From: Vulcanisaeta souniana JCM 11219
Lineage (GTDB): Archaea; Thermoproteota; Thermoprotei; Thermoproteales; Thermocladiaceae
Assembly (NCBI RefSeq): GCF_026000775.1
Contig: NZ_AP026830.1
Location: forward strand, 1,139,056-1,203,055
DNA: 64,000 nt
Reading direction: 5' to 3'
Shown here: positions 1 through 64,000 of the stretch, in pieces
Position numbering within the stretch: the stretch's first letter is position 1
How the letters are laid out: the number at the start of each line of letters is the position of its first letter
The notes under the pieces: model-generated
The model's input: the letters and a program-made list of their open reading frames with translations, nothing else
What the model was told of the DNA's origin: nothing
The model's database searches: none
Translations under genes and position numbers: made by a program

Positions 1-1
1 T

Positions 2-199
2 AATGTGACCAGGCAATTAATAACCCATGCATGTGGCGGTAATGCCCTCCTAATTGTGTTAACGCAGTCCTCCTTGTCGAATTGGGAGGAAACCACTAAA
101 TTACTGAGGGATTGCAATTATAGGTTGGTCATGATTAAGGCATCTCATTATTTTTTCGAGGATATAATAACCATGGTCTTTTTGAAGGTTAACCATTGA
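2..199 (+). CDS. 3' end of an unrecognised gene (truncated by window edge)
   Basis: The reading frame is open from the window edge to a stop at 199, so this is probably the C-terminal 65 codons of a gene that starts outside. A GTG lies at 5 but has no visible promoter. The residues alternate hydrophobic strands and helices and end in HYFFEDIITMVFLKVNH. I recognise no family. It converges with the PhoU-like gene, whose stop lies 12 nt away. It could also be a chance frame. Confidence 0.3.
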   Translation, partial: NVTRQLITHACGGNALLIVLTQSSLSNWEETTKLLRDCNYRLVMIKASHYFFEDIITMVFLKVNH

Positions 200-210
200 T
201 TTTAGGGATA

Positions 211-1266
211 TTAACTGAACTGCTCGATTGCTAGGTTAAGTAGCGCTTCACCAACGTCCGACGCGTACTCAGCGATCCTGTAGATGCTATCTAGTATTAA
301 CTTTGCTGATGCAGCTGCCTGTGTGGTTAAGTTGTAATTAGCCAGTGAGGAACCCAGTGAATCCGTGGTTGTCCGGATTTCGTATTTCACCGTATCAATT
401 ATGTAATTAACTTCCTTAGTGTCTAGTCTCTCCATCATGACCTTGCCAATGTTATTCATTATTGCTGAATCCTTGGTGAGCAGGTCACTGAAGCTTTGTC
501 GAAGATCCTGCGGTATTAAAAGCACGTACTTATTCTCCAGGTTGACTATTTCCCTGGCTATCTTGACAGCATGGTCAGCCGCCCTCTCCAGCGACTTATT
601 GATTATAGCGTATTCAATGATACTCCTTGGGTCCTGAATACCAGACAGACTGAGGGCGTGCTTACTGACCAAGACCCTCTTTAACTGCCTATTTAGTAGC
701 CAGTAGAATTTGTCAACCTCGTTATCCCTCTCAATTATATCCATGGCTATTGAACCATCACCATTCTCCACAGGGACCTTAAGGTCATCTATCATGCCAA
801 CCACGGTCTTCACGAGCTTTATGATTATATCCTTAATATTAATGTCAGGGACATTAACGAGGTTTTGAATGACGAGTGTGTTTCTGCCCTCCTCGATGAT
901 CTCAACGCCGGTCAGCTTCCTCCGGACTACATCCTTAACCTGCTTTTTCAAGTTTAATGTCGATATGTCGAAGTTAAGCTTAAATAGATCATAACCAGAC
1001 AGGTAATGGGCCAGTAGGACCCTCTCGAGGTGATCCATGTTAGATACGTCCTGGGTCACGTTTATTGATGACTCAAGTAATGGCGCCTTAACCATTTTCT
1101 TGGGCACTATAAGCAATGATAGGTCTGGCTGCGGTATTACCAATACCTCATCGCCTGGCTTAAGGTCAACCTGCCTAGTCCACTCCTTTGGCAGGGACAC
1201 TATTAGTGTTGCACCACCTGTTAATTGGACCCTCCTTGTTTCCGGCTCAAATTTCACTATAGACAT
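211..1266 (-). CDS. PhoU-like phosphate-uptake regulator with N-terminal AbrB/SpoVT domain
   Basis: The N-terminal ~55 residues form a swapped-hairpin AbrB/SpoVT-type DNA-binding domain, with a strand such as RRVQLTGGATLIVSLPKEW followed by a Leu-Lys-Pro-Gly-Asp turn. The rest (~residues 75-351) is helical, like the two-repeat PhoU bundle. Archaeal proteins of this layout are annotated as phosphate-uptake regulators that couple phosphate transport to transcription. No pst transporter genes are visible in the window, so the phosphate link is family knowledge only. ATG at 1266 is preferred over an in-frame GTG one codon upstream. A TATA-like TTTATAG lies about 25 nt upstream on the minus strand. 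The gene appears monocistronic. Confidence 0.75.
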   Translation of the reverse strand: MSIVKFEPETRRVQLTGGATLIVSLPKEWTRQVDLKPGDEVLVIPQPDLSLLIVPKKMVKAPLLESSINVTQDVSNMDHLERVLLAHYLSGYDLFKLNFDISTLNLKKQVKDVVRRKLTGVEIIEEGRNTLVIQNLVNVPDINIKDIIIKLVKTVVGMIDDLKVPVENGDGSIAMDIIERDNEVDKFYWLLNRQLKRVLVSKHALSLSGIQDPRSIIEYAIINKSLERAADHAVKIAREIVNLENKYVLLIPQDLRQSFSDLLTKDSAIMNNIGKVMMERLDTKEVNYIIDTVKYEIRTTTDSLGSSLANYNLTTQAAASAKLILDSIYRIAEYASDVGEALLNLAIEQFS

Positions 1267-1368
1267 CACGAACTAATAATTAGACCCCTATAAATACCTT
1301 ATCCTAATAAATCAGTAATTATTAATCACATGGTTTTTAGAGATGAAATATTTAAGCCATATTCATAA

Positions 1369-1800
1369 CTATTCTATTAAAACCTCCGTCTCGGCTATAC
1401 TACCTAATTTAGGAATAATTACCTGAAGCACGCCATCCCTATAGGCCGCCTTTGCCCCATCAACCTTAAGCCTCACACCAAGCTCCACCTTCCTATATAC
1501 CCTAAAATTACTTAGTCTCTCCAGCCTAGCGGCCTTACCGACAACTGGCAATGGCTGTGGCTCAGCCGCAATCTCCACATAGTTATTACCAACCCTAACC
1601 TTAATACTATCCTTCTTAACGCCAGGCAGATCAGCGAGTATTATTATTGAGTCACCATTATCGATTACATCCATGGGCGGCTCCCTCGTCACAAGCCTTG
1701 GATCAACCACATTAGCCAACTTACTAATCAACTCATTTATCCCAGCCTCCACCTTATTTATGCCCACCGCAATATCAGTAGTGTTTTGTTCCATCGTCAT
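1369..1800 (-). CDS. hsp20: Small heat-shock protein, Hsp20/alpha-crystallin family
   Basis: A 143-residue protein of normal length for archaeal Hsp20. After a ~45-residue N-terminal arm, the alpha-crystallin domain shows the strand IILADLPGVKKDSIKVRV, then YVEIAAEPQP, an FRVYRKVELGVRL segment and the AAYRDGVLQVIIPK region that precedes the terminal strand. It acts as an ATP-independent holdase for unfolded proteins in the cytoplasm. The C-terminus ends in ETEVLIE, without a clear I-X-I anchor, so the oligomerisation tail may be reduced. It stands alone, with intergenic spaces on both sides; ATG at 1800 is followed by another in-frame ATG two codons later. Confidence 0.9.
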   Translation of the reverse strand: MTMEQNTTDIAVGINKVEAGINELISKLANVVDPRLVTREPPMDVIDNGDSIIILADLPGVKKDSIKVRVGNNYVEIAAEPQPLPVVGKAARLERLSNFRVYRKVELGVRLKVDGAKAAYRDGVLQVIIPKLGSIAETEVLIE

Positions 1801-1926
1801 GGTTAAGTAATAACCACGGTTAATAATTACCCAAACACATTAATTAAACGATACTTCATGAATCACACATGAATAATACAACCTATTAACATGCCAAGTA
1901 ACGAAGGAAATCCGTTGAAGGCACGT

Positions 1927-3096
1927 TTAAATAACGAGTAACTCCTTAATGAGGTTACCGGTGGCGAACCTATCTGGTAGGAAGGGCTTCATTATGGGAT
2001 CAACAACACCATCAGCGATATACCTAGCGAGTAATTCAGCGGCATATGGCCCAAGCATGAAACCATGCCCTGAGAAACCGGAAAGTACGTAAACACCCTC
2101 CGGCCATGTGCTTGACCTACCCATTACATGACTGTGGTCAGGGGTCATTTCGTAGTAACCAGACCATATTCTCATAACTCTTATATTCCTAAGGCTTGGG
2201 ATCAACTTCACTGTTTCCCTAGCCCACGTGGTTAACCAAGTAAATGTATTTCCATATGGTAAAAAGCCCTCACCGCCCTCAAGCTCAACGCTACCCAATA
2301 TCTCTCCTCTCATGGTTTGCCCAACGTATAGATTAGTCTCAGTATCTATGACGTATGTGTTGATTAATGGCCTCACAGGCTCTGTAATACCGATCTCCCT
2401 CCTAGCGGGTTTTATTGGTATGTCGATGTTAAGGGTTCTCTTCATGACTTCCCCAGTCCATGCACCAGCCGTGAATATGACATTCTTCGTCCTCACAAAG
2501 ACATCACCACTTGAGACGCTTGTAACCCTACCGTTCTCTATACCTATATTCTTCACCTCGGAGTATTCAAATACCTTAACGCCCAGGTCTAGGGACCTTT
2601 CGTAATAGCCCATCACCAGGTAATCATGGTGGAAGGCACCATCCTGAGGCCCAAAGATGGCGCCCACTATGCCCTGCGTATTTATGTATGGAAATCTATC
2701 CCTTAGTTCATCCACAGTGAGTATTTGGACGGGCACGCCCATGGGTTTCCATAACTGCTCATTAAGTTTTCCATAGTGCTCAAGAACCTCCTTACGCCTG
2801 GCAAGCCATAGGTAACCGGCCCTCTCGAATACCCCATTCCAACCAAGCTCACCGCTGAGGGACTCCAGCTTCCTAATTGCCCTGATCGCGAACTCAGTAT
2901 TCTCCCTATTCCCAAAGTGAACCCTATACCTGCCCGCATTCCTTGTTGAGCTTCCAGAACCGACGTAACTCTTCTCGAGAACAACAACGGAGAAACCCCT
3001 ACGGGCTAAGTAGTAGGCTGTCGCCAAACCAACTATGCCTGCTCCAATGACCACGGCATCCGCCGTTAACGAGATTAATCCACGACCCTCGCTCAT
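1927..3096 (-). CDS. FAD-dependent oxidoreductase, DAO family (beta-type subunit of an amine dehydrogenase)
   Basis: A 389-residue flavoprotein with the dinucleotide-binding motif VIGAGIVGLATAYYLARRG near residues 14-32 and the C-terminal DAO-family segment LSGFSGHGFMLGPYAAEL. It resembles sarcosine oxidase beta, archaeal dye-linked L-proline dehydrogenase beta and HcnC, which oxidise a secondary amine or glycine. The upstream gene supplies a second FAD domain and an Fe-S site, so the two probably form one heteromeric dehydrogenase that passes electrons to a carrier. Its ATG overlaps the stop of that gene as TGATG, which implies translational coupling. The substrate cannot be told from sequence alone. 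Confidence 0.8.
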   Translation of the reverse strand: MSEGRGLISLTADAVVIGAGIVGLATAYYLARRGFSVVVLEKSYVGSGSSTRNAGRYRVHFGNRENTEFAIRAIRKLESLSGELGWNGVFERAGYLWLARRKEVLEHYGKLNEQLWKPMGVPVQILTVDELRDRFPYINTQGIVGAIFGPQDGAFHHDYLVMGYYERSLDLGVKVFEYSEVKNIGIENGRVTSVSSGDVFVRTKNVIFTAGAWTGEVMKRTLNIDIPIKPARREIGITEPVRPLINTYVIDTETNLYVGQTMRGEILGSVELEGGEGFLPYGNTFTWLTTWARETVKLIPSLRNIRVMRIWSGYYEMTPDHSHVMGRSSTWPEGVYVLSGFSGHGFMLGPYAAELLARYIADGVVDPIMKPFLPDRFATGNLIKELLVI

Positions 3097-4898
3097 CACT
3101 CACCACCCGCAAGGGTAGCCATTGGTATTGATGCCTCAGGGAACCTAATCCTCGGTAAACCAAGTTCACTGGGTTTCTTTTGGTATATGAAGCTTAGTAT
3201 TAGGTTCGTGCTAATTAGGCAGAGTTTACCCTGGCAGGGACCAGTGCCTAAACCAACGGTCCTCTTTATCCTCTCCATACCTGGCAACCTTAGTGACTTA
3301 TACTCCTCTTCCTCACCATGGAGGATCCTAACTCTAACCCTCTTTCCATGCATCAGTACTCTAGTGGCCTCTAGAACATCGTCTAGGGTAACATCCTCAC
3401 AGAAACATAGGTATTGCCTTCTAGCACTCCTCAGGGCATTCTCCACGTCCTCAACAGACCCAGCGGTAGCCCACATTGGCGCATGCACCACATTAGGCTC
3501 AGCGTAATAACCACTGCCCTGAAGCCCCTCTTCAAATCTAAGTATTACATTATAGTAGGATGAATTAGTAGTAACCAGTTCCCTCTTGAGCTCGACTAGT
3601 TCCTTATCAAGAACGTCTTGGGTAACCAAGCCCTCCTTCATGCCTATGCTCAATGCAGTTACCCGTGCCTGCCTCACTACTAGGAACTCAGGTAATAAGC
3701 CACCCGCATCACCAACAACGTATACATTGGCAAGGCCAAGATCGCCGGTAAAGCCTCTCCTGGGTACTAAACCACCTATTTCCGGGGCATAGGCTATGGA
3801 GGCATTGAGTTGTGCCGGTAGATCAATGACGGGGACCCTCACGGCGCTCACAACGGCATCAACAACAACCTCCTCCCTCACCTGCCTCTTTGCCTTCTTA
3901 CCCCTTATGTTTTCCAGGACAAGCCTTAAACCACCACCTGAATCCCCTGCATCGGTTATGTTCATGCCTATGAGAGACTTGATACCGAGAGAATCAACCT
4001 TATCCCTATATAAGTCACTCCTAATGACAGCGGAATTATCACCTAGGTAAACCTCAATTCCTGATTGAACAAGGTTCATGGCTACCCTAACACCCCAATC
4101 ATCGCTACCCCAAACCAAGACCTTCCTGGGCCTAAAGCCCCACCACTTAACGAGCTTAAGTGTTGTCAGACCGGTGAGCATTCGCGGAGTGCCATTACCA
4201 GGAAAGACCAGCGGGACTTCCCTGAATCCCTGGGCGAGGACTAGATACTTATAACTGAATATGTATAACCTTGAGGAGTCCCTGGAGTGCCCAATAACAG
4301 CATCCTCAAGGAACCCATCAAAGACAACACCATTTAGCACAGCAACTTTATCGCTGACCTCCCTACTCAACTTGCTGATAAATTCACTGCCATGCCCTAG
4401 ATCCTTAATTTCAGCATCATCAACCACCAAGTGACCGCCAAGGTAATTCTCACCCTCAACAATCGTAACCCTTAACCCAAGTTTACTTAATTCCTTGGCT
4501 GTTGATAGACCGGCTAAGCCACCGCCCACTATTAGTACGTCACTATTGACCCTAGTGCTGGTGATCCCTTCAGGTATGTTTGGTAATTCATTAATTGTGG
4601 ATCTATTTAGGGAGTTTCGGGCGATATTGCGGGCCAAGGACCATAATGATATTAACAACCTGCTCCTGGGAAATGACGATGGACTTGCAAAGCCCCTAAG
4701 TAGGGAGGGAACACTGCTGGCTTTGCTTGGCATTACTGGCTTATCGCTGCATAGATCGTAGTATCCAGACGAGGCCCAGTAGCCCTCGCACCACCATTCG
4801 CAGCATATTACCCCCCTCGTCTCCCCATACCTTGAGCTATGCATGACGCCGTAGTTACCACGGCTAAGTTCCTCAATGATCCATGGCCGTTTACTCAT
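3096..4898 (-). CDS. FAD / 2Fe-2S oxidoreductase subunit (sarcosine oxidase alpha / HcnB-like)
   Basis: A 600-residue protein. From ~residue 118 it has a FAD-binding fold starting [20 protein letters not shown], a second nucleotide-binding segment [17 protein letters not shown], and the late flavin motif [13 protein letters not shown]. The C-terminal ~100 residues carry a Bfd-like iron-sulfur site: YLCFCEDV, then [10 protein letters not shown] about 60 residues later. The N-terminal ~90 residues look like a worn Fer2 domain: [15 protein letters not shown] keeps a C-x4-C spacing but lacks the third cysteine of the usual C-x4-C-x2-C. It is co-transcribed with the DAO-family flavoprotein directly downstream. 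Proline, sarcosine or glycine dehydrogenase are all possible. Confidence 0.75.
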
Positions 4899-4947
4899 CC
4901 AGGTCGTTTATGCATGGAATAATTATTAAGTTTTGTCCAAAGGTACT

Positions 4948-5181
4948 CTACTGGGTCTTTGGTGTTGCAGTCTTCACGTACTCGTCACATTTATTACGGT
5001 AAACGCAATAATTACATGATTGGGGCAATTCGCCGGATAACCTCCTCCTAACCAATGGACAGTGCTTTACGTAGTAATCAGGGTAGCATTTCCTGCAGAT
5101 CACCAGGGAATTCCCTATGTAGGCTACCTCCCAAAACGTTACGTGCCTTCCGCATATACTACACGTGAAACTCACTTTCAT
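4948..5181 (-). CDS. Small cysteine-rich (zinc-binding-like) protein, function unknown
   Basis: A 77-residue protein with eight cysteines: FTCSICGRH (C-x2-C), ICRKC (C-x2-C), a single HCPL, and CNYCVYRNKC (C-x2-C-x5-C). The first four can form a treble-clef or zinc-ribbon-like site; the last group could hold a second metal. There is no signal peptide or membrane segment. The start lies 49 nt from the start side of the flavoprotein operon's intergenic space and reads in the same direction, so it may be transcribed into that operon. I do not recognise a named family. Confidence 0.6.
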   Translation of the reverse strand: MKVSFTCSICGRHVTFWEVAYIGNSLVICRKCYPDYYVKHCPLVRRRLSGELPQSCNYCVYRNKCDEYVKTATPKTQ

Positions 5182-5272
5182 TCACCCCTACTGTATCCCT
5201 AGTAACTATTGAGTTATTAAATTAAGTACTACCTATATTAATTTCCCCAATAATGGATCACATGTTTTGATT

Positions 5273-5833
5273 ATGACCAACGTATTTGTTGATTGCCTGA
5301 GGATTGATGGATCAATAAGGTGCCCGGGGGATGGTGGATTCAGTGAGGTCATCGTGTTTGGCAGACATATTAAACTCAGGAAGGATCACCCAGCCATCGA
5401 ACTCATGGGTAGACTTGATGAACTTGAGGCAACCGCTGAGTGGGGTATTCAGGAAACCAATAATTATGAGTTTAGGGTTATTGCCGCAATGACAGCTGCA
5501 TTAAACACCTACCTAGCCACAGGCGACGATTCATGGCTTAAGCCCATTAAGGAATTAATTAGTAAAACATGTGATTTAGACAGTAAGGAGTTGGGGTGGT
5601 TCATACCGGGTGACAAGGGTACTGCACTACTTAACCTGCTTAGGGTCAAGGCCAGGGAGGCGGAGAGGACTGCCGTTAAGTTACTGGATGATGACCACCT
5701 ACCCAGCGACAAGATTAGTGAACTAATTGGAATGCTTAATCAATTAAACAAGTACATAGCTCACATGATTTTCCTAAGCAATGTACGTGTGTTTAAGAAC
5801 GTCAATGAAAAAATAAAGAACCTGCTTGGTTAA
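5273..5833 (+). CDS. PduO-type ATP:cob(I)alamin adenosyltransferase, divergent
   Basis: A 186-residue helical protein. The C-terminal half has the family signature GWFIPGDKGTALLNLLRVKA followed by REAERTAV, where the R-x3-R arginines bind the nucleotide and cobalamin in PduO enzymes. The N-terminus keeps a shortened GDGGFSE loop where the family usually reads T-x-T-G-D-x-G, followed by HPAIELMGRLDELEA. It would attach the 5'-deoxyadenosyl group to cob(I)alamin in the cytoplasm. The N-terminal loop is weaker than usual, so activity is less certain than the fold. ATG at 5273 is preferred over a TTG at 5267. A TATA-like CCTATATTAA lies ~30 nt upstream. Confidence 0.7.
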   Translation: MTNVFVDCLRIDGSIRCPGDGGFSEVIVFGRHIKLRKDHPAIELMGRLDELEATAEWGIQETNNYEFRVIAAMTAALNTYLATGDDSWLKPIKELISKTCDLDSKELGWFIPGDKGTALLNLLRVKAREAERTAVKLLDDDHLPSDKISELIGMLNQLNKYIAHMIFLSNVRVFKNVNEKIKNLLG

Positions 5834-5881
5834 GTCTCGGCGTAGTAACCTTTATATTAATTATTTTTTATGCGGAGTGCA

Positions 5882-6115
5882 ATGAGGTATACCGTAGTAC
5901 TCTCAACAGTATTATTCATAGCGACCATCATAATATTAGTTTACTACGTGGTCTTTATGGATAATGGGCAGTTCCTTGTCGGCAATACAAATAAGGCGTT
6001 AGACCTACTGATGCTTTTCCTCGTTGTTGTATCAGGAATTATTACTGGCATAGTGTATTTATTTAACTCCAGAGCTGGAAAGAGTGGTAGTAATGTTCAA
6101 ACCGTACAGTATTGA
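5882..6115 (+). CDS. Small two-helix membrane protein
   Basis: About 77 residues with two predicted membrane helices: VVLSTVLFIATIIILVYYVV near the N-terminus and LLMLFLVVVSGIITGIVYLF after a short outside loop. The C-terminal tail is short and polar (NSRAGKSGSNVQT). I recognise no family. ATG 5882 sits about 26 nt after the TATA-like TTTATATTA centred near 5856, which fits a leaderless start; ATG 5870 is an alternative. Its 3' end overlaps the AMMECR1 gene by 23 nt in another frame, so the two are probably one transcript. Confidence 0.6.
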   Translation: MRYTVVLSTVLFIATIIILVYYVVFMDNGQFLVGNTNKALDLLMLFLVVVSGIITGIVYLFNSRAGKSGSNVQTVQY

Positions 6116-6764
6116 GGAGGGAGAATTCCTGGTTAAACTCGCCAGGAAGGCCGTCTATGAGTACCTACGTAGTGGTAAGGTAATCCAAGCACCACCCGAT
6201 ACCCCGCCTAAACTGTTTAAGGATAAATACGGCGTCTTTACAACAATAGAGGTATTCATGGGCAGGAACAGGAGGGGTGAACTCAGGGGTTGCATTGGCT
6301 TCCCACAGGCCGTTTATAATACTGTGAATGGAGTTATTAGGAGCGCCATAGCCGCCGCCACTGAGGACCCTAGGTTCGAACGCATGAGCACTGATGAGCT
6401 TAATAACGTGACGTTCGAAATCTCCGTACTAAGTCCGCTCGAGCTACTCGAGCCAGGTAACCCTAGGAGTTACCCTAACAAGATCGTGGTTGGCAGGCAC
6501 GGTATCGTCATACAGAAGGGTTATTACTCAGGGTTATTGCTTCCTCAAGTACCTGTTGAGTATTGTTGGGACTCACTGACATTCCTAAATGAGGGGTGCA
6601 TGAAGGCATTCCTACCTCCTGATTGTTGGTTGGATGAAGACACTTCAGTGCTAGTCTATGAAGCTCAAATATTTAAGGAGGCTGAACCTAATGGAGAGGT
6701 TATCGAACGAAATCTAATCGAGGAATTAAAAGGGTGCAAGAATGACGCTGCCAGTAAAGGCTGA
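6093..6764 (+). CDS. AMMECR1-domain protein
   Basis: A ~223-residue protein that matches the AMMECR1 family over its whole length. The family hallmark is the segment GELRGCIGFPQA (the RGCIG motif), followed by AIAAATEDPRF and FEISVLSPLELL. The biochemical role is not settled; the fold has been tied to RNA or redox chemistry, and in some archaea it sits beside MEMO and radical-SAM genes. Here it is sandwiched between a small membrane protein and a PHP phosphoesterase, overlapping the first by 23 nt and the second by 23 nt, so the three are likely co-translated. ATG 6093 is chosen over a GTG three codons upstream. Confidence 0.85.
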   Translation: MFKPYSIEEGEFLVKLARKAVYEYLRSGKVIQAPPDTPPKLFKDKYGVFTTIEVFMGRNRRGELRGCIGFPQAVYNTVNGVIRSAIAAATEDPRFERMSTDELNNVTFEISVLSPLELLEPGNPRSYPNKIVVGRHGIVIQKGYYSGLLLPQVPVEYCWDSLTFLNEGCMKAFLPPDCWLDEDTSVLVYEAQIFKEAEPNGEVIERNLIEELKGCKNDAASKG

Positions 6765-7425
6765 TTTACATACACACACGGTATATAGCGATGGCAGGGG
6801 CGAACCAAGGGATGTAATTAAAAACGCCCTAGACAGGGGTATAGGTATACTCTCAATAACTGACCATGACACGTTCAAGGGCTCACTCAAGGCGTTGGAA
6901 TTCCTAAAAAATAACCATAAACAGGGAAGTAATGATGAACTCATATTCATTATTGGTAATGAGGTTAGAACACGAAGGGGTGATGTCCTAGTGCTATGTA
7001 GGGATTATCCAGGTAATGATGATATACCAAGGACAATACCTGACCTACTTGATTGGGTTTCAGGAAATAATTGCGTAGCAATACCTGCGCATCCCTATGA
7101 TGCATTAAGACATGGTATTGGTGATGACGCACGAAAATATAGATGGCACGCAATAGAGGTGTTTAATGCCGGTGCCCTGCCTATATTTAACTGGATGGCT
7201 AAAAGAACCGCACGTGAGCTTGGTTTGCCTGGTGTTGCTGATAGTGATGCCCATGTTCCTGAGCTCGTTGGTGTTGCATATACCGTGTTTGAGCTTGATG
7301 ATTTAAGCGTTGAGTCAGTATTCAGGGCGTTGATTAATGGGCGTGTTAAGGCCATGGCCCATTATCCAGGACCAGGATTACTAATTAAGAGGTTTTCCTG
7401 GTCCATTAGGCGTAGGCTGAGGTAG
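6742..7425 (+). CDS. PHP-domain metal-dependent phosphoesterase
   Basis: A 227-residue PHP domain. Metal-binding motifs are in the usual order: DLHTHTVYSDG at residues ~8-18, SITDHDTFKG at ~37-46, E in FIIGNEVRTRRGD, AIPAHPY, and GVADSDAHVPE near residue 168. Stand-alone PHP proteins of this kind hydrolyse phosphomonoesters or nucleotide 3'-phosphates with two or three metals. The start overlaps the AMMECR1 gene by 23 nt, and the gene converges on the next gene with only 1 nt between stops. The substrate cannot be predicted from sequence. Confidence 0.85.
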   Translation: MTLPVKADLHTHTVYSDGRGEPRDVIKNALDRGIGILSITDHDTFKGSLKALEFLKNNHKQGSNDELIFIIGNEVRTRRGDVLVLCRDYPGNDDIPRTIPDLLDWVSGNNCVAIPAHPYDALRHGIGDDARKYRWHAIEVFNAGALPIFNWMAKRTARELGLPGVADSDAHVPELVGVAYTVFELDDLSVESVFRALINGRVKAMAHYPGPGLLIKRFSWSIRRRLR

Positions 7426-7426
7426 T

Positions 7427-8236
7427 TCAACTCTGTGGTTTGAGCACTTCCTCGATAAACCTCCTGAATAGCAGTCTAACTAAGCCGCTGCTCACTGAGT
7501 CCAGGTATTCCTCCACCGTCAAGGCCAGTGAGTACTCTCCATGCTTAATTATATACATATATTTACCATTATTGTAAAGGACCATGAAGTCTGCATTGTA
7601 ACTAATGACTGACTTGATTAATTCCTCGTCGCCCGCACCCGCCTCACCAGTGTACTCAAGCATCTCCTTTCCTCTCATGAGACCCACGAATGATGCCCTG
7701 AACAATTCCCTGAATTCGGATAAGCTGGATGGCACATAACCCATCTGCGTAAAAGGCGGGTTTTGCTCAAGGCACTGCCTATTCAGTTGATCAATGTAAT
7801 TCTTAAGTTCATTAACCTTTGAAAGTAGTAAGTCAGTGGTGTCCGCCGATGTCTGCTTGAGTATTTGAATTAATTCGTTCTCAATGCCCTTGATGATCTT
7901 CTCTAGCCTCTCAATATCCATAACCCTATCCGGCTTCTGCAATGGTTTGACCTCCATGGGCTTACTCTCAACAAGCAATACCCTACTACCCTGCCCACCA
8001 GGCGCCTCCTGGGGAACCAGTGGGTATTGCGTACTGGAGCTGGACTGCTGGGTTCTTTGTCCTTGTCTAGGCTGTGGAGTTCCTACCCCAACTCCCTGTA
8101 CCGTAGTCTCCCCATGATTATGCCTCCTACGCTTACCTCCGAAATACCCTAGCCTATACAGTACGGCTAGAACTACGGCTATCGCAACGATCGCCACCAC
8201 GATATATAATGTTGACCCAAGCTGTAGACCAGTCAT
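7427..8236 (-). CDS. Membrane-anchored protein with disordered linker, function unknown
   Basis: About 269 residues. An N-terminal helix (GSTLYIVVAIVAIAVVLAVL) anchors it, followed by a basic stretch GGKRRRHNHGE, a Gln/Pro/Ser-rich linker of ~50 residues, a helical segment with coiled-coil character (MDIERLEKIIKGIENELIQ) and a folded C-terminal region (EYTGEAGAGDEELIKSVISYN onward). No enzyme motif is visible. ATG 8236 is preferred because the longer frame to 8314 would run into the upstream HAD gene and begins with a low-complexity hydrophobic run. It probably follows the HAD gene in one transcript. Confidence 0.6.
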   Translation of the reverse strand: MTGLQLGSTLYIVVAIVAIAVVLAVLYRLGYFGGKRRRHNHGETTVQGVGVGTPQPRQGQRTQQSSSSTQYPLVPQEAPGGQGSRVLLVESKPMEVKPLQKPDRVMDIERLEKIIKGIENELIQILKQTSADTTDLLLSKVNELKNYIDQLNRQCLEQNPPFTQMGYVPSSLSEFRELFRASFVGLMRGKEMLEYTGEAGAGDEELIKSVISYNADFMVLYNNGKYMYIIKHGEYSLALTVEEYLDSVSSGLVRLLFRRFIEEVLKPQS

Positions 8237-8288
8237 TACCAATAGAAATTGAGAAAAATTAATAAAATTAATGCTTAATGGATAAAAC

Positions 8289-8960
8289 TTAACCAAGACC
8301 AAGATAATGAACAATGTCCATCAGGTTCTTAATGCTGATTACCCGTGGATCTTTATAGTTACCGAGAAAGAACACCACCTCAACGCCTGTGTTTAGTGCC
8401 ATCTCCACGTCATACCTCGAATCACCGACAACCACTACGTCACGAACACCAAGCCCCAACATGCTGAGTATCCTCATTAATGGCTCAGGGTCTGGTTTTC
8501 CCTTAGTAACCTCATCACCAGCCACGAGGGCATCTATGTATTTATCCAGGCCAGTCACCTCAAGTGCCCTCACGGCCACTCGTCTCGAACTTGAGGTAAC
8601 GACACCCACGATGAAGCCCCTACCCTTAAGTATTCCCAGTAACTCAGGTGCGCCATTAGTGGCCTTAGCGCCACCTAGTAATGATAGGTAAATCTCATTC
8701 TTAGTTTGTAGTCCTTTTTCAGCGTTTTCATCGCCGCATAGTTTCCTCGCAATATCCAGTGCCTTGAGCCCCATTAGTGTGATGACATGCTCTGGAGCAG
8801 GCATGGGTAACCCAAGTCTTTTGCACGTTTCAATCCAAGATTTCACATGCAGTGGTACTGTATCCACCAAGGTGCCGTCTAGGTCAAAAATCACGGCCCT
8901 TATCCTCCTGGCGTCAGTCAGCAAGGCATCGTCATTACGATCCGCAGACCTATAACTCAT
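8289..8960 (-). CDS. HAD-superfamily phosphatase (phosphoglycolate phosphatase / beta-phosphoglucomutase-like)
   Basis: A 223-residue HAD hydrolase with all four motifs: FDLDGTLVDT (nucleophile Asp, residues ~24-33), VVTSSSRR (motif II), KGKPDPEP (motif III Lys) and VVVGDSRYDVEMALN (motif IV). The helical cap between motifs I and II (residues ~40-105) is of the C1 type found in phosphoglycolate phosphatase and sugar-phosphatase relatives. It removes a phosphate from a small cytoplasmic metabolite; which one is not readable. ATG 8960 is chosen; a GTG precedes it by one codon. The membrane protein downstream is in the same direction. Confidence 0.85.
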   Translation of the reverse strand: MSYRSADRNDDALLTDARRIRAVIFDLDGTLVDTVPLHVKSWIETCKRLGLPMPAPEHVITLMGLKALDIARKLCGDENAEKGLQTKNEIYLSLLGGAKATNGAPELLGILKGRGFIVGVVTSSSRRVAVRALEVTGLDKYIDALVAGDEVTKGKPDPEPLMRILSMLGLGVRDVVVVGDSRYDVEMALNTGVEVVFFLGNYKDPRVISIKNLMDIVHYLGLG

Positions 8961-9004
8961 CACAAAGATTGTGAGTTGGTATAGATTAAAAGTTTGTCTA
9001 ATTC

Positions 9005-9727
9005 CTAGAGAAGCACCCTGTATAGTGAGGCTAGGATCAATGACATTAGGCTCGTGATGTAGATACCGTCAAAAACTCCAGCTCCACCGATCGATACGTA
9101 ACCCCTCATGGTCCTTATGACCCTCCCCACATTCAATATGTCAGCGCCCAGTAATGTCGATAGGGAGCCCAGGCTGTAGGAGAAGGCCAGTGGATTTGCG
9201 TGGAGTAGTGTTGTTGCTATTAGGGTGAATATTAGCGTGAGAAGGACCGGCAATGATGTCGGTAGTGTAATACCGATATTGGGTATTATCCTCGAACTCT
9301 GCCAAATGATCAGTGAGGATATGGCTAGCGATGCCGCAAATGCTACGATGACTACAATGCTTTTTGTTAAATACTCGGTTATTAGGTATATCGATATTAC
9401 TATTGGTATTACGGCACCACCAACATTCACCTCAAGGAATAATTTATCGACTCTCTGTATAATGATTGGTATTGGGAAGAACTTAATGAGGTCAGTGAAG
9501 GGCATGTAGTAGGTGACTTCGGCGATCATTATGTTCACGTAACTTGTCAATAATGAACCCAGCGTCAAGGTTAATGCTAATAATGGCTGAATACCAATAC
9601 TCACCAGTACCAGGAATATAAATAACAATAGGGGCGATATCACCAGGAGTCCTATGAAAAGGAGAATGCTCATGGGTAATGAAAATCTGATGCCCAACCT
9701 GGGCTTTACATCGTATCTAGTTGACAT
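9005..9727 (-). CDS. DUF1614-like polytopic membrane protein
   Basis: About 240 residues with seven or so hydrophobic helices, for example SILLFIGLLVISPLLLFIF, VVIVAFAASLAISSLIIW and SLPVLLTLIFTLIATTLL. The internal motif LTLGSLLTSYVNI and the late GGAGVFDGIYITSLMS resemble the DUF1614 family, whose role is unknown. There is no signal for an enzyme site. ATG 9727 is taken as the start because the longer frame begins at TTG. It lies downstream of the NfeD gene in the same orientation with a 37-nt gap, so the three membrane genes from 11936 down to 9005 may form one operon. Confidence 0.6.
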   Translation of the reverse strand: MSTRYDVKPRLGIRFSLPMSILLFIGLLVISPLLLFIFLVLVSIGIQPLLALTLTLGSLLTSYVNIMIAEVTYYMPFTDLIKFFPIPIIIQRVDKLFLEVNVGGAVIPIVISIYLITEYLTKSIVVIVAFAASLAISSLIIWQSSRIIPNIGITLPTSLPVLLTLIFTLIATTLLHANPLAFSYSLGSLSTLLGADILNVGRVIRTMRGYVSIGGAGVFDGIYITSLMSLILASLYRVLL

Positions 9728-9764
9728 GATCAATGGGAACTATGGTTGGGTTTAATAAACGTAA

Positions 9765-11102
9765 CTAACTCAGCGGCTTAACGAGGAGCGTATCATCCTT
9801 GATACCGACGATTAGGACCTTTGAGTCTCTCCTAACGCTCTCAAGTGCCATAGCCCTCCAGTACTCGCCCCTGACTTTTACGTAACCGACCTCGTCCTTA
9901 TTAATATCATCAACTGCAACCCCAACATCATTAATAGGCCAATATAACTTCTCGGAGAGAGGTTTAGTCCTTATTATGCCTATTACCTTAGCTGCGATAA
10001 AACCTCCAAAGCCACCAACAAAGGCAACCAGTGTGTAGAGGACTATCCTTGCCTCAACTTGGTTAGTGGCTATTAACCATGATGGGGATGAATAGGTTGG
10101 TTGCAGTAACACAATGCCCAGCACAGTAAGTACTAGGCCTGTAATGAACAGTGCCATGTGTGTTGTGAAGCCTGCATGAACATCTATGGCTATTGCCGCT
10201 AAGCCTATTATTAATAACGTCAGGCCTAGCCAGTTAATCGGTAATCCTGTCATTAATGGTATTAACATTAGAATAATGCCAACACCAGCTAGGTAGTAAT
10301 GCCTTACTGCAAAACCAACAATAGCCAGTAATAGGCCTAGTCCACTCAGTAGGTCCTGGATAGTGGAATTTAGTAGAGCTTCATAGACCTGGTAACCAAT
10401 GCCAGGCTGGTAATACGTAATTTCAGGATCAATCACGTAATACGTAACCCCATTTATCGCACTACCATTTATTTCATTAAGTAGTGAATTTATATTACTC
10501 GCCACGAAGTTTATGACACCGTACTTAAGCGCGTCCTCAGGACTAAGGTTAGTGTTGTAGAATACGCAGTCATGGGCAAAGGTTGCATTTCTATCCCTAA
10601 ATTCAGCAACCTCAATGAAGTACTGACTGATTGCATTGAGTATCTTACTCTCGTTTATGAACTCTTCCTGCCCAGTTATTGGGTTTATCTCGACGGGTTG
10701 GCAGGAACCTATAACCGTGCTGGGGGCCATTGCGGCTATCGTTGTTGATATAAGAACCAACGTGCCCGCAGACCAGGCATATGAACCGACGGGATAAACG
10801 AAACCTATCACAGGCACGCTGGCGTTCTCAATACTCGACACAATACTCAACGCGGCATCTAATTCACCACCTGGTGTCTCGAATAATATCAATAACGTTG
10901 AGTTAGGCGTTGATTCAGCAAGTTGCAGCGCATTCTGTAGCTCCTCGTATGTTAAGTCCGTGATCTCGCCATTAAGGTTAAATACGTATACCTCATGAAT
11001 AACATACGTATTAGAACCAGGCGTTAGTGCGTGTATTACTGGCGCCACTAATAATGCGGCGATAAAGATTACTAGTATTGACACCTCACGTTTCATCTTC
11101 AT
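9765..11102 (-). CDS. NfeD-type membrane-bound ClpP-class serine protease
   Basis: A 445-residue protein with a signal-type N-terminal helix (residues ~5-25), a ClpP-class protease domain (~30-230), four or five membrane helices (~245-385) and a C-terminal OB-fold NfeD domain (~390-445, GVAVDDINKDEVGYVKVRGE). Catalytic candidates are the Ser in YAWSAGT and the Lys in INESKILN, equivalent to the Ser/Lys dyad of the Pyrococcus p-stomatin protease PH1510. ETPGGELDAA is the conserved substrate loop. The protease cleaves the C-terminus of its partner stomatin in Pyrococcus. The stomatin gene lies directly upstream with a 9-nt gap, as expected for this pair. Confidence 0.9.
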   Translation of the reverse strand: MKMKREVSILVIFIAALLVAPVIHALTPGSNTYVIHEVYVFNLNGEITDLTYEELQNALQLAESTPNSTLLILFETPGGELDAALSIVSSIENASVPVIGFVYPVGSYAWSAGTLVLISTTIAAMAPSTVIGSCQPVEINPITGQEEFINESKILNAISQYFIEVAEFRDRNATFAHDCVFYNTNLSPEDALKYGVINFVASNINSLLNEINGSAINGVTYYVIDPEITYYQPGIGYQVYEALLNSTIQDLLSGLGLLLAIVGFAVRHYYLAGVGIILMLIPLMTGLPINWLGLTLLIIGLAAIAIDVHAGFTTHMALFITGLVLTVLGIVLLQPTYSSPSWLIATNQVEARIVLYTLVAFVGGFGGFIAAKVIGIIRTKPLSEKLYWPINDVGVAVDDINKDEVGYVKVRGEYWRAMALESVRRDSKVLIVGIKDDTLLVKPLS

Positions 11103-11111
11103 GGTTACCCC

Positions 11112-11936
11112 TTACGTTGTGCCTGAACCCTCTTGTTGCTTCTTAAGTGCAGCGGCGGCAAGCGTCGACATTGCTGTAACCTCCAGCGAACTGGGCACAA
11201 CCAGGACCAGGTTATGCTCCTTGGCAACCTCCAGCAGGGTATCGAGCTGCCTAAGGGATAGGGATATCGTGTTCTTCGCATAGGTCTCCGCGGCCTTTAG
11301 GTACATCTGCGATGCCTCATAGTCAGCCTGGGCCAGAATAACCTTGGCCCTCCTCATCCTCTCAGCCTCTGCCTGGGCTGCCATGGCCCTAACCAGACTG
11401 TCAGGTAACTTTATGTCCTTTATGGCGACGGCAGTGACCTTAACGCCCCATGGACTTACGTGTTCATCAATGATCGAAGCTATCTTCTTGGCAACCTCCT
11501 CCCTCTGCGTGAGCAGTGTGTCCAGGTCAACCATGCCAATAACATCCCTTAAAACCGCTGCTCCCAGTGTCACCGTGGCGCTCCTGTAGTCAGTGACTGA
11601 AAGCACTGCCTTGGATGCGTCAATGACTCTCATGTACACTGCAGCGTCGATTGTGACCTCAACGTTGTCCTTAGTTAGGGCCCTCTGACTAGATAGGTCT
11701 ATTGATAGGACCCTGAGGTCCATTGTTATGGGTCTGTCGATAACTGGTATGATGAACACAATCCCAGGACCGTAAATACCCTTGTACTTACCAAGCCTAA
11801 GCTTAACGATCCTCTGGTACTCAGGGACTATCCTAATTGAGTACGCTAGTATAGCTATGACTATTATTAGTAGTACTATTGCTAGAAATGCCGCAACTAT
11901 TAATGTGCCCGCCTGAAGTAATACTTGAGCAAGCAT
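11112..11936 (-). CDS. SPFH/Band-7 (stomatin-like, slipin) membrane protein
   Basis: A 274-residue stomatin homologue. An N-terminal hydrophobic hairpin (AFLAIVLLIIVIAILAYSI) is followed by the SPFH domain (IVPEYQRIVKLRLGKYKG onward, with LRVLSIDL and VSPWGVKVTAVAIKDIKLP) and a coiled-coil tail rich in Ala, Glu and Arg (AAQAEAERMRRAKVILAQA). Proteins of this type form oligomeric membrane microdomains and are substrates of NfeD proteases. Its last residues (SLEVTAMSTLAAAALKK) form the hydrophobic C-terminal patch that such proteases recognise. It heads the operon with nfeD. Confidence 0.9.
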   Translation of the reverse strand: MLAQVLLQAGTLIVAAFLAIVLLIIVIAILAYSIRIVPEYQRIVKLRLGKYKGIYGPGIVFIIPVIDRPITMDLRVLSIDLSSQRALTKDNVEVTIDAAVYMRVIDASKAVLSVTDYRSATVTLGAAVLRDVIGMVDLDTLLTQREEVAKKIASIIDEHVSPWGVKVTAVAIKDIKLPDSLVRAMAAQAEAERMRRAKVILAQADYEASQMYLKAAETYAKNTISLSLRQLDTLLEVAKEHNLVLVVPSSLEVTAMSTLAAAALKKQQEGSGTT

Positions 11937-12027
11937 TGCCTTATTCTTTCCAGGGATCTTAATAAACCTTGTTATCTACCGTAAAAATTAGAAAATTCAC
12001 AACGTGTAAAATTATCAATCTATTAAC

Positions 12028-12540
12028 TTAACGATATGCACCACGCTCACCCTTATCCTTTAAGTAATCACCCAGTGCTATCAGAGCAAAGCCCATAATG
12101 AGGAGTAATATACCGATACCAAAGAGGTGAAGGGTCGCTGGATATTGTCCTATGAACACGTTAACAACATAACCATCACCCACATAAGCACAGTGCGATC
12201 TGCCAAAGATCTCAATTGATCCAGAGACCATAGGCGTTATAAATACATTATTAAAACCAGCGGGTATGTAACTCCCATAGGTTATGCTTGTACCGTTTGA
12301 GTAATCCACGTGTACTTCAATGGATATTAATAATGAGCTGCCCATTGTATTTATTACCTGCTCTATTTCATTATTCACTAGGTAACCATTAATGATCCTG
12401 TTCAGTACCCCCATACACGTGGTGGCATTAACATGCTCATACGATATAACTGATTCCTGGTGCGAATAGTACATGGGTATTAGCGATGCTATGATTAACA
12501 CAATCCCAACAATTAACATAACCCGATGCCTACTAACCAT
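12028..12540 (-). CDS. Bitopic extracellular-domain membrane protein, function unknown
   Basis: 170 residues with a membrane helix at each end: VMLIVGIVLIIASLIPMYY at residues ~8-26 and LHLFGIGILLLIMGFALIAL at ~139-158, then the charged tail GDYLKDKGERGAYR. The ~110 residues between them would face the outside and contain two cysteines (TTCMG and SHCAY) that could form a disulfide. I recognise no domain. It lies 91 nt upstream of the stomatin-NfeD operon in the same direction and might be transcribed with it. Confidence 0.55.
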   Translation of the reverse strand: MVSRHRVMLIVGIVLIIASLIPMYYSHQESVISYEHVNATTCMGVLNRIINGYLVNNEIEQVINTMGSSLLISIEVHVDYSNGTSITYGSYIPAGFNNVFITPMVSGSIEIFGRSHCAYVGDGYVVNVFIGQYPATLHLFGIGILLLIMGFALIALGDYLKDKGERGAYR

Positions 12541-12640
12541 AGTCCATCATTAATTTACTTCACCAAACCATAAATCCCTTATCCCACTCACTAAACCCTG
12601 AGGAAAGGCAGTGGGTTTACTTGGTCACGTAAAACGTTGA

Positions 12641-12650
12641 GTTTATAAAT
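12641..12650 (+). promoter_or_regulatory. TATA box of the phosphoribosyltransferase gene
   Basis: GTTTATAAAT is centred 26 nt before ATG 12672, the spacing of a leaderless archaeal transcript. No Shine-Dalgarno sequence lies between it and the start. Confidence 0.55.
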
Positions 12651-12671
12651 GCACCCCTTCCACAAGTCATA

Positions 12672-13211
12672 ATGGCGGACTACCACCGGTATAAATGGGA
12701 AGATATTGAAAGGGGAGCCTTGAAGTTGGTTCAGGACATCCTGATGAATGGGTTTAAACCCGATGTGATAATGGGAATTTCTAAGGGTGGCGTTGTGCTG
12801 GCATCGTTGTTATCCGACATGATGGGGGTTCCCGTGGATTTAATGCAATTGACGCATTGGGACTTTGGCAAGTCCAGAGATCGGGTCGTCATTAAGTATA
12901 GGCCGAGCATTGATGTAAGGAACCTTAATGTGTTGTTAATCGATGATGTAAGCGATACTGGATTAACACTTAGTGCTGCTAAGGAGGAATTAGCCCGTGC
13001 AGGCGCGGGCGAGGTTAGGACCGCTGTCTTGGACTACAAGGTATTATCCAGCAAGTACGTCCCTGATTACTACGCCTATAGATGGGTGAAGTGGGTTTAC
13101 ATAGTGTATCCGTGGGAGAATTTCGAAACCTTCAGAAACCTTAGCATTAATGAGGCAAAGGTGGTATTTGCCGACCATGAGTTGGTTAAATTGCAGGAAC
13201 TAATGAAGTAG
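12672..13211 (+). CDS. Purine-type phosphoribosyltransferase
   Basis: 179 residues of type I phosphoribosyltransferase fold. The PRPP-binding loop is VLLIDDVSDTGLTLSAA at residues ~98-114, and the flexible-loop and pyrophosphate strand MGISKGGVVLASLLSD is at ~40-55. The length and the C-terminal PWENFETFRN motif match archaeal hypoxanthine/guanine/xanthine phosphoribosyltransferase-like proteins, which salvage purine bases to nucleotides. The exact base preference cannot be read. It is convergent with the radical-SAM gene, with 14 nt between stops, and has its own promoter. Confidence 0.85.
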   Translation: MADYHRYKWEDIERGALKLVQDILMNGFKPDVIMGISKGGVVLASLLSDMMGVPVDLMQLTHWDFGKSRDRVVIKYRPSIDVRNLNVLLIDDVSDTGLTLSAAKEELARAGAGEVRTAVLDYKVLSSKYVPDYYAYRWVKWVYIVYPWENFETFRNLSINEAKVVFADHELVKLQELMK

Positions 13212-13225
13212 TAACTATTTAGTTC

Positions 13226-14911
13226 TCACTGTTGTTCCTCATCGTTAATGGATGAGCCATACATCTCCAGGAGCTTAGGGGCCTCCACCTTCGACACGAG
13301 TTTTCTATCCTTAATCTCAGCGGCAATCTGGTCAAGCCTCTCATACATCGACCTAACCCTCCCCTCCACATAATTAATGAAGTAGTTAACCGCAGCCCTA
13401 ACAGGCCAATACTGTGGGCCTCTTAGGTAGAAGTGATTAACAATATCCTTAGCCCAGTAAATACTGTGCTCAAACATCTTCTTCATTAGCTCGATGTGCT
13501 CAGGCATTAGGTTGTACTTAATTATCCAGCCATCCTTCTCAGCCCTAATATGGTTCATGGGTACGTAGAACATGGGCACAACCAGGCTCCTGTAGGGCCT
13601 TATTCTATCAAGGAGTTCTATCGTTTCCATAACATCATCCTCAGTCTCGCCAGGTAATCCAACAATCACGGTTAGGGCAGGTATAAGCTTAATATCATGC
13701 ATTACACCCAATGCCTCTTCAACGACGTCCCACCAATCCTCAATCTTAAACGGTGCGGCCTTACCGGGCATTATGGCTTTGGCTAACCTCCTGGAGCCAG
13801 TCTCAAGACCTACCTGGGCACCCCACCAGTCCTGGTGTTCATCCTCAATGATCTCCGCTATCTTTGTGGCTAACTTATCATACTTCTTCTCGGCAATTAA
13901 AACCGAAGCTAGGGTCGTGTGGCTCCAGGCTATTGTCAGATAGTACCTCTTAACAAGTTTATGTAGCGCGATTAACTTATCAGGGTTTAACTCAATGCCT
14001 GTTGATCCATATAGCGGTACATCATCAGAGTGTATCAGGCCATGTACTATGCCGTGTTTCACATGCAGTTTCAACTCCTCCTCAATCTTCTCCAGTGGAT
14101 ACCACCTAAGTGGCCTTAGGGTTACTGAGCAAAAGGCACAGCCCCTTGGGCATCCTCTACCGATCTCAACGAATCCATTAATGGCGGGGTACTTTATTGA
14201 TGGTATCTCATCAATGCTTGGCACGTCATTTACACCAACATACACATACCTAGGCACAGGTTCGTTATTTAGGATCCTCCTCACTACCTCAACTGCAAGT
14301 TTCTCGCCCTCACCGTCAAACACAGAATCAATGCCGAAGAAGCCCATTAATTCCGGTAGGTATAGCCATTGCCACGCGGAGGGCCCGCCAACAACCACCT
14401 TAAGCCCGTTATTCCTCTTAGCATCCATTACGTACGGCCTTATCCTCGTCATGAACCTCCTGAAGGAGTAGGCATTTAGTGATTCCCTGCCTACAATGGC
14501 TGACCAGGTAGATGATGGTGGGTTAAATCCGAAGTAATCATGGTGACTGAGCATGAGAATCCTAGCGCTGGGTATGTACTTATGCACGTGATCGGGGTCA
14601 ATTATTGCAGCACTAATGCCTGCATCAAGCAGTGCGGCTTCTATTTTTCTCATACCGTAGGGTGCTTGATGCGGCCTACCGTATTTATCAACCTTCATTT
14701 TAGGCATTGCAATATACTCATGAATCCACTCACCAATCTTCCTGAAGGGCCCTACAGTTATGAATAATGGGCCTGTTGTCACGAACCCGAGGAACTCCTT
14801 ACCATGATAATTGCTCATCATCGATCGATCCGTGGTCAACACGACATCATACCTTGGCAATACCATTAGTAAAGGCAGGGAGATTGTTCCTTTAAAAGCT
14901 TTTACCGCCAT
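13226..14911 (-). CDS. Radical SAM protein with N-terminal B12-binding-like domain
   Basis: A 561-residue protein. The first ~200 residues have a Rossmann-like segment with RILMLSHHDYFGFNPPSS and VVVGGPSAWQW, the layout of B12-binding-type radical-SAM proteins, but without the clear D-x-H-x-x-G cobalamin motif. The radical-SAM core begins near residue 250 with EIGRGCPRGCAFCSV, a C-x3-C-x2-C site for a 4Fe-4S cluster. LTVIVGLPGETEDDVMETI is the late family motif. It is likely an archaeal methyltransferase-like or tailoring enzyme of unknown substrate. It starts 85 nt from a divergent gene. Confidence 0.8.
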   Translation of the reverse strand: MAVKAFKGTISLPLLMVLPRYDVVLTTDRSMMSNYHGKEFLGFVTTGPLFITVGPFRKIGEWIHEYIAMPKMKVDKYGRPHQAPYGMRKIEAALLDAGISAAIIDPDHVHKYIPSARILMLSHHDYFGFNPPSSTWSAIVGRESLNAYSFRRFMTRIRPYVMDAKRNNGLKVVVGGPSAWQWLYLPELMGFFGIDSVFDGEGEKLAVEVVRRILNNEPVPRYVYVGVNDVPSIDEIPSIKYPAINGFVEIGRGCPRGCAFCSVTLRPLRWYPLEKIEEELKLHVKHGIVHGLIHSDDVPLYGSTGIELNPDKLIALHKLVKRYYLTIAWSHTTLASVLIAEKKYDKLATKIAEIIEDEHQDWWGAQVGLETGSRRLAKAIMPGKAAPFKIEDWWDVVEEALGVMHDIKLIPALTVIVGLPGETEDDVMETIELLDRIRPYRSLVVPMFYVPMNHIRAEKDGWIIKYNLMPEHIELMKKMFEHSIYWAKDIVNHFYLRGPQYWPVRAAVNYFINYVEGRVRSMYERLDQIAAEIKDRKLVSKVEAPKLLEMYGSSINDEEQQ

Positions 14912-14996
14912 TTAAGACTCTCACTAGGGTTTTATCCACGGGCAACGCCTACAACTTAAATAGGGAATATTAAATGCCCGCGGAATCACCGCCTGT

Positions 14997-15719
14997 ATGG
15001 AGATTATACAATTAATAGGTACATCAAGGGAGGAAGTGGACAGGGTGATGGAAGTTATTGAGTGGGCGCTGGAGGAACTTGGGGTGCCGAGCAATGACAT
15101 TATGGTTTACGTAACTGATGATCATAATAAGGTAAGGGAGGCATTGGGTATGAGTACCGTCACCCATGAGGAATGGCCTATAAAGTGTATCAATGTTGGT
15201 ATTGACGAACCCGTAGTCATATCAGTAATACCAAGCAAACTACTTCAGTTGGAGGAGAGCCGCATGCGGGTTATACTCCTGCGTGAGGTGGCCCTCATAA
15301 AGGTTATGAGGGATCCCGTACTATCAAGCACTTGGAGCATACCACAGAGTATAGATGATCAGGTGGTGCATAGGGTCTCCCTGGCCCTACTTAAGAGGAC
15401 CATTGACCTAGTAATAGCGCAATCACAGTCATTAATCCAGCACCTAATTAATGCATTTAATGGTGATGAGATAATGAGATTATTGTCAGCTTGCCAACCA
15501 ACAGTTGACTGTGCAATAACTGTATTGGCCCTAGACGTACCATTAAGTATAGAGGCCTCGGGAAACGTCGGCTTAGGTAGATCACTATGGAATAACTTAA
15601 CCAGGGGTTTAGATAATGATTTCACCAGGAGGTATGAGGACTTTAGGGACTTTGTTAGGAATAACTTTAATGTGGAGAATACGTATAATTATTTGCTAAT
15701 GATGTTCAGGAGATCATAA
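14997..15719 (+). CDS. Hypothetical protein
   Basis: A 240-residue mixed alpha/beta protein without recognisable motifs. The N-terminal ~80 residues alternate strands and helices (MEIIQLIGTSREEVDRVMEV), while residues ~85-160 are helical and include the LREVALIK segment, which lacks the H-E-x-x-H of a metalloprotease. The 3' end overlaps the convergent phosphoglycolate phosphatase gene by 6 nt. A TATA-like ACTTAAATAGG is ~40 nt upstream, with an ATG that begins an intact frame. Probably an archaeal lineage-specific gene. Confidence 0.55.
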   Translation: MEIIQLIGTSREEVDRVMEVIEWALEELGVPSNDIMVYVTDDHNKVREALGMSTVTHEEWPIKCINVGIDEPVVISVIPSKLLQLEESRMRVILLREVALIKVMRDPVLSSTWSIPQSIDDQVVHRVSLALLKRTIDLVIAQSQSLIQHLINAFNGDEIMRLLSACQPTVDCAITVLALDVPLSIEASGNVGLGRSLWNNLTRGLDNDFTRRYEDFRDFVRNNFNVENTYNYLLMMFRRS

Positions 15720-16421
15720 CCTAGGTAGGTAGTACCTTATGAAATCCGCGACACCCTTACCACTGGGCTTCTCCAGCACTATCCTCGCCCTTTTCTTAAG
15801 TTCATCAGTTGCGTTAGACACTGCCACTCCATAACCAACAATTTCCATGGCCTCTACATCAGTGTCGCTATCACCGATGTAAACAACGTCACTGCAGCCA
15901 ATACCCATTGCACTACAGATATACTTAATGCCAACCGCCTTACTCGAGTTGATTGGTTGCAGATGAAGCGCATAGCCACTATGAGAAACCCTCACCCTAT
16001 TTTCCAGGTTCATTTTCCTTAGCTCTATCTTAACGGCATTAACCAAATCAAGCGGATCACCAGGTGCCCACAGCGTTATGTCAAACCTCCTATAATTAAA
16101 TTGATAGGTTGGCCTTAAATCAGGAATAGCCTTCATGAGCCTTAAGGCCGCATCCCTCAAATTCAAGTCTTCGCATAATTCACGGACCTCCCCATTATAA
16201 TCCACGAGACAACCATTCTCGGCAATAAGGGGTGATCCCCTGGGTAGTCCTATATAGCGCGCAAGTGCCTGCGTGACCACCAGGGCATTGCCAGTGACAA
16301 GACCAACTACGTACCTTCCCACGATATCCTGTATAGCAGCTATTGCCTCAGGCTCCAGTGCCTCCGTATCTCTATCCCTTGTTAGAGTACCGTCTATATC
16401 GAGAAGTACAGCCTTAACCAT
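15714..16421 (-). CDS. Archaeal phosphoglycolate phosphatase (HAD, Cof-type)
   Basis: A 235-residue HAD protein. Motif I is LLDIDGTLTRDRD (nucleophile Asp-8), motif II is VGLVTGNALVV, motif III uses the Lys in NSSKAVGIKY, and motif IV is VVYIGDSDTDVEAMEIVG. The C2B cap lies between residues ~85 and 155. This arrangement and length match archaeal phosphoglycolate phosphatases of the TA0175 type, which clear 2-phosphoglycolate. Sucrose- and other sugar-phosphatases are related alternatives. It ends 6 nt inside the convergent hypothetical gene and follows the metalloprotease-like gene upstream by 27 nt. Confidence 0.85.
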   Translation of the reverse strand: MVKAVLLDIDGTLTRDRDTEALEPEAIAAIQDIVGRYVVGLVTGNALVVTQALARYIGLPRGSPLIAENGCLVDYNGEVRELCEDLNLRDAALRLMKAIPDLRPTYQFNYRRFDITLWAPGDPLDLVNAVKIELRKMNLENRVRVSHSGYALHLQPINSSKAVGIKYICSAMGIGCSDVVYIGDSDTDVEAMEIVGYGVAVSNATDELKKRARIVLEKPSGKGVADFIRYYLPRL

Positions 16422-16448
16422 TAATGCCCTAATTCCTGAACCCCTAAT

Positions 16449-17117
16449 TTACCTTTGCATTACGATAATCTCCCTAGGCCTAACCTCATCACGCCACTTA
16501 AGATTCATTAACGCGTTCTCATCATGGTAATAAACCCAATCAGTAACCCACCTACCCGTTATTAGGTAAATCACCAGTGCTGTGGCAACCAACTCGTGCC
16601 TACTCAGGGCTTTAATAAGTACCGCAATCGTTAATGCCATGGTAGCCGATACTCCAATGAGAATGTGGGGAAGGAAATCAAGCAGTACGTTGTTAAAGGG
16701 TATTGCCAACGCTATGAGAAATATTAATGGAGAAATAATAAGAAACAGCGGCTCGCCCCTCTTCGGCGCTAATTTAAATAGTAATGATGGCGGCCGTTGA
16801 TAGAGAACGTGATGGAAAACCTCATGCATAAGAACTCTACCGAGGAAAGTTCTTGGCCCATTCATAAGTTCGGTAGAGACGTATATAATTGAGGTTAACC
16901 GATGCGGTACGTATACCGCATACGCCCCGAATAACTCAGTCATTGTGTCGGACCTTATGACCTTCACTGGGTCATAATCATGATTAATTAATGACTTGTT
17001 TATTCTATTAATAAATGATTGAAAATCTATGATACCCATTTCAAAATCGTAAAGTGCCAGGCGTAATTCATTAATGATATCCTCGTACTTCCCCACCCAG
17101 TCGGGTTTTCCCTTCAT
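16449..17117 (-). CDS. Membrane protein with HExxH metallopeptidase-like motif
   Basis: 222 residues. A zinc-metallopeptidase motif HEVFHHVLY (H-E-x-x-H, at residues ~98-106) sits inside a helix that follows FLGRVLM. Two membrane helices come after it: LFLIISPLIFLIALAIPF and ILIGVSATMALTIAVLIK. A second conserved patch, SRHELVATALVIY, near residue 170 could give the third zinc ligand (Glu or His), as in M48- and M56-type membrane peptidases. The N-terminal region is helical and soluble. No protease activity is shown. It shares orientation with the phosphatase downstream, 27 nt away. Confidence 0.6.
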   Translation of the reverse strand: MKGKPDWVGKYEDIINELRLALYDFEMGIIDFQSFINRINKSLINHDYDPVKVIRSDTMTELFGAYAVYVPHRLTSIIYVSTELMNGPRTFLGRVLMHEVFHHVLYQRPPSLLFKLAPKRGEPLFLIISPLIFLIALAIPFNNVLLDFLPHILIGVSATMALTIAVLIKALSRHELVATALVIYLITGRWVTDWVYYHDENALMNLKWRDEVRPREIIVMQR

Positions 17118-17183
17118 TCTTCATCATAATTTTACCTATAGATACCTATATTTAAATCATAGTAAGCAATATCCAGATTGCAC

Positions 17184-18062
17184 CTACTTAGACTTTTTTA
17201 AAACCAGCATGTAATGATAAGGAGAGACCTCTACGTAGTCCTCCCTCACAAAATCTCCACTGAAGTAATGCTCAACTTCCTCAGGGCTCAGCTTAAACGG
17301 GGGTCCAAACACCACACCCTCCTTAAATTCAATAATTAACAACTTACCGCCAGGTCTCAGGATCCTACTTATCTCCCTAACAGCTGCTTCCTTATCCTCA
17401 ATATCATGAAATACGTTGGACATAAAGGCCAAGTCAACACTATTACTTGGTATTGATGTACTTGTAACGTCCTCATTAAGTATGGTCACATTGCTGTAAT
17501 TACTGAACTTCCTACGAACATCCTCGATCGCCACCTCATCAACGTCAACGCAGTAGAGCCTTGATGCATAATCCTTGAAGAAGTTGCAGTAATAGCCATC
17601 GCCGCATCCTAAGTCAGCAATAACCATGCCATTACTTACATAGGGTTTTAGGAAGTCGTACTTCGTGAAATCCTCGGCATGCCTGTGGTGACTACCGTGA
17701 TGGCCATGGCCACCATGATGCTCACCATGTGTCGGTCCCTGCGCCTCAGTTAATTTGCCCTCGATAAAGGCCTTGATTGCATCCTCAACACGGCCTTCGA
17801 ATATGTATATCTTGATTCCCCTTTCAACGGCCCATCTATAGCCTGGAGGACCTATTTCGGAGAGTATTACCGTGTTAACTCCACGATCAAGCAAACTCCT
17901 CAACATGAACACACCCCTTACCTGCTGTGCATACCTCGCTGGGTTTTCATATCGCTCAATTAACTTGTAGTTGCCACTATCCTCAACCTCAATTATCCAC
18001 ACCTCGTCTCCCTCACCAGGTCCAGAGACAAAGCCATTACTTACGGATATTGCTATTCTCAT
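17184..18062 (-). CDS. Fusion of NifX/NifB-type cofactor-binding domain, His-rich linker and SAM methyltransferase
   Basis: 292 residues in three parts. Residues 1-100 resemble the dinitrogenase iron-molybdenum cofactor family (RIAISVSNGFVSGPGEGDEV, then VILSEIGPPGYRWAVERGIK). Residues ~105-130 are a His/Gly linker (HGEHHGGHGHHGSHHRHAED) with 11 His in 20 residues. Residues ~135-292 are a class I SAM methyltransferase: motif I VIADLGCGDGYYCNF, acidic CVDVDEVAI, EDVTSTSIPSNSVDLAFMSN and ILRPGGKLLIIEFKEG. The linker may bind a metal such as Ni, Co or Fe. The methyl acceptor is unknown. Only the architecture is seen; a role in handling a metal or metalloid is inferred. Confidence 0.8.
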   Translation of the reverse strand: MRIAISVSNGFVSGPGEGDEVWIIEVEDSGNYKLIERYENPARYAQQVRGVFMLRSLLDRGVNTVILSEIGPPGYRWAVERGIKIYIFEGRVEDAIKAFIEGKLTEAQGPTHGEHHGGHGHHGSHHRHAEDFTKYDFLKPYVSNGMVIADLGCGDGYYCNFFKDYASRLYCVDVDEVAIEDVRRKFSNYSNVTILNEDVTSTSIPSNSVDLAFMSNVFHDIEDKEAAVREISRILRPGGKLLIIEFKEGVVFGPPFKLSPEEVEHYFSGDFVREDYVEVSPYHYMLVLKKSK

Positions 18063-18135
18063 ATCCGATATCGGACTCGATTACTTATTTAAAAAGGTTA
18101 CGCGCGACTCCGCGAAACAAGTAACAAGTAGGTTT

Positions 18136-18145
18136 GATTTAAAAA
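18136..18145 (+). promoter_or_regulatory. TATA box of the proteasome alpha gene
   Basis: GATTTAAAAA is centred about 32 nt before ATG 18173, implying a leader of only 5-8 nt. Confidence 0.5.
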
Positions 18146-18172
18146 CCCCTTGACAACACAATATCGACAAAT

Positions 18173-18919
18173 ATGTTCTCTCCACAAGTATATGGATACG
18201 ATAGGGCCATAACAATATTTAGTCCAGAGGGTGAGTTGTACCAGGTTAGGTACGCCGGCGAGGCTGTTAAGAGGGGTTGGGCTACCATCGGTATTAAGTG
18301 CGCCGACGGCGTTGTACTCGCTGCCGAAAAGAGGAAGGTGAGCGCCTTAATTGACTTGAACAGCATTGAGAAGGTTTATATGGTTGATGACCACGTGGGT
18401 ATAGCAGCATCAGGCCTACTATCAGATGCCAGAGTACTCATTGAACACGCAAGGCAGGAAGCCCAAACACACAAGTTACTCTATGATGAACCCATAGACG
18501 TTGAGTTATTGACCAGGAGAATTAGTGATCTTAAGCAGGTGCATACTCAGTACGGCGGCGTGAGGCCCTTTGGCGCCGCATTAATTGTTGGTGGAGTTGA
18601 TAAGCATGGACCGAGGCTATTCCAGACAGATCCTGGCGGTATCTACTTCGGTTTCTATGCAGTTGCCATGGGTGCCGAGTCAAGTAGAATAACGGAATTC
18701 CTAGAGAAGGAGTATAAGTATGATATTAGCATTAACGATTGCGTGAGACTGGCAGTTAGAGCATTGAGTCTCGTGCTTGAGGCAGCGGAGCCCGATAGGC
18801 TGGAGATTGGGGTTATCGATGTTAATACGAAGATGTTCAGGAAATTAACAACTGATGAGGTAAGCAAGTACCTGCAGGATGTTAGGAGCTCAACTGGTAC
18901 GCAGGCACCATCTTCATAA
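18173..18919 (+). CDS. psmA: Proteasome subunit alpha
   Basis: A 248-residue alpha subunit of the 20S proteasome, of typical archaeal length. The alpha signature YDRAITIFSPEGELYQVRYA lies at residues ~9-28, followed by GWATIGIKCADGVVLAAEKR. There is no N-terminal catalytic threonine, as expected for alpha. It forms the outer heptameric rings that gate substrate entry and dock the PAN or Cdc48 unfoldase. No beta subunit is in the window. It has its own promoter and diverges from the fusion methyltransferase gene. Confidence 0.97.
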   Translation: MFSPQVYGYDRAITIFSPEGELYQVRYAGEAVKRGWATIGIKCADGVVLAAEKRKVSALIDLNSIEKVYMVDDHVGIAASGLLSDARVLIEHARQEAQTHKLLYDEPIDVELLTRRISDLKQVHTQYGGVRPFGAALIVGGVDKHGPRLFQTDPGGIYFGFYAVAMGAESSRITEFLEKEYKYDISINDCVRLAVRALSLVLEAAEPDRLEIGVIDVNTKMFRKLTTDEVSKYLQDVRSSTGTQAPSS

Positions 18920-18964
18920 TAAACAGTGCAATCCTAAACCTTAAATTCAGTAATTAACGAAATA

Positions 18965-18973
18965 CCTTAAAAG
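18965..18973 (+). promoter_or_regulatory. TATA box that sets the start of the cysteine-cluster gene
   Basis: CCTTAAAAG is centred 26 nt before ATG 18995. It favours that ATG over the in-frame GTG at 18977, which would lie upstream of the expected transcription start. Confidence 0.5.
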
Positions 18974-18994
18974 TCTGTGGTTAATGGTTTAACC

Positions 18995-19588
18995 ATGATG
19001 AAGGCTGAGTTCCCTAGGGTTAGGTTCACCTGTGTATTATGCGGTGAGTGCTGTAGGCGTTACTGGATACCAGTGACGCATAGGGATGTTGCGAGGATCG
19101 CTAGGTACACTGGAATGAGGCCCAGGGAATTCCTGGCATTATTCCCTAAGGAAATGGCCGCTGACTGGGATGAACCAGTGATAAGACTTAGGGATGGCGA
19201 GTACTACCTTGTGCTTAAGAAGAGGCTTGATGGCACGTGCATATTCAATAAGTGGATCGGTGATAAGTTGATTTGCTCAGTACACTCGGTCAAGCCCAAC
19301 GTGTGTAGGTATTACCCATTCATTTACTGGCTTAATGGCGATATTGCCAAGTTCGAGGTTTATGATAAAGCACTTGGTTACTGCCCCGGCATAGGAAAGG
19401 GAGGCTATGTTGACCTTAAGATCGAGATATCGTCAATAAGCGATGCCGTAAAGGCCAAGACCGAGTTTAGGGAAATTATTAACAAGTGGGATGAGTTGGT
19501 TAGGGAGGGATCTGTTAATGGCACCTTGGAGGAATTCATGGATTACCTGGAGAAAGCCATTGATGCTTATTCCCGTAAAAATTCATAA
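18995..19588 (+). CDS. YkgJ-type cysteine-cluster protein
   Basis: About 197 residues with the CxxCGxCC-type cluster that defines the YkgJ family: FTCVLCGECCRRYW at the N-terminus, then TCIFNKW, ICSVHSVKPNVCRYYPFIYW and YCPGIG. The spaced cysteines probably hold an Fe-S cluster or zinc. The family role is unknown. The two motifs KPNVCRYYPF and the N-terminal cluster are intact. ATG 18995 is preferred for its leaderless spacing from the TATA box. It precedes trmI by 32 nt in the same direction and may share a transcript. Confidence 0.8.
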   Translation: MMKAEFPRVRFTCVLCGECCRRYWIPVTHRDVARIARYTGMRPREFLALFPKEMAADWDEPVIRLRDGEYYLVLKKRLDGTCIFNKWIGDKLICSVHSVKPNVCRYYPFIYWLNGDIAKFEVYDKALGYCPGIGKGGYVDLKIEISSISDAVKAKTEFREIINKWDELVREGSVNGTLEEFMDYLEKAIDAYSRKNS

Positions 19589-19620
19589 ATAGCCAAAACC
19601 GCATTTACCTCGAGACAAAT

Positions 19621-20412
19621 ATGCCAATAAGGGAGGGGGATTACGTTCTACTTGTCGGTGATGGGGTTAGGTCGGTGATTAAAGTCGTTAAAGGCTCGAG
19701 AATAAACACCATAAGGGGTATTATCAATGGCGATGATATAATAGGGAATGAGTACGGCATCATTGTGAGGACAAGCCTTGGCTATGAAGTAGCCATACTA
19801 AGGCCCTTAATTACGGATATACTGCTTGAAAGGGGAGGCAGGGTGACGCAGGTCATATACCCTAAGGACGCCGCGCAGATAATAATTAGCGCAGGCATAG
19901 GCCCTGGCAGTAAGGTTGCGGAGGCAGGCGTTGGCAGTGGCTTTATGACTGCCGTGCTAGCCTATTACGTGAGACCTGACGGTAAGGTATACGGTTATGA
20001 CAAGAGGGAGGATTCCATAAGGACCGCAAGGAGAAACCTTGAACTGCTTGGCCTCAATGAATGGGTTGAACTCAGACTCAGGGATGTGAGTACCGAGGGA
20101 TTCCTTGAGAAGGAGTTAGATGCCGTGATCCTGGACATGGGTGATCCATGGAATGCCCTGCCCAGCGCAACCGAAGCGCTTAGGACCGACGGTATTTTGG
20201 TGATTTACGTACCCACAGTGAACCAGGTAATTAAGGTCATTACGGCAATGAAGGGGGCAGGTTATGTAAACGTGAGGATGCTCGATGTGACGGTTAGGGA
20301 GTGGAAAACTGAGCCCAATGAGGTTAGGCCGCATACCTGGATTAATGCGCACACTGGCTTCTTAATAATTGGTAGGAGAACCATTAGACCGGCGGCTCAA
20401 CCAACCGAGTAG
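19621..20412 (+). CDS. trmI: tRNA (adenine-N1)-methyltransferase TrmI (m1A57/58)
   Basis: A 263-residue enzyme of the TrmI family. The N-terminal beta domain (REGDYVLLVGDGVRSVIKV) precedes a class I SAM fold: motif I VAEAGVGSGFMTAVLAYY, acidic VYGYDKREDSIRTARRNLE, and the active-site motif DAVILDMGDPWNALP. LVIYVPTVNQV is the strand-5 motif. It methylates A57/A58 in the T-loop of tRNAs, which stabilises them at high temperature. Its last 51 nt overlap tail-to-tail with the convergent PAP2 gene. Confidence 0.93.
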   Translation: MPIREGDYVLLVGDGVRSVIKVVKGSRINTIRGIINGDDIIGNEYGIIVRTSLGYEVAILRPLITDILLERGGRVTQVIYPKDAAQIIISAGIGPGSKVAEAGVGSGFMTAVLAYYVRPDGKVYGYDKREDSIRTARRNLELLGLNEWVELRLRDVSTEGFLEKELDAVILDMGDPWNALPSATEALRTDGILVIYVPTVNQVIKVITAMKGAGYVNVRMLDVTVREWKTEPNEVRPHTWINAHTGFLIIGRRTIRPAAQPTE

Positions 20413-21045
20413 TTTCTTCATTATCATATAAATGACCCCGTAGTACTGAGGTAGCGCAAGTACAAGTTCAACGTTGGCGATTCCCAACAACCAACCTGCA
20501 ATTACGTCGAGTGGCCAGTGAACACCAACATAAATCCTGCCATAAGACACAAGTAGGGCCTCCAGGGTTAGGGGTAGTGATACGTACCAGGGTAGCGCAA
20601 TTATTGCAGAGTACGCCCCAGTGCCTACGATTAATGCGTGGCCGGAGGGATATGATGAATCCAATTGCTCATGAATTAGTGGGGTTATGTGAAGTACGAG
20701 GAATGGCCTTGGTTCGTAGATTATATGCTTCATTAACTCACCAAGCAGTAGGCTTATTACAAATGCGGAAACCATCAATACGCTCGCCCTCCTATACCTA
20801 CCACCGAAGTACCATAGTATTAGGGCTATGGGTATCCAGAAAAGGGCTCTTCCGTAGTCATCAATGCTGATTACGGTAAGTAATGGCGTTAGTGCCTGCA
20901 CCTTATTATTGAATACAGTAAAGAATAGGTAAGTATTCACTGGGTTGGCTTCGGAGTTCATGAGTATGTACATGGTTAATAAGGCATATAGCGCGTATAG
21001 CATTAATGCCACATAAAGGTGTCTGTGCTCAATCCTCACCTTCAT
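20362..21045 (-). CDS. PAP2-family membrane phosphatase
   Basis: About 227 residues with six membrane helices and the three motifs of the lipid phosphatase family: KHIIYEPRP (K-x6-R-P), YPSGHALIVG (P-S-G-H) and YGRIYVGVHWPLDV (R-x5-H-x3-D). These enzymes remove phosphate from phosphatidic or isoprenoid (dolichyl) diphosphates at the membrane. Polyprenyl diphosphate recycling is plausible in an archaeon but not proven. ATG 21045 is taken; GTG and TTG lie 1 and 2 codons upstream. The C-terminus, rich in Lys and Arg, lies in the 51-nt convergent overlap with trmI. Confidence 0.85.
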   Translation of the reverse strand: MKVRIEHRHLYVALMLYALYALLTMYILMNSEANPVNTYLFFTVFNNKVQALTPLLTVISIDDYGRALFWIPIALILWYFGGRYRRASVLMVSAFVISLLLGELMKHIIYEPRPFLVLHITPLIHEQLDSSYPSGHALIVGTGAYSAIIALPWYVSLPLTLEALLVSYGRIYVGVHWPLDVIAGWLLGIANVELVLALPQYYGVIYMIMKKLLGWLSRRSNGSPTNY

Positions 21046-21138
21046 CACCAACGTGGCGCTGGACGAGTCTTATTAGCATTACTCTCTACCTATGGCATAA
21101 GTTTTAATTCCACTTAATCCAGCCATAAACCGTCAATA

Positions 21139-22974
21139 ATGCCCGTCAGAATAGCAGTTGTTGATAAGGACCTGTGCCAACCAAGGAAGTGTAGTCAGGA
21201 GTGTATTAGGTTCTGCCCAATCGTGAGGAGTGGTAAGAGGGCAATATATATGGACGAGCAGTTGGGCCATCCAGTCATTACTGACCTATGCACGGCCTGT
21301 GGCATATGCGTTAGGAAGTGTCCCTTTGAGGCAATAACGATCGTTAATCTACCCAGTGAGTTGGGTGAGGACTGTGTCCATCAATACGGCCCCAGCGGCT
21401 TCAAACTCTTCAGGCTGCCCATGCCCAAGCCTGGTAGGGTTCTCGGTATAATTGGGCAGAATGCAATGGGTAAGACAACAATAGCCAAGATACTCTCAGG
21501 TGAGTTAAAACCGAACCTGTGCACAAACACCCAGTCCTCTGTGGATGATATCATAAGGTTCTTTAGGGGTACGGAGCTACAACCCTACTTAAATAAGCTG
21601 TACAGGAGTGAGATTAGGGTTGTTCATAAGCCCCAGTATATCGAGTTAATACCCATGTATGTTAAGGGCACGGTTAAGGACGTATTAATGAAGGTGGGCA
21701 GTGAGGAGGAGGTCATGAGGATCGCGGGGAAGCTAAACCTCATGCATTTACTCAATAGGGACGTTAGTAAGTTAAGCGGCGGTGAGCTGCAGAGACTTGC
21801 AATTGCAGCGGCGCTCCTTAGGGGCGCTGATACGTACATATTTGATGAACCAACAACCCACCTTGATATTGTTGAAAGGATGAGGGTTGCAGAGGCCATT
21901 AGGGATACCGCCGGTGGTAATAAGTACGTGATAGTCATAGACCACGACTTGGCCGTACTTGATTACCTAGCGGATCAAGTGGTTATTCTCTACGGTAAGC
22001 CCGGCGCTTATGGTATTGTATCCCACATGAGGGGCGCCAGGGAGGGCATTAATGAGTACCTTAGTGGTTACTTAGCTAGTGAGAACATGTTGATAAGGAG
22101 GGAACCCATTAAGTTCAGGGTCAAGCCAGCCCCAAGGCCCATCCAGAGGGAAAGGATACTGCTTGAGTGGACTGACTTGGTAAAGAGACTTGGTGATTTT
22201 AAGCTTGAGGTTAGGGCCGGCGTTATCCATAGGGGTGAGGTCATTGGCGTATTAGGCCCCAATGGCATTGGTAAGACCACGTTTGCGAGACTCCTCGTTA
22301 ATGAGGTAGAGCCTGACTCAGGGGTCGTGATCCCGCATGGCGAGGCTAGGATTAGTTATAAGCCTCAGTACGTTAGAGACTTGGCCATTAAGTACGGTGA
22401 TAAGACCGTAAGGGAATACCTTGCTATGACCGCAGGTAATGATTTCAACACGAGAATAATCTGGCCCGATCTAGCCAATGGATTATCACTAATACCTTTG
22501 ATGGATAGGGAATTATCGGGCTTAAGTGGCGGTGAACTCCAGAGGGTGGTTGTCGCTGGGTCATTACTCAAGGATGTGGAGGTTTACCTACTTGATGAGC
22601 CCATGGCCTACCTGGACATTGAACAGAGGGTTAGGGTTGCGTCAGTAATAAGGAGGATAATTGAGGAGAGGGACGTTATTGCCCTTGTTATTGAACACGA
22701 CATAACGATGATTGATTACCTAAGCACGTCAGTCATGGTATTCCTAGGGGAGCCTGGTAAACACGGCATTGCGGAATCGCCTACTGACCTGAGGGCAGGC
22801 ATGAATGAGTTCCTTAAGAACCAGGACGTGACATTTAGGAGGGAACCCCAGGTGGGTAGGCCAAGAATAAATAAGAGAGGCTCATATCTAGATAGGTTAC
22901 AGAGAAGTATTGGTGAGTATTACTACTACATGAGTACTGAGGAAACAGAGGAAACAGAGACCAAGAGGGACTGA
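21139..22974 (+). CDS. ABCE1/Rli1 ribosome-recycling ATPase
   Basis: A 611-residue ABC protein. The N-terminal Fe-S region has CQPRKCSQECIRFCP and CTACGICVRKCPF, which hold two 4Fe-4S clusters. Two nucleotide-binding domains follow: Walker A GQNAMGKTT and GPNGIGKTT, signature LSGGELQR in both, and Walker B TYIFDEPTTHLD and VYLLDEPMAYLD. With aPelota or aRF1 it splits terminated or stalled ribosomes. It is the first gene of a pair; the dehydrogenase gene starts the base after its stop. A TATA-like AGTTTTAATTCC lies ~35 nt upstream. Confidence 0.97.
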   Translation: MPVRIAVVDKDLCQPRKCSQECIRFCPIVRSGKRAIYMDEQLGHPVITDLCTACGICVRKCPFEAITIVNLPSELGEDCVHQYGPSGFKLFRLPMPKPGRVLGIIGQNAMGKTTIAKILSGELKPNLCTNTQSSVDDIIRFFRGTELQPYLNKLYRSEIRVVHKPQYIELIPMYVKGTVKDVLMKVGSEEEVMRIAGKLNLMHLLNRDVSKLSGGELQRLAIAAALLRGADTYIFDEPTTHLDIVERMRVAEAIRDTAGGNKYVIVIDHDLAVLDYLADQVVILYGKPGAYGIVSHMRGAREGINEYLSGYLASENMLIRREPIKFRVKPAPRPIQRERILLEWTDLVKRLGDFKLEVRAGVIHRGEVIGVLGPNGIGKTTFARLLVNEVEPDSGVVIPHGEARISYKPQYVRDLAIKYGDKTVREYLAMTAGNDFNTRIIWPDLANGLSLIPLMDRELSGLSGGELQRVVVAGSLLKDVEVYLLDEPMAYLDIEQRVRVASVIRRIIEERDVIALVIEHDITMIDYLSTSVMVFLGEPGKHGIAESPTDLRAGMNEFLKNQDVTFRREPQVGRPRINKRGSYLDRLQRSIGEYYYYMSTEETEETETKRD

Positions 22975-24132
22975 GTGGGTTGGATTAATAAAGATGCTAG
23001 GATGCCCATTAATACCGTGGTTGCCGTAGGTATTGTTGGTTTAGGTCCCATGGGACGTGCAACTGCCCATTACCTGGTTAAGCATACGGACCATGTCGTT
23101 AATGGTTATGACAACAGTGAGGAGGCAATCAATGGGGCTAGGAGGATTGGCGTTAATGGTGCCGTTAAGGCTGATGCCACGAAGTACGAGGATTTAAGGC
23201 GCATTGCCGGCGAGAATGACGTAATCATTAGTGCAGTTCCGCAGTCAATAGCTGATCAGGTGGTCCTTAAGACCCATGAACTCGGTAAGCCGGTGATTGA
23301 CCTAATATTCATGTGGAGTTACAACGAGGAATTGGCCCATAAGTTGAATAATGGACCCATTATTATTCCAGCCTGTGGCTGGGCCCCTGGGCTTACGAAT
23401 TTGCTGGCTATGGCGGCGGCCAGTGAGCTTGAGGCCGTTGAGGAGGTTGGTATACACGTTGGCGGTAACCCGGTTAATCCGAGACCACCACTTTACTATG
23501 AATTACTCTTCTCCCTTGGGAGTACTGCTGATGAGTATGTTAGGCCTGCGACGATCATTAGGGATGGCAAGGTGGTTAGTGTTGAGCCTCTTGCGGAGAT
23601 CTTTGACTTCAGGACTTGGCTTGTTGATGGTGATTTCGCGGAGTTCTACACGGATGGCTTGAGCACATTACTAGTTTCATTACCCAAGTACTTCAGGACG
23701 CTGAGGAGTGTTTACGAGAGGACTATTAGGTGGAGGAGACATTTGGAGGTTATGAGGGTCCTAAAGGACCTTGGGTTGCTAAGTGATGTGGAGACAGCAA
23801 AGTACGTGCTCTCTAAGTCACTGAGGTTTGGTGTAAATGACTTCTCAATAACCGTTGTTGAGGCTGTGGGTGAGGCAGGTGGTGATAGGGCTATTGTTAG
23901 GTTTGAGGGTATTGACCATGCTAAGGGTGATTTCACGTCAATGGCTAGGCTCACCGGCTTCACGGCAGCCATCATAGCCGACCTAGTGGCCAAGGACAAG
24001 ATCAAAGGCGAAGGACTAACACCAATTGAAGAAGCTTATATCAGCAATAGAAATCTATTGAACGAAGTGATTAATGGTCTAAGCAGGGAGGGTATTAAGT
24101 TCTGGAGGTCAGTAACGTCTATCGTAAAGTAA
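22975..24132 (+). CDS. Saccharopine-dehydrogenase-like oxidoreductase
   Basis: About 385 residues. The Rossmann motif GIVGLGPMGRATAHYLVKH begins near residue 18, followed by an acidic strand-2 residue and IISAVPQS. The middle part, IIPACGWAPGLTNLLAMAA, and GNPVNPRPPLYYELLFS are typical of the saccharopine dehydrogenase / lysine-6-dehydrogenase family, which acts on amino-acid substrates. The precise substrate is open. GTG 22975 directly follows the ABCE1 stop; an ATG at 23002 is an equally good start. Coupling with abce1 is likely, but no functional link is known to me. Confidence 0.7.
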   Translation: MGWINKDARMPINTVVAVGIVGLGPMGRATAHYLVKHTDHVVNGYDNSEEAINGARRIGVNGAVKADATKYEDLRRIAGENDVIISAVPQSIADQVVLKTHELGKPVIDLIFMWSYNEELAHKLNNGPIIIPACGWAPGLTNLLAMAAASELEAVEEVGIHVGGNPVNPRPPLYYELLFSLGSTADEYVRPATIIRDGKVVSVEPLAEIFDFRTWLVDGDFAEFYTDGLSTLLVSLPKYFRTLRSVYERTIRWRRHLEVMRVLKDLGLLSDVETAKYVLSKSLRFGVNDFSITVVEAVGEAGGDRAIVRFEGIDHAKGDFTSMARLTGFTAAIIADLVAKDKIKGEGLTPIEEAYISNRNLLNEVINGLSREGIKFWRSVTSIVK

Positions 24133-24165
24133 CAAAGCTTATTAGGCTGTAGCGTATCCCCTTAA

Positions 24166-24615
24166 ATGAGGATGGTCAATTGGATTAAGATAACAATACC
24201 TCCAATCGTAACTGGCATAGGCTATGCAATGATTGAAGCGATGATTTTGCCGGAGCTTGTATATGCATTTCACCACGACCCAGTAAACTCATGGTACCTA
24301 GCCCTAGTTCATTACTACCCGTGGTTGGGCATGTGGCTCTATAGAGTTGGCGTTGCAATAGTGCTGGCAATACCGTGGGCCGTGTTCGGGGATTTCTGGC
24401 AGTGGTTATTTGCTGCTGATATAGCAATATGGAGCGAGGATGCAGCATTTTGGCTGTTCTCTGGGCATATACCGCATTCATGGGGCTACATTAGTAGTCT
24501 CCATATCTTTACATATCCAACTATACCAATACATGGAGGACTGCCGCTTTACTATATACCAGCTGCAATAGTACTTTACATAAGTATCATAAAAATAAGG
24601 GAAAGAAGGGGGTAA
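24166..24615 (+). CDS. Aromatic- and His-rich polytopic membrane protein
   Basis: 149 residues with about four membrane helices (IKITIPPIVTGIGYAMIEA, YPWLGMWLYRVGVAIVLA and others). It is unusually rich in Trp, Tyr and His (MWLYRVGV, AFHHDP, LFSGHIPHSWGY), with a basic tail IKIRERRG. I recognise no family. ATG 24166 and ATG 24172 are both possible. It follows the dehydrogenase gene by 33 nt in the same direction and converges with the small AbrB-type gene, with 5 nt between stops. Confidence 0.5.
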   Translation: MRMVNWIKITIPPIVTGIGYAMIEAMILPELVYAFHHDPVNSWYLALVHYYPWLGMWLYRVGVAIVLAIPWAVFGDFWQWLFAADIAIWSEDAAFWLFSGHIPHSWGYISSLHIFTYPTIPIHGGLPLYYIPAAIVLYISIIKIRERRG

Positions 24616-24620
24616 TTACA

Positions 24621-24947
24621 TCAGTTCCTGGGTGCGCTACCAACATAATGCCCGCCAGACTCAATGGGCTCTATATGCATTATTTCAATTTCATCAAGAG
24701 GCATAATGTTGAAGGTCTCCCTGATCTCCCTTGGTATAGTGAATTGACGGGAAAGCGCACGCCTGTTCCTCAATAACTTAACTCTATTAATCCTGATAAC
24801 GCTGTTACCATGCCTAATGACCACGTTAACAAATAGGCTCTTCTCGATACCGAGGGCCTTAATAATGCTCGATGGTATTAGGACTTGGTTATTTATATAA
24901 ACACGAGTCCTGTAAGGAAGTCCGTTGGTCTTGATTCCCCTACCCAT
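24621..24947 (-). CDS. Small DNA-binding protein with two AbrB/SpoVT hairpins
   Basis: About 108 residues. Two copies of the swapped-hairpin motif appear in tandem: TRVYINNQVLIPSSIIKALG and RQFTIPREIRETFNIMPLD, each followed by a short helix and a strand. This is the shape of AbrB/MazE-type regulators, usually antitoxins or transition-state regulators. No toxin gene is adjacent. ATG 24947 is chosen because the frame beyond it begins at TTG in a region with no promoter signal. A tandem double hairpin in one chain is less common than one. Confidence 0.55.
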   Translation of the reverse strand: MGRGIKTNGLPYRTRVYINNQVLIPSSIIKALGIEKSLFVNVVIRHGNSVIRINRVKLLRNRRALSRQFTIPREIRETFNIMPLDEIEIMHIEPIESGGHYVGSAPRN

Positions 24948-25084
24948 GACAAGAGAATGCCGAAACAATGTTCATTATAAAAGTATCCCATCCAGTTAAC
25001 ATGAGACGCATGTCAAAAAATAGAAAATGCGCAAAGAGACGATGTGAACAGGGTAATCACATAACAAAGACAACAGGCAATAAC

Positions 25085-25104
25085 CAAATGGGTAGACCCA
25101 TTTG
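25085..25104. repeat. Perfect 8-bp hairpin
   Basis: CAAATGGG, a 4-nt loop TAGA, then CCCATTTG form a perfect stem-loop in the gap between the AbrB gene and tRNA-Val. The flanking 250 nt hold no coding frame. It could be a terminator, a processing site or a small RNA element; nothing distinguishes these. Confidence 0.35.
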
Positions 25105-25205
25105 ATCTATGTCTCCTAACCTCCATAAATCAAATTCAGTAAGCGGGAAAATCAGTAAGGATATCGAAGAAAAATGCTTTTAAATTAGTGAGGAACAATC
25201 ACGTC

Positions 25206-25300
25206 GGGCCCGTAGTCTAGCTTGGTAGGATGCCCAGGGGCTGATGCCCCGCCTAAGCCTCACGCGCGGGAGATCCCGGGTTCAAGTCCCGGCGGGCCCA
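25206..25300 (+). tRNA. tRNA-Val(CAC) with a 21-nt intron at position 29/30
   Basis: The acceptor stem GGGCCCG pairs with CGGGCCC, the D stem is GTCT/GGAT, and the T arm reads CCGGG TTCAAGT CCCGG, ending in A73 with an encoded CCA at 25301-25303. Removing 25236-25256 (21 nt) gives an anticodon arm CCCGC-CTCACGC-GCGGG with anticodon CAC at 25261-25263. The splice junction is unambiguous because no base is shared across the boundary. The intron begins AGGGGC and can fold as GGGGC-TGAT-GCCCC. The mature RNA is 74 nt. The intron lies in the anticodon stem, not at the canonical 37/38 site. Confidence 0.93.
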
Positions 25301-25433
25301 CCAAACCTTATCATCATCATTTATGGAGTTTTTTGTTTGTTTTCAATTACATAAATTCTGTTTTTATGCGTCGATGAATCTTAGCTATTAAAAATGTTAT
25401 TTTTATTTGCCATTATTATAATGTGGTTATTTG

Positions 25434-25793
25434 ATGACAAATATCTACATGGGACGTAATAGTTGTTATGCGGTTAATGAGGGTATGTACGTAACATCCG
25501 GACCCATGGATCTGGGTAGGGTTGCCGCACATTTGTTTCTTCACTTAAGGGACTTTAGGCGAGGATGGACATATGACCATGATTGTAAAAGGATCGACAT
25601 GGATAAAGAATTATTTGAGGCTAGATGCAGGTATCTAGTTAGGATTTGTAGGGATCAGGGCTTGGGTGATTGTGATAGCGCCGAGGACTTAGTTAATGAC
25701 GTCGTCAGAACACTTAAACTACCTAAATGGGCTGAGGAAATGGCGGTTAGGAACATCATCAGGATTAAGTCAATAACAGACTTCTCAACTTAG
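25434..25793 (+). CDS. Hypothetical protein
   Basis: About 119 residues, rich in Arg, Asp and aromatic residues, with cysteines at NSCYAV, DHDCKR, ARCRYLVRICRDQ and GDCDSA. It is mostly helical, with no membrane segment. No family is recognised. ATG 25434 is chosen over a TTG one codon before it. The 3' end overlaps the convergent Gfo/Idh gene by 9 nt. A TATA-like stretch GTTATTTTTATTTGC is ~35 nt upstream. It follows tRNA-Val, so a lineage-specific or acquired gene is possible. Confidence 0.5.
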   Translation: MTNIYMGRNSCYAVNEGMYVTSGPMDLGRVAAHLFLHLRDFRRGWTYDHDCKRIDMDKELFEARCRYLVRICRDQGLGDCDSAEDLVNDVVRTLKLPKWAEEMAVRNIIRIKSITDFST

Positions 25794-26699
25794 CAATTCG
25801 CCCAGGTTTATAACTGATTTATTTGAGATTATTCCTTCTACTATGGCCAGCGTCCTAATTGCATTTATAATATCTATGACGGGTTCCTCAATGCCTCTTA
25901 TGACGTTTAACGCATGGGTTAATTCCTGCCTTAATTGGTCCATGCCCTCTATCATGTGCCTTGACCCATCGCGGATCAAGGACTTATTTAGTAGATCCAC
26001 TTCGTAATGTCTATTCCTTAGGGTAAGGATCATTCTCCTAATCCTTACTTCGTAATCCCAGGATGCATGCAGTACATACATGGTCTCATCAATGTCAAGT
26101 AATGCCCATGCTGTACTCACAGGGTTTCCCCTGAGGAGCCTGCCAATTATTTTAACCTCATCACTATAGACCATGCTAAGTACTAGGTCTATATCATGAA
26201 TGCCTAGATCAAGGAGCACGTTACCGTAAGACTGCGGGTTACCTCTTAGGGGCCCTACCCTTATTGTCTCCACGTGTATGGGCCTCTCATTACTTAATTC
26301 ATTAATTAACGCCCTGTATGCCGGGTTGAACCTCTCTATGTGGCCCACAAGCACTTTTCTACCAAGGGCCTGGGATTTACGGTATAGGTCCATTGCTTCA
26401 CTGAGCCTTTCAGTAATCGGCTTCTCTATTAATAGGTCCATGTGATTTATGAGTTCGCTGGCTATACCGTAGTGAAGCCTTGTCGGTGTCGCTATTATAC
26501 CAAGGTCTGGCTTGTAGGGGAGGGCATCATGCACGTCGGTGAATACCAGGTCTGCGCCTTGGTTCTTGGCGATCTCGAGCCTTTGCCTGTCGATGTCCAC
26601 TGCATATACATTGGTTACCAGGTTCTCCTTCTTCAATTGCGACAATACCTTTATGTGGTTGAGCCCCATCGAACCAATGCCAATAACAAGGACCCTCAC
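25785..26699 (-). CDS. Gfo/Idh/MocA-family NAD(P)-dependent oxidoreductase
   Basis: 304 residues. An N-terminal Rossmann motif VLVIGIGSMGLNHIKVLS is followed by YAVDIDRQRLEIA, LGIIATPTRLHYG and the family signature LLIEKPITERLSEAMDL (E-K-P). The substrate-binding domain includes GHIERFNPAYRAL and DLGIHDIDLVL. These enzymes oxidise or reduce sugars and sugar acids. The sugar is not evident. The start codon is GTG at 26699, with a TATA-like TTAATTAAG ~30 nt upstream. The gene is transcribed on its own. Confidence 0.85.
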   Translation of the reverse strand: MRVLVIGIGSMGLNHIKVLSQLKKENLVTNVYAVDIDRQRLEIAKNQGADLVFTDVHDALPYKPDLGIIATPTRLHYGIASELINHMDLLIEKPITERLSEAMDLYRKSQALGRKVLVGHIERFNPAYRALINELSNERPIHVETIRVGPLRGNPQSYGNVLLDLGIHDIDLVLSMVYSDEVKIIGRLLRGNPVSTAWALLDIDETMYVLHASWDYEVRIRRMILTLRNRHYEVDLLNKSLIRDGSRHMIEGMDQLRQELTHALNVIRGIEEPVIDIINAIRTLAIVEGIISNKSVINLGELLS

Positions 26700-26735
26700 G
26701 GTGGTTTTAACCAGGGTACCTCTTAATTAAATTAA

Positions 26736-27185
26736 TCACTGCCTGGGCACTATCTTCTTAACAAGTTCGCTCTTGGAAGCTATTAGTAGTGTCGATACTG
26801 ACTTCGGTACATAAACCGTATTTACGTTAACTATCTTGGCCACCTTGCTCTTTATGAGCTCATTGGTAACGTCATCGGTGAATATCAACTCGTCCATGTC
26901 CTTAAAAACCACGGGTTTATCCAGGGATTCCAAGTCGACCTTCGTTACTGTTAATGAGGAGACACCGCTTATCATCACTACGTCGCCTGACCTAATCATA
27001 TTGTCAATAGTCCTCGATATGTTCTCAAGGGTTGCTATATACCTCTTGAGGGCATCATTGACTACCTCGCCTACCGTTGCCCCTGTTTCCTTCGCTAGTC
27101 TGCTTACTCTGTCATAAATGTCTGTGCTTAATCCCCTAATTGTCACTGTCTTTCTTTCATTGTTTTCTTCACCACTGGTAGACAT
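26736..27185 (-). CDS. Ribbon-helix-helix DNA-binding protein
   Basis: About 149 residues. The N-terminus has a ribbon-helix-helix domain: strand KTVTIRGLST, then helix DIYDRVSRLAKETG and helix VGEVVNDALKRYIATLE. A central and C-terminal region of ~90 residues (GDVVMISGVSSLTVTK onward) may bind a ligand or be a degenerate partner domain. It probably represses its own or nearby genes. ATG 27185 is used, skipping an N-terminal KYM extension. A TATA box (ATATACTAGG on the minus strand) lies ~30 nt upstream. It diverges from the gene pair at 27275. Confidence 0.6.
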   Translation of the reverse strand: MSTSGEENNERKTVTIRGLSTDIYDRVSRLAKETGATVGEVVNDALKRYIATLENISRTIDNMIRSGDVVMISGVSSLTVTKVDLESLDKPVVFKDMDELIFTDDVTNELIKSKVAKIVNVNTVYVPKSVSTLLIASKSELVKKIVPRQ

Positions 27186-27274
27186 ATTAATCATGTATTT
27201 CAAGTATTACCTAGTATATAAACCCTTCCCGGAGGCTAAGGCATTTAAAGGGCGACGTAGCAACCTGGACAATA

Positions 27275-27625
27275 ATGCAGTGCAGCGAGGTTAATATAGT
27301 AAGTAGGAACAACGTGAGGGAATACCTATGTGGAAATAGATCGCTTGCCAGGTTAATAAGTCACGACAATAATGAGAGCGTGCTCAGCATAGACGTGGTT
27401 GCTCCATGGGATTCCCCGGTGGATCAATCGATTAGGGTTGGTGACGTTCAATTAATTTATAGGAGGGAAACCATTAACAACTTGGAATGGGAGTTTGTGG
27501 GTTATGATGATGGCTCACGCAGGGAATTAATATCAATCAGGGTCTTCCTTGGCAATAACATCGAGGACTCTACCATTAAGGAATTAATTATTAATACGCT
27601 AAGGACATACATGAAGGACCCATGA
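27275..27625 (+). CDS. Hypothetical protein, first gene of a two-gene operon
   Basis: 116 residues with alternating strands (RLISHDNNESVLSIDVVAP, VGDVQLIYRRETINNLEWEF) and a helical end (STIKELIINTLRTYMKDP). No domain is recognised. A TATA-like GGCATTTAAAGG lies ~30 nt upstream. Its stop overlaps the start of the next gene as ATGA, which implies translational coupling. The two products may act together. Confidence 0.5.
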   Translation: MQCSEVNIVSRNNVREYLCGNRSLARLISHDNNESVLSIDVVAPWDSPVDQSIRVGDVQLIYRRETINNLEWEFVGYDDGSRRELISIRVFLGNNIEDSTIKELIINTLRTYMKDP

Positions 27626-28116
27626 GACAATTCACCCTAGTATTAATACACACAGACAATGACGAGGTTAAGGACTTAGTTAGCAAGCACCTGAGGGACT
27701 TGGGGTTTTCAATATTACCTGACGTATTCATTTCCTGGCAACCAAGGCAGAAAATCGAGGAGAGACTGGTGATTGCTAAGGAGGAGTTAATTGATATGAT
27801 TGAACGGGGATTCAAGGGTGAACTCGCATACGCAATCATTGAACTTAATGATGAGCAATTCAGGGCGATAAGGCCGTTAATAGCCAGGAGGTTGGAGGAT
27901 GAGGACCAGAGAATGATTTCATGGGGTGAGGCACTGCTCAGGAGGATCCGGTCGTCACACAGGGAGAAGTCAAAAAGGGAGTACTCCAGTTTTAACAGGA
28001 GGTATAAATGGTTGATCACGATGCACGAGCTTTTCGATGTTAAGCACGAATTATTAAAAAGAGTACTGGAGTTAGCTAGGGAATTAAGGATTGAGTATGA
28101 AAGAAATTTCAAGTAA
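27622..28116 (+). CDS. Hypothetical helical protein, second gene of the pair
   Basis: 164 residues, strongly charged and helical (KIEERLVIAKEELIDMIERG, LLKRVLELARELRIEYERN), with an N-terminal strand RQFTLVLIHTDND. The middle contains RRIRSSHREKSKREYSSFNR, a basic patch that could touch nucleic acid. No family is recognised. Translationally coupled to the preceding gene through a 4-nt ATGA overlap and converging with the large surface protein. Confidence 0.5.
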   Translation: MRQFTLVLIHTDNDEVKDLVSKHLRDLGFSILPDVFISWQPRQKIEERLVIAKEELIDMIERGFKGELAYAIIELNDEQFRAIRPLIARRLEDEDQRMISWGEALLRRIRSSHREKSKREYSSFNRRYKWLITMHELFDVKHELLKRVLELARELRIEYERNFK

Positions 28117-28142
28117 ATTTTAATTTTAATAATTTCATTCTA

Positions 28143-30152
28143 TTATATTGTTGTTACCTCGTAATCCTTACCCTTCCTACCCCTGCCCCCACCAACGAAG
28201 GCAGAGACTATTGCAACCGCACTACCCAGCCCAAGTGTGCCTATTAGCGCCTCCATTGTGGTTATCGGGAATCCATCTATTATAGCTAGTATGTCTGACT
28301 TTATCGTTATTACGTCATTACCATTAATCGTCACCAACTCACTGTACTTCAGCCCATGGTACTGGGCAGTCACTAGGTATGTGCCTCCCAACACGTTTGT
28401 GAAGGCAGCGGTGCCAGTGCTACCCGTAGTCCCATTAAATGTAGGTCCGGTGTTAACCCTATATAGCGATATCCCTGCGTTGGATATTGCCTGGTTCCTG
28501 GAGCCCACGAATAGCACCGTTACGTTGTATAGGCCAATAGTCACGCCAATTGGTTGGTTAATCAGTGAGTTTACGTTAACGTAGTATATGGGAACTCCGT
28601 CATAGCTCACGGTTGCCGTGAACGGGATGGGCTCCTCAATGTTTATGTAAGCATTGCCATTAGCGTCACTAACACTACTTGCCACTAGGGAACCATTTAC
28701 ATAGGCCTGGACCTTAACGCCGCTTATCGGGGCGTTTTGCGTGTTCGTGAAGTGCATCGTTATCGGTGTCCAGTTGACGTATACCATGTACGTACCAGTC
28801 TCGCTAACGCCAAGTGTTGAAACAGCTATATAAGCCTGGGAACCATCTGGGCTTATTGAAACCAGCCTCTCCGCGGAGCCCCAGGGTATCTCAGAATTCA
28901 CTAAGCCCGTGTATACTGTGCCGCTTGGCGTAACTATCTTGTATATTTTGGCTATTTCGGGTAGTTGAACGACCAATGCCGTCCACAGACCGCTGGAGAC
29001 ATCCGAACTACTGACGGTGGCCTCTAGATTGCCATTAACCCACTGACCCACTGGTTTGTATATTATTGGCATGAAAGTCACGACCAGAGGCACATTTAGG
29101 TTATCAACAATTTCGAAGTACCTATCGTACACCACGTATATGCCTATCATCGGCGCAAACCTTATGAATGGAGGCAGCAGGTAACTAATGCCGCTGACCT
29201 GGATCAAGTCGCTATATAGATATGCCGGCGAGACCCTGTTGGCAATCACCTCAAAGTGCCCTGGCTGTTGCCCAACAACTAATGGCTGTACTGTGTAAAC
29301 CGCAACTATGTAGCCCAGTAAGTTCCAGCCAGGCGGGACACCAAACTCTGAGCCAGTTATCTCCAGTGTTTGTCCTGGGTTGACTGTGTAGTTGAGGAAC
29401 TCCGTACCCTTGATTAGCATTGCACTTGGCATTGCATACCCACTACCGTAGTTAATCGTTATTTGGTACTGGCCAGGCGGTAACTCATTTGCCGTTAACT
29501 CTACGTACTTAGGCTCAATCTTTACATAATTAGCCAATGGGCTCCATGCAGAGACTAGTTGTGATAGTGTTGTGCCATTGGGTAGGGCAACGCTGGCTAT
29601 CTCAAAGGGCATGTAGTTCGGTATTGAGAGTTCAACCACTTGCTGTGTTACGTATTGAATGGATGAGTCTGGTATTGTTATGTTCAGCGTCACCGTTGAC
29701 GAGGTATTTAGCGGCAGGTAGACCTCCTCCACGAAAGCATATGTTATAGTTACCGTCTCATTCAATGGCTGATTACCTGCATTGGTTATTGTCAGGCTAT
29801 CGCTGGTCGTGTATGCACTGGCTATTGCGCCAATCTCATTCTTGCTAAACATAACATTACTACCGCTAATTGCAATTGCTGGAGACGGCGGATTTATGCT
29901 AACCTCCATGTACTTAAGTACATAATTCTGCCCAGGAGGTAGTGGTGCCTGTATGTTTATCGATTGAGACGGGGCCAGTGTTAACGCCTTAGTTGTGTTT
30001 ATGTAGTCAATGTACTCAAGTATTGCATAATACGGTTGGTTTACTGTGGTCGGGGCATTGACGTTAGGTGAAACATTGTACGAAGTAGCGAGTACTATTA
30101 TTGGTACCGTAGCCGCTAACATTACTAGGAGTATTACTAAATTCCTCCTCAT
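28143..30152 (-). CDS. Large secreted, C-terminally anchored cell-surface protein
   Basis: About 669 residues. A signal/anchor helix LVILLVMLAATVPIIVLA begins the protein, and a C-terminal helix IGTLGLGSAVAIVSAFVGG with a charged tail (GRGRKGKDYEVTTI) ends it. The extracellular part is beta-rich with many N-x-T/S sequons and repeats of carboxypeptidase-regulatory-like folds (ISGVKVQAYVNGSLVASS, ISNAGISLYRVN). It may be part of the cell envelope or a binding protein. No catalytic motif is seen. ATG 30152 is preferred over the upstream in-frame start. Glycosylation is inferred from the sequons. Confidence 0.65.
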   Translation of the reverse strand: MRRNLVILLVMLAATVPIIVLATSYNVSPNVNAPTTVNQPYYAILEYIDYINTTKALTLAPSQSINIQAPLPPGQNYVLKYMEVSINPPSPAIAISGSNVMFSKNEIGAIASAYTTSDSLTITNAGNQPLNETVTITYAFVEEVYLPLNTSSTVTLNITIPDSSIQYVTQQVVELSIPNYMPFEIASVALPNGTTLSQLVSAWSPLANYVKIEPKYVELTANELPPGQYQITINYGSGYAMPSAMLIKGTEFLNYTVNPGQTLEITGSEFGVPPGWNLLGYIVAVYTVQPLVVGQQPGHFEVIANRVSPAYLYSDLIQVSGISYLLPPFIRFAPMIGIYVVYDRYFEIVDNLNVPLVVTFMPIIYKPVGQWVNGNLEATVSSSDVSSGLWTALVVQLPEIAKIYKIVTPSGTVYTGLVNSEIPWGSAERLVSISPDGSQAYIAVSTLGVSETGTYMVYVNWTPITMHFTNTQNAPISGVKVQAYVNGSLVASSVSDANGNAYINIEEPIPFTATVSYDGVPIYYVNVNSLINQPIGVTIGLYNVTVLFVGSRNQAISNAGISLYRVNTGPTFNGTTGSTGTAAFTNVLGGTYLVTAQYHGLKYSELVTINGNDVITIKSDILAIIDGFPITTMEALIGTLGLGSAVAIVSAFVGGGRGRKGKDYEVTTI

Positions 30153-30199
30153 GCTATTCACGATAACGACTATTGAACCAAGCAATATTAAACAAGCAA

Positions 30200-30700
30200 T
30201 TAAAATAACTGGTCTAACTATCCTCCTGATCCTTAGGGGTAATGGCTTCCTTTCAGGATTGGGTGGTTTGGGGCTGCATTTCTAACAAGAACTCGGTTCA
30301 GCCCCACGCCTGACCTTGGGTGCTTTACACCATCCCGTATGGCGTGGAACCCGGGGTTATGGACCTGATTTTCGGGAGTGCGTTGAATGCCCTACGATAA
30401 CTGCATTAAATACCTTAGTAGTAATGGTATCTATAACATTTAGTAATTCTCTTGCTATTCTCCTATATCCAATGCTTATTCTACATATTAACGTGTTATT
30501 GACATGAGCTTCTCATTAACAAACTCAATCTCTATTCTGTATTTCCCTGCAACTTCATTCGCTAAGGCTCTTTCCAAGAACACACTAGAGAACGCAAACT
30601 TATGAACCCTTCATTATCGCACTATAAACAGCATCGGGACTTTCACCTGTAATACCTAGAAACGCGCAGTTTTGCTTGTATGCCCTAAATATATAAACTA
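30200..30700 (-). pseudogene. Decayed coding remnant, intergenic region between the surface protein and iorA
   Basis: The 690-nt gap contains no intact gene. On the minus strand a frame reads ...FRAYKQNCAFLGITGE then stops, and in another frame FSSVFLERALANEVAGK runs to RIEIEFVNEKLMSITR before a stop near 30505. A further broken frame, RISIGYRRIARELLNVID, continues towards 30400. Together they suggest a gene broken by frameshifts and stops, perhaps a membrane or transposon-derived protein. I could not assign a family. The part from 30721 to 30800 holds the box C/D RNA and a palindrome described separately. Confidence 0.3.
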
Positions 30701-30720
30701 GTATTACCAGTAAAGCACTT

Positions 30721-30769
30721 GTGATGAACCCTAGACATACAGATCTGTGATGAGATCATTCTAGGCTGA
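30721..30769 (+). ncRNA. Box C/D guide sRNA candidate
   Basis: Boxes in order: C GTGATGA (30721-30727), 12-nt guide, D' CAGA (30740-30743, one change from CTGA), 3-nt spacer, C' GTGATGA (30747-30753), 12-nt guide, D CTGA (30766-30769). The 12-nt guides and the short D'-C' spacer match archaeal C/D RNAs that direct 2'-O-methylation by L7Ae, Nop5 and fibrillarin. The guides contain CCTAGA and TCTAGG, which are complementary to each other. Targets were not searched. Confidence 0.6.
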
Positions 30770-30773
30770 AATA

Positions 30774-30800
30774 TATGAGTATATATAATATATACTCATA
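30774..30800. repeat. Perfect 13-bp inverted repeat around one base
   Basis: TATGAGTATATAT, one A, then ATATATACTCATA: 27 nt of exact dyad symmetry with the centre at 30787. It begins 4 nt after the D box of the C/D RNA and ends 47 nt before the iorA TATA box. It is AT-rich, so it may melt or act as an operator or as a cruciform/terminator. Confidence 0.5.
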
Positions 30801-30847
30801 ATCAGTAAATATATTACTAGCTAAATTATTAAGTTCTAAGAGAAAGG

Positions 30848-30857
30848 CTTTAAATTA
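30848..30857 (+). promoter_or_regulatory. TATA box of iorA
   Basis: CTTTAAATTA is centred 26 nt before ATG 30878, giving a leaderless iorAB transcript. Confidence 0.5.
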
Positions 30858-30877
30858 CATATACCTAAGTACCATCG

Positions 30878-32728
30878 ATGAGCAACTGCATAATTAGGCT
30901 TATGCTTGGTAATCACGCAATTGCCCACGGTGCCATGGAGGCAGGCATAGCGGTAGCTGCCGGTTACCCAGGCACACCATCAAGTGAAATAATTGAGTAC
31001 CTCCTCGATAATGGTAGGGAATTCGGCGTCTACGCAGAGTGGAGCAGTAATGAGAAGGTGGCCTACGAGGTGGCCTACGGCGCAGCCCTAGCTGGTGCCA
31101 GATCCATAGTAACCATGAAGCATGTGGGGCTTAATGTAGCCATGGACCCACTAATGTCAAGTGCTTACACGGGCGTCAAGGGCGGCTTCGTCATAATCAC
31201 GGCTGATGATCCAGGCATGTGGTCAAGTCAGAATGAACAAGACAACAGGTGGGTTGGGCTCCATGCATATATCCCTGTCTTTGAGCCCTATGATCCGCAG
31301 AATGCCAAGGATCTTGTAAAACTAGCCCTGGAATTCAGTGAGAGACATGGACATCCGGTAATGATGAGGACAGTGACTAGGGTATCGCATGTCAGGGGGC
31401 CTGTCACCGTATGCTCGCCAGAGAAGCCTAGGTACTCCGAGGGTTATGTCAAGGAACCAAGGAGACATGCATTAGTTCCAGCGAATGCGCGTACACTCAA
31501 GGGCGAATTACTGAGGAGGTGGAGCACCATTGAGGAGGATGTTGAGGATGCACCGCATGTGTATATTGATGGCAATAAAAACCTCATAATAACGAGTGGC
31601 GTGGCCTTCACCTACGCATTGGAGGCCGTTAAGAATTACGGTGTTAAGGCAAGTATTTTAAATGTGGTAACACCGGTTCCGCTACCTAGGAAGGTCATTA
31701 CTGATGCAGTAACCAGGGCAGATAAGGTAATAGTTATTGAGGAGGGAGATCCAGTACTGGAGCAACAATTGAAGGCCCTGCTTTATGATGAGGACATTAG
31801 GGTGCCGATCATGGGTAAAATGGAGAATTTATTCAACAGGGTCGGTGAGTTAACCATTAATTCCGTAATGGATGGATTAACAAAGGCCCTCGGTATTGTA
31901 AACCCGCTCACATCAATAAAAACCATTAGCATTGATTACTCTCCACCCCAGAGACCGCCCGTCTTCTGCCCAGGATGCCCACACGCAGCCTCATTCTACG
32001 AACTAAAGGTCAGCACAGCAAGGTCCGGCGCCAGGCCAGTATTCAGCGGAGACATTGGGTGCTACAGTCTGGGCATTAATAATCCATTCAATGAGCAGGA
32101 CCTACTAACAAACATGGGCAGTTCCCTGGGCCTAGGCATGGGTATTTACCACGGCACAAACGGCAAGACCCTAGTAATCCCAATAATTGGGGACTCCACC
32201 TTCTTCCACACGGGTCTACCGGCACTGGTTAATGCGGTATACAACAAAACACCAATGCTGATCCTCATACTTGATAACAGGGTCACGGCAATGACTGGTG
32301 GGCAGCCCAACCCAACGAGCATGATAAGTATTGAGAACATAGCCAAGGCGGTCGGTGTTGACTACGTAAGGACAATAGACCCCTTTGACACGAAGAAGGC
32401 CCAGGACACTATTACTGAGGCCATGAGTGTGGTTAAGGGTGGCGGTGTTGCCGTTATTATAATGAGGAGGGGCTGCGCACTGGAGGCAACTAGATTAAAT
32501 AGGGGCCACGTCGCGCGTTACTATGTAGACGCAAATGCCTGTAGAGCCTGCGGAATATGCTACAACTTAATTGCATGCCCAGCAATAGTACCCCTTGAGA
32601 ATAGGAAGGCTTGGATAGACCCCAACATGTGCGTCGGTTGCTCCGTCTGCGCCCAGGTATGTCCATACAACGCCATTAAACCCGAGGGAAACGTCAAGGA
32701 ATGGTTAGGTAAATGGGCCGAGATGTAG
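30878..32728 (+). CDS. iorA: Indolepyruvate:ferredoxin oxidoreductase, alpha subunit
   Basis: 616 residues. The N-terminal pyrimidine-binding half starts LMLGNHAIAHGAMEAGIAVA and continues through AAGYPGTPSSEII; the thiamine-diphosphate half carries the GDIGCYSLG and GDSTFFHTG motifs with NNxxxT-like DNRVTAMTGG. The C-terminus has two 4Fe-4S clusters, CRACGICYNLIAC and CVGCSVCAQVC. With IorB it oxidatively decarboxylates aryl pyruvates from aromatic amino acids to acyl-CoA and reduces ferredoxin. Its stop is followed by a Shine-Dalgarno for iorB. Confidence 0.96.
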   Translation: MSNCIIRLMLGNHAIAHGAMEAGIAVAAGYPGTPSSEIIEYLLDNGREFGVYAEWSSNEKVAYEVAYGAALAGARSIVTMKHVGLNVAMDPLMSSAYTGVKGGFVIITADDPGMWSSQNEQDNRWVGLHAYIPVFEPYDPQNAKDLVKLALEFSERHGHPVMMRTVTRVSHVRGPVTVCSPEKPRYSEGYVKEPRRHALVPANARTLKGELLRRWSTIEEDVEDAPHVYIDGNKNLIITSGVAFTYALEAVKNYGVKASILNVVTPVPLPRKVITDAVTRADKVIVIEEGDPVLEQQLKALLYDEDIRVPIMGKMENLFNRVGELTINSVMDGLTKALGIVNPLTSIKTISIDYSPPQRPPVFCPGCPHAASFYELKVSTARSGARPVFSGDIGCYSLGINNPFNEQDLLTNMGSSLGLGMGIYHGTNGKTLVIPIIGDSTFFHTGLPALVNAVYNKTPMLILILDNRVTAMTGGQPNPTSMISIENIAKAVGVDYVRTIDPFDTKKAQDTITEAMSVVKGGGVAVIIMRRGCALEATRLNRGHVARYYVDANACRACGICYNLIACPAIVPLENRKAWIDPNMCVGCSVCAQVCPYNAIKPEGNVKEWLGKWAEM

Positions 32729-32735
32729 GGTGATC
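32729..32735 (+). promoter_or_regulatory. Shine-Dalgarno sequence that sets the iorB start
   Basis: GGTGATC, complementary to the archaeal 16S 3' end, lies 3 nt before ATG 32739. It rules out the GTG at 32730, which lies inside the site. Confidence 0.6.
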
Positions 32736-32738
32736 TCC

Positions 32739-33323
32739 ATGAGACTGAACATATACCTGACGGGGGTCGGTGGTCAGGGATTGGTAACCTTCGCCACGGT
32801 ACTCGGCGACGCGGCCATAAGGGCTGGTTACAAGGCATTGGTTGCCGAGACCCATGGGCTAAGCCAGAGGGGCGGTTCTGTGGATGTTCATGTTAGGATC
32901 GGCGACATAGATGCACCGTTGATACCCAGGGGCGGCGCAGACGTTATTGTTGCCTTTGAGATAATTGAGGCATTTAGGGCCGTTGACTATGCTAACGAGG
33001 ACACTGTGTTTATAGTTAACAGGAGACTAATAAGGCCGCCGATGATCAAGCAGAAAATACCAAGCATTAACGAACTAGAGAACCTACTAAGGAAGAACAT
33101 TAGGAAGCTCTACGTGGTGGATGCGTACAGTGATGCCGCCAAACTGGGGAATATAATTTATGAGAACACGATAATACTGGGTGCACTATACTCAATACTG
33201 AGACTAAACCAATACATACCCCAGGGTGTAATTGAAGAATCAATAAAGATGAACCTTAGAAGAGATATCGATAAGAACCTAAGGGCATTCACAATAGGCC
33301 TAAAGTATGGGAATGCAAAATAA
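32739..33323 (+). CDS. iorB: Indolepyruvate:ferredoxin oxidoreductase, beta subunit
   Basis: 194 residues of the gamma-type 2-oxoacid oxidoreductase fold. The N-terminus LTGVGGQGLVTFATVLGDAA is the CoA-binding glycine-rich loop, followed by THGLSQRGGSVDVHVRIGD, the family signature. It is the small subunit that completes IorA. The internal SD-led ATG is used. Operon with iorA, 10 nt apart. The C-terminal helix is basic. Together the pair feeds amino-acid catabolism. Confidence 0.95.
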   Translation: MRLNIYLTGVGGQGLVTFATVLGDAAIRAGYKALVAETHGLSQRGGSVDVHVRIGDIDAPLIPRGGADVIVAFEIIEAFRAVDYANEDTVFIVNRRLIRPPMIKQKIPSINELENLLRKNIRKLYVVDAYSDAAKLGNIIYENTIILGALYSILRLNQYIPQGVIEESIKMNLRRDIDKNLRAFTIGLKYGNAK

Positions 33324-33356
33324 TAATTAAAAAATTTTAAGCATTTGGGAGGAAAA

Positions 33357-34706
33357 TCACTTCTCTTTAACGATCCTTAGGTCAATACCTATGGTCTCAG
33401 GGCCTATTGCCGCGGCTATACCATAAACAACGCCAGCCAGTATTAACCAGAAGGCCGCCGTGAACCATATATTACCATCCTCAATAGGCTTGAATACGCC
33501 GTAGAGCGGTATTGAGTACAGCGGCATCCAGGCACTGATGAAAATACCCGAACTATACCCAAAACCAACACCGGAACCTCTCCTCTGCGTTGCAAAGCGC
33601 TCCGACAAGTAGACGGGGACTAGGCCCCAGGACCACTGCGACAACCAACCCATTAGGAATGCACCGAGGACGAGTAACGGCACACTCCTAACAACCGCAC
33701 TGTAGTACACGACGTAGTACGCGGGCACTGCCAGTACGGCCGAGACTATCGCCGCTATCACTAACGCATTCTTCCTCCCAATGAAGTCACTGGCGAGCCC
33801 CCATAACGTCGCTGCTATGGCAGCAAAGACACCCATAATGCCATAATAGAAACTCGCCAAACCCTCAGGTAAACCGGCCCTGGCGTATATACCCGTTGCA
33901 AAATCAAACATGGAGTATGAACTGAAGAATAGGCCTGTCATGAACACCAGTACCTGTAGGAAGGTCCATAGGGCCGGAGGCTTAAAGATGCTGAAGAACG
34001 GTACCCTCTCGAGTTGTCCCTTCTCCTTAGCCTCCTCAAAAACTGGCGTATCAGGCATTGTGTATCTAATCATGAACGCCACCACGGCAGGTATAAGGCC
34101 CGTCAGGAATATGTATCTCCAGGCATAGGCGTACATTGCCTTAATACCGAACACTGCCGTGAACGCGGAAACCACGAAACCACCCAACGCAACGCCCCAG
34201 GAGAAACCACCCTGGACAATACCACTGACCAAGCCCCTCCACCTGGGCGCCGAGAACTCCATGGCGAATGGATGACCAGCCGCATACTCGCCACCAACGA
34301 ACACACCAAGTATGAACCTGATCACGGCATATATCCAAAAGGCCGCCCAACCAACTTGGGCATAGGTCGGTATCGCCGCGGTAACGGCACTCATTATCCC
34401 ATAGCCAAGTATTGTAATCATTAAAGTATCCCTCCTACCAATCCTATCGGCAAAATTACCAAATAATGCACTACCCACGGGTCTTGCAATCATGGTGAAG
34501 GCATAACCAAGCAATGTCAGGAAGTAACCAACGACGGACTTAGACAGGGTTGGGGGCATTAGCACGGCTGCCAGTATTGTGGTCATTGCCGTAACAAAGG
34601 TCAAGTCATACGCATCCAGGAAGAAGCCAACGAACTGAGATGCAATGGCACTCCCTGACCTAGGCGGCCATTTATAGTGTTCAGGGGACCACTGAACCCT
34701 AACCAT
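33357..34706 (-). CDS. MFS transporter, metabolite:H+ symporter type
   Basis: 449 residues with 12 membrane helices. The MFS signature loops are GNFADRIGRRDTLMI between helices 2 and 3, and GLASDFIGRKNALVI between helices 8 and 9. AVIRFILGVFVGGEYAAGHP is helix 4-5 of the sugar/aromatic-acid/metabolite symporter branch (with DAYDLTFVTAM in helix 1, typical of acid transporters such as ShiA, PcaK and KgtP). The substrate may be an organic acid. A TATA-like TTTTAAATAC lies ~25 nt upstream of ATG 34706. Confidence 0.85.
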   Translation of the reverse strand: MVRVQWSPEHYKWPPRSGSAIASQFVGFFLDAYDLTFVTAMTTILAAVLMPPTLSKSVVGYFLTLLGYAFTMIARPVGSALFGNFADRIGRRDTLMITILGYGIMSAVTAAIPTYAQVGWAAFWIYAVIRFILGVFVGGEYAAGHPFAMEFSAPRWRGLVSGIVQGGFSWGVALGGFVVSAFTAVFGIKAMYAYAWRYIFLTGLIPAVVAFMIRYTMPDTPVFEEAKEKGQLERVPFFSIFKPPALWTFLQVLVFMTGLFFSSYSMFDFATGIYARAGLPEGLASFYYGIMGVFAAIAATLWGLASDFIGRKNALVIAAIVSAVLAVPAYYVVYYSAVVRSVPLLVLGAFLMGWLSQWSWGLVPVYLSERFATQRRGSGVGFGYSSGIFISAWMPLYSIPLYGVFKPIEDGNIWFTAAFWLILAGVVYGIAAAIGPETIGIDLRIVKEK

Positions 34707-35005
34707 ACTACTAACCTATTATATATGTATTTAAAAGATTTTCCTATATGACTCTTATAAGAATACATACCTAACTATTTCATGCATTAATTAGAATATT
34801 TTAGATTTTACATTTAAATAATGTTTAACAACAATTCATACTTATCCAATACCCACACTAACATCCAACCCTACGCTAAACAACGCAATCCTTCATCAAA
34901 CCTGCTATTCACTTCTCAACATTTATTTTCCATGAACATAAACCAAGAGATAACCAAAACCCTACACAAACCAACAACATGATAATCGAGAATTACTCGA
35001 CATTA
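34707..35005. other. Non-coding, AT-rich spacer
   Basis: The roughly 300 nt between the MFS promoter and the tRNA-Gln-like repeat has no open frame with a plausible start. It begins with the MFS promoter near 34710-34740 and includes CTTATAAG, a short palindrome. I see nothing else. Confidence 0.5.
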
Positions 35006-35026
35006 GTAACCGGGCCCGGATTCAAA
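35006..35026 (-). repeat. Partial tRNA-Gln 3' end repeat (candidate attachment site)
   Basis: This 21-nt segment matches 36743-36763, the 3' end of the tRNA-Gln gene (discriminator, 3' acceptor strand and the 3' side of the T stem and part of its loop), at 19 of 21 positions, in the same orientation. The match runs through CCGGGCCCGGATTC without interruption. It lies 1.7 kb from the intact tRNA, on the side where an integrated element would end. Confidence 0.5.
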
Positions 35027-35173
35027 TTGAACCAACGAAGTTCTTAATGCCCATTAACTAATCAGGGCCCATGCCGCATAATCAATTAAAATAATGTACC
35101 TGCTTCTTCATTTATTAATGATGGCAGTCACGGGGTCAGGGTTAAAAACTTACCTTAGAAATAACTATTAGTT

Positions 35174-35764
35174 ATGAGTCTTGTTAAGGAATTATTGCGG
35201 GAACCAGCCATTGACCTGGTTAGGCTTGTTATTGCATACTACATCAGGAAGTACGGTAGAGGTATCAGCACAGAGGTGCTTGTTAAACTACTATTCCTTA
35301 TCCTGTACACGGATGCCGATGGTACAAAACTCCTTGATTCACCAAGGGCTAGGTTGCCTGAGGAATTCAGGATATACCTAAAGGGACCATTCATACCAAT
35401 TGATAGGTTACTCGGTGGTGAGTCTGAAATGAGCAAGTATGACATAGTGAAGACTGGCGATAGTTATTACGTTAAAGACATAAATAAGGATTTCGAAGAT
35501 TCCTACAGGGCCCTTGAGAAAAGGGGACTGAAAGACCTAGCGGATTACGCAATGAGGATCATCGACATCTATGGCAGGTTAAGGGAAGGCGATATAATCG
35601 CCCATTCACTTGAAGCGTTAGGTATTAGAAATGAGTTCATTAAGGCGATGGCATTCAACATGAGTCTAGACGCATACATAGACGCCACTAGAAAACTCAA
35701 AGGGATCCTTGAGAGTAAAGAGACAGCCAATGAAGAGGAGCTTTACCCAGACCTGTTTAAGTAG
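35174..35764 (+). CDS. Helical protein, possible antitoxin-like partner of the PIN nuclease
   Basis: 196 residues, largely helical, with an N-terminal KELLREPAIDLVRLVIAYYI, a middle with YLKGPFIPIDRLLGG and a C-terminal acidic tail. The KLLFLILY ... GPFIPIDRLL order loosely recalls the Panacea/DUF4065 antitoxin fold, but the similarity is weak and by eye. It stands 11 nt before the PIN gene in the same direction. ATG 35174 has a TATA-like GGTTAAAAACTT ~30 nt upstream. The pair lies between the partial repeat and tRNA-Gln. Function unknown. Confidence 0.45.
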   Translation: MSLVKELLREPAIDLVRLVIAYYIRKYGRGISTEVLVKLLFLILYTDADGTKLLDSPRARLPEEFRIYLKGPFIPIDRLLGGESEMSKYDIVKTGDSYYVKDINKDFEDSYRALEKRGLKDLADYAMRIIDIYGRLREGDIIAHSLEALGIRNEFIKAMAFNMSLDAYIDATRKLKGILESKETANEEELYPDLFK

Positions 35765-35775
35765 GTGGATAATTC

Positions 35776-36423
35776 GTGGTATTTGAGACATTTCATATTT
35801 TTGTTGACACTAATATACTCGTTAATATAGTATACATAATAACCCTACACCGTAAGTTAAACAAACCAAAAGTAAAGATCCTGGATTTACTGGAGAATAA
35901 AATTTTAGTGGTTTATACTGATAGTGCCATAATACGTGAACTCAAAAACGTGGCCTTGCCCAATTTACTAAGTAACGTTGATAGGGCAAAGCATGGATGG
36001 CCCAATGTTGAGGTTAACGCAATGGAACAATACTGCATTAATCAATTGAATGACATGGTAAGCAAAAGATACATAAGGGTAGTTGAAGATGATGAATCAT
36101 TAGAAATACAGAGAGAAGCCCTAGAGCATAGGCCTAAAAGGAGAGTCTGCTGGAAGAGCGAGATCATGGACCAATTATTAAGCAAAATCCCAAGTGAGGA
36201 CATTGACATAGTAAACTCACTACTCTACGCCTACGACTTACTGGCTACAGTACCAAGAAGGAAAGGCCCCGGTATAACAAGCGGTAAATTAGACTTCATC
36301 ACTGAGGACAAAAACCTTAGGGACTTCGTTGAAAAGCATTTAGCATGCAATGAATGCCCCTGCGCAAATAAAATAATCACCTCAAACTACAGGGAATTCA
36401 AGGAGCAATTAAAGCGAATATAG
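35776..36423 (+). CDS. PIN-domain nuclease (toxin-like)
   Basis: 215 residues. The PIN fold is marked by HIFVDTNILVNI (Asp-11), the acidic helix IIRELKNV (Glu-55), SEDIDIVNSLLYAYD (Asp near residue 140) and DFITEDKNLRDF (Asp near residue 180): four acidic sites that would hold Mg2+ or Mn2+. A C-terminal cysteine group CNECPC near residue 195 is unusual for PIN toxins and may bind zinc. The start is GTG. PIN proteins in VapBC pairs cleave tRNA or rRNA; stand-alone ones act in RNA turnover. Here the partner is not an AbrB- or RHH-type VapB. Confidence 0.7.
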   Translation: MVFETFHIFVDTNILVNIVYIITLHRKLNKPKVKILDLLENKILVVYTDSAIIRELKNVALPNLLSNVDRAKHGWPNVEVNAMEQYCINQLNDMVSKRYIRVVEDDESLEIQREALEHRPKRRVCWKSEIMDQLLSKIPSEDIDIVNSLLYAYDLLATVPRRKGPGITSGKLDFITEDKNLRDFVEKHLACNECPCANKIITSNYREFKEQLKRI

Positions 36424-36740
36424 GCCCTAGAAACAATAAACACCATTAACATAACTCCCCGCATCAAGAGAATTCAATAATGCCCAACAAACATCAAGAG
36501 CGACGCACTACTTGCAGAGCATTAATAACACACCGCAGCTAATTATCCATATGACGAGGAATCCACGTAATCCTAAAACCAAGCCACAATCAAGAATCAA
36601 TACCAGCAATGACCTCGATAATTCCATTACATAGACCAATCTCAAAATCCTAGCCAAAACCAACTCATTAGTCTAAATAAGCCGTAACACGACAAAGCAA
36701 AACCCTCCATATCACGTTAACAAAGAATTAGAGAGCAGGG
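36424..36740. other. Non-coding spacer before tRNA-Gln
   Basis: Over 300 nt of A- and C-rich sequence with no coding frame, hairpin or promoter that I can support. It forms the right-hand part of the segment between the PIN gene and the tRNA-Gln 3' end. Confidence 0.5.
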
Positions 36741-36743
36741 TGG

Positions 36744-36816
36744 TAGCCGGGCCCGGATTCGAACCGGGGTCAACGGGTCCAGAGCCCGCCATCCTTGGCC
36801 GCTAGACGACCCGGCT
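36744..36816 (-). tRNA. tRNA-Gln(CTG)
   Basis: Acceptor AGCCGGG pairs with CCCGGCT, with A73 and an encoded CCA (36741-36743). The anticodon arm is GCGGG-CTCTGGA-CCCGT, anticodon CTG at 36780-36782. The T arm is CCCGG TTCGAAT CCGGG. No intron. Its 3' end is repeated in part at 35006-35026. Confidence 0.95.
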
Positions 36817-36968
36817 AATAACAATGGGAAGAAACCAGTTTAAAAGCGCTACGCATCGCAAACAACCACGCATTACGCAAAACTGAAACAACGAAGACCC
36901 TAATAAGGCAAGCGCATAAAATAACCAATTACAATATTAAACCAAGCAACCACGAAACAACGACCAAT

Positions 36969-37160
36969 ATGGTCACACTAGAAGACCTGGCAAAGAGGGA
37001 ATACGAAATAGAGGGCAAGAAGCTTAAGCCTACGAAGGTTTGGAAGGTTCAGCCTAAGGGTAGGAAGGGCTTCGTAATGGCGTTGTTCAAGACACCAGAC
37101 GGAAAAACAGTAAGAAAAGTCATAGCAAAAGTAGACGAACAAGGAAACATAATAGTATAA
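36969..37160 (+). CDS. creN7: Cren7-like chromatin protein
   Basis: 63 residues, the expected size of Cren7. The beta-barrel core [19 protein letters not shown] and [11 protein letters not shown] match the conserved Cren7 pattern of DNA-contacting residues (V-W-x-x-x-P-K-G-R-K-G-V). It binds and bends double-stranded DNA without sequence preference, acting in nucleoid packing. The N-terminal extension ([16 protein letters not shown]) is longer than in Sulfolobus Cren7 and like other Thermoproteales forms. It stands alone with its own start, ~150 nt from the tRNA-Gln. Confidence 0.8.
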
Positions 37161-37240
37161 ACCAACAACAACCCATCAAAACAACTCAAAACAACCCATT
37201 TTCCTTCCTCTCCTTATCCTCCCACCAACACAACAAAACT

Positions 37241-38221
37241 TTCACAAAATAGAGTATAAGGAGGCGCTTCTTAGGCGTGTTAGTAGGTTTAAGGATGCGT
37301 TGTTTGTTGAGTCGCCGTATGATGCGTTAATTCGTGACTTAGAGGGTTGGGTTCGTGGTGTGAAGGCTATTGATGATGGTAATAATGGGTGGGAAATAGA
37401 GGTGAGGAGGATTCTCTATAGGATTGGTGATAGGATGCTTCAATTGTTTAAGCAAGCTAAGGAGGAGTGGTTTAGGGTGCATTATGGGGAGCTGAATAGA
37501 TTGTTTGAGAGGCTTTTAAGTGGTGGGGTTAATGTTACTGGTGATAAGCGGTTAGTGCTTAGTTCAGGCGACTTGTCGATTACGATAAATAGAATTAAAG
37601 CGCGTAAAGTCACAATAAGGTTGGTGCCCAAGGGATTATTGGGTATTAATATTAGGGTACCAAGGCTATTTAGTGAGTATATGCAAAGAGCCGCGTTATT
37701 GGGTTGGGTGCTTAGTGATGAGGGTAGGGATGAAGGTCGTCCAATGATGTTTACGGCTTACACATGGCAGGCTTTACTCTGGGCTTTGGTGCATGATGGG
37801 TGGGTTCATATACGTATATATGCCATAGACTTAAATGATGATGGCATCACGGTAATATGGCAACTTAGGGCAAGACATAAGAGGATCAGTAAGGATAGCG
37901 CCATTAAGTGAGTTGTTAAGTCTTGACGATGAGGAGTTTACAACTTTTTTACTCTTCTTCACGTTAGGTGATGGAAGTATTGACGTTAAGAAACAGAGAA
38001 TTAGGCTTTATATATACAAAAGAGAATTGAAGCAACTTATCGATAGGCTACGTAATTACGGTTTTATTGAGGAGAGATGGACGATTAGCACTTTATAAAG
38101 CAAAGACCAGAAAAATGGCTAGGAAATGGTATAATACATGGGAAGCGATAATTAATGTATTGAGCGAATTAAAAGATGCCGAGAAAATAAGGAGAATAAA
38201 GGCTTTAGTCATGATAACTTA
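37241..38221 (+). pseudogene. Broken PaRep2b-like gene
   Basis: The frame reads through NFHKIEYKEALLRRVSRFKDA (no ATG/GTG at its head), then runs to a stop at 37911 with VESPYDALIRDLEGWVRG and LLGWVLSDEGRDEG. The remaining parts continue in other frames: FFTLGDGSIDVKKQRIRLYI (37913-38098) and TRKMARKWYNTWEAIINVLS to a stop at 38221. Together they match the order of domains in PaRep2b-type proteins of Thermoproteales, which are multi-copy repeat-family proteins. At least two frameshifts and a missing 5' end indicate a pseudogene. The family call is by eye. Confidence 0.55.
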
Positions 38222-38309
38222 ATCGCCTAACCGTAATGCCCACAAAGGGACGTGAGAAGGTTGGAAGAATTTCTAACCCAACCGCAATGCAGCAAAATAA
38301 TCTTCTTGG

Positions 38310-38461
38310 TCCCTCCGCCGGGATTTGAACCCGGGGCCTGCCGGTGTCCGACTACCCGTGGGCCTTTTTCTAATGTCGCCCACGGGGCTGACTACAGCCA
38401 TACGGGGGACGCAGCGGGTTGCCGCCGTCCCTGGCCGCTCTAACCGCTGAGCTACGGAGGG
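38310..38461 (-). tRNA. tRNA-Tyr(GTA) with two introns
   Basis: Three exons read 38461-38433, 38399-38392 and 38345-38310. Joined, they give acceptor CCCTCCG/CGGAGGG with the archaeal C1-G72 typical of tRNA-Tyr, D stem GCTC/GAGC, anticodon arm GCCGG-CTGTAGA-CCGGC and T arm CCGGG TTCAAAT CCCGG, A73 and encoded CCA. Anticodon GTA is at 38393-38395. Intron 1 (33 nt, 38400-38432) is at 29/30 and intron 2 (46 nt, 38346-38391) at the canonical 37/38. Mature length is 73 nt. Each removal is needed to rebuild the stem. Confidence 0.93.
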
Positions 38462-38585
38462 CTTGTTTTTTGTGTTTTGTTGGTTTTTAAGGTTTTCTTC
38501 GTTGTGGTTATGGGTTGGGTTTGTTTAGGGGTTGTTGGGTTAGGTTTTATGCTTTCGCTGTGGAAGTTACTTCCGGTGTGGAAGT

Positions 38586-39241
38586 GTGTTATTTGATACG
38601 AAACCTAAGGTGCGTAGGGTTGATTTGTTTGATTTTGAGGAGGAGTTTGGTGGGCTTTCGAAATTTGTTGTTGATTCTTTAACGCGGCTTATTGTTGTTG
38701 GGGTTTGAGGGGGGCTGGTAAGACTTCGTTGGTGTTGACTACGCTTAATGAGTTGGGTGTGCCCTATGTCTTTGTTGATGTGAGGGAGGTTGTTAGGTCT
38801 AGGAGGGGTTTGTATGAGGTCTTGTCGAGGGCGTTAAGTGATTTTCTTAGGAGGTACTCGCCGTATAAGGCTTTGCTTAGTAGTTTCATTGGGGTGTTAA
38901 GTGGTGTTAGGGGTGTTAGGGTGCATGGTTTTGAGGTCTTGCTTAATTGGGGTAGGGATAGGCCGTTACTTACTGAGTTGTTTAGGGAGTTTGATAGGGT
39001 TTCGGGTAGTGTTGGTTCTAGGTTTGTCTTTGTTATTGATGAGGCCCAGAGACTTGTTGGGTCGTTGGGCGTTGAGGTTTGGGGTGCCGTGGCTCATGCC
39101 TATGACAAAAAGAATGACAAGCCTCGCCCTTCAGGGCGGGGAGGAGGTCAGGTATTAACAACGTTGAAGAAGTACTCAATAATTGATGAGAATCTGGAGT
39201 TTACAGACCCAATAGTTAGGGAGGCGGCGCGGGAGTTGTGA
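38586..39241 (+). pseudogene. Broken archaeal P-loop ATPase
   Basis: The N-terminal part, LFDTKPKVRRVDLFDFEEEF from GTG 38586, runs to TRLIVVG and is then shifted: the Walker A continuation LRGAGKTSLV begins in another frame at 38705. The next segment has FVFVIDEAQRLVG (Walker B) and WGAVAHAYD, but then jumps to TLKKYSIIDENLEFTDPIVR, the normal C-terminus, missing ~130 residues of the family. The break is filled by a hairpin sequence. Archaeal ATPases of this type are often mobile. It cannot make a complete ATPase. Confidence 0.7.
39116..39150 (+). mobile_element. Solo hairpin resembling an IS200/IS605-type right end
   Basis: CCTCGCCC-TTCA-GGGCGGGG at 39122-39141 is an 8-bp stem (one G-T) followed by AGGAGGTCA. 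It sits exactly at the internal deletion of the ATPase. The shape and the adjoining GAGG sequence recall the ends of archaeal tnpB elements, where the hairpin also forms the end of the guide RNA. No transposase lies nearby. The assignment is by memory of the pattern, not by alignment. Confidence 0.4.
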
Positions 39242-39268
39242 TGCCTTATTAATGTGTAATATGGCTTA

Positions 39269-39784
39269 CTATTGTGCTTGGCATTCGTTTACGTCTATTC
39301 CATGGCCTTTTAGGACTTGTCTTAGTGCTCCGTAGTCCTCGGGTTTTAAGTCTGGTATTTGGTATGTGGTGCCTTGGTAGTTGATGAAGACGTTATATGC
39401 GTATGGTCTAAAATCCCTCCCTGTTATGGCCTTGTAGCATATGGTTATTTCGTTGGGTTTTGCCGCGTATGTGCCGTTGATTGTGTCGAGAATTATCGAG
39501 TCGACCTTAATCTCCACCTTCCTAAGGTTTGTTATGGCTTTTCTTATTGATTTAATACGTGTGTAGGAATATATTATTAATGTTAGAAGTGCGGTTATCA
39601 CCATTGATGTGATTATTGATAATGCAATGAGTTGGTTACCCTCTGCATTTGGTAAAAGGGTGATTATGGTAACGATTATGATTACTAGGTATAGCACTAG
39701 GAGAAGCAGGCTAATTACTATGCCTGTTGAGTATCTGTCAATTGACCACTCGACATCGTTGCTTTCCCAGGACCACTCGCTCAT
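39269..39784 (-). CDS. Two-helix membrane protein, function unknown
   Basis: 171 residues. Two membrane helices, VISLLLLVLYLVIIIVTIIT and LIALSIITSMVITALLTLII, lie in the first ~80 residues, followed by a cytoplasmic or external domain rich in strands (IKVDSIILDTINGTYAAK) with cysteines at TICYKA and NECQ. No family is recognised. It lies beside a small orphan gene with a 10-nt gap, both on the minus strand, directly downstream of the pseudogene cluster. An acquired or lineage-specific origin is likely. Confidence 0.45.
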   Translation of the reverse strand: MSEWSWESNDVEWSIDRYSTGIVISLLLLVLYLVIIIVTIITLLPNAEGNQLIALSIITSMVITALLTLIIYSYTRIKSIRKAITNLRKVEIKVDSIILDTINGTYAAKPNEITICYKAITGRDFRPYAYNVFINYQGTTYQIPDLKPEDYGALRQVLKGHGIDVNECQAQ

Positions 39785-39794
39785 GGGCTGGTTA

Positions 39795-40049
39795 TTAATG
39801 TAATTCCTGCCTTGTTATTATGTATTTTGCGTTTCCCTCTCTTTCTATTTTTAGTTGTAGTTCCTGGGCTATTGCTGGTAGGTAGAGTATGAGGGTTCTT
39901 ATGCATTGTTGTGATGCCCTGGTTCCGTACCTTGTTTGGTGCCATGCGTGGAAGCATGCCATTGTTATCTTGTACTCGTTGTCCCTAGTTATGTTCCTCC
40001 TGCAGTTAATTAATACGTAGCTTATTAGGAATTCCCTGATATCACTCAT
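39795..40049 (-). CDS. Small hypothetical protein
   Basis: About 84 residues if the start is ATG 40049. It is helical with several cysteines, histidines and tryptophan (NCRRNIT, ACFHAWHQTR, QQCIRTLILYL). No motif is recognised. It precedes the two-helix membrane gene by 10 nt and probably shares its transcript. A longer frame to 40097 is possible. Confidence 0.4.
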   Translation of the reverse strand: MSDIREFLISYVLINCRRNITRDNEYKITMACFHAWHQTRYGTRASQQCIRTLILYLPAIAQELQLKIEREGNAKYIITRQELH

Positions 40050-40169
40050 TCCGCATCTATGTCTCTGTTCCTGGCTTTGCAGTAGTGTTTGTTTCACATA
40101 ATTATTTTATCCGCTTGATTTATAAGTTACTTTCAGTGTTGGGGCTGAATTATTATTCGTAATTGAAAA

Positions 40170-41438
40170 TCACTCACGAGACGGTTCCCTGAGGAGTAGT
40201 ACCTCCGTGTAATCGCCCTCCCTTATTATTTGTCCCTTCCTCGTGAACACCAATCCATTAATCATGAGGAGGGTGTGGGTTAGCGAGCTACCTTGCCTCG
40301 GTAATTCCTCAATGACGTAATCATTACCAACCCTCCTAACCCTAACCCTATACTGCCTTGCAAACTCTTCATCACCCAGTGTGCCCCTGGCTAGTTTAGC
40401 CATTACCCTTGGCTCCGCAATATCCACCTTAACACCCGCGAGTCTCTTGATAACCTCCTTAACGACCACAGTCATGGCATTTAAGGCCGATATTGGGTGC
40501 CCTGACATGTTAATAATGACCTTATTATTACCCGATACTGCCAAGCCCGTTGGCCTGCCGGGTCTCATCCTTAACCCCCTAATGTATATTCTTGGGTTTA
40601 GTGACTTCGTTACCTCATAGACATAGTCAACGCCACTCGGTCCTGTGCCGCCAGTGGTTATTACGATGTCGGCAAGATCCAGGGCCTTCATTACGGTGTT
40701 CCTAATAGCTTCCTGATCATCAGGTACTATGGTTCTGCCCACTACCTCGGCGTACGGTATGTACATCCTCACGTAATTCCCTATAAAGGATGCCGTGCTC
40801 TCCACAACTTTACCGTTAATTACCGCATCCAGCACCTCACCCGGTGCCTTGGTCTCAATTAGCTCGGAGCCCGTGGCAACTACGAACAACCTAACCCTTC
40901 TCCTAACCCAAACTTCGCCAATACCAAGTTCCAGTAGTGCTGGTATGTCCCAGGGCATTATGACCGTACCTTCCCTAAGTACGACATCACCCCTTCTGGC
41001 AAAGTCGCCTGCTGGGTCCACGTTTTCCCAGGGCTTGACTGACTTATTAATGACGACTTCATTATTGCCAGTGACGTCAACGAACTCCTCAGGGACAACG
41101 GCGTCAGCGCCAACTGGTAGGTAGGCGCCGGTGGTTACGTAGGCAGTCTCCATGGGGCCAACCTTAATGCTTGGTACCTCACCAATACGTACAGAACCCA
41201 CAAGCCTTAACCTAGCGGGTGCCTTGAAAATGTCCCGGCTCCTAACGGCATATCCATCGTAGGCCGCCTTGGGACGCGGCGGTATGTCCATGGGCACTAC
41301 CACGTCCCTGGAGAGCACCCTACCCATTGACTCCCACACTGGCACTGGCTCCTCATTAACCGTACTTAACGTATCCATTGCATTAATTAATTCCTCAATT
41401 TCATGCGGCTCCACGAATTTGTACTCATGGGGCTTCAC
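40170..41438 (-). CDS. moeA: Molybdopterin molybdenumtransferase MoeA
   Basis: 422 residues. The four-domain MoeA layout is visible: AAYDGYAVRSRDI in domain 1, the AYVTTGAYLPVGADAVVPEE motif, and the MPT-binding domain III with ITTGGTGPSGVDYVYE and GRPTGLAVS. It inserts molybdate or tungstate into adenylylated molybdopterin in the cytoplasm, the last step before cofactor use. GTG 41438 lies 27 nt after the TATA box centre. A ThiF/MoeB-like E1 gene lies elsewhere in the window (62975). Confidence 0.95.
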   Translation of the reverse strand: MKPHEYKFVEPHEIEELINAMDTLSTVNEEPVPVWESMGRVLSRDVVVPMDIPPRPKAAYDGYAVRSRDIFKAPARLRLVGSVRIGEVPSIKVGPMETAYVTTGAYLPVGADAVVPEEFVDVTGNNEVVINKSVKPWENVDPAGDFARRGDVVLREGTVIMPWDIPALLELGIGEVWVRRRVRLFVVATGSELIETKAPGEVLDAVINGKVVESTASFIGNYVRMYIPYAEVVGRTIVPDDQEAIRNTVMKALDLADIVITTGGTGPSGVDYVYEVTKSLNPRIYIRGLRMRPGRPTGLAVSGNNKVIINMSGHPISALNAMTVVVKEVIKRLAGVKVDIAEPRVMAKLARGTLGDEEFARQYRVRVRRVGNDYVIEELPRQGSSLTHTLLMINGLVFTRKGQIIREGDYTEVLLLREPSRE

Positions 41439-41460
41439 GTGTATTAATGAGGCAATGCGC

Positions 41461-41469
41461 TATTTAAAA
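41461..41469. promoter_or_regulatory. Shared TATA region of moeA and the divergent hypothetical gene
   Basis: TATTTAAAA is near-symmetric. Its centre is 27 nt from the moeA GTG on the minus strand and 35 nt from GTG 41500 on the plus strand, so it could serve both. It argues against ATG 41479, which would lie before the expected start of transcription. Confidence 0.4.
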
Positions 41470-41499
41470 CCCTAGGCTATGCACTATGGGGGATTAAAT

Positions 41500-42570
41500 G
41501 TGAATGCCCTGTTCAATGCTGATGTGCTGGAGGGTGCGTACCAATTGCTTAACTATGATGATGAAGATGAGAGCGCGTTGATGCAGGACTTTGGTTTGAG
41601 GTATGGCGATAGGTATTTGGAGATTTATAATGATGCCCAGGAGTTCATTAACTCATTGGGTGAGGACGCAGACGCCAGGGTAAGGAAGTTTTACGAGTTA
41701 TTGGCTGATCATGCGATGAGCAGAGTCAGGGGCTTTGGTAACGCTGTCTATGCCCTGGCTAAGTACCTTGGACTTGGTGGTGATGAGACGGTACTTAGTA
41801 TTCAATTTAGGCTTATGGGGTTTGGGGACCATGTGGTTACTGAGTTAATAAGGGCGGGCATGCTTATGCACAGGAGTAGGGATGTCCTATTTGTCCCCGA
41901 GTACTTAATACCAAGGCTTCTTGAGGTGTCGGGTGATGTAATTACTCCCAACGTGAGGGACGCATTAAGCGGCTTGGGAAGTGTTGAGTTGGCTATTGTT
42001 GAGTCTGCTGCCTTCGGGTCCAAACCCATTAATTGGCTGTTTAGGGCTATCTATGGTACTGACTTCAGGGAACTCTTGCCCAGTATTAGAATTGATAACC
42101 TACTTGATGGAAGCACCGGTGAACTCATTATTAACCCCGCCATTGACATCCGGGAACTTAGGACTGCACTCCATGAAATGAAGGATTACAATGCAAGGAC
42201 CATGAGGAGGACCATAAGCCCTCATGGACAGTACACTTATAGTAGAATTGCCAGATGTGGTGTTGTCTATACAGTGTTTGGTGAAGGCGGTAGGGAATTG
42301 ATAATGCTTTATCCCTGGATCGTACCCAGTAGGAGAATACTGGACTACCACTCACGTGAGAATAGGGTTATCGTGATCATGCGTGAACCTAGCGATGAAT
42401 TCACGGATATAATGAACAAGCATGCCGATGAATTACCCCCACGCACTAGTTTCATATTTATTAATGGTAATGAGGCCCTTGTCTATAAGCCCCAGGCACT
42501 GGATAGGGCCTTTGACCTATTCCTCGACTTCCTCTATAGGTCCAACCTCAGGGTCACATACTTAAATTGA
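41500..42570 (+). CDS. Hypothetical protein, ~356 residues
   Basis: A long soluble protein without a recognised domain. The N-terminal third is acidic and helical (NYDDEDESALMQDFGLRYGD), the middle contains SIQFRLMGFGDHVVTELIRA, a winged-helix-like stretch, and the last part has NRVIVIMREPSDEFTD and FIFINGNEALVYK. A Thermoproteales-specific gene is likely. The start is uncertain: ATG 41479 lies before the expected transcription start, so GTG 41500 is preferred. It shares the promoter region with moeA. Confidence 0.55.
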   Translation: MNALFNADVLEGAYQLLNYDDEDESALMQDFGLRYGDRYLEIYNDAQEFINSLGEDADARVRKFYELLADHAMSRVRGFGNAVYALAKYLGLGGDETVLSIQFRLMGFGDHVVTELIRAGMLMHRSRDVLFVPEYLIPRLLEVSGDVITPNVRDALSGLGSVELAIVESAAFGSKPINWLFRAIYGTDFRELLPSIRIDNLLDGSTGELIINPAIDIRELRTALHEMKDYNARTMRRTISPHGQYTYSRIARCGVVYTVFGEGGRELIMLYPWIVPSRRILDYHSRENRVIVIMREPSDEFTDIMNKHADELPPRTSFIFINGNEALVYKPQALDRAFDLFLDFLYRSNLRVTYLN

Positions 42571-42571
42571 G

Positions 42572-42871
42572 CTAGCCCTTTATGAGCCCTATAACGAGCC
42601 CTATTATGAATGCCAGTGATGAGTATGGTATGGCGCCCATGAATTGCTGCGCCTTTGAGTACGCGGTAGCCATCGCATAGCCTGAGTAGTGGAGGATGGC
42701 TGCTATGGTTGATGGACTTAGGTAACCAAGGGCCATGGCTAGGATCACTATGGCAAGCAGAATCAATGCAACGCCTATTAACCTCCTTATTAGTATGCCC
42801 ACCAGTAAACCAAGGACAAAGAGCCCTATTATACTGACAATCTGCGTCAATGTTAATCCAAACACCTCCAT
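42572..42871 (-). CDS. Small membrane protein with three helices
   Basis: 99 residues, nearly all hydrophobic: IVSIIGLFVLGLLVGILI, VALILLAIVILAMALGYL and SSLAFIIGLVIGLIKG. Gly-x3-Gly patterns favour packed helices. No family is assigned. It converges on the long hypothetical gene with 1 nt between stops, and it follows the HIT gene by 35 nt on the same strand. Confidence 0.55.
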   Translation of the reverse strand: MEVFGLTLTQIVSIIGLFVLGLLVGILIRRLIGVALILLAIVILAMALGYLSPSTIAAILHYSGYAMATAYSKAQQFMGAIPYSSLAFIIGLVIGLIKG

Positions 42872-42906
42872 GCCAAAATAAATCCAATTGGGAGATATTA
42901 AAAAGG

Positions 42907-43323
42907 TTAACCTACGTCATTAAGGAGCTCTTTAATGGCCCTGGATAGCGCCATGGATACCTCACGACCTTCCTCCTCCGTTAGATAATGTCTACCAGTC
43001 ATGCGACCGGTCATTGGTATTACATGGAAATGTATGTGGAATATTACCTGCCCAGCATCTGCACCATTATTCTGAATAATCCTAACACCAGGTGTGCCAA
43101 GGGCCTTGATCATTGCCATAGCAATCAACTTAGTCACGTTAATCACCCTGCATAATTCATCACCTGGAGCCTCAGTTATATCCCTATAGTGCCTCTTGGG
43201 CATTACCAGCGTGTGGCCCCTGTTTATTGGGTATTTATCCAGTATGGCTATTACATCATTGTCCTCATAAACCACGTAGGCCGGCTCCTCACCCTTAACT
43301 ATTCTGCAGAAAACGCAGTCCAT
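42907..43323 (-). CDS. HIT-family nucleotide-binding protein
   Basis: About 138 residues. The zinc-like N-terminal C-x2-C of MDCVFCRIVKGEE opens a typical HIT protein, and the triad HIHFHVIP near residue 95 is the catalytic motif. HIT proteins hydrolyse nucleoside phosphoramidates or dinucleoside polyphosphates. ATG 43323 is chosen because a TATA-like GCTTTAAAAC lies ~30 nt upstream and overlaps the longer frame's start at 43347. The C-terminal part includes RHYLTEEEGREVS. Confidence 0.9.
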   Translation of the reverse strand: MDCVFCRIVKGEEPAYVVYEDNDVIAILDKYPINRGHTLVMPKRHYRDITEAPGDELCRVINVTKLIAMAMIKALGTPGVRIIQNNGADAGQVIFHIHFHVIPMTGRMTGRHYLTEEEGREVSMALSRAIKELLNDVG

Positions 43324-43359
43324 TGTGGTACTGCGTAGGTTAGTCATTGTTTTAAAGCT

Positions 43360-43671
43360 TCAACATATCTGTGCATACGTAGAGACCGACAATAGGTAAA
43401 CGCTGATCGTGAATATTACGAGGACTGTCACGAAAATAATAAGCATTAAGTCATTGACGCTACCTCTACCCAGGTAGTTTGTCAATAGGAATACCCCAGT
43501 AATGGCCAGTATTAGGGTTAGTATTCCCATTAGTGTGAAGGGGCCTGAACACGTTGGAAGGACACCGGGCGTGTAAACGGCATACCAAAACCCCAATATG
43601 AACAACACCAATATTAATGCAGCTATTATCCCAAGCGCCGCAAGCCACCTACTTTGTGTTGCCGAACTCAT
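43360..43671 (-). CDS. Small membrane protein with three helices
   Basis: About 103 residues. Helices AALGIIAALILVLFILGFWY, LMGILTLILAITGVFLL and LMLIIFVTVLVIFTISVYLL are clear. Two external cysteines (TCSGPF and AQIC) may pair. No family is recognised. ATG 43671 is preferred; a TATA-like TTTTAAAAGG lies ~29 nt upstream. It precedes the HIT gene in the same direction. Confidence 0.55.
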   Translation of the reverse strand: MSSATQSRWLAALGIIAALILVLFILGFWYAVYTPGVLPTCSGPFTLMGILTLILAITGVFLLTNYLGRGSVNDLMLIIFVTVLVIFTISVYLLSVSTYAQIC

Positions 43672-43901
43672 TAAAATACGTACCTGGAGCAACCCCTTTT
43701 AAAGATGACTTACTCTAATAATTGGTACCTTACCTAGTGACCCAGTGGTGGGATTATTAAGCAGGTCATTCGGGGGTAGAAGGGAGTCCTTCATCGTGGT
43801 CCTGGGTTTCTCGAGGTTGATGGCCCATGTATGTGAATAAATTAAGCTAGGGTGAATAATAGCAAATAAGTAATAAATACCAGGGGAATCCGTGATCTTT
43901 A

Positions 43902-44483
43902 ATGAGCAGTAGTGATCTGAGTATACATGGTAAGGTGCTTTACACAGGAATTGAGAAATGCCCAGTATGTGGTAGGGAAACGCTTCACGTTGTAGAGGTT
44001 CTATATAATGACCCGGCCTTCGGCGGTTTAATACTGTATAGTAATCAATGCGATTATTGTGGTTATAGGAGGGTTGATATTCAGTATCTTGATTCAAGGG
44101 GTCCCTCAAGGATCACCTATGAAATCAAGGATAATGTTGATGTATATAGGACCTACATATTTAGGTCTAGGACGGCTAGGATCAGTAGCCCGGAGCTTGG
44201 TTTTGATATTGACCCAGGGCCTGAGGCTGAGGCCATGATAACCACCGTGGAGGGACTATTAATGCGCATGCTTGATGTGGCGGATAGGATGGAAACCATG
44301 AACGAGGATAATGAGGAGAGTATACGTAAACTAAAGGAGTTTAAGGCTAAGGTTCAGAGTGCCCTTCATGGTATGCTTATGTTTAGGATAATCATTGAGG
44401 ATCCAAGTGGTAACTCAATAATTAAGCCACCGGAGGGCAGGGAGTCCGAAGTCCATATCGAACCCTTGAACGCGGTGGAGTAG
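43902..44483 (+). CDS. ZPR1-type zinc-finger protein
   Basis: 193 residues. A zinc ribbon KCPVCGRETLHVVEV and QCDYCGYRRVDIQY (two C-x2-C pairs) precedes the ZPR1 double-beta-barrel region (RTYIFRSRTARISSPELGFD, IDPGPEAEAMITTVEGLL). In eukaryotes ZPR1 binds translation factor eEF1A; archaeal ZPR1 proteins are single-domain and of unknown role, perhaps the same. It lies 63 nt before the Sec61-beta gene in the same direction. Confidence 0.85.
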   Translation: MSSSDLSIHGKVLYTGIEKCPVCGRETLHVVEVLYNDPAFGGLILYSNQCDYCGYRRVDIQYLDSRGPSRITYEIKDNVDVYRTYIFRSRTARISSPELGFDIDPGPEAEAMITTVEGLLMRMLDVADRMETMNEDNEESIRKLKEFKAKVQSALHGMLMFRIIIEDPSGNSIIKPPEGRESEVHIEPLNAVE

Positions 44484-44546
44484 TTCGCATTGTTTACTAT
44501 GGACCATTAGGACAAAGTTTTTAACTCCGGTTAAGCCCAGTGGTTG

Positions 44547-44720
44547 ATGCCTAGGCGTAGACGTACATCAGGGATGTCACCGTTCATAGCCGCTGGGTTG
44601 GTTAAGTTCAATGAGGCTAAGGAAATTGAGAAAATAAAGATAAGTCCCCAAGCCGTGATATTCCTTGGAATAGCAATCTCAATATTGGTGATAGTACTAA
44701 GGTTCCTGGTTCCTCTTTAA
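44547..44720 (+). CDS. Preprotein translocase subunit Sec61-beta
   Basis: 57 residues, too short for most gene callers. The N-terminus MPRRRRTSGMSPFIAAGLVK and middle NEAKEIEKIKISPQAVIFLG lead to a single C-terminal membrane helix GIAISILVIVLRFLVPL. This is the archaeal Sec61-beta layout: basic cytosolic part with a short conserved segment and a tail anchor. It belongs to the SecYE translocon at the membrane. The last 24 nt overlap, tail to tail, with the GGGP synthase gene. Confidence 0.9.
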   Translation: MPRRRRTSGMSPFIAAGLVKFNEAKEIEKIKISPQAVIFLGIAISILVIVLRFLVPL

Positions 44721-45476
44721 ACTCCTCCTTGAAGAGCCTCCTTCATGCACGGCCCTTATTATGTCCTTAATCAACTCGGGCTTTTCCTCGATTATTGTTC
44801 CTGTGACCACGGCATCGGCACCAGCCAACGCTAACTCAGCAGCCCTCTCAGGGTCCTTAATACCGCCACCAACAATTAATGGCTTGCTAACTAGCTGCTT
44901 AATCCTTGAAACCATCCTGGGTCTCACCGACTCACGCGCCCCACTACCGGCCTCAAGGTATATCATGTCAAACCCCATTAGCTGAGCTGCGTATGCATAG
45001 GCTAGCGCAATGTCATCCCTATCATAGGGTATTGGCCTCGCGTGGCTTACGTAACCGACGGCGCCACCATCACCGACTATTATGTATGCCAGTGATATTG
45101 GTTCAAGGTTCCTGAACTTCTTTACCAAGAGCACTGAGGCTTGTATCTGGGCACCCACTATGAAGTAGGGATCGGCGCTGTTTAGTACGCTTAGGAAGAA
45201 TACGGCGTCGGCGTACTTACTTAGATTCGCGACGCTTCCTGGGAATAGTATCACGGGTATTTTTAGCAAATCCTTAACGGCACTTAGATACTCATCCAGT
45301 TGCCCCTCTGATATGCCCAGGGAGCCTCCAACCATTAGTGCGTCACTGCCATACTCCTGAACCATCAGTGCAAGTTCCCTGAATTCATTGGCACTTACCT
45401 TATCTGGGTCAAGCAGTGTCATGTGTATGGAACCAAGCTCAGCAATGCGGTTCACTAGGTAATTCTTAATTCCCAT
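44697..45476 (-). CDS. Geranylgeranylglyceryl phosphate synthase
   Basis: About 259 residues of TIM-barrel GGGP synthase. The N-terminal HMTLLDPDKVSANEF, the middle DALMVGGSLG and the phosphate-binding motifs YLEAGSGARESV and LIVGGGIKDPERAAEL match the family. It joins geranylgeranyl diphosphate to sn-glycerol-1-phosphate, the first ether bond of archaeal membrane lipids. ATG 45476 fits the normal N-terminus (MGIKNYLVNRI) and the TATA box GATATTTAAA ~29 nt upstream; the longer frame to 45512 overlaps the Elf1 gene. Confidence 0.93.
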   Translation of the reverse strand: MGIKNYLVNRIAELGSIHMTLLDPDKVSANEFRELALMVQEYGSDALMVGGSLGISEGQLDEYLSAVKDLLKIPVILFPGSVANLSKYADAVFFLSVLNSADPYFIVGAQIQASVLLVKKFRNLEPISLAYIIVGDGGAVGYVSHARPIPYDRDDIALAYAYAAQLMGFDMIYLEAGSGARESVRPRMVSRIKQLVSKPLIVGGGIKDPERAAELALAGADAVVTGTIIEEKPELIKDIIRAVHEGGSSRRSLKRNQEP

Positions 45477-45500
45477 TGAATAGGTTGATTTTAACGAAAT

Positions 45501-45510
45501 TTTAAATATC
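45501..45510 (-). promoter_or_regulatory. TATA box of the GGGP synthase gene
   Basis: GATATTTAAA on the minus strand, centred ~29 nt before ATG 45476. It overlaps the last codon of the Elf1 gene and supports the shorter start. Confidence 0.5.
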
Positions 45511-45946
45511 ACTCCTCAGTATAATCGGGCTCTTCTGTGAATTCGCCTTCCTCGTTATAGGTTTCCTCAGTACCAATGCCTTCACTAAGCTCCTCATTAT
45601 CCTCACTTAATGGTTCAGTAGTGCTTCGCTGCTCCTCGTCGAGTAACGGATTATTTTTCGGCGTTAACTGGGTTAGTGATACCGTAACCTCCTTCTTAGG
45701 CTTTATTTGCCCTTGGTAATAGAGATCCACGAATTTATTGAAGTAATCCACAGGGAGTAGGCCGGGTATGTAGTTAAATTCGGCCTCAAGTTCGCAATTA
45801 CCGCAGTTAACTAATACCTTACCTTCCTTCTTGTTTAGCTTCACGTTAACCAGCGGGGCGCCGCAGTGTGGGCACGTGAATATCTTAGGCAGGGTTTTCT
45901 TGGGTCTAAGTAATGCCTTTTTACGACTTTTCCTTCTACGACCCAT
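45509..45946 (-). CDS. Elf1-type transcription elongation factor
   Basis: About 145 residues. A basic N-terminus (MGRRRKSRKKALLRPKK) leads to a zinc ribbon FTCPHCGAPLVNVK with VNCGNCELEAEF, the Elf1 pattern. The C-terminal ~55 residues are strongly acidic (ETYNEEGEFTEEPDYTEE), longer than in many homologues. It acts with RNA polymerase on the elongation complex. ATG 45946 is chosen with a TATA-like GGTATTTATATT ~27 nt upstream. It is the first gene of the Elf1-GGGPS pair. Confidence 0.8.
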   Translation of the reverse strand: MGRRRKSRKKALLRPKKTLPKIFTCPHCGAPLVNVKLNKKEGKVLVNCGNCELEAEFNYIPGLLPVDYFNKFVDLYYQGQIKPKKEVTVSLTQLTPKNNPLLDEEQRSTTEPLSEDNEELSEGIGTEETYNEEGEFTEEPDYTEE

Positions 45947-46018
45947 CGAAGCCACAACTAACTCTTAATATAAATACCTTTTTCTTAATGTTAATGAATT
46001 CTCCTAAGTGGTAAATAA

Positions 46019-46068
46019 TCAGTCGGGTAAGTTTTCGTCACTTTATCCGCGTAACTCTGTATCATCAT
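46019..46068 (-). ncRNA. Box C/D guide sRNA candidate
   Basis: On the minus strand: C ATGATGA, 12-nt guide, D' CGGA (one change from CTGA), 4-nt spacer, C' GTGACGA, 12-nt guide, D CTGA. The C and D boxes are exact, and both guides are 12 nt. It lies in a 200-nt gap between the Elf1 promoter and the DUF92 gene. Guide targets were not searched. Confidence 0.5.
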
Positions 46069-46151
46069 ACTCATCAAAAATACCGGGGATTCCCTACTGT
46101 CACTGTAGATCTCGGAATAATACTTAAAAAACCTTATCGAGCAGTTAATTG

Positions 46152-47069
46152 ATGCATGGACTTACCGTAAGCATTAACGATCCATTAATAATCTATCCCC
46201 TAATTATAATTATTGCACTAATAATATCATTAGTGTTGGCCTTTGCCGCCTTGAGGATTAGGGTAATAACGAGGGACGCCGTCATACCATCAACACTCGT
46301 GGGCTTCATGATACTACTCGGCGGCCCTTCCTCAATACTACCATTCATAGTCTTTCTGGGTAGTTCAAGCGCCCTTACCAAGATTGGCATTGAAAAGAAG
46401 GAGGAACTTGGTGCGGCAGAAGATGTTAAGGGAAGAAATTGGAAGCAGGTACTGGCCGTCGGCCTGGTACCAAGTACCTTGGCGCTGCTGGCTGGCGCGG
46501 CTTACTTTAATCGCGATATGTTGATCTATCAAGTACTCATCACAGCATCCGTAACGGGCATAGCCTACTCAAATGCTGATACGTGGGCTTCCGAGCTCGG
46601 CGTCCTCAGCAGGTCAAAACCAAGGTTAATAGTGAGGCCTTGGGTTACGGTTGATCCCGGTGTCTCCGGCGGCGTAACGCTACTTGGTGAGTTAAGTTCG
46701 TTTTTGGGGTCATCAACCATAGCATTAACATACCTAGGTGTCCAATACCTACTTAGGTTCCTTGGTTTCATTAATACCGTGAATCCCTGGTTAGTCGCCA
46801 TAGTGCTGATCCTTGGTTACCTTGGGGAGGTGCTTGACAGTGTCTTCGGTGCGTTGTTTCAGCCCAAGTATAGGTGCCCCAGGTGCGGAATTATGACTGA
46901 CAGGAATGTGCATGTATGCGGCGAGAGAACTGTGAGGGTTATGGGTAGTTACGACCTTGAGAATGAGGATGTTAATCTACTCGTGTCCGCAATAACGGCT
47001 GCTGTGTCCCTCGCGGTACTACTGCTGATATTTAGCTCCCGCGCTATTATTACCGGGTTTATAAGTTAA
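46152..47069 (+). CDS. DUF92-family membrane protein (VTE6-like)
   Basis: About 305 residues with six or seven membrane helices. The family motif is YSNADTWASELGVLSRSKPR near residue 140, followed by VDPGVSGGVTLLGELSSF. In plants the homologue VTE6 is a phytyl-phosphate kinase, so an isoprenoid-phosphate kinase is possible here; archaeal members are untested to my knowledge. A short cytosolic insert near residue 240 carries CPRCGIMTDRNVHVCG, a C-x2-C plus C pattern. A TATA-like ACTTAAAAAACC lies ~30 nt upstream; ATG 46152 follows a TTG. Confidence 0.8.
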   Translation: MHGLTVSINDPLIIYPLIIIIALIISLVLAFAALRIRVITRDAVIPSTLVGFMILLGGPSSILPFIVFLGSSSALTKIGIEKKEELGAAEDVKGRNWKQVLAVGLVPSTLALLAGAAYFNRDMLIYQVLITASVTGIAYSNADTWASELGVLSRSKPRLIVRPWVTVDPGVSGGVTLLGELSSFLGSSTIALTYLGVQYLLRFLGFINTVNPWLVAIVLILGYLGEVLDSVFGALFQPKYRCPRCGIMTDRNVHVCGERTVRVMGSYDLENEDVNLLVSAITAAVSLAVLLLIFSSRAIITGFIS

Positions 47070-47105
47070 TCAAGGGATTGGGTCATTAACGTGAAGCCGT
47101 AAGTA

Positions 47106-47134
47106 CAGGCATATTTATTGCATATTTATGCCTG
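47106..47134. promoter_or_regulatory. Inverted repeat over the promoter of the following gene
   Basis: Arms CAGGCATA (47106-47113) and TATGCCTG (47127-47134) are exact complements across 13 nt. GCATATTTAT also occurs in direct repeat inside. It overlaps the probable TATA region, as an operator would. Confidence 0.5.
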
Positions 47135-47147
47135 GATATACAGGGCT

Positions 47148-47163
47148 ATTACGTATACGTAAT
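47148..47163. promoter_or_regulatory. 16-nt perfect palindrome before the start codon
   Basis: ATTACGTATACGTAAT is exactly self-complementary and ends 5 nt before ATG 47169, around the likely transcription start. It is a second dyad at the same promoter. Confidence 0.5.
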
Positions 47164-47168
47164 TAACC

Positions 47169-47543
47169 ATGAATCCTTTAAATCTCGCTGTCTACGTCTA
47201 TTTAATGACACAGATAACAAATATTTATGCGGACTTTAAGAAGATCGAGGAACTGGTCGCGAGGGGCCTGTGGGTGGCTGTTAAGTATGCCAGGGGTTCC
47301 TGTGTGAGCTTCACGCCAAAGAAGATCCTGGAGTATGCCGAGTTCAATGACACAATACCCGTTGTACTAACCCTGGTTAAGCATGTACTTAAGCAATTAA
47401 GTGATGAGGGTTACCTCCAGGTTGATAATAGCAGGAGCATTGTCAGGTACCAACTGTGCAATAAGTCAAAACTCTGGGATCTAATAAAGCAAAGTAGTGG
47501 TCCCGAGGACGTTCTAAAGTTCCTTGAAGAAGTCACTCAGTAA
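47169..47543 (+). CDS. Small winged-helix-like regulator
   Basis: 124 residues. Helices ADFKKIEELVARGLWVAVK, PVVLTLVKHVLKQLSDEG and the strand YLQVDNSRSIVRYQL form a helix-turn-helix pattern followed by a wing. Cysteines GSCVSF and QLCNK are present. I infer that it binds DNA; two dyads at its promoter suggest autoregulation. No named family is assigned. It precedes thiL by 56 nt in the same direction. Confidence 0.5.
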   Translation: MNPLNLAVYVYLMTQITNIYADFKKIEELVARGLWVAVKYARGSCVSFTPKKILEYAEFNDTIPVVLTLVKHVLKQLSDEGYLQVDNSRSIVRYQLCNKSKLWDLIKQSSGPEDVLKFLEEVTQ

Positions 47544-47599
47544 AAACCGTTATCTACCAATACATTAAATAGCAGTGATATACCCATGATTGATTAACT

Positions 47600-48577
47600 A
47601 TGGGGAGTACAACTGAAACAAAAAACAGAATAAGGGAATTCGGTGAAACAAATTTAATCAACATCGTAAGAAACATCGTTGGTTCCACTGAAGACAACGA
47701 CGTAGAGTACATGTATATTGATGGGATCACGCTGGCAATGAAAATTGATGGTTTATCCCTGACAACGTCTAAAATGCCGTTCATGACACACTTTGATATG
47801 GGCTGGAAGGTAATGGCATCAGTGGTCAGTGACTTCCTTGCCAAACTTACCAAGCCTCTCTATGCAGTTGTCTCCATAACCATGAGGGGTGATGACACTA
47901 TTGGTGACTTTAGAGAATTGATAAGAGGCTTAGGCAGTGGCGCTAATTACTTCGGCATGAGGTACCTGGGTGGTGACTTAAATGAGGGTGCGGATGACGT
48001 AATTGATGTTGCGGCTATTGGTAAACCAATGACTAGACCCATAGGTAGAAAGCCAAGGATCGGTGATGTACTAGTCACAAAACCTCTATTTGGTTATACA
48101 GGATTGGTTTTCAAACTTTACTATAGTAATGAACTGGATAGGTGGAAAGACGTGGAGACCGTTATGAAAGGCATTGAGATACTGAAAAGGCCAGAGCCGG
48201 AGGTGGGTATACTCAATGATCTTCTGAAACATGCGGACTGCATATCAGCCAGTATGGACTCAAGTGATGGACTTGGGAAGGTTCTATGGACAATGGCCAC
48301 CAATGGTAAAGTGAGAATACGTGTTTATGGGCTACCCATTAATGATGACCTGTTGAGCTCCCTAGCTGAAATACCTGGCGTGAAACTCGAGGAGGTGGTA
48401 TTTAACGGTGGTGAGGAATTCCTACCAGTATTTTCCGTAAGGGAGGATTGCGTGGCTAAATTTAGGGATCTTGGTTTTGTGGATTTTGCAAGGATTGAGG
48501 AGGGTAACGGTGTTTATTTTAATGATTCACCACTTAAGTTTAGAGGCTGGGACTACTTCACCGGCTGGACGGGTTAA
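47600..48577 (+). CDS. thiL: Thiamine-monophosphate kinase
   Basis: 325 residues of the AIR-synthase fold. MYIDGITLAMKIDGLSLTT is the N-terminal nucleotide region, MRGDDTIGDFRELIRG the middle, and SASMDSSDGLGKVLWT plus FNGGEEF the late motifs that bind ATP and substrate in ThiL. It phosphorylates thiamine monophosphate to the diphosphate cofactor. The archaeal form differs from bacterial ThiL at its N-terminus. Its stop overlaps the convergent MFS gene by 4 nt. Confidence 0.8.
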   Translation: MGSTTETKNRIREFGETNLINIVRNIVGSTEDNDVEYMYIDGITLAMKIDGLSLTTSKMPFMTHFDMGWKVMASVVSDFLAKLTKPLYAVVSITMRGDDTIGDFRELIRGLGSGANYFGMRYLGGDLNEGADDVIDVAAIGKPMTRPIGRKPRIGDVLVTKPLFGYTGLVFKLYYSNELDRWKDVETVMKGIEILKRPEPEVGILNDLLKHADCISASMDSSDGLGKVLWTMATNGKVRIRVYGLPINDDLLSSLAEIPGVKLEEVVFNGGEEFLPVFSVREDCVAKFRDLGFVDFARIEEGNGVYFNDSPLKFRGWDYFTGWTG

Positions 48578-50034
48578 GCCTCAATGACCCTTATCTCACC
48601 TTTAACGAATATCTCCTGCGTCAGGGTTACTATGACTACTATAGCTAATATATAAAGCGCCGAGGTTATCATGAACATTAATTGATACGATGACTTGGCC
48701 GGCAATGTTATCCATAGCAACGGCTTAAGCGAAACAATTACTGATGCTTGATACATGCTCATTATTGAACCGGCAACGGCGGGACCCCAGGCACCGCCTA
48801 TGTTCCTAAATACTGAGTTCAAACCAGTGGCGAGACCCATATTCTTCCTGCCCACCGAGAACACTAGTATGTTTATTACAGATACATTCACCATACTAAT
48901 ACCGGCAGATAATACGGACATTGACCCTATCACGTATGATAAGCCGTAGAACGACGTATACGTCAGCATCAACAGGCCCACTACTGCTATTGCTGAACCA
49001 ATAACAGCCAGTTTCTTAGCGCCAATGTTCGTGATTATCCTACCTGCTATTGGCGCTGTTATCATTTGGACCACGGCCATCGGGATCATCATGATACCGG
49101 CATCCAGTATTGATAAGTCATAACCAAGCGGTTGTGGTGATTCAAGTAGATAGGTTAGGGCCTGGGCCATTAGGAATAGAGCGAACCCAGCCAAGGCAAC
49201 TCCAACATTCGCAGCCAGCACATTCCTATTACTCAATAGGCTTACTGGGACTATTGGATGGCTGATTGTTGTTTCATACAAGACAAAGACGCCGAAGCCA
49301 AGCACAAAAAGCACTAGGAGCGACATGATAGTGGGGTCTGTCCAGCCGTAAGTCGGCGCGTCGGTGACAGCTATTAGTCCACTGGCTAGGGATGTTGAGA
49401 GGAGAAATAGGCCAATCCAATCAATTGGTTGGGGATTTCTAATCCTGCTCTCCCTAATGTATAAGTAGACCATTAAGTCCTCCAGTATTATGAATGGATA
49501 GACCGTGTGGTACGTCGCTTGCCAACCAAGGGTTTGGGATATGTAGGCGCCAAGTGGTAGTGATACGGCCATTCCAACGCCGAACATGGCGCTTATTAAT
49601 CCCTGTACCTGCGGAATCATGCGCGGTGGGAACTCCTCCCTAACCAGGGCGAAGGCTAGGGGCATCATTGCCATGCCGACACCCTGCAATGCCCTACCCA
49701 CCAGGAGTATCCCGTAACTTGTCGAGAAGCCTGTTATGAGGGCGCCAATTGTGTATGTTACCATTGTTATTATGAGCATCCTCTTCTTGCCAAACATGTC
49801 ACCCAGCTTACCCATTATTGCAGAGGATAATGTACCCATGAGTATGTAGATTGATAATATCCAGGAGGCGTCAGCAGTGGATATATTCAGGTCCTTCTGT
49901 ATTGTTGGTAGTGATGGTACGAGCATTCCCTCGGTGTACATAACGACGAGGGTTAGCGTTACCAGTATCGCCGTTGCTCGCCACGCATAGGCAACATCAT
50001 ACTCCCCACCTAAACTAGTTCCACCTCTATACAT
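48574..50034 (-). CDS. MFS transporter, DHA2 (EmrB/QacA-type)
   Basis: 486 residues with 14 membrane helices. Motif A is GKLGDMFGKKRMLIIT; motif C-like GVGMAVSLPLGAYIS is in helix 5. The first helix begins ATAILVTLTLVVMYTEGMLV. These antiporters export drugs or hydrophobic ions using the proton gradient. The start overlaps the surface-protein gene by 25 nt, so the two are co-transcribed and perhaps act together. The substrate is unknown. Confidence 0.85.
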   Translation of the reverse strand: MYRGGTSLGGEYDVAYAWRATAILVTLTLVVMYTEGMLVPSLPTIQKDLNISTADASWILSIYILMGTLSSAIMGKLGDMFGKKRMLIITMVTYTIGALITGFSTSYGILLVGRALQGVGMAMMPLAFALVREEFPPRMIPQVQGLISAMFGVGMAVSLPLGAYISQTLGWQATYHTVYPFIILEDLMVYLYIRESRIRNPQPIDWIGLFLLSTSLASGLIAVTDAPTYGWTDPTIMSLLVLFVLGFGVFVLYETTISHPIVPVSLLSNRNVLAANVGVALAGFALFLMAQALTYLLESPQPLGYDLSILDAGIMMIPMAVVQMITAPIAGRIITNIGAKKLAVIGSAIAVVGLLMLTYTSFYGLSYVIGSMSVLSAGISMVNVSVINILVFSVGRKNMGLATGLNSVFRNIGGAWGPAVAGSIMSMYQASVIVSLKPLLWITLPAKSSYQLMFMITSALYILAIVVIVTLTQEIFVKGEIRVIEA

Positions 50035-51857
50035 CTATCATCACCACCACACATTACCTCATAATTAACAAAGCGACCCTGGTAATTCGTTTGCCCCGCA
50101 CCGCCAGAGTTTGTTGGGGATACACGACTGCCGTTGTTATTACCACCCATCCTACGTCTCCTAATAGCCGCAATAACGCCTATTACAAGAACAACCACTA
50201 TCAGTATGAACACAATCCATAGAAGTACATTTGGCGCAGACCTAACAGTTACGTAGGTAGTCACAGACTCAGCCAGTGGATATAGGGAACCAGTTTGATT
50301 CCACACGAAGGTTAGGACCACCGGGTAATTACCTGGCCGCGCATTTGAGTCAACATCCACTAGGAACGTGACATTTATCTCCTGCCCTGGCTTTAAATCG
50401 CCGATAAATGCCTGGGATGCCGTTAATGCCGAGAGTGGGTTGCTCGATGATACGTGTGGCTGTATTACCTGGCCTGTGGATATCGTAACCATCACATTCT
50501 TAGCCTCAACAGAACCCTCATTCATGATCGTTATTGTTATTGGTACCTTGGACGCGCCAGGTGACAGAGTTGATGACGATATTGTACTCAACAGCGCATT
50601 CAGGTTCGACAGACTTGGGTTTGGTGGTTGTGGGTAACTGACACTAACCACGGCTAGGTTGGCCCTGGGCCTTACATTAAGCTGGTAGTATCTCGTTGTT
50701 GAACCACCGTCATAAGCCACGGTAACGTTCACCGTATAATTACCTGGGTCACTTGGTAAGCTAATGGGGATTGTTAGTTGAATTGGTTGACCCGGCGGTA
50801 TGGCGCCAAGTATTAACGGCATGCTGATCAGGGGTGAAACGCCCGTACTATTTATATAGAGCATGGCATCGTACGCAATACCGGATCCAATATTCACAAT
50901 ACTAAGCATCAACTGGGCCATTGGGTAGCTCTGAAAAACCTCAGGTGGGTTGGTGGCCACTGACTGAATGTACACAATGGGTTCTTGAGGAACTATTAGG
51001 GTTGCGTTAATCACATCATCATCACCCGTGAAGTAATCAACCCACAGCTCCAGCGTATAATTTCCTTGAAGTAAGTAGTCGGGTACATAGGCATAGAAGG
51101 TCAGCGGGACCGGCTGACCCGGTGGTAGAGCAGGTAGGTGCTGCGTCATGTTAACCAGCCTGAGTTGTGACGGAGCGGATAGTAGGGTCACCGTGACATT
51201 ATAGACCGGAGTATTCCCATAATTGGTTAGGTATATGGTTAGGGGCACGTATGAATTAGGCAGTGCTTGAACCACATTGTCCGGGGTGCCTATCATTGCC
51301 GTCGCCTCAAAACCAATATAACCAAGTATGGGCACCGAAACATTGGTACTAACGCTCTCCGAGGATTGGGACGTGGATATTGATGGTATTGAACCCATTA
51401 CTGTTGGTATCTGTATGGTTACAGGCACGGTCTTGACCCCGGTGATTATTGGCGTATTATCGTAAAGCATTGTGGTGACTAGGGTGGTTACTGGAATTGA
51501 AATAGTCTGATAGGTAATGAGGGGCTTAACGGTAGTCGTTATGTTAACCTCTGTATAATTAACTGTTATGGGAACTTCGTATATGCCCATGGGCGTATCA
51601 GGATTGACCTGGACATATACGATGCATGAACTATTACCCTCAGGCGGGACAACGGGTATTTGGCAGTAATTTGATGATGAGTTGACATAGTAGATCGGCG
51701 TTATTAGTGATGAGTTTATTGCTATGGTCATGTTGAATAGGTAGGCCTGTGTTGGGTTAAACACAGTGAACACTAGGTACGAGTCCTCACCAGGTGCCAC
51801 AGGTTGATTAAGTAACCAGTGGGCCAGTACTATTATAGATAGTGATATCGGATCCAT
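50010..51857 (-). CDS. Secreted, C-terminally anchored surface protein (CARDB-like repeats)
   Basis: About 615 residues. The N-terminal segment ISLSIIVLAHWLLNQPV resembles a signal helix, and a C-terminal helix VLLWIVFILIVVVLVIGVIA with basic RRRRMGG anchors the protein. The outer part is made of Ig-like/CARDB-type repeats with N-x-T/S sequons and motifs such as VTITIMNEGSVEAKNVMV and VPLTIYLTNYGNTPVYNVTV. It could be an envelope or adhesion protein. The cytosolic tail ends MCGGDDRCIEVELV. ATG 51857 lies 27 nt after a TATA-like GGTTTTTAAAGG. Confidence 0.7.
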   Translation of the reverse strand: MDPISLSIIVLAHWLLNQPVAPGEDSYLVFTVFNPTQAYLFNMTIAINSSLITPIYYVNSSSNYCQIPVVPPEGNSSCIVYVQVNPDTPMGIYEVPITVNYTEVNITTTVKPLITYQTISIPVTTLVTTMLYDNTPIITGVKTVPVTIQIPTVMGSIPSISTSQSSESVSTNVSVPILGYIGFEATAMIGTPDNVVQALPNSYVPLTIYLTNYGNTPVYNVTVTLLSAPSQLRLVNMTQHLPALPPGQPVPLTFYAYVPDYLLQGNYTLELWVDYFTGDDDVINATLIVPQEPIVYIQSVATNPPEVFQSYPMAQLMLSIVNIGSGIAYDAMLYINSTGVSPLISMPLILGAIPPGQPIQLTIPISLPSDPGNYTVNVTVAYDGGSTTRYYQLNVRPRANLAVVSVSYPQPPNPSLSNLNALLSTISSSTLSPGASKVPITITIMNEGSVEAKNVMVTISTGQVIQPHVSSSNPLSALTASQAFIGDLKPGQEINVTFLVDVDSNARPGNYPVVLTFVWNQTGSLYPLAESVTTYVTVRSAPNVLLWIVFILIVVVLVIGVIAAIRRRRMGGNNNGSRVSPTNSGGAGQTNYQGRFVNYEVMCGGDDRCIEVELV

Positions 51858-51967
51858 CGAAATACACAAGGCAAACGACCCCTTTAAAAACCATTCTCAG
51901 TTATCGAATAGATATCGGTGAAGGGCACGTACAAAAAATTAATAAACTCATGAGAAAGTAATGGCCA

Positions 51968-52052
51968 GCGGGGGTGCCCGAGCCAGGTCAAAGGGGACGG
52001 GTTGAGGTCCCGTTGGCGAAGGCCTGCGTGGGTTCAAATCCCACCCCCCGCA
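51968..52052 (+). tRNA. tRNA-Leu(GAG)
   Basis: Acceptor GCGGGGG pairs with CCCCCGC, A73 and encoded CCA (52053-52055). The anticodon arm is ACGGG-TTGAGGT-CCCGT with anticodon GAG at 52004-52006. A long variable arm (TGGCGAAGGCCTGC) marks a class II tRNA. The T arm is GTGGG TTCAAAT CCCAC. No intron. Confidence 0.95.
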
Positions 52053-52161
52053 CCAAAAACTGAACACTAAACTCACAAACCATGTGCGTAGATATATCAT
52101 ATTGCTTATGGTGTTCTTAATACATTGCGTGAATTAGGTCATTTACTTTCTATCTCTATGT

Positions 52162-53682
52162 TTAACGACTAATGATATTTATTATCGTGGCTATAATTAT
52201 TATTAGGGTAATGACCCATAATGCCATTACTAAATATGTATTGTCAAATAGGATATAATACCACCAGTCATTGATTAATTGTGCTTCATTTGTGAAAAAT
52301 AATTGATTGTTAAAGTAATAGGCAAGATATTCGTTATTTGATGCCACCGGAACTGCTGCAGGGAATATGGAGGCGGGGCTAGGCGTATTTACTATGGGTA
52401 TCTTTAACATTCTAATGACTTGGTGTATTACCGAGCCTTTAGTTACGTTTATAACCGCTAATAACTCCTTATAACCGTAAACACCGTAGGATACACTGCA
52501 TGGGTATACAGTCAATAGCGCAATACCATTACTCATTAAGTCAAGCCTTGAGCAATACTCAAGAAACTCTACACGTAAATTAATAGGTATGGTCATATTT
52601 TCAATGACTGAGCCATTACCGCTTATCCTTACTATTGAGACGCCATTATAGTTCTGTGTAAGCACTAGGCCGTAGTTATCCGCATTAAATACTGCACCAC
52701 TTAAACCATTAATCACGAATTTTAGTTTCGTGCCATTATTCATAACCTCCACGCCACAAAGGGAGGCTCCACAGGGATAGACTAGGGTATTGTTCACCAT
52801 CTCGGACGAAAGAGCCGAACTTATACCTGTAATGTTAACGCCATAAATCACGGCACCATTTGAGTCATTAATGAGAATTAACCTTACGTAATTCGTGCCA
52901 GTATTATTATTATAGGCTTCATAAATAACAACGGCGTAATCGTTAAGTACATTAACCATGGGGACACAGCGTCCGTTTGAACATTCAATCCCTATTGGAC
53001 ATGGGTATATGGGCATATCCCAGGCAATACCTAATGTGCCATTTTCCCTAATTAGTATCCTAACTAAGTCACCACACGTCGTATTAATAACCGTGTATCC
53101 CATCTGATTAAGCCCATTAACTTCACTGACTTTAAATGTAGTTATGAATTGGGGAAATACATAAACACTACCATTAATAATGCCATAAACCAAACCATTA
53201 ATCAAGCTCATATACTTAATCACGGATTTATTACCATAAACAGGGCTTAAGAAATAATGACTTATAACCATGCCACTACTAGCATTAACTTTAGTTAAAC
53301 ATAACCCAACCACATCGCTATTGAATATATTATTCCAACCGACACATGTATAAATAATATTCAGAAAATCATTATTACAATCAACCTTCATTTGAGGAAT
53401 AGGGGGAGAGGTGTTGGCTACTAATGATGATTGTATTGTTATTGCGCGTCCCGTCTTAAGGTTGATTATTAAGAACCTCTGAAATTGACCTAGGGCATTA
53501 TTCATATTAATATAACCAAGCACAGCATAATTACCGCAGAGGGATAATGATGCTAGGTAATCTATATCGTTTGTCGACCATATATAGGGTAACGGACTTA
53601 AGTATAGATTGGCATAAGTTATTAGTGAGACTAAGGTAATTAGTATCGTTGATACGATAATTAGAACCCGCAATCTAAGCAT
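52162..53682 (-). CDS. Large surface protein with beta-propeller-like ectodomain
   Basis: 506 residues. An N-terminal helix RVLIIVSTILITLVSLITYA and a C-terminal helix YLVMALWVITLIIIIATIIN anchor both ends. Between them the chain is beta-rich with repeating hydrophobic strands, about ten cysteines and many N-x-T/S sequons, suggesting a glycosylated, disulfide-linked ectodomain, perhaps a WD/propeller-like fold. No enzyme motif. It has its own TATA box. I do not recognise a family. Confidence 0.55.
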   Translation of the reverse strand: MLRLRVLIIVSTILITLVSLITYANLYLSPLPYIWSTNDIDYLASLSLCGNYAVLGYINMNNALGQFQRFLIINLKTGRAITIQSSLVANTSPPIPQMKVDCNNDFLNIIYTCVGWNNIFNSDVVGLCLTKVNASSGMVISHYFLSPVYGNKSVIKYMSLINGLVYGIINGSVYVFPQFITTFKVSEVNGLNQMGYTVINTTCGDLVRILIRENGTLGIAWDMPIYPCPIGIECSNGRCVPMVNVLNDYAVVIYEAYNNNTGTNYVRLILINDSNGAVIYGVNITGISSALSSEMVNNTLVYPCGASLCGVEVMNNGTKLKFVINGLSGAVFNADNYGLVLTQNYNGVSIVRISGNGSVIENMTIPINLRVEFLEYCSRLDLMSNGIALLTVYPCSVSYGVYGYKELLAVINVTKGSVIHQVIRMLKIPIVNTPSPASIFPAAVPVASNNEYLAYYFNNQLFFTNEAQLINDWWYYILFDNTYLVMALWVITLIIIIATIINIISR

Positions 53683-53707
53683 TAGGTTTTACCCATACCG
53701 TGGTGAG

Positions 53708-53717
53708 GTATATAAGC
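53708..53717. promoter_or_regulatory. TATA box in a divergent gap
   Basis: GTATATAAGC sits ~30 nt from ATG 53682 on the minus strand, as expected for the surface protein. On the plus strand it could also serve the gene at 53773, but the distance is longer than usual. Confidence 0.4.
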
Positions 53718-53772
53718 GTTGCCACGTCTCTGTGAGTTAGGATTTTTAGACCATTCTCTTCATGGTCTTCGT

Positions 53773-53997
53773 ATGTTCATTAGGCATGCGTATGAGGGTG
53801 ATGATGGCATTAACCTGGCAATTGCAGCAGCGGTGGGTTTAGTATTCTCAATGGCGCTTTTACTCTTTATTAGGCTTATTAGGCCCATAAGTCTGTCAGT
53901 GCATAGGGAATTGTTTGGTGCTGGCATATTTGCTGTGTCGATACTCTTCTTCCTGTGGTTGTTAACATCGTCGGTGAGGAGTAAACGTAGGGATTAA
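53773..53997 (+). CDS. Small two-helix membrane protein
   Basis: About 74 residues: NLAIAAAVGLVFSMALLLFI and LFGAGIFAVSILFFLWLLTS, with a basic tail VRSKRRD. ATG 53773 is preferred over a TTG at 53719. No family is recognised. It converges with the ThpR gene, with 20 nt between stops. Confidence 0.45.
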   Translation: MFIRHAYEGDDGINLAIAAAVGLVFSMALLLFIRLIRPISLSVHRELFGAGIFAVSILFFLWLLTSSVRSKRRD

Positions 53998-54017
53998 AAA
54001 TTATTTATTAAGCGCCA

Positions 54018-54584
54018 TTACGATAGTTTTATCGTCATTAAATCGCTGTATATTGGTCCCTTTGGTGTTAACACGCTTCTCTTTAGCTTTATTGAGTCTA
54101 CTGTTTGTGTTCCGAAGTCCATGTTTTCGTACTTCCTAACAACCTCCATGTACCTGTCCCTATTCCTAACGTACTTAACCCTGGCGATAGTTAAGTGTGG
54201 TACGAAGCCTTTCTCATCCCTCTCTCCAATGTCTCCCGTGAATTTCATTATTAATTCATGGAGGTTCATTAAGTCCCTGGCGCCTTCCTCAATCCCCACC
54301 CAAATAACCCTTGGTCTGTCTATGTTTGGGAATGCACCGATTCCCCTAACATGTATTGTGAATTGACTGTACTTAATGGCATCCAGTCTCTTCTTTACCT
54401 CCTCCACTAATTCCCTACTTATCTCGCCAATGAATCTCAGGGTTATGTGTAGGTTCTCCGGCTCCACTGGTTTCATGTCGACCCCCGAGCTCATGAGCTC
54501 CTTCTGCATTTTTATCATGGGTTCCTTTAATTTGTCCGTTAGTTCCACGGCAATGAAGACTCTGTATAATTCCCTTGACATCAT
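54018..54584 (-). CDS. thpR: RNA 2',3'-cyclic phosphodiesterase (ThpR/LigT)
   Basis: 188 residues with two copies of the H-x-T/S-x motif of the 2H phosphoesterase family: LHITLRF near residue 46 and PHLTIARV near residue 130. It opens 2',3'-cyclic phosphates at RNA ends. Residues PRVIWVGIEEG are the family's central motif. ATG 54584 is preceded by a Shine-Dalgarno (GGAGG on the minus strand). It overlaps a 25-codon ORF by 4 nt (ATGA) and follows the TFE-beta gene. Confidence 0.93.
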   Translation of the reverse strand: MMSRELYRVFIAVELTDKLKEPMIKMQKELMSSGVDMKPVEPENLHITLRFIGEISRELVEEVKKRLDAIKYSQFTIHVRGIGAFPNIDRPRVIWVGIEEGARDLMNLHELIMKFTGDIGERDEKGFVPHLTIARVKYVRNRDRYMEVVRKYENMDFGTQTVDSIKLKRSVLTPKGPIYSDLMTIKLS

Positions 54585-54658
54585 TTTAATGCCTCCTGGT
54601 AATAATTTAATCTTAACTGTGCGTTTCCCACTGGTGGACTGCTCGTGGGTTTCTGCAT
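54581..54658 (-). CDS. Candidate 25-residue protein coupled to thpR
   Basis: The ATG at 54658 begins 1 nt after the TFE-beta stop. The frame MQKPTSSPPVGNAQ... ends LNYYQEALK and its TGA overlaps the thpR start as ATGA. The thpR Shine-Dalgarno lies within it. It could be a small protein that couples the two genes, or chance. No homologue is recalled. A weak hairpin CCCAC/GTGGG lies inside. Confidence 0.3.
   Translation of the reverse strand: MQKPTSSPPVGNAQLRLNYYQEALK
54592..54597 (-). promoter_or_regulatory. Shine-Dalgarno sequence for thpR
   Basis: AGGAGG-like core on the minus strand (read as GGAGGC before the spacer ATTAAA), about 7 nt before ATG 54584. It supports translation from an internal site of the operon mRNA. 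Confidence 0.55.
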
Positions 54659-54659
54659 C

Positions 54660-55091
54660 CTAGCCATGTTGTTCCCTAAGCATATCATAGATCCACTTAT
54701 TGAGGTATTCACATTTCTCTGGCGTTATTTCATCCGTTGCCCCACACATGTCGATGTATGGACAGTAGAAGCAGGGAATCCTTGTTAGTAGGTCGTAGGT
54801 TAGCACCTTCATTAGGGACCCAGCTTCTACGAGTTCCCTGGCCACTGCTGAGCCGAACTCTGTTAATTTAACCTTGTACATGACCCTCTTGCCACTGCCT
54901 ATGTTTTCTTTCGTAAGTAGGCCCCTCTTCTCTAGTTTGTTTATGAATGGCATTCCGGCCTTGCTCTTTATGCCCATTACCTTCCAAATGTCCCTAAGCA
55001 TGATCTCGCCGCCGGCCTTGTATATTTCCGTGAGGATCTTGGTTTCTTTTTCATTCAATTCCTTAATTAATGAGGGTACGTCACTACTCAC
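54660..55091 (-). CDS. Transcription factor TFE-beta (RPC34/RPC39-like)
   Basis: About 143 residues. A winged-helix domain is in the first ~85 residues (LRDIWKVMGIKSKAGMPFI, LEKRGLLTKENIGSGKRVMY). The C-terminus has FYCPYIDMCGATDEITPEKC, giving four cysteines with the preceding one (CFYC): a 4Fe-4S site of the type C-x2-C-x5-C-x8-C shared with human RPC39 and archaeal TFE-beta. With TFE-alpha it opens promoter DNA in the initiation complex. No TFE-alpha gene is in the window. Start GTG 55091 is preferred over TTG 55097; a TATA-like GGTTTTTAAGGG lies ~25-30 nt upstream. Confidence 0.8.
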   Translation of the reverse strand: MSSDVPSLIKELNEKETKILTEIYKAGGEIMLRDIWKVMGIKSKAGMPFINKLEKRGLLTKENIGSGKRVMYKVKLTEFGSAVARELVEAGSLMKVLTYDLLTRIPCFYCPYIDMCGATDEITPEKCEYLNKWIYDMLREQHG

Positions 55092-55190
55092 GAACAACCA
55101 CTATAACTAACCCCTTAAAAACCTTGCAAGTAATTGAGAAGCCATGGAAAGTTTAATTAATTTTAAGTTAGGGTGCTTGAAACCACGGAA

Positions 55191-56126
55191 TTAGACCTCA
55201 ATAATAATATTGATCCTGGAAATAACCTCCTTATAGCGGTTCCTAATGGTTACGTCAGTGACGCCAGAGGTCTCAGCAACATCACGCTGCCTCTTCCTAA
55301 CGCCCATTAGGGTTACGGCTATGTAGACCGCGGAGGCCACTAGAGCATAGAACGTCCTGCCATTGGTCAAACGCTTACGTTGACCCTCATTTACTATGTC
55401 CATGGCCAACTTAGTTACGTGGAACCTAACATCATCATTAAGCCTAAGTGAATTAACAACCTTCTGGAGGAACCTACCGAGTTCCTCCTGGCTCTTTATG
55501 GCAATATCATTACCGCCAACAACCTGCCTAACGATACCCAACAACCTACTAATGCTCTTACTCCTCTCGATATTCAGCATGCTTCTTAATACGCGTAGTG
55601 GACACACGATCTTCGCCCGCTTGCAGGATACGTAAAGTAGGACAAGGGCAAGGTCCTTAGTCCTAACACCCTTAAGGTCCTGCTTACTGGATAATTGCCT
55701 AAACAATATTATGGCCTCCTCAATAACGCTCTCCGGCAAATTAAGCCCGTACTTGACTTGCCTCATTATATTGAGCAGGTCAGAAACCCTCCTCTCGGTA
55801 TACTGGTACTGATTATATCTATTAAGCCTAACCAGCACCCTAAACTTATTCTGCAATGTTATGCCTGGCTTTATGCCGATTACAGTGCCACCAAGGCCCT
55901 GGTCAGGAAATACTGGACTTATTGGCTTGGTTCTTTCGCGGGCTATGGCCTCCTCACCGCCAAACGCCCTCCATTCAGGCCCAGGGTCTATTACGTGATC
56001 CTCAATTACTGAACCACACTTCCTGCAAACAAACTCGCCTCTATCCTCGTCAAAGACAACGTCCGTAGACCCGCAGTACTTACACATAAGTGTCCCGCTT
56101 TTTACTAATTTATTTGCCGTGACCAT
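55191..56126 (-). CDS. tfb: Transcription initiation factor TFB
   Basis: About 311 residues. The N-terminal zinc ribbon is CKYCGSTDVVFDEDRGEFVC with CRKCGSVIED, then the B-reader/linker (DPGPEWRAFGGEEAIARERT) and two cyclin repeats (residues ~105-305). The helix-turn-helix TSGVTDVTIRNRYKEVISRI near the C-terminus recognises the BRE upstream of TATA. It loads RNA polymerase at promoters. ATG 56126 overlaps the Gar1 gene by 17 nt; an internal ATG (MCKYC) is also possible. Together with TFE-beta downstream this makes a transcription cluster. Confidence 0.95.
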   Translation of the reverse strand: MVTANKLVKSGTLMCKYCGSTDVVFDEDRGEFVCRKCGSVIEDHVIDPGPEWRAFGGEEAIARERTKPISPVFPDQGLGGTVIGIKPGITLQNKFRVLVRLNRYNQYQYTERRVSDLLNIMRQVKYGLNLPESVIEEAIILFRQLSSKQDLKGVRTKDLALVLLYVSCKRAKIVCPLRVLRSMLNIERSKSISRLLGIVRQVVGGNDIAIKSQEELGRFLQKVVNSLRLNDDVRFHVTKLAMDIVNEGQRKRLTNGRTFYALVASAVYIAVTLMGVRKRQRDVAETSGVTDVTIRNRYKEVISRINIIIEV

Positions 56127-56391
56127 GACCACCACCCCTACCTCTCCTCCTTAAATCAATATCTCTCACGTACACCGACTTACCGACAAAGCCCCCAGGA
56201 TTTGAGACCTGCGGGTCCGGCTTAATCAACCCGTATGGGGATTTCACAGGGCCTATGACATCGTATAGCTTCCCTACCCTCCTCATTGCATAATCATAAA
56301 CGGTAATGCCAAGCGGCGGTACAAATGCCAGCTTAAGTACGAATCTCCTATCCTGGGATACATGTAGTACATCGCCTATTTTCTTGAACAT
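56110..56391 (-). CDS. H/ACA ribonucleoprotein subunit Gar1
   Basis: 93 residues. The beta-barrel Gar1 core VPPLGITVYDYAMRRVGKLY and VIGPVKSPYGLIKPD precede a short Gly/Arg/His tail (DLRRRGRGGGHGHGK), which is reduced compared with eukaryotes. It joins Cbf5, Nop10 and L7Ae to guide pseudouridine formation. Gar1 next to TFB is a common archaeal pairing, seen here with a 17-nt overlap. It has a TATA-like TTTTAAATATGG ~30 nt upstream. Confidence 0.93.
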   Translation of the reverse strand: MFKKIGDVLHVSQDRRFVLKLAFVPPLGITVYDYAMRRVGKLYDVIGPVKSPYGLIKPDPQVSNPGGFVGKSVYVRDIDLRRRGRGGGHGHGK

Positions 56392-56539
56392 CCAATGTAT
56401 ACGCCGTAAACCATATTTAAAAGTAATACTTTACGTCACGGAGAATACGGTTATATTACAACAATATCAGGTAAAGAATTACCGGGGTATGTATTTACTT
56501 AAGTTCAAGGGTTATGCGTTTTATGTATAATAACACGAA

Positions 56540-56550
56540 ATAAATATAAA
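56540..56550 (+). promoter_or_regulatory. TATA box of the carbamate kinase gene
   Basis: ATAAATATAAA is centred ~27 nt before GTG 56572 and supports a leaderless mRNA with a GTG start. Confidence 0.5.
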
Positions 56551-56571
56551 CACGTAAGGTGAACTAACCGT

Positions 56572-57492
56572 GTGCTACTTGTAATAGCACTAGGTGGTAA
56601 TGCCTTCGCTAAGGAGGGCGGTAAGGTCGGTTCACCCGAGGAGCAGTGGGAACGGGTTAGGCTCGCAGCGAGTGACGTGGCTGATATGATCGAGGAGGGG
56701 TTCGACGTGGTCGTTACCCATGGTAATGGACCACAGGCCGGTTTACTTGCCGAAAGGGTTGGTGATTACCTGAGCCTTGACATGATTGATGCAGCAACCG
56801 AGGGTTGGATGGGCTACCTAATAGCCAACGCCCTAACCAGTGAGTTTATGCGGCGGGGTATTCTGCGGAAACCCGTAGTAATTATTTCCAGGTCCATAGT
56901 TAATAAGAACGATCCTGCCTTTCAAAACCCCACGAAATACGTAGGCCCTCTATATGATAAGGAGACTGCGGATAAATTATCGAGGAAAAGAGGGTGGGTG
57001 TTCAAGTGGGATGCACGTGGTGGGTTTAGGAGGGTTGTGCCATCGCCAGAGCCCATGGATATAATGGAACTTGACGCAATAAAGCTACTAATTAGGGAGG
57101 GTTATGTACCCATTACTGTTGGTGGTGGAGGAGTACCCGTGGTGATGAATGGCGAGGCGAGGGGTGTTGATGCCGTCATCGACAAGGACCTGGCAAGCCA
57201 GGTATTGGCTAATTCTATTAACTCGGATTACCTATTAATACTCACGGATGTGGATTATATATATGTAAACTTCCGGAAAACCAACCAGGCTAGGTTGGTT
57301 GAGGTTGCGGTTGATGAAGTTGAGAGGTACTACGAGAATGGGCAATTCCCGCCAGGCAGTATGGGGCCTAAGGTGCTGGCTGCCATTAGGTTCCTAAGGA
57401 ATGGCGGGAAGACGGCATACATAGGGCCGTTAGGAAGAGCCAGGGACATATTAAGGGGTCAAATTGGAACCAGGATAATACGAAGAGAGTAA
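56572..57492 (+). CDS. arcC: Carbamate kinase
   Basis: 306 residues of the amino-acid kinase fold. The start is LLVIALGGNAFAKEGG, followed by VVTHGNGPQAGLLAER, the carbamoyl-phosphate site VGGGGVPVVM, GVDAVIDKDLASQVLANSIN and GSMGPKVLAAIRFL. It forms ATP from ADP and carbamoyl phosphate, or the reverse, supplying carbamoyl phosphate. GTG start is set by the promoter. It lies tail-to-tail with an NCS1 permease; ureide or nucleobase catabolism is a possible link but no other genes of it are nearby. Confidence 0.93.
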   Translation: MLLVIALGGNAFAKEGGKVGSPEEQWERVRLAASDVADMIEEGFDVVVTHGNGPQAGLLAERVGDYLSLDMIDAATEGWMGYLIANALTSEFMRRGILRKPVVIISRSIVNKNDPAFQNPTKYVGPLYDKETADKLSRKRGWVFKWDARGGFRRVVPSPEPMDIMELDAIKLLIREGYVPITVGGGGVPVVMNGEARGVDAVIDKDLASQVLANSINSDYLLILTDVDYIYVNFRKTNQARLVEVAVDEVERYYENGQFPPGSMGPKVLAAIRFLRNGGKTAYIGPLGRARDILRGQIGTRIIRRE

Positions 57493-57523
57493 GTTTGTTT
57501 TAAGACACGTAATTTAAGTACGC

Positions 57524-59176
57524 TTAACCTTTGCCGTTGTTAAACACATGTAGTACCTCCTTGCTTACATAGCCTCCCTTGAAAAGCGAACCCTTTAGTT
57601 CAGGTTGGTACTTAGGTATGACCCAGTAGATCATTAGTGGTACATAGATTAGGCCAGAGAGTAGGAAGGACAGTAGCCATGAGTTACTGAATATTATGCT
57701 GTGGTATGGTATAAAGGGCGCGTAGATTATGAACTCCACTACTGCGAATGTTACGAATGCCGCCGGGTTAATTCCCCTCCAGTACCTAAACCTACCCCTG
57801 CTCCAGAATACGTCAGTCAATTCAAACTTAAACCTCCTGATTAAGGCGTAGTCAAATATTATTATTCCCTCAACAGAGCCCAGCAACCCACCATACGTCA
57901 ATAACCAATTATATAGGTAGCCGTAGGCTGAACCGTAAAATGTCCATGCCCCCAGTATGATTGAGATGGCAATCACCAACAGGGCGCCCCTGAACCAGGT
58001 GAATTTCCTTGGGAACGTGTTTGCGAAGTCGTATGCAGGACCCACGGTGTTTGCAAAAACATTAACTGAAAACGTAGCCAGCAGGAACAATACATTCAGA
58101 AATACAGCCAGTGTTGGTTGTAGGTATAGTGTTGATGCAAGTATTGGGTCCCAAATGGTTACATGGTATGCTTCCTCAATGGCTCCTGTCGTTGTGACGC
58201 CGAGTAACGCTATTACGAGCATCATGAACGGCATGGGTACTTGACCAATAGTCTGTGCAAACTGGCTTTTGGCGAACCTCGTGTAGTCAGGCATTGATAA
58301 TGCCATGGTAGCCCAATAGGCTATGTTCGCGTTTAGGAAGGCCAGCCACGTAATCCAGTAATTAGTTCCAGCAACCGTGGGCTTCACTGAGAGTATTTGC
58401 CCGAAGTTCCAGTGGGAGATGCCCATGAAGTTATACCAAAGTATTAAAAAGCCGAGTAGGACCAAGGGTGCCGCAAGTCTTGCAAACCACTTAAGCGCCG
58501 GTTGCGCCTCAGGCACCGGAGAGAAGTAAAGTAGTAGGATTTGAAGCGCAATTATTACTGCGAAGGTAATCCAGAAGACCTGCGGGAAAGCCACGCTCAG
58601 TGTGTATGGATTCGCAATGCCCTTGGCCACGTAACTCTGCAGAACACCGAGCCTATGGGTAAGTATTGCGTATATGCCCACGGCGGCCTCCGTCATTATG
58701 TAGGTCTCTATTCCCCACCACCCTGCACCAATAATTGCCCTAATCCAGCTTGGAAAGACTGCTCCATAGACACCCCACCTGGTCCTCGTTAGGACCGGCT
58801 CCGGTACTCCATACCTCGCGCCACCATGGCTCTGTATTATCATTGGTATCAGGACTATTAGGTTGCCTAGAAACACGAGTAGTATTGAATCCAGTGTTCC
58901 CAAGCCAAGGGACAGGCCGACACTTGCCAGGGACCAGCTTGGCACTATAAAGGCCATTCCAAACCAAATAGCTGCATAGGTATACCAATCCCAATTCCTT
59001 TTCTTGATCGGTGTCGGATGAAAGTCAGTATTCCATAGATATTTCTCCTCTGGATACCCCTTTGTTAGTTCAATCTGGCCTCTTTTTAAGTCATAATTCA
59101 CGGCCTCAACCCTATCCGTTGTGTATACCAAGACGCCCTCACGGAATTTCGAAATACCTTTATAAGAATTACCCAT
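57524..59176 (-). CDS. NCS1-family nucleobase / ureide permease
   Basis: 550 residues with 12 membrane helices. N-terminal helix 1 is WDWYTYAAIWFGMAFIVPS and the family motif SHGGARYGVPEPVLTRTRWG appears in helix 2-3, then SWIRAIIGAGWWGIET. It imports uracil, cytosine, allantoin, hydantoin or similar, with H+ or Na+. The specificity cannot be read. A divergent promoter region of only 39 nt is shared with the enoyl-CoA hydratase gene. A uracil phosphoribosyltransferase gene is 2 kb away. Confidence 0.88.
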   Translation of the reverse strand: MGNSYKGISKFREGVLVYTTDRVEAVNYDLKRGQIELTKGYPEEKYLWNTDFHPTPIKKRNWDWYTYAAIWFGMAFIVPSWSLASVGLSLGLGTLDSILLVFLGNLIVLIPMIIQSHGGARYGVPEPVLTRTRWGVYGAVFPSWIRAIIGAGWWGIETYIMTEAAVGIYAILTHRLGVLQSYVAKGIANPYTLSVAFPQVFWITFAVIIALQILLLYFSPVPEAQPALKWFARLAAPLVLLGFLILWYNFMGISHWNFGQILSVKPTVAGTNYWITWLAFLNANIAYWATMALSMPDYTRFAKSQFAQTIGQVPMPFMMLVIALLGVTTTGAIEEAYHVTIWDPILASTLYLQPTLAVFLNVLFLLATFSVNVFANTVGPAYDFANTFPRKFTWFRGALLVIAISIILGAWTFYGSAYGYLYNWLLTYGGLLGSVEGIIIFDYALIRRFKFELTDVFWSRGRFRYWRGINPAAFVTFAVVEFIIYAPFIPYHSIIFSNSWLLSFLLSGLIYVPLMIYWVIPKYQPELKGSLFKGGYVSKEVLHVFNNGKG

Positions 59177-59215
59177 AACTTAAACCATAATTAGGAAAAA
59201 TAAATAAGGTAAAAC

Positions 59216-59974
59216 ATGAATAGGGAATACATGAGAAACGTGGCCACTGCAGTATCAGGGAATGCATTAATAATCAGACTTAACAGGCCCGAGAAGAGGA
59301 ACGCATTCAGTCTTGAATTAACCTTAAGCACCAGGGATGCGGTGGCGGCTGGATGCAGGGATTACGGAGGCGTCATAATCACAGGCGAGGGCAAGGTTTT
59401 CTCGGCGGGTCTCGACCTTGCTGAGGTTTACGGCTTTAAAACAATAGATGATTCAAGGAAGTATTTCTCAGCCATTAGGGACTTGGTCGTAACCATCGCT
59501 AATTGCGAAAGGCCAGTGATAGCCCTAGTGAATGGTTCCGCCTATGGCTTTGCAACGGAGTTACTGTACTTTGTTGACCATGTTGTTGCTGTTAGAGGTT
59601 CCGAGTTTTCCCTGCCTGGTATTAGGTATGGGCTTGTGCCTGTGACGCCGGCCTTTGCGCCTTACCTCTTCGGTATTTTGAGGTCCAGGTTCTTCCTTGA
59701 CAGGGACTTCAGATTAGGCACTGATGAGGCTGTTGCCTGGGGCCTTGTTCATAGAGTTGTTGATAATGTCGATGAAGGATTGAGAGAATCCCTAGGCCTC
59801 ATTGAAAAGATAAATGATGTGCCTCATGGCACTTACCTAGCGATTAAGAAATTGATGATCAGTTCATTAATTAGGGAAGCCAGTGATAGGTGGGATGAAT
59901 TACTAAATACGTTGGCTGTGGAATCCCTGAAGCCCGAGGTTAAGGCGAGACTTGGGAAATTCCTTAGGAAATAA
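59216..59974 (+). CDS. Enoyl-CoA hydratase/isomerase family protein
   Basis: 252 residues of crotonase fold. NALIIRLNRPEKRNAFSLEL is the N-terminal signature, GKVFSAGLDLAEVYGF the first oxyanion loop, and LVNGSAYGFATELLYFVDHV the second. The typical catalytic Glu pair is partly replaced, so hydratase, isomerase or thioesterase-like activity are all open. It may take part in fatty-acid or aromatic catabolism. It starts a group of three plus-strand genes. Confidence 0.85.
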   Translation: MNREYMRNVATAVSGNALIIRLNRPEKRNAFSLELTLSTRDAVAAGCRDYGGVIITGEGKVFSAGLDLAEVYGFKTIDDSRKYFSAIRDLVVTIANCERPVIALVNGSAYGFATELLYFVDHVVAVRGSEFSLPGIRYGLVPVTPAFAPYLFGILRSRFFLDRDFRLGTDEAVAWGLVHRVVDNVDEGLRESLGLIEKINDVPHGTYLAIKKLMISSLIREASDRWDELLNTLAVESLKPEVKARLGKFLRK

Positions 59975-60006
59975 TGTTATTAAGTATGGGCTTTATGTAA
60001 TTCACG

Positions 60007-60555
60007 ATGTCCACCATATTCAGTAGTGATGATTACCATGTGCTCATTAATAATGAGGTAATGATATTCAGGCCCACCAATGCCAATGCGCGGGTATTAA
60101 TACTAACGCCGCCAGGCATTAAACCTCAGTTCTACTCAATCCTAGCCGTATTACTTACTAAGTCAGGCATCGAGGTCATGATGCCCAGATTACCCTTATC
60201 ATGCAATCAAGTAAAACTTACGAAATTGGTTAGGAAGCTCTCTGGGGTTTATAGCCATGACCTCGTACTGCTACTTGGCTTTGACATTAAGGATTTAAAC
60301 GAGCCTAAGTTGGTTATTGGATTTATCGGTGGGTTCATGACTAGGCAATTGGTGGAGAGCCGCGTACCTGGATCAGTCTTTGTAGTACCAATCAGTGACT
60401 GCGGCTGGATTGATGGAAGTATAACGAGTCCTGATTTAGTGATTGACGGAGACGCATTGTCGCTTAATGCCATGCTTAGCATTAGGGAGCTTGTTATCAA
60501 TAAGGTCTTGCACATCCTAGGTGCAAATAAAAATAAATGGATCTCTGGAAAGTAA
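60007..60555 (+). CDS. Hypothetical protein linked to the siroheme-type gene
   Basis: 182 residues, alpha/beta, with VLILTPPGIKPQFYSILAV and LVIGFIGGFMTRQLVESRV suggesting a Rossmann-like fold, and VIDGDALSLNAMLSIRELV near the end. No motif is assigned. The gene overlaps the dehydrogenase gene by 19 nt and precedes it, so it may act in the same pathway, for example tetrapyrrole or sulfite metabolism. This is inference from position only. Confidence 0.5.
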   Translation: MSTIFSSDDYHVLINNEVMIFRPTNANARVLILTPPGIKPQFYSILAVLLTKSGIEVMMPRLPLSCNQVKLTKLVRKLSGVYSHDLVLLLGFDIKDLNEPKLVIGFIGGFMTRQLVESRVPGSVFVVPISDCGWIDGSITSPDLVIDGDALSLNAMLSIRELVINKVLHILGANKNKWISGK

Positions 60556-61217
60556 TACATGTGAGGGTACCTTTATTCATTGAGTTTAATGGAAGGAATG
60601 TTCTGGTGATTGGAGGTGGCGCTGTTGGTACCAGGAGAGCCGTTAAGTTCCTCCTGGCGGGCGCGAATGTCAGAGTATTAAGTCTTGAGTTTAGTAATGA
60701 ATTAATCCATTATGCCGAGCAAGGAAAACTCGAATTAATTAATGGTGATGCCCATGACTTGGAACTACTGAGGAGAAACATAGAGTGGGCTGACTTAGTT
60801 GTCATTGCGACTAACGACTCCGTGATCAATGAAAGAGTAAGGAAGACAGCCAGGGAATTAAGGAAGTTGTTTAATGATGCCACCAATGCCGAGGAAACTG
60901 AGGTTGTCGTGCCCTTTGAGGGCGAGATTAATGGCATAAGAATTGCCATAACCACGGAGGGGCTTAGCGGTGTCATCGCCAGGAGAACACTGGATAAGGT
61001 AATGAATTTCCTAAGGGAGGACGAGGAATTAATGAACATGGCCAGGGTTTGGTATGCGGTTAAGAGTAGGCTTAAGGAAACCGTCAGCGATGTAAGGACT
61101 AGGTTGAGTTTATACATGGAGCTTGATAATGATGAGAAATTCAATGAATTAGCAAGGAGGGGCTTAGTCGATGAGGCCCTAAACTACGTCATGAATAAGG
61201 CCTTATCCAGTGGCTAG
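60537..61217 (+). CDS. Precorrin-2 dehydrogenase / siroheme-synthase-like (Met8p/CysG N-terminal)
   Basis: 226 residues. The N-terminal Rossmann motif VLVIGGGAVGTRRAVKFLLA, then WADLVVIATNDSVINERV and FNDATNAEETEVVVPF are the signature of the precorrin-2 dehydrogenase/ferrochelatase family. The C-terminal dimerisation helices follow. It makes sirohydrochlorin, and perhaps siroheme, for sulfite reductase or for other heme paths. ATG 60537 begins inside the preceding gene by 19 nt. It converges with upp, with 3 nt between stops. Confidence 0.88.
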   Translation: MDLWKVIHVRVPLFIEFNGRNVLVIGGGAVGTRRAVKFLLAGANVRVLSLEFSNELIHYAEQGKLELINGDAHDLELLRRNIEWADLVVIATNDSVINERVRKTARELRKLFNDATNAEETEVVVPFEGEINGIRIAITTEGLSGVIARRTLDKVMNFLREDEELMNMARVWYAVKSRLKETVSDVRTRLSLYMELDNDEKFNELARRGLVDEALNYVMNKALSSG

Positions 61218-61220
61218 AAG

Positions 61221-61880
61221 TCATTGGCTTCCAAAGGCTCGGTCACCCGCATCGCCTAGGCCAGGTACTATGTAACCCCTCTCATTTATCTCAGGGTCTA
61301 TAGCAACAGTGTATATCTCGGAAAACGGGTATTCCCTGAGCACCCTTTCTATGCCGTACTTAGTTGCAATCACACTGGCTATAATAACCCTCTTGGGGCT
61401 TCCATATTTAAGGACGTGTTTGAGCACGGCAGTTATTGTGGAACCCGTTGCGAGCATTGGATCAGCGACTATTAACGTATCGTCTCCGAGAATCCTCGGT
61501 ACCTTGACATAGGTTATCTCAATGTCAAAATCCAGTGAGCCAGGGCTATGCGATTCCTCAACCCTCCTCGCGCTAACGACGCCCATCCTTGCATTCGCGA
61601 ATATCTTCACTAGGCCCTCAACCAGAGGCATTGCGGCCCTGAGCACTTGTATAATGACCACGTGGTCAAGGTCCCTAATCCTGACCCCCCTTGCCTTAAC
61701 ACCAAGTGGCGTCTCCACCTCCACGTTTTCTATGTCCATTGACTTCACTATTTCATAACCCATCAACCTACCAAGCCTAACGAGACCCTTCCTAAACTCA
61801 ATCTGTTTCGTATCCCTATTCCTAAGTGTCGTTAAGATCGCCTGCGCCAATGGGTGATCTATCACGACGACTCTGCCCAA
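61221..61880 (-). CDS. upp: Uracil phosphoribosyltransferase
   Basis: 219 residues. [20 protein letters not shown] is the usual N-terminus, and [20 protein letters not shown] is the PRPP-binding loop. The C-terminal [13 protein letters not shown] is the conserved UPRT end with the uracil-binding residues. It salvages uracil to UMP. The start codon appears to be TTG at 61880, with no ATG in a fitting place. A candidate C/D RNA lies 70 nt upstream on the other strand. Confidence 0.95.
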
Positions 61881-61949
61881 GAAGACCCGCCACTAGCATG
61901 GAGGCGCGAATTTAAAGAGTTTTCCCTAGCGAACCTTTAGTACTACCTA

Positions 61950-61998
61950 GTGATGAGAATGGTAGCCACTGAATAATGACGACGGTCCAAAGCGCTGA
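61950..61998 (+). ncRNA. Box C/D guide sRNA with all four boxes
   Basis: C GTGATGA (61950-61956), 12-nt guide, D' CTGA (61969-61972), 3-nt spacer, C' ATGACGA (61976-61982), 12-nt guide, D CTGA (61995-61998). The D' and D boxes are both exact. The C-12-D'-3-C'-12-D geometry is ideal for archaeal 2'-O-methylation guides. It lies in the 122-nt gap between upp and the DHH gene, on the strand opposite to both. Targets were not searched. Confidence 0.75.
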
Positions 61999-62002
61999 AT
62001 AC

Positions 62003-62941
62003 TTAATATGTCATTGCTCTTACGGAGTTTCCCGTTAATTCAAGAACCTCAAGCCTATCTGTATTTAGGTAGGTCTTCAACGTATTTATGAAGACCTCAA
62101 TGCCCTTCCCTGGACTGAAAAATGGCGACTTGTATTGGGCACCGGAGGCGTACTTATGCCCGCCACCACCGAGCCTTGCGGCCACCTGCGTGCAGTCATA
62201 TGGACTGCTCCTATCAGCACCGCAGTAATACCTGAAGGTCCTCCTGTCCAGTCTGAGTAGTATGTTTACCATCTTGGCGCCCCTGTGCTGAAGTTCAATG
62301 GTTAATTGCCTGTAGGATATACCGAGATTTACCGGGCTGTAGATATTAATTACCTCCCTAATTGGTATCCTACTGGCGATCTCAAGCATGAGCTTCTTAG
62401 CCCTATAACCCCTATTCACAAGGTCACGTATTTTGACATTATTCAATGAGCCAAGCCCATTAACGGCTAGGCTCCTCACAATGTAGATCTTCTCATTATA
62501 TGACGCAAACCTAACCGCCAAATCAAGCTTCTCAGCCTCATCACTTGTTACACTAGCTGTGTCCGTCTCTATGGCAACCTTAACCAAACTATTCGCCACA
62601 GGATCGCCCTCTAAACCAAAGGCCTTCATGGCCATTAATGCAGAACAGGGGGCCTCTGGGTCGTAAAACTCAACCTTGGCACAGGGCTTGTTAGTCCTGT
62701 GATGATCAGCCCTTATCAGGGCTTTGCCTGGGCATGGTAGATCTGCTACGAAGGTCCAGAAAAGGCGTTTAATCCACCAGGACCTATTGACCTCGCTCGG
62801 TGCGGCAAGGACCACAACGCCGTTTGAATACTTCCTTAGGAATAAAGCTGCGCTCGTTATACCATCAACGTCACCACTATCACAAAGTGCCAATGGCCTA
62901 TTACTCAGCTTAGCCCACAATGCCGATAAAAACCTCCTCAT
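62003..62941 (-). CDS. DHH/DHHA1-family phosphoesterase
   Basis: About 312 residues. The DHH domain has LALCDSGDVDGITSAALFLR, the ADHHRT motif and EFYDPEAPCSAL; the DHHA1 domain ends with ARLGGGGHKYASGAQYK. Members cut nanoRNA, single-stranded DNA or cyclic dinucleotides using Mn2+; archaeal relatives include RecJ-like GAN and NrnA-like proteins. ATG 62941 is used. Interdomain cysteines RYYCGADRSSPYDCTQ are unusual for the family. Confidence 0.85.
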   Translation of the reverse strand: MRRFLSALWAKLSNRPLALCDSGDVDGITSAALFLRKYSNGVVVLAAPSEVNRSWWIKRLFWTFVADLPCPGKALIRADHHRTNKPCAKVEFYDPEAPCSALMAMKAFGLEGDPVANSLVKVAIETDTASVTSDEAEKLDLAVRFASYNEKIYIVRSLAVNGLGSLNNVKIRDLVNRGYRAKKLMLEIASRIPIREVINIYSPVNLGISYRQLTIELQHRGAKMVNILLRLDRRTFRYYCGADRSSPYDCTQVAARLGGGGHKYASGAQYKSPFFSPGKGIEVFINTLKTYLNTDRLEVLELTGNSVRAMTY

Positions 62942-62974
62942 GAACAAGTAATCGCTGATTAAATTTTCTTAAAA

Positions 62975-63721
62975 TTATTTTTCCTTAAGATATCTTGAAC
63001 AAACAGGGCAATTATCAACCCTACTAAGCTTTATCTCATCAATGACCCAATTCTTACCATCAATAATTAATAACTTATTAATGAGGGGCTCGCCTATCCC
63101 CGTTATCAACTTAATGACCTCGGTCGCCTCTATCGAAGCCACAACACCAACCACCGGACCAATAACGGGGCAGTAACCCACGCACTGAGGTAATGACCTG
63201 GCATGAACCAACTCAAAAAGGCAGGGAGTCCTACCCGGTATTATTGTCGATACTTGCCCGTACCAACCATTCACCGCGCCATGGACCAGGGGTTTCCTCA
63301 ACTTAACAATAGCCTCGTTAAGTACTTGCCTACCTAACCAATTATCAAGAGCGTCAACCACAACGTCCACGCCATCGAGAACCACCTCGGCATTCTCCTC
63401 CACCAATGCATCATTTACGGGCTTTATTTTAACTGTTGGATTAAGGGCATGGAGCCTACTGATTGCGACCTCAACCTTTGGCTTACCAACATCCTCCTCC
63501 CTATACAGTAATTGCCTGTGAAGATCCGTTACGCTGATGGTATCGTAATCGACTATCGTTAACTCACCAACACCAGCACCAGCAAGGTACATGGACACCA
63601 GTGAACCAAGGCCGCCAAGTCCAATCACGGCAACCCGAGCCCTCGATAATTTCTCCTGACCCTCCTTACCGATAACCGCGACTTGCCTTGAATACCTATC
63701 AATTAATTGTATGGAACTCAT
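62975..63721 (-). CDS. ThiF/MoeB-type E1-like adenylyltransferase
   Basis: 248 residues. The nucleotide-binding loop VAVIGLGGLGSLVSMYLAGA is followed by LTIVDYDTISVTDLHRQLLY, the DALDNW motif, and the zinc pairs CVGYC (C-x3-C-type) and NCPVCSRYL. It adenylates the C-terminus of a small ubiquitin-like or sulfur-carrier protein (MoaD, ThiS or SAMP). Which carrier it serves is not shown; a MoaD-like gene is not in the window. moeA at 40170 makes a molybdenum-cofactor role plausible. Confidence 0.92.
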   Translation of the reverse strand: MSSIQLIDRYSRQVAVIGKEGQEKLSRARVAVIGLGGLGSLVSMYLAGAGVGELTIVDYDTISVTDLHRQLLYREEDVGKPKVEVAISRLHALNPTVKIKPVNDALVEENAEVVLDGVDVVVDALDNWLGRQVLNEAIVKLRKPLVHGAVNGWYGQVSTIIPGRTPCLFELVHARSLPQCVGYCPVIGPVVGVVASIEATEVIKLITGIGEPLINKLLIIDGKNWVIDEIKLSRVDNCPVCSRYLKEK

Positions 63722-63774
63722 ACTAAAGTGACATAACTTATAAATTAATAAGAATTAGGTACTTCGTCAATGCC

Positions 63775-64000
63775 ATGAGGAGCGTCAGGTCGTCATTACC
63801 ATATTTGCCAATACTCATGATTAGGGTTGGCTCAGGAGCCAATACGTTCCTGATCTCTTACTTATCACCAGGTAATAACTTAATGATAGGCATAATACTT
63901 GCCTCATACCCGTTCGTGGAGGCCCTTAGCTCATTCATAGCAGGCTACATGGCTGATCGACTGGGCAGAAGACTAACGCTTATCCTTGGGTATACCTGGA
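63775..64000 (+). CDS. MFS transporter, N-terminal part (cut by window edge)
   Basis: The open frame of 75 codons begins MRSVRSSLPYLPILMIRVG, continues with a helix IGIILASYPFVEALSSFIAG and the loop MADRLGRRLTLILGY, the MFS motif A (G-Y-x-A-D-R-x-G-R-R). The rest is outside the window. ATG 63775 is chosen; an ATG at 63770 meets a stop at once. Confidence 0.8.
   Translation, partial: MRSVRSSLPYLPILMIRVGSGANTFLISYLSPGNNLMIGIILASYPFVEALSSFIAGYMADRLGRRLTLILGYTW

Follow-up and report, generated by a model that had tools for sequence, protein, structure and literature searches.

Gene and domain architecture

What can a NifX-like domain do in an archaeon that has no nitrogenase, and why is it joined there to a methyltransferase? 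The question is raised by one gene of Vulcanisaeta souniana JCM 11219, whose genome is a single contig of 2,432,148 bases and is 99.7% complete. The window, which is the whole stretch of 64,000 nucleotides that was analysed, contains on its minus strand a complete and intact open reading frame of 292 amino acids (17184..18062, ATG at 18062), with a NifX-like domain, a histidine tract and a class I SAM methyltransferase in one chain. The NifX-like domain covers residues 1-110 (17733..18062, minus strand) and matches Nitro_FeMo-Co PF02579 at residues 16-100 (40.4 bits, cut-off 26.3). The methyltransferase domain covers residues 136-292 (17187..17657, minus strand) and matches Methyltransf_11 PF08241 at residues 150-243 (79.1 bits, cut-off 21.2). 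Both Pfam domains are above their cut-offs, and the architecture proposed in the first-pass annotation, a NifX-like domain followed by a His-rich linker and a SAM methyltransferase, was confirmed.

A TATA-like box, TTTTTAAA, was found by consensus match only at 18088..18095 on the minus strand, 26-33 nt upstream of the ATG; at this distance a leaderless archaeal transcript would be expected, which supports the start codon. In the predicted structure of the fusion (pTM 0.56) residues 113-133 of the linker are disordered with pLDDT under 50, and the arrangement of the domains is not fixed by the model.

NifX-like domain

The closest solved structure of the NifX-like half is 2re2, the uncharacterised Thermoplasma acidophilum protein Ta1041, both by sequence (E 2.6e-28) and by fold comparison (TM 0.87-0.88). 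The two are about 50% identical over residues 1-113, share GPGE and P-T-H, and 2re2 has a short His tail; it differs in being stand-alone, without methyltransferase. Profile matches to 1eo1 and 2wfb were also obtained. The half belongs to the same fold family as the PF02579 proteins (NifX/NafY/NifB C-terminal domain, MTH1175, the orange protein ORP) and passes the Pfam cut-off, but it lacks their His-Phe-Gly and the His of the following loop. GPGE at residues 14-17 (18012..18023, minus strand) stands at the His-Phe-Gly position in 11 of 11 aligned members of the subfamily, whereas the canonical PF02579 proteins used for comparison (L086, L089, L090) all have Pro-His-Phe-Gly; the downstream His found in canonical proteins is absent from the subfamily as well. 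Other residues invariant among the 11 were N40-P41-A42, R49-G50, E69 and P110-T111-H112.

The His of the HFG motif is a ligand in NifX/NafY. As this residue is missing, binding of a FeMo-co-type cluster through the canonical His would be unlikely, and the iron-molybdenum cofactor binding suggested in the first-pass annotation is weakened by the loss of this motif and of the downstream His. A different ligand at the same site is possible. The half further differs from the nitrogenase cofactor carriers NifX/NafY in its genomic setting, since nitrogenase genes, already reported absent nearby, are absent genome-wide: no match to the nitrogenase component protein family PF00148 was found in this 99.7% complete genome. 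A second PF02579 protein of 152 amino acids in the same genome (L043:5322-5780; G000:C1:1942351-1942689) belongs to another subfamily and has a GHFAHA motif.

Histidine tract

The His tract, HGEHHGGHGHHGSHHRH, covers residues 112-128 (17679..17729, minus strand), starts at the His of the P-T-H motif and contains 9 His in 17 residues, a density that did not arise once when the protein was shuffled 20,000 times. The count of 11 His in 20 residues given before was too high, as the best 20-mer has 9. Among the fusions the linker varies, with 3-9 His in 17-24 residues, and such variable length and His number fits a compositional metal-binding or flexible tract.

Where they stand alone, in Sulfolobaceae, Caldivirga and Thermoplasma, most of the NifX-like proteins carry a His-rich tail after a C-terminal P-T-H, and in the sampled stand-alone methyltransferases the N-terminal heads contain 13.5% His, against 1.7% in the body. 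Because tails and heads of this kind occur unfused, the linker can be read as tail plus head. Homologues that lack the linker and act on a plain metabolite had been named as a case against the first-pass reading; unfused homologues do exist, but they bear His-rich ends at the site of the join. From these features metal binding by the NifX-like/His part is plausible and, overall, judged likely.

Methyltransferase domain

Motif I of the methyltransferase is intact (ADLGCG, residues 149-154). The closest structure is 3i9f, an uncharacterised putative type 11 methyltransferase from Saccharolobus solfataricus (E 6.3e-31 by sequence, TM 0.81 by fold), which has the same class I fold with FHD and GPP motifs and is 35% identical over this half; it differs in being stand-alone, without the NifX-like half. 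Tree position and the common FHD and GPP motifs place the domain with the stand-alone archaeal enzymes of 3i9f type. H219 and G253-P254 were identical in 58 of 58 aligned homologues and P255 in 98%, while in the core methyltransferase family C153 and C171 were invariant and C159 was 93% conserved.

For the METHYLTRANSFERASE half, no NCBIfam equivalog cut-off was reached. The best NCBIfam match, the DVU_1556 family methyltransferase NF045667, gave 45 bits and missed the cut-off of 155. ArsM arsenite methyltransferases are likewise class I SAM methyltransferases, but the protein is far below the cut-offs of their models (33 bits against 263), so this identity was rejected, and the metal or metalloid methylation put forward in the first-pass annotation found no support in the arsenite methyltransferase model.

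Distribution and origin of the fusion

Full-length fusions were present in 8 Vulcanisaeta and 6 Thermoproteus genomes with 49-87% identity, and with about 50% identity between the two genera. Together with the intact reading frame here, these copies rule out a frameshift or assembly artefact, including a frameshift that joined two genes in this strain only. In three JCM draft genomes (G052, G053 and G055) the reading frame of the fusion was broken, probably by draft errors. Caldivirga (G038) and its relative, the genus g4, encode the halves in two unlinked genes, and in Sulfolobaceae the halves are likewise stand-alone and unlinked.

In the methyltransferase tree every fused copy fell in one clade (support 96/94), which was sister to the stand-alone enzymes of Caldivirga, g4 and Nanopusillus/Nanobsidianus (98/94). 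By the evidence of this half, the single clade implies one joining event. The tree of the NifX-like half recovered no single fusion clade, and one clade was not rejected (p-AU 0.088); its low resolution on this point comes from the NifX-like domain being too short. Vulcanisaeta is in the family of Caldivirga and Thermoproteus is outside of it, so the fusion either passed from one lineage to another or came apart again in Caldivirga. The fusion is real, old and conserved. Our literature search found no paper on Ta1041, 3i9f or the fusion, and as far as this search reached the fusion is undescribed and built from two known, uncharacterised families.

Co-occurrence of the two families

NifX-like members were recognised by a subfamily profile, on which they scored above 140 bits and the next best protein 83, broken copies aside. 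Among 398 Thermoproteota genomes, 36 had both families, one only the NifX-like protein, six only the methyltransferase and 355 neither (Fisher p about 1e-43, a value that ignores shared ancestry). The sole genome with only the NifX-like protein is 67% complete, and every near-complete carrier of this protein also has the methyltransferase. Within this sample the NifX-like subfamily is limited to Vulcanisaeta, Thermoproteus, Caldivirga, g4 and 13 Sulfolobaceae genomes; outside of it, Thermoplasma also holds a member (2re2).

The methyltransferase was found without its partner in several places. Six Sulfolobaceae genomes have it and lack an intact NifX-like gene, and in one of these six (G287) an intact methyltransferase accompanies a NifX-like pseudogene with many stops (L121; G287:C1:1827500-1828600). 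Nanopusillus and Nanobsidianus have a methyltransferase of Caldivirga type and zero PF02579 proteins. As the methyltransferase persists without the NifX-like protein and hardly the reverse, the NifX-like half looks like an accessory.

The Nanopusillus/Nanobsidianus enzymes (L056, L057, L058) nest among the Caldivirga copies in the tree, and they were likely gained by horizontal transfer. Their genes are located a few genes from those for a protein disulfide oxidoreductase, a thioredoxin reductase and an Fe-S assembly protein (PF01883).

Gene neighbourhoods

No neighbour gene was conserved across genera when fusion and stand-alone loci were compared, and in the neighbourhood of the fusion itself no sulfur-metabolism gene and no arsenic or selenium gene was recognised. 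Neighbours of the Vulcanisaeta fusion are psmA, a SprT-like gene and a HAD phosphatase. A link with the proteasome through the divergent psmA was rejected, as this arrangement is specific to Vulcanisaeta. In the window, a 222-amino-acid open reading frame with HEVFHH, downstream of the fusion on the same strand (16449-17117), is conserved in Vulcanisaeta and weakly SprT-like (18.1 bits, below cut-off), and a 240-amino-acid frame with zero Pfam matches (14997-15719) is syntenic across the Vulcanisaeta loci that were read.

A dihydropteroate synthase (DHPS) gene adjoins the fusion in five of the six Thermoproteus genomes, and in L037, L040 and L060 the fusion follows that gene directly or with a 4-nt overlap. 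A general link with DHPS was not retained: Pyrobaculum encodes DHPS but not the fusion, and the DHPS model had no match in any Sulfolobaceae genome although both halves are present there. A link with tetrapyrrole synthesis was also dismissed, as only in g4 does the NifX-like gene have a NAD-binding dehydrogenase and an apparent HemA gene beside it. In three Sulfolobaceae loci (L072, L077 and L080) the stand-alone methyltransferase gene shares its last 4-8 nt with a small SRPBCC-like gene, and one Sulfolobaceae copy adjoins a rhodanese.

Of 15 annotated loci with distant homologues on bacterial and haloarchaeal plasmids, 8 were sulfane-sulfur clusters (rhodanese, TusA, DsrE, SQR-like, TauE and CsoR-type genes), against 1 of 6 for control methyltransferases, a difference that is not significant with this small control (p 0.15). 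On a Geobacillus plasmid (L137:5872-6615) a truncated methyltransferase of the family is in frame with a CsoR/CstR-type regulator domain, as read. In Thermus, a sulfur regulator resembling CstR has been described as controlling a methyltransferase gene (PMC10318464), but that gene could not be tied to this family.

Possible functions of the fusion

The chain thus joins a NifX-like protein with a His-rich tail to a class I SAM methyltransferase with a His-bearing N-terminal arm, and the unfused forms co-occur strongly and are rich in His at the ends that meet in the fusion. We tentatively propose that a metal-binding accessory is here coupled to a methyltransferase for small molecules, which perhaps acts on sulfide or a thiol. 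The NifX-like domain and the His ends would bind a metal ion or a metal-bound ligand, and this dispensable accessory would deliver the metal to the methyltransferase or sense it for the enzyme, the fusion fixing both in one chain. The enzyme would transfer the methyl group from SAM in the ordinary way, its conserved His219 and Gly-Pro-Pro loop lying near the substrate. That substrate might be a small molecule, with sulfide or a low-molecular-weight thiol as the likeliest choice in hosts living with much sulfide; we treat the sulfide/thiol proposal as a lead. A precedent for a sulfide- and thiol-methylating enzyme is human METTL7B (PMC7921093).

Several results stand against this proposal. The difference in sulfur context between homologue and control loci is not significant (8/15 vs 1/6, p 0.15) and such a context is absent at the fusion, the domain lacks the His that serves as canonical metal ligand in the NifX fold, the NifX-like half alone gives no single fusion clade (p-AU 0.088), and the predicted model fixes neither the linker nor the domain arrangement. 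The SRPBCC neighbours in Sulfolobaceae could point to a hydrophobic substrate instead. A larger claim, in which the His-tailed protein of NifX type would present a metal-thiolate or metal-sulfide to a dedicated methyltransferase and so detoxify sulfide or soft metals in acid hot springs, seems improbable to us.

The methyltransferase might instead modify an ordinary metabolite of hydrophobic nature, for example a respiratory quinone or isoprenoid, with the NifX-like domain and His tract as a scaffold or regulatory part that takes no direct part in the chemistry. We consider this possible, if rather doubtful. Models of UbiE/BioC type rank among the highest-scoring general matches, none of which reaches its cut-off, and the SRPBCC gene overlapping the methyltransferase in the three Sulfolobaceae loci is of a polyketide-cyclase-like, hydrophobic-ligand type; however, the SRPBCC link is seen in Sulfolobaceae only, with a Pfam score near the cut-off, and the methyltransferase is kept by Nanopusillus and Nanobsidianus, symbionts which are not known as quinone makers. 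We regard it as unlikely that the His tract holds a metal or metalloid, be it arsenic, selenium, tellurium or a metal-bound cofactor, for the enzyme to methylate. Both partners have His-rich ends, acidic hot springs are rich in metals, and the Cys residues 153, 159 and 171 are invariant in fusions and 93-100% conserved in the core family, all of which is in line with this reading, as are distant homologues near FeoB/FeoC in Methylosinus, near a heavy-metal P-type ATPase in Listeria innocua and fused to a CsoR-type domain in Geobacillus. Against these stand the low score on the arsenite methyltransferase models, the lack of recognised arsenic or selenium genes near the fusion and the chemistry of His, which binds arsenite, selenite and tellurite poorly.

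That the halves were joined neutrally and kept by chance, without functional coupling, has a low probability in our judgement: in Caldivirga and Sulfolobaceae the separate genes do lie unlinked, and several lineages have the methyltransferase but not its partner, yet two genera about 50% identical in this protein have both preserved an intact fusion, and without fusion the two families still co-occur very strongly. Least probable is that the attached NifX-like/His part, or the separate NifX-like protein, is itself the target, with His or Glu methylated and metal binding tuned in this way. This would account for co-occurrence and fusion, and the invariant P-T-H motif lies before the His tract; the methyltransferase nevertheless persists in Nanopusillus/Nanobsidianus and in the Sulfolobaceae genome G151 without any NifX-like protein, and our search found no precedent.

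Meaning for the NifX-like family

Small NifX-like proteins are common in archaea free of nitrogenase, and for one subfamily the fusion and the co-occurrence name this methyltransferase as a likely partner enzyme; a named partner gives a direct route to testing the function of the subfamily. The structures 2re2 and 3i9f, solved without an assigned role, become parts of one proposed system. If the larger claim of a metal-thiolate or metal-sulfide presented to a dedicated methyltransferase, which we hold improbable, were true, such a two-part archaeal methylation system would be a function of the NifX fold outside nitrogenase.
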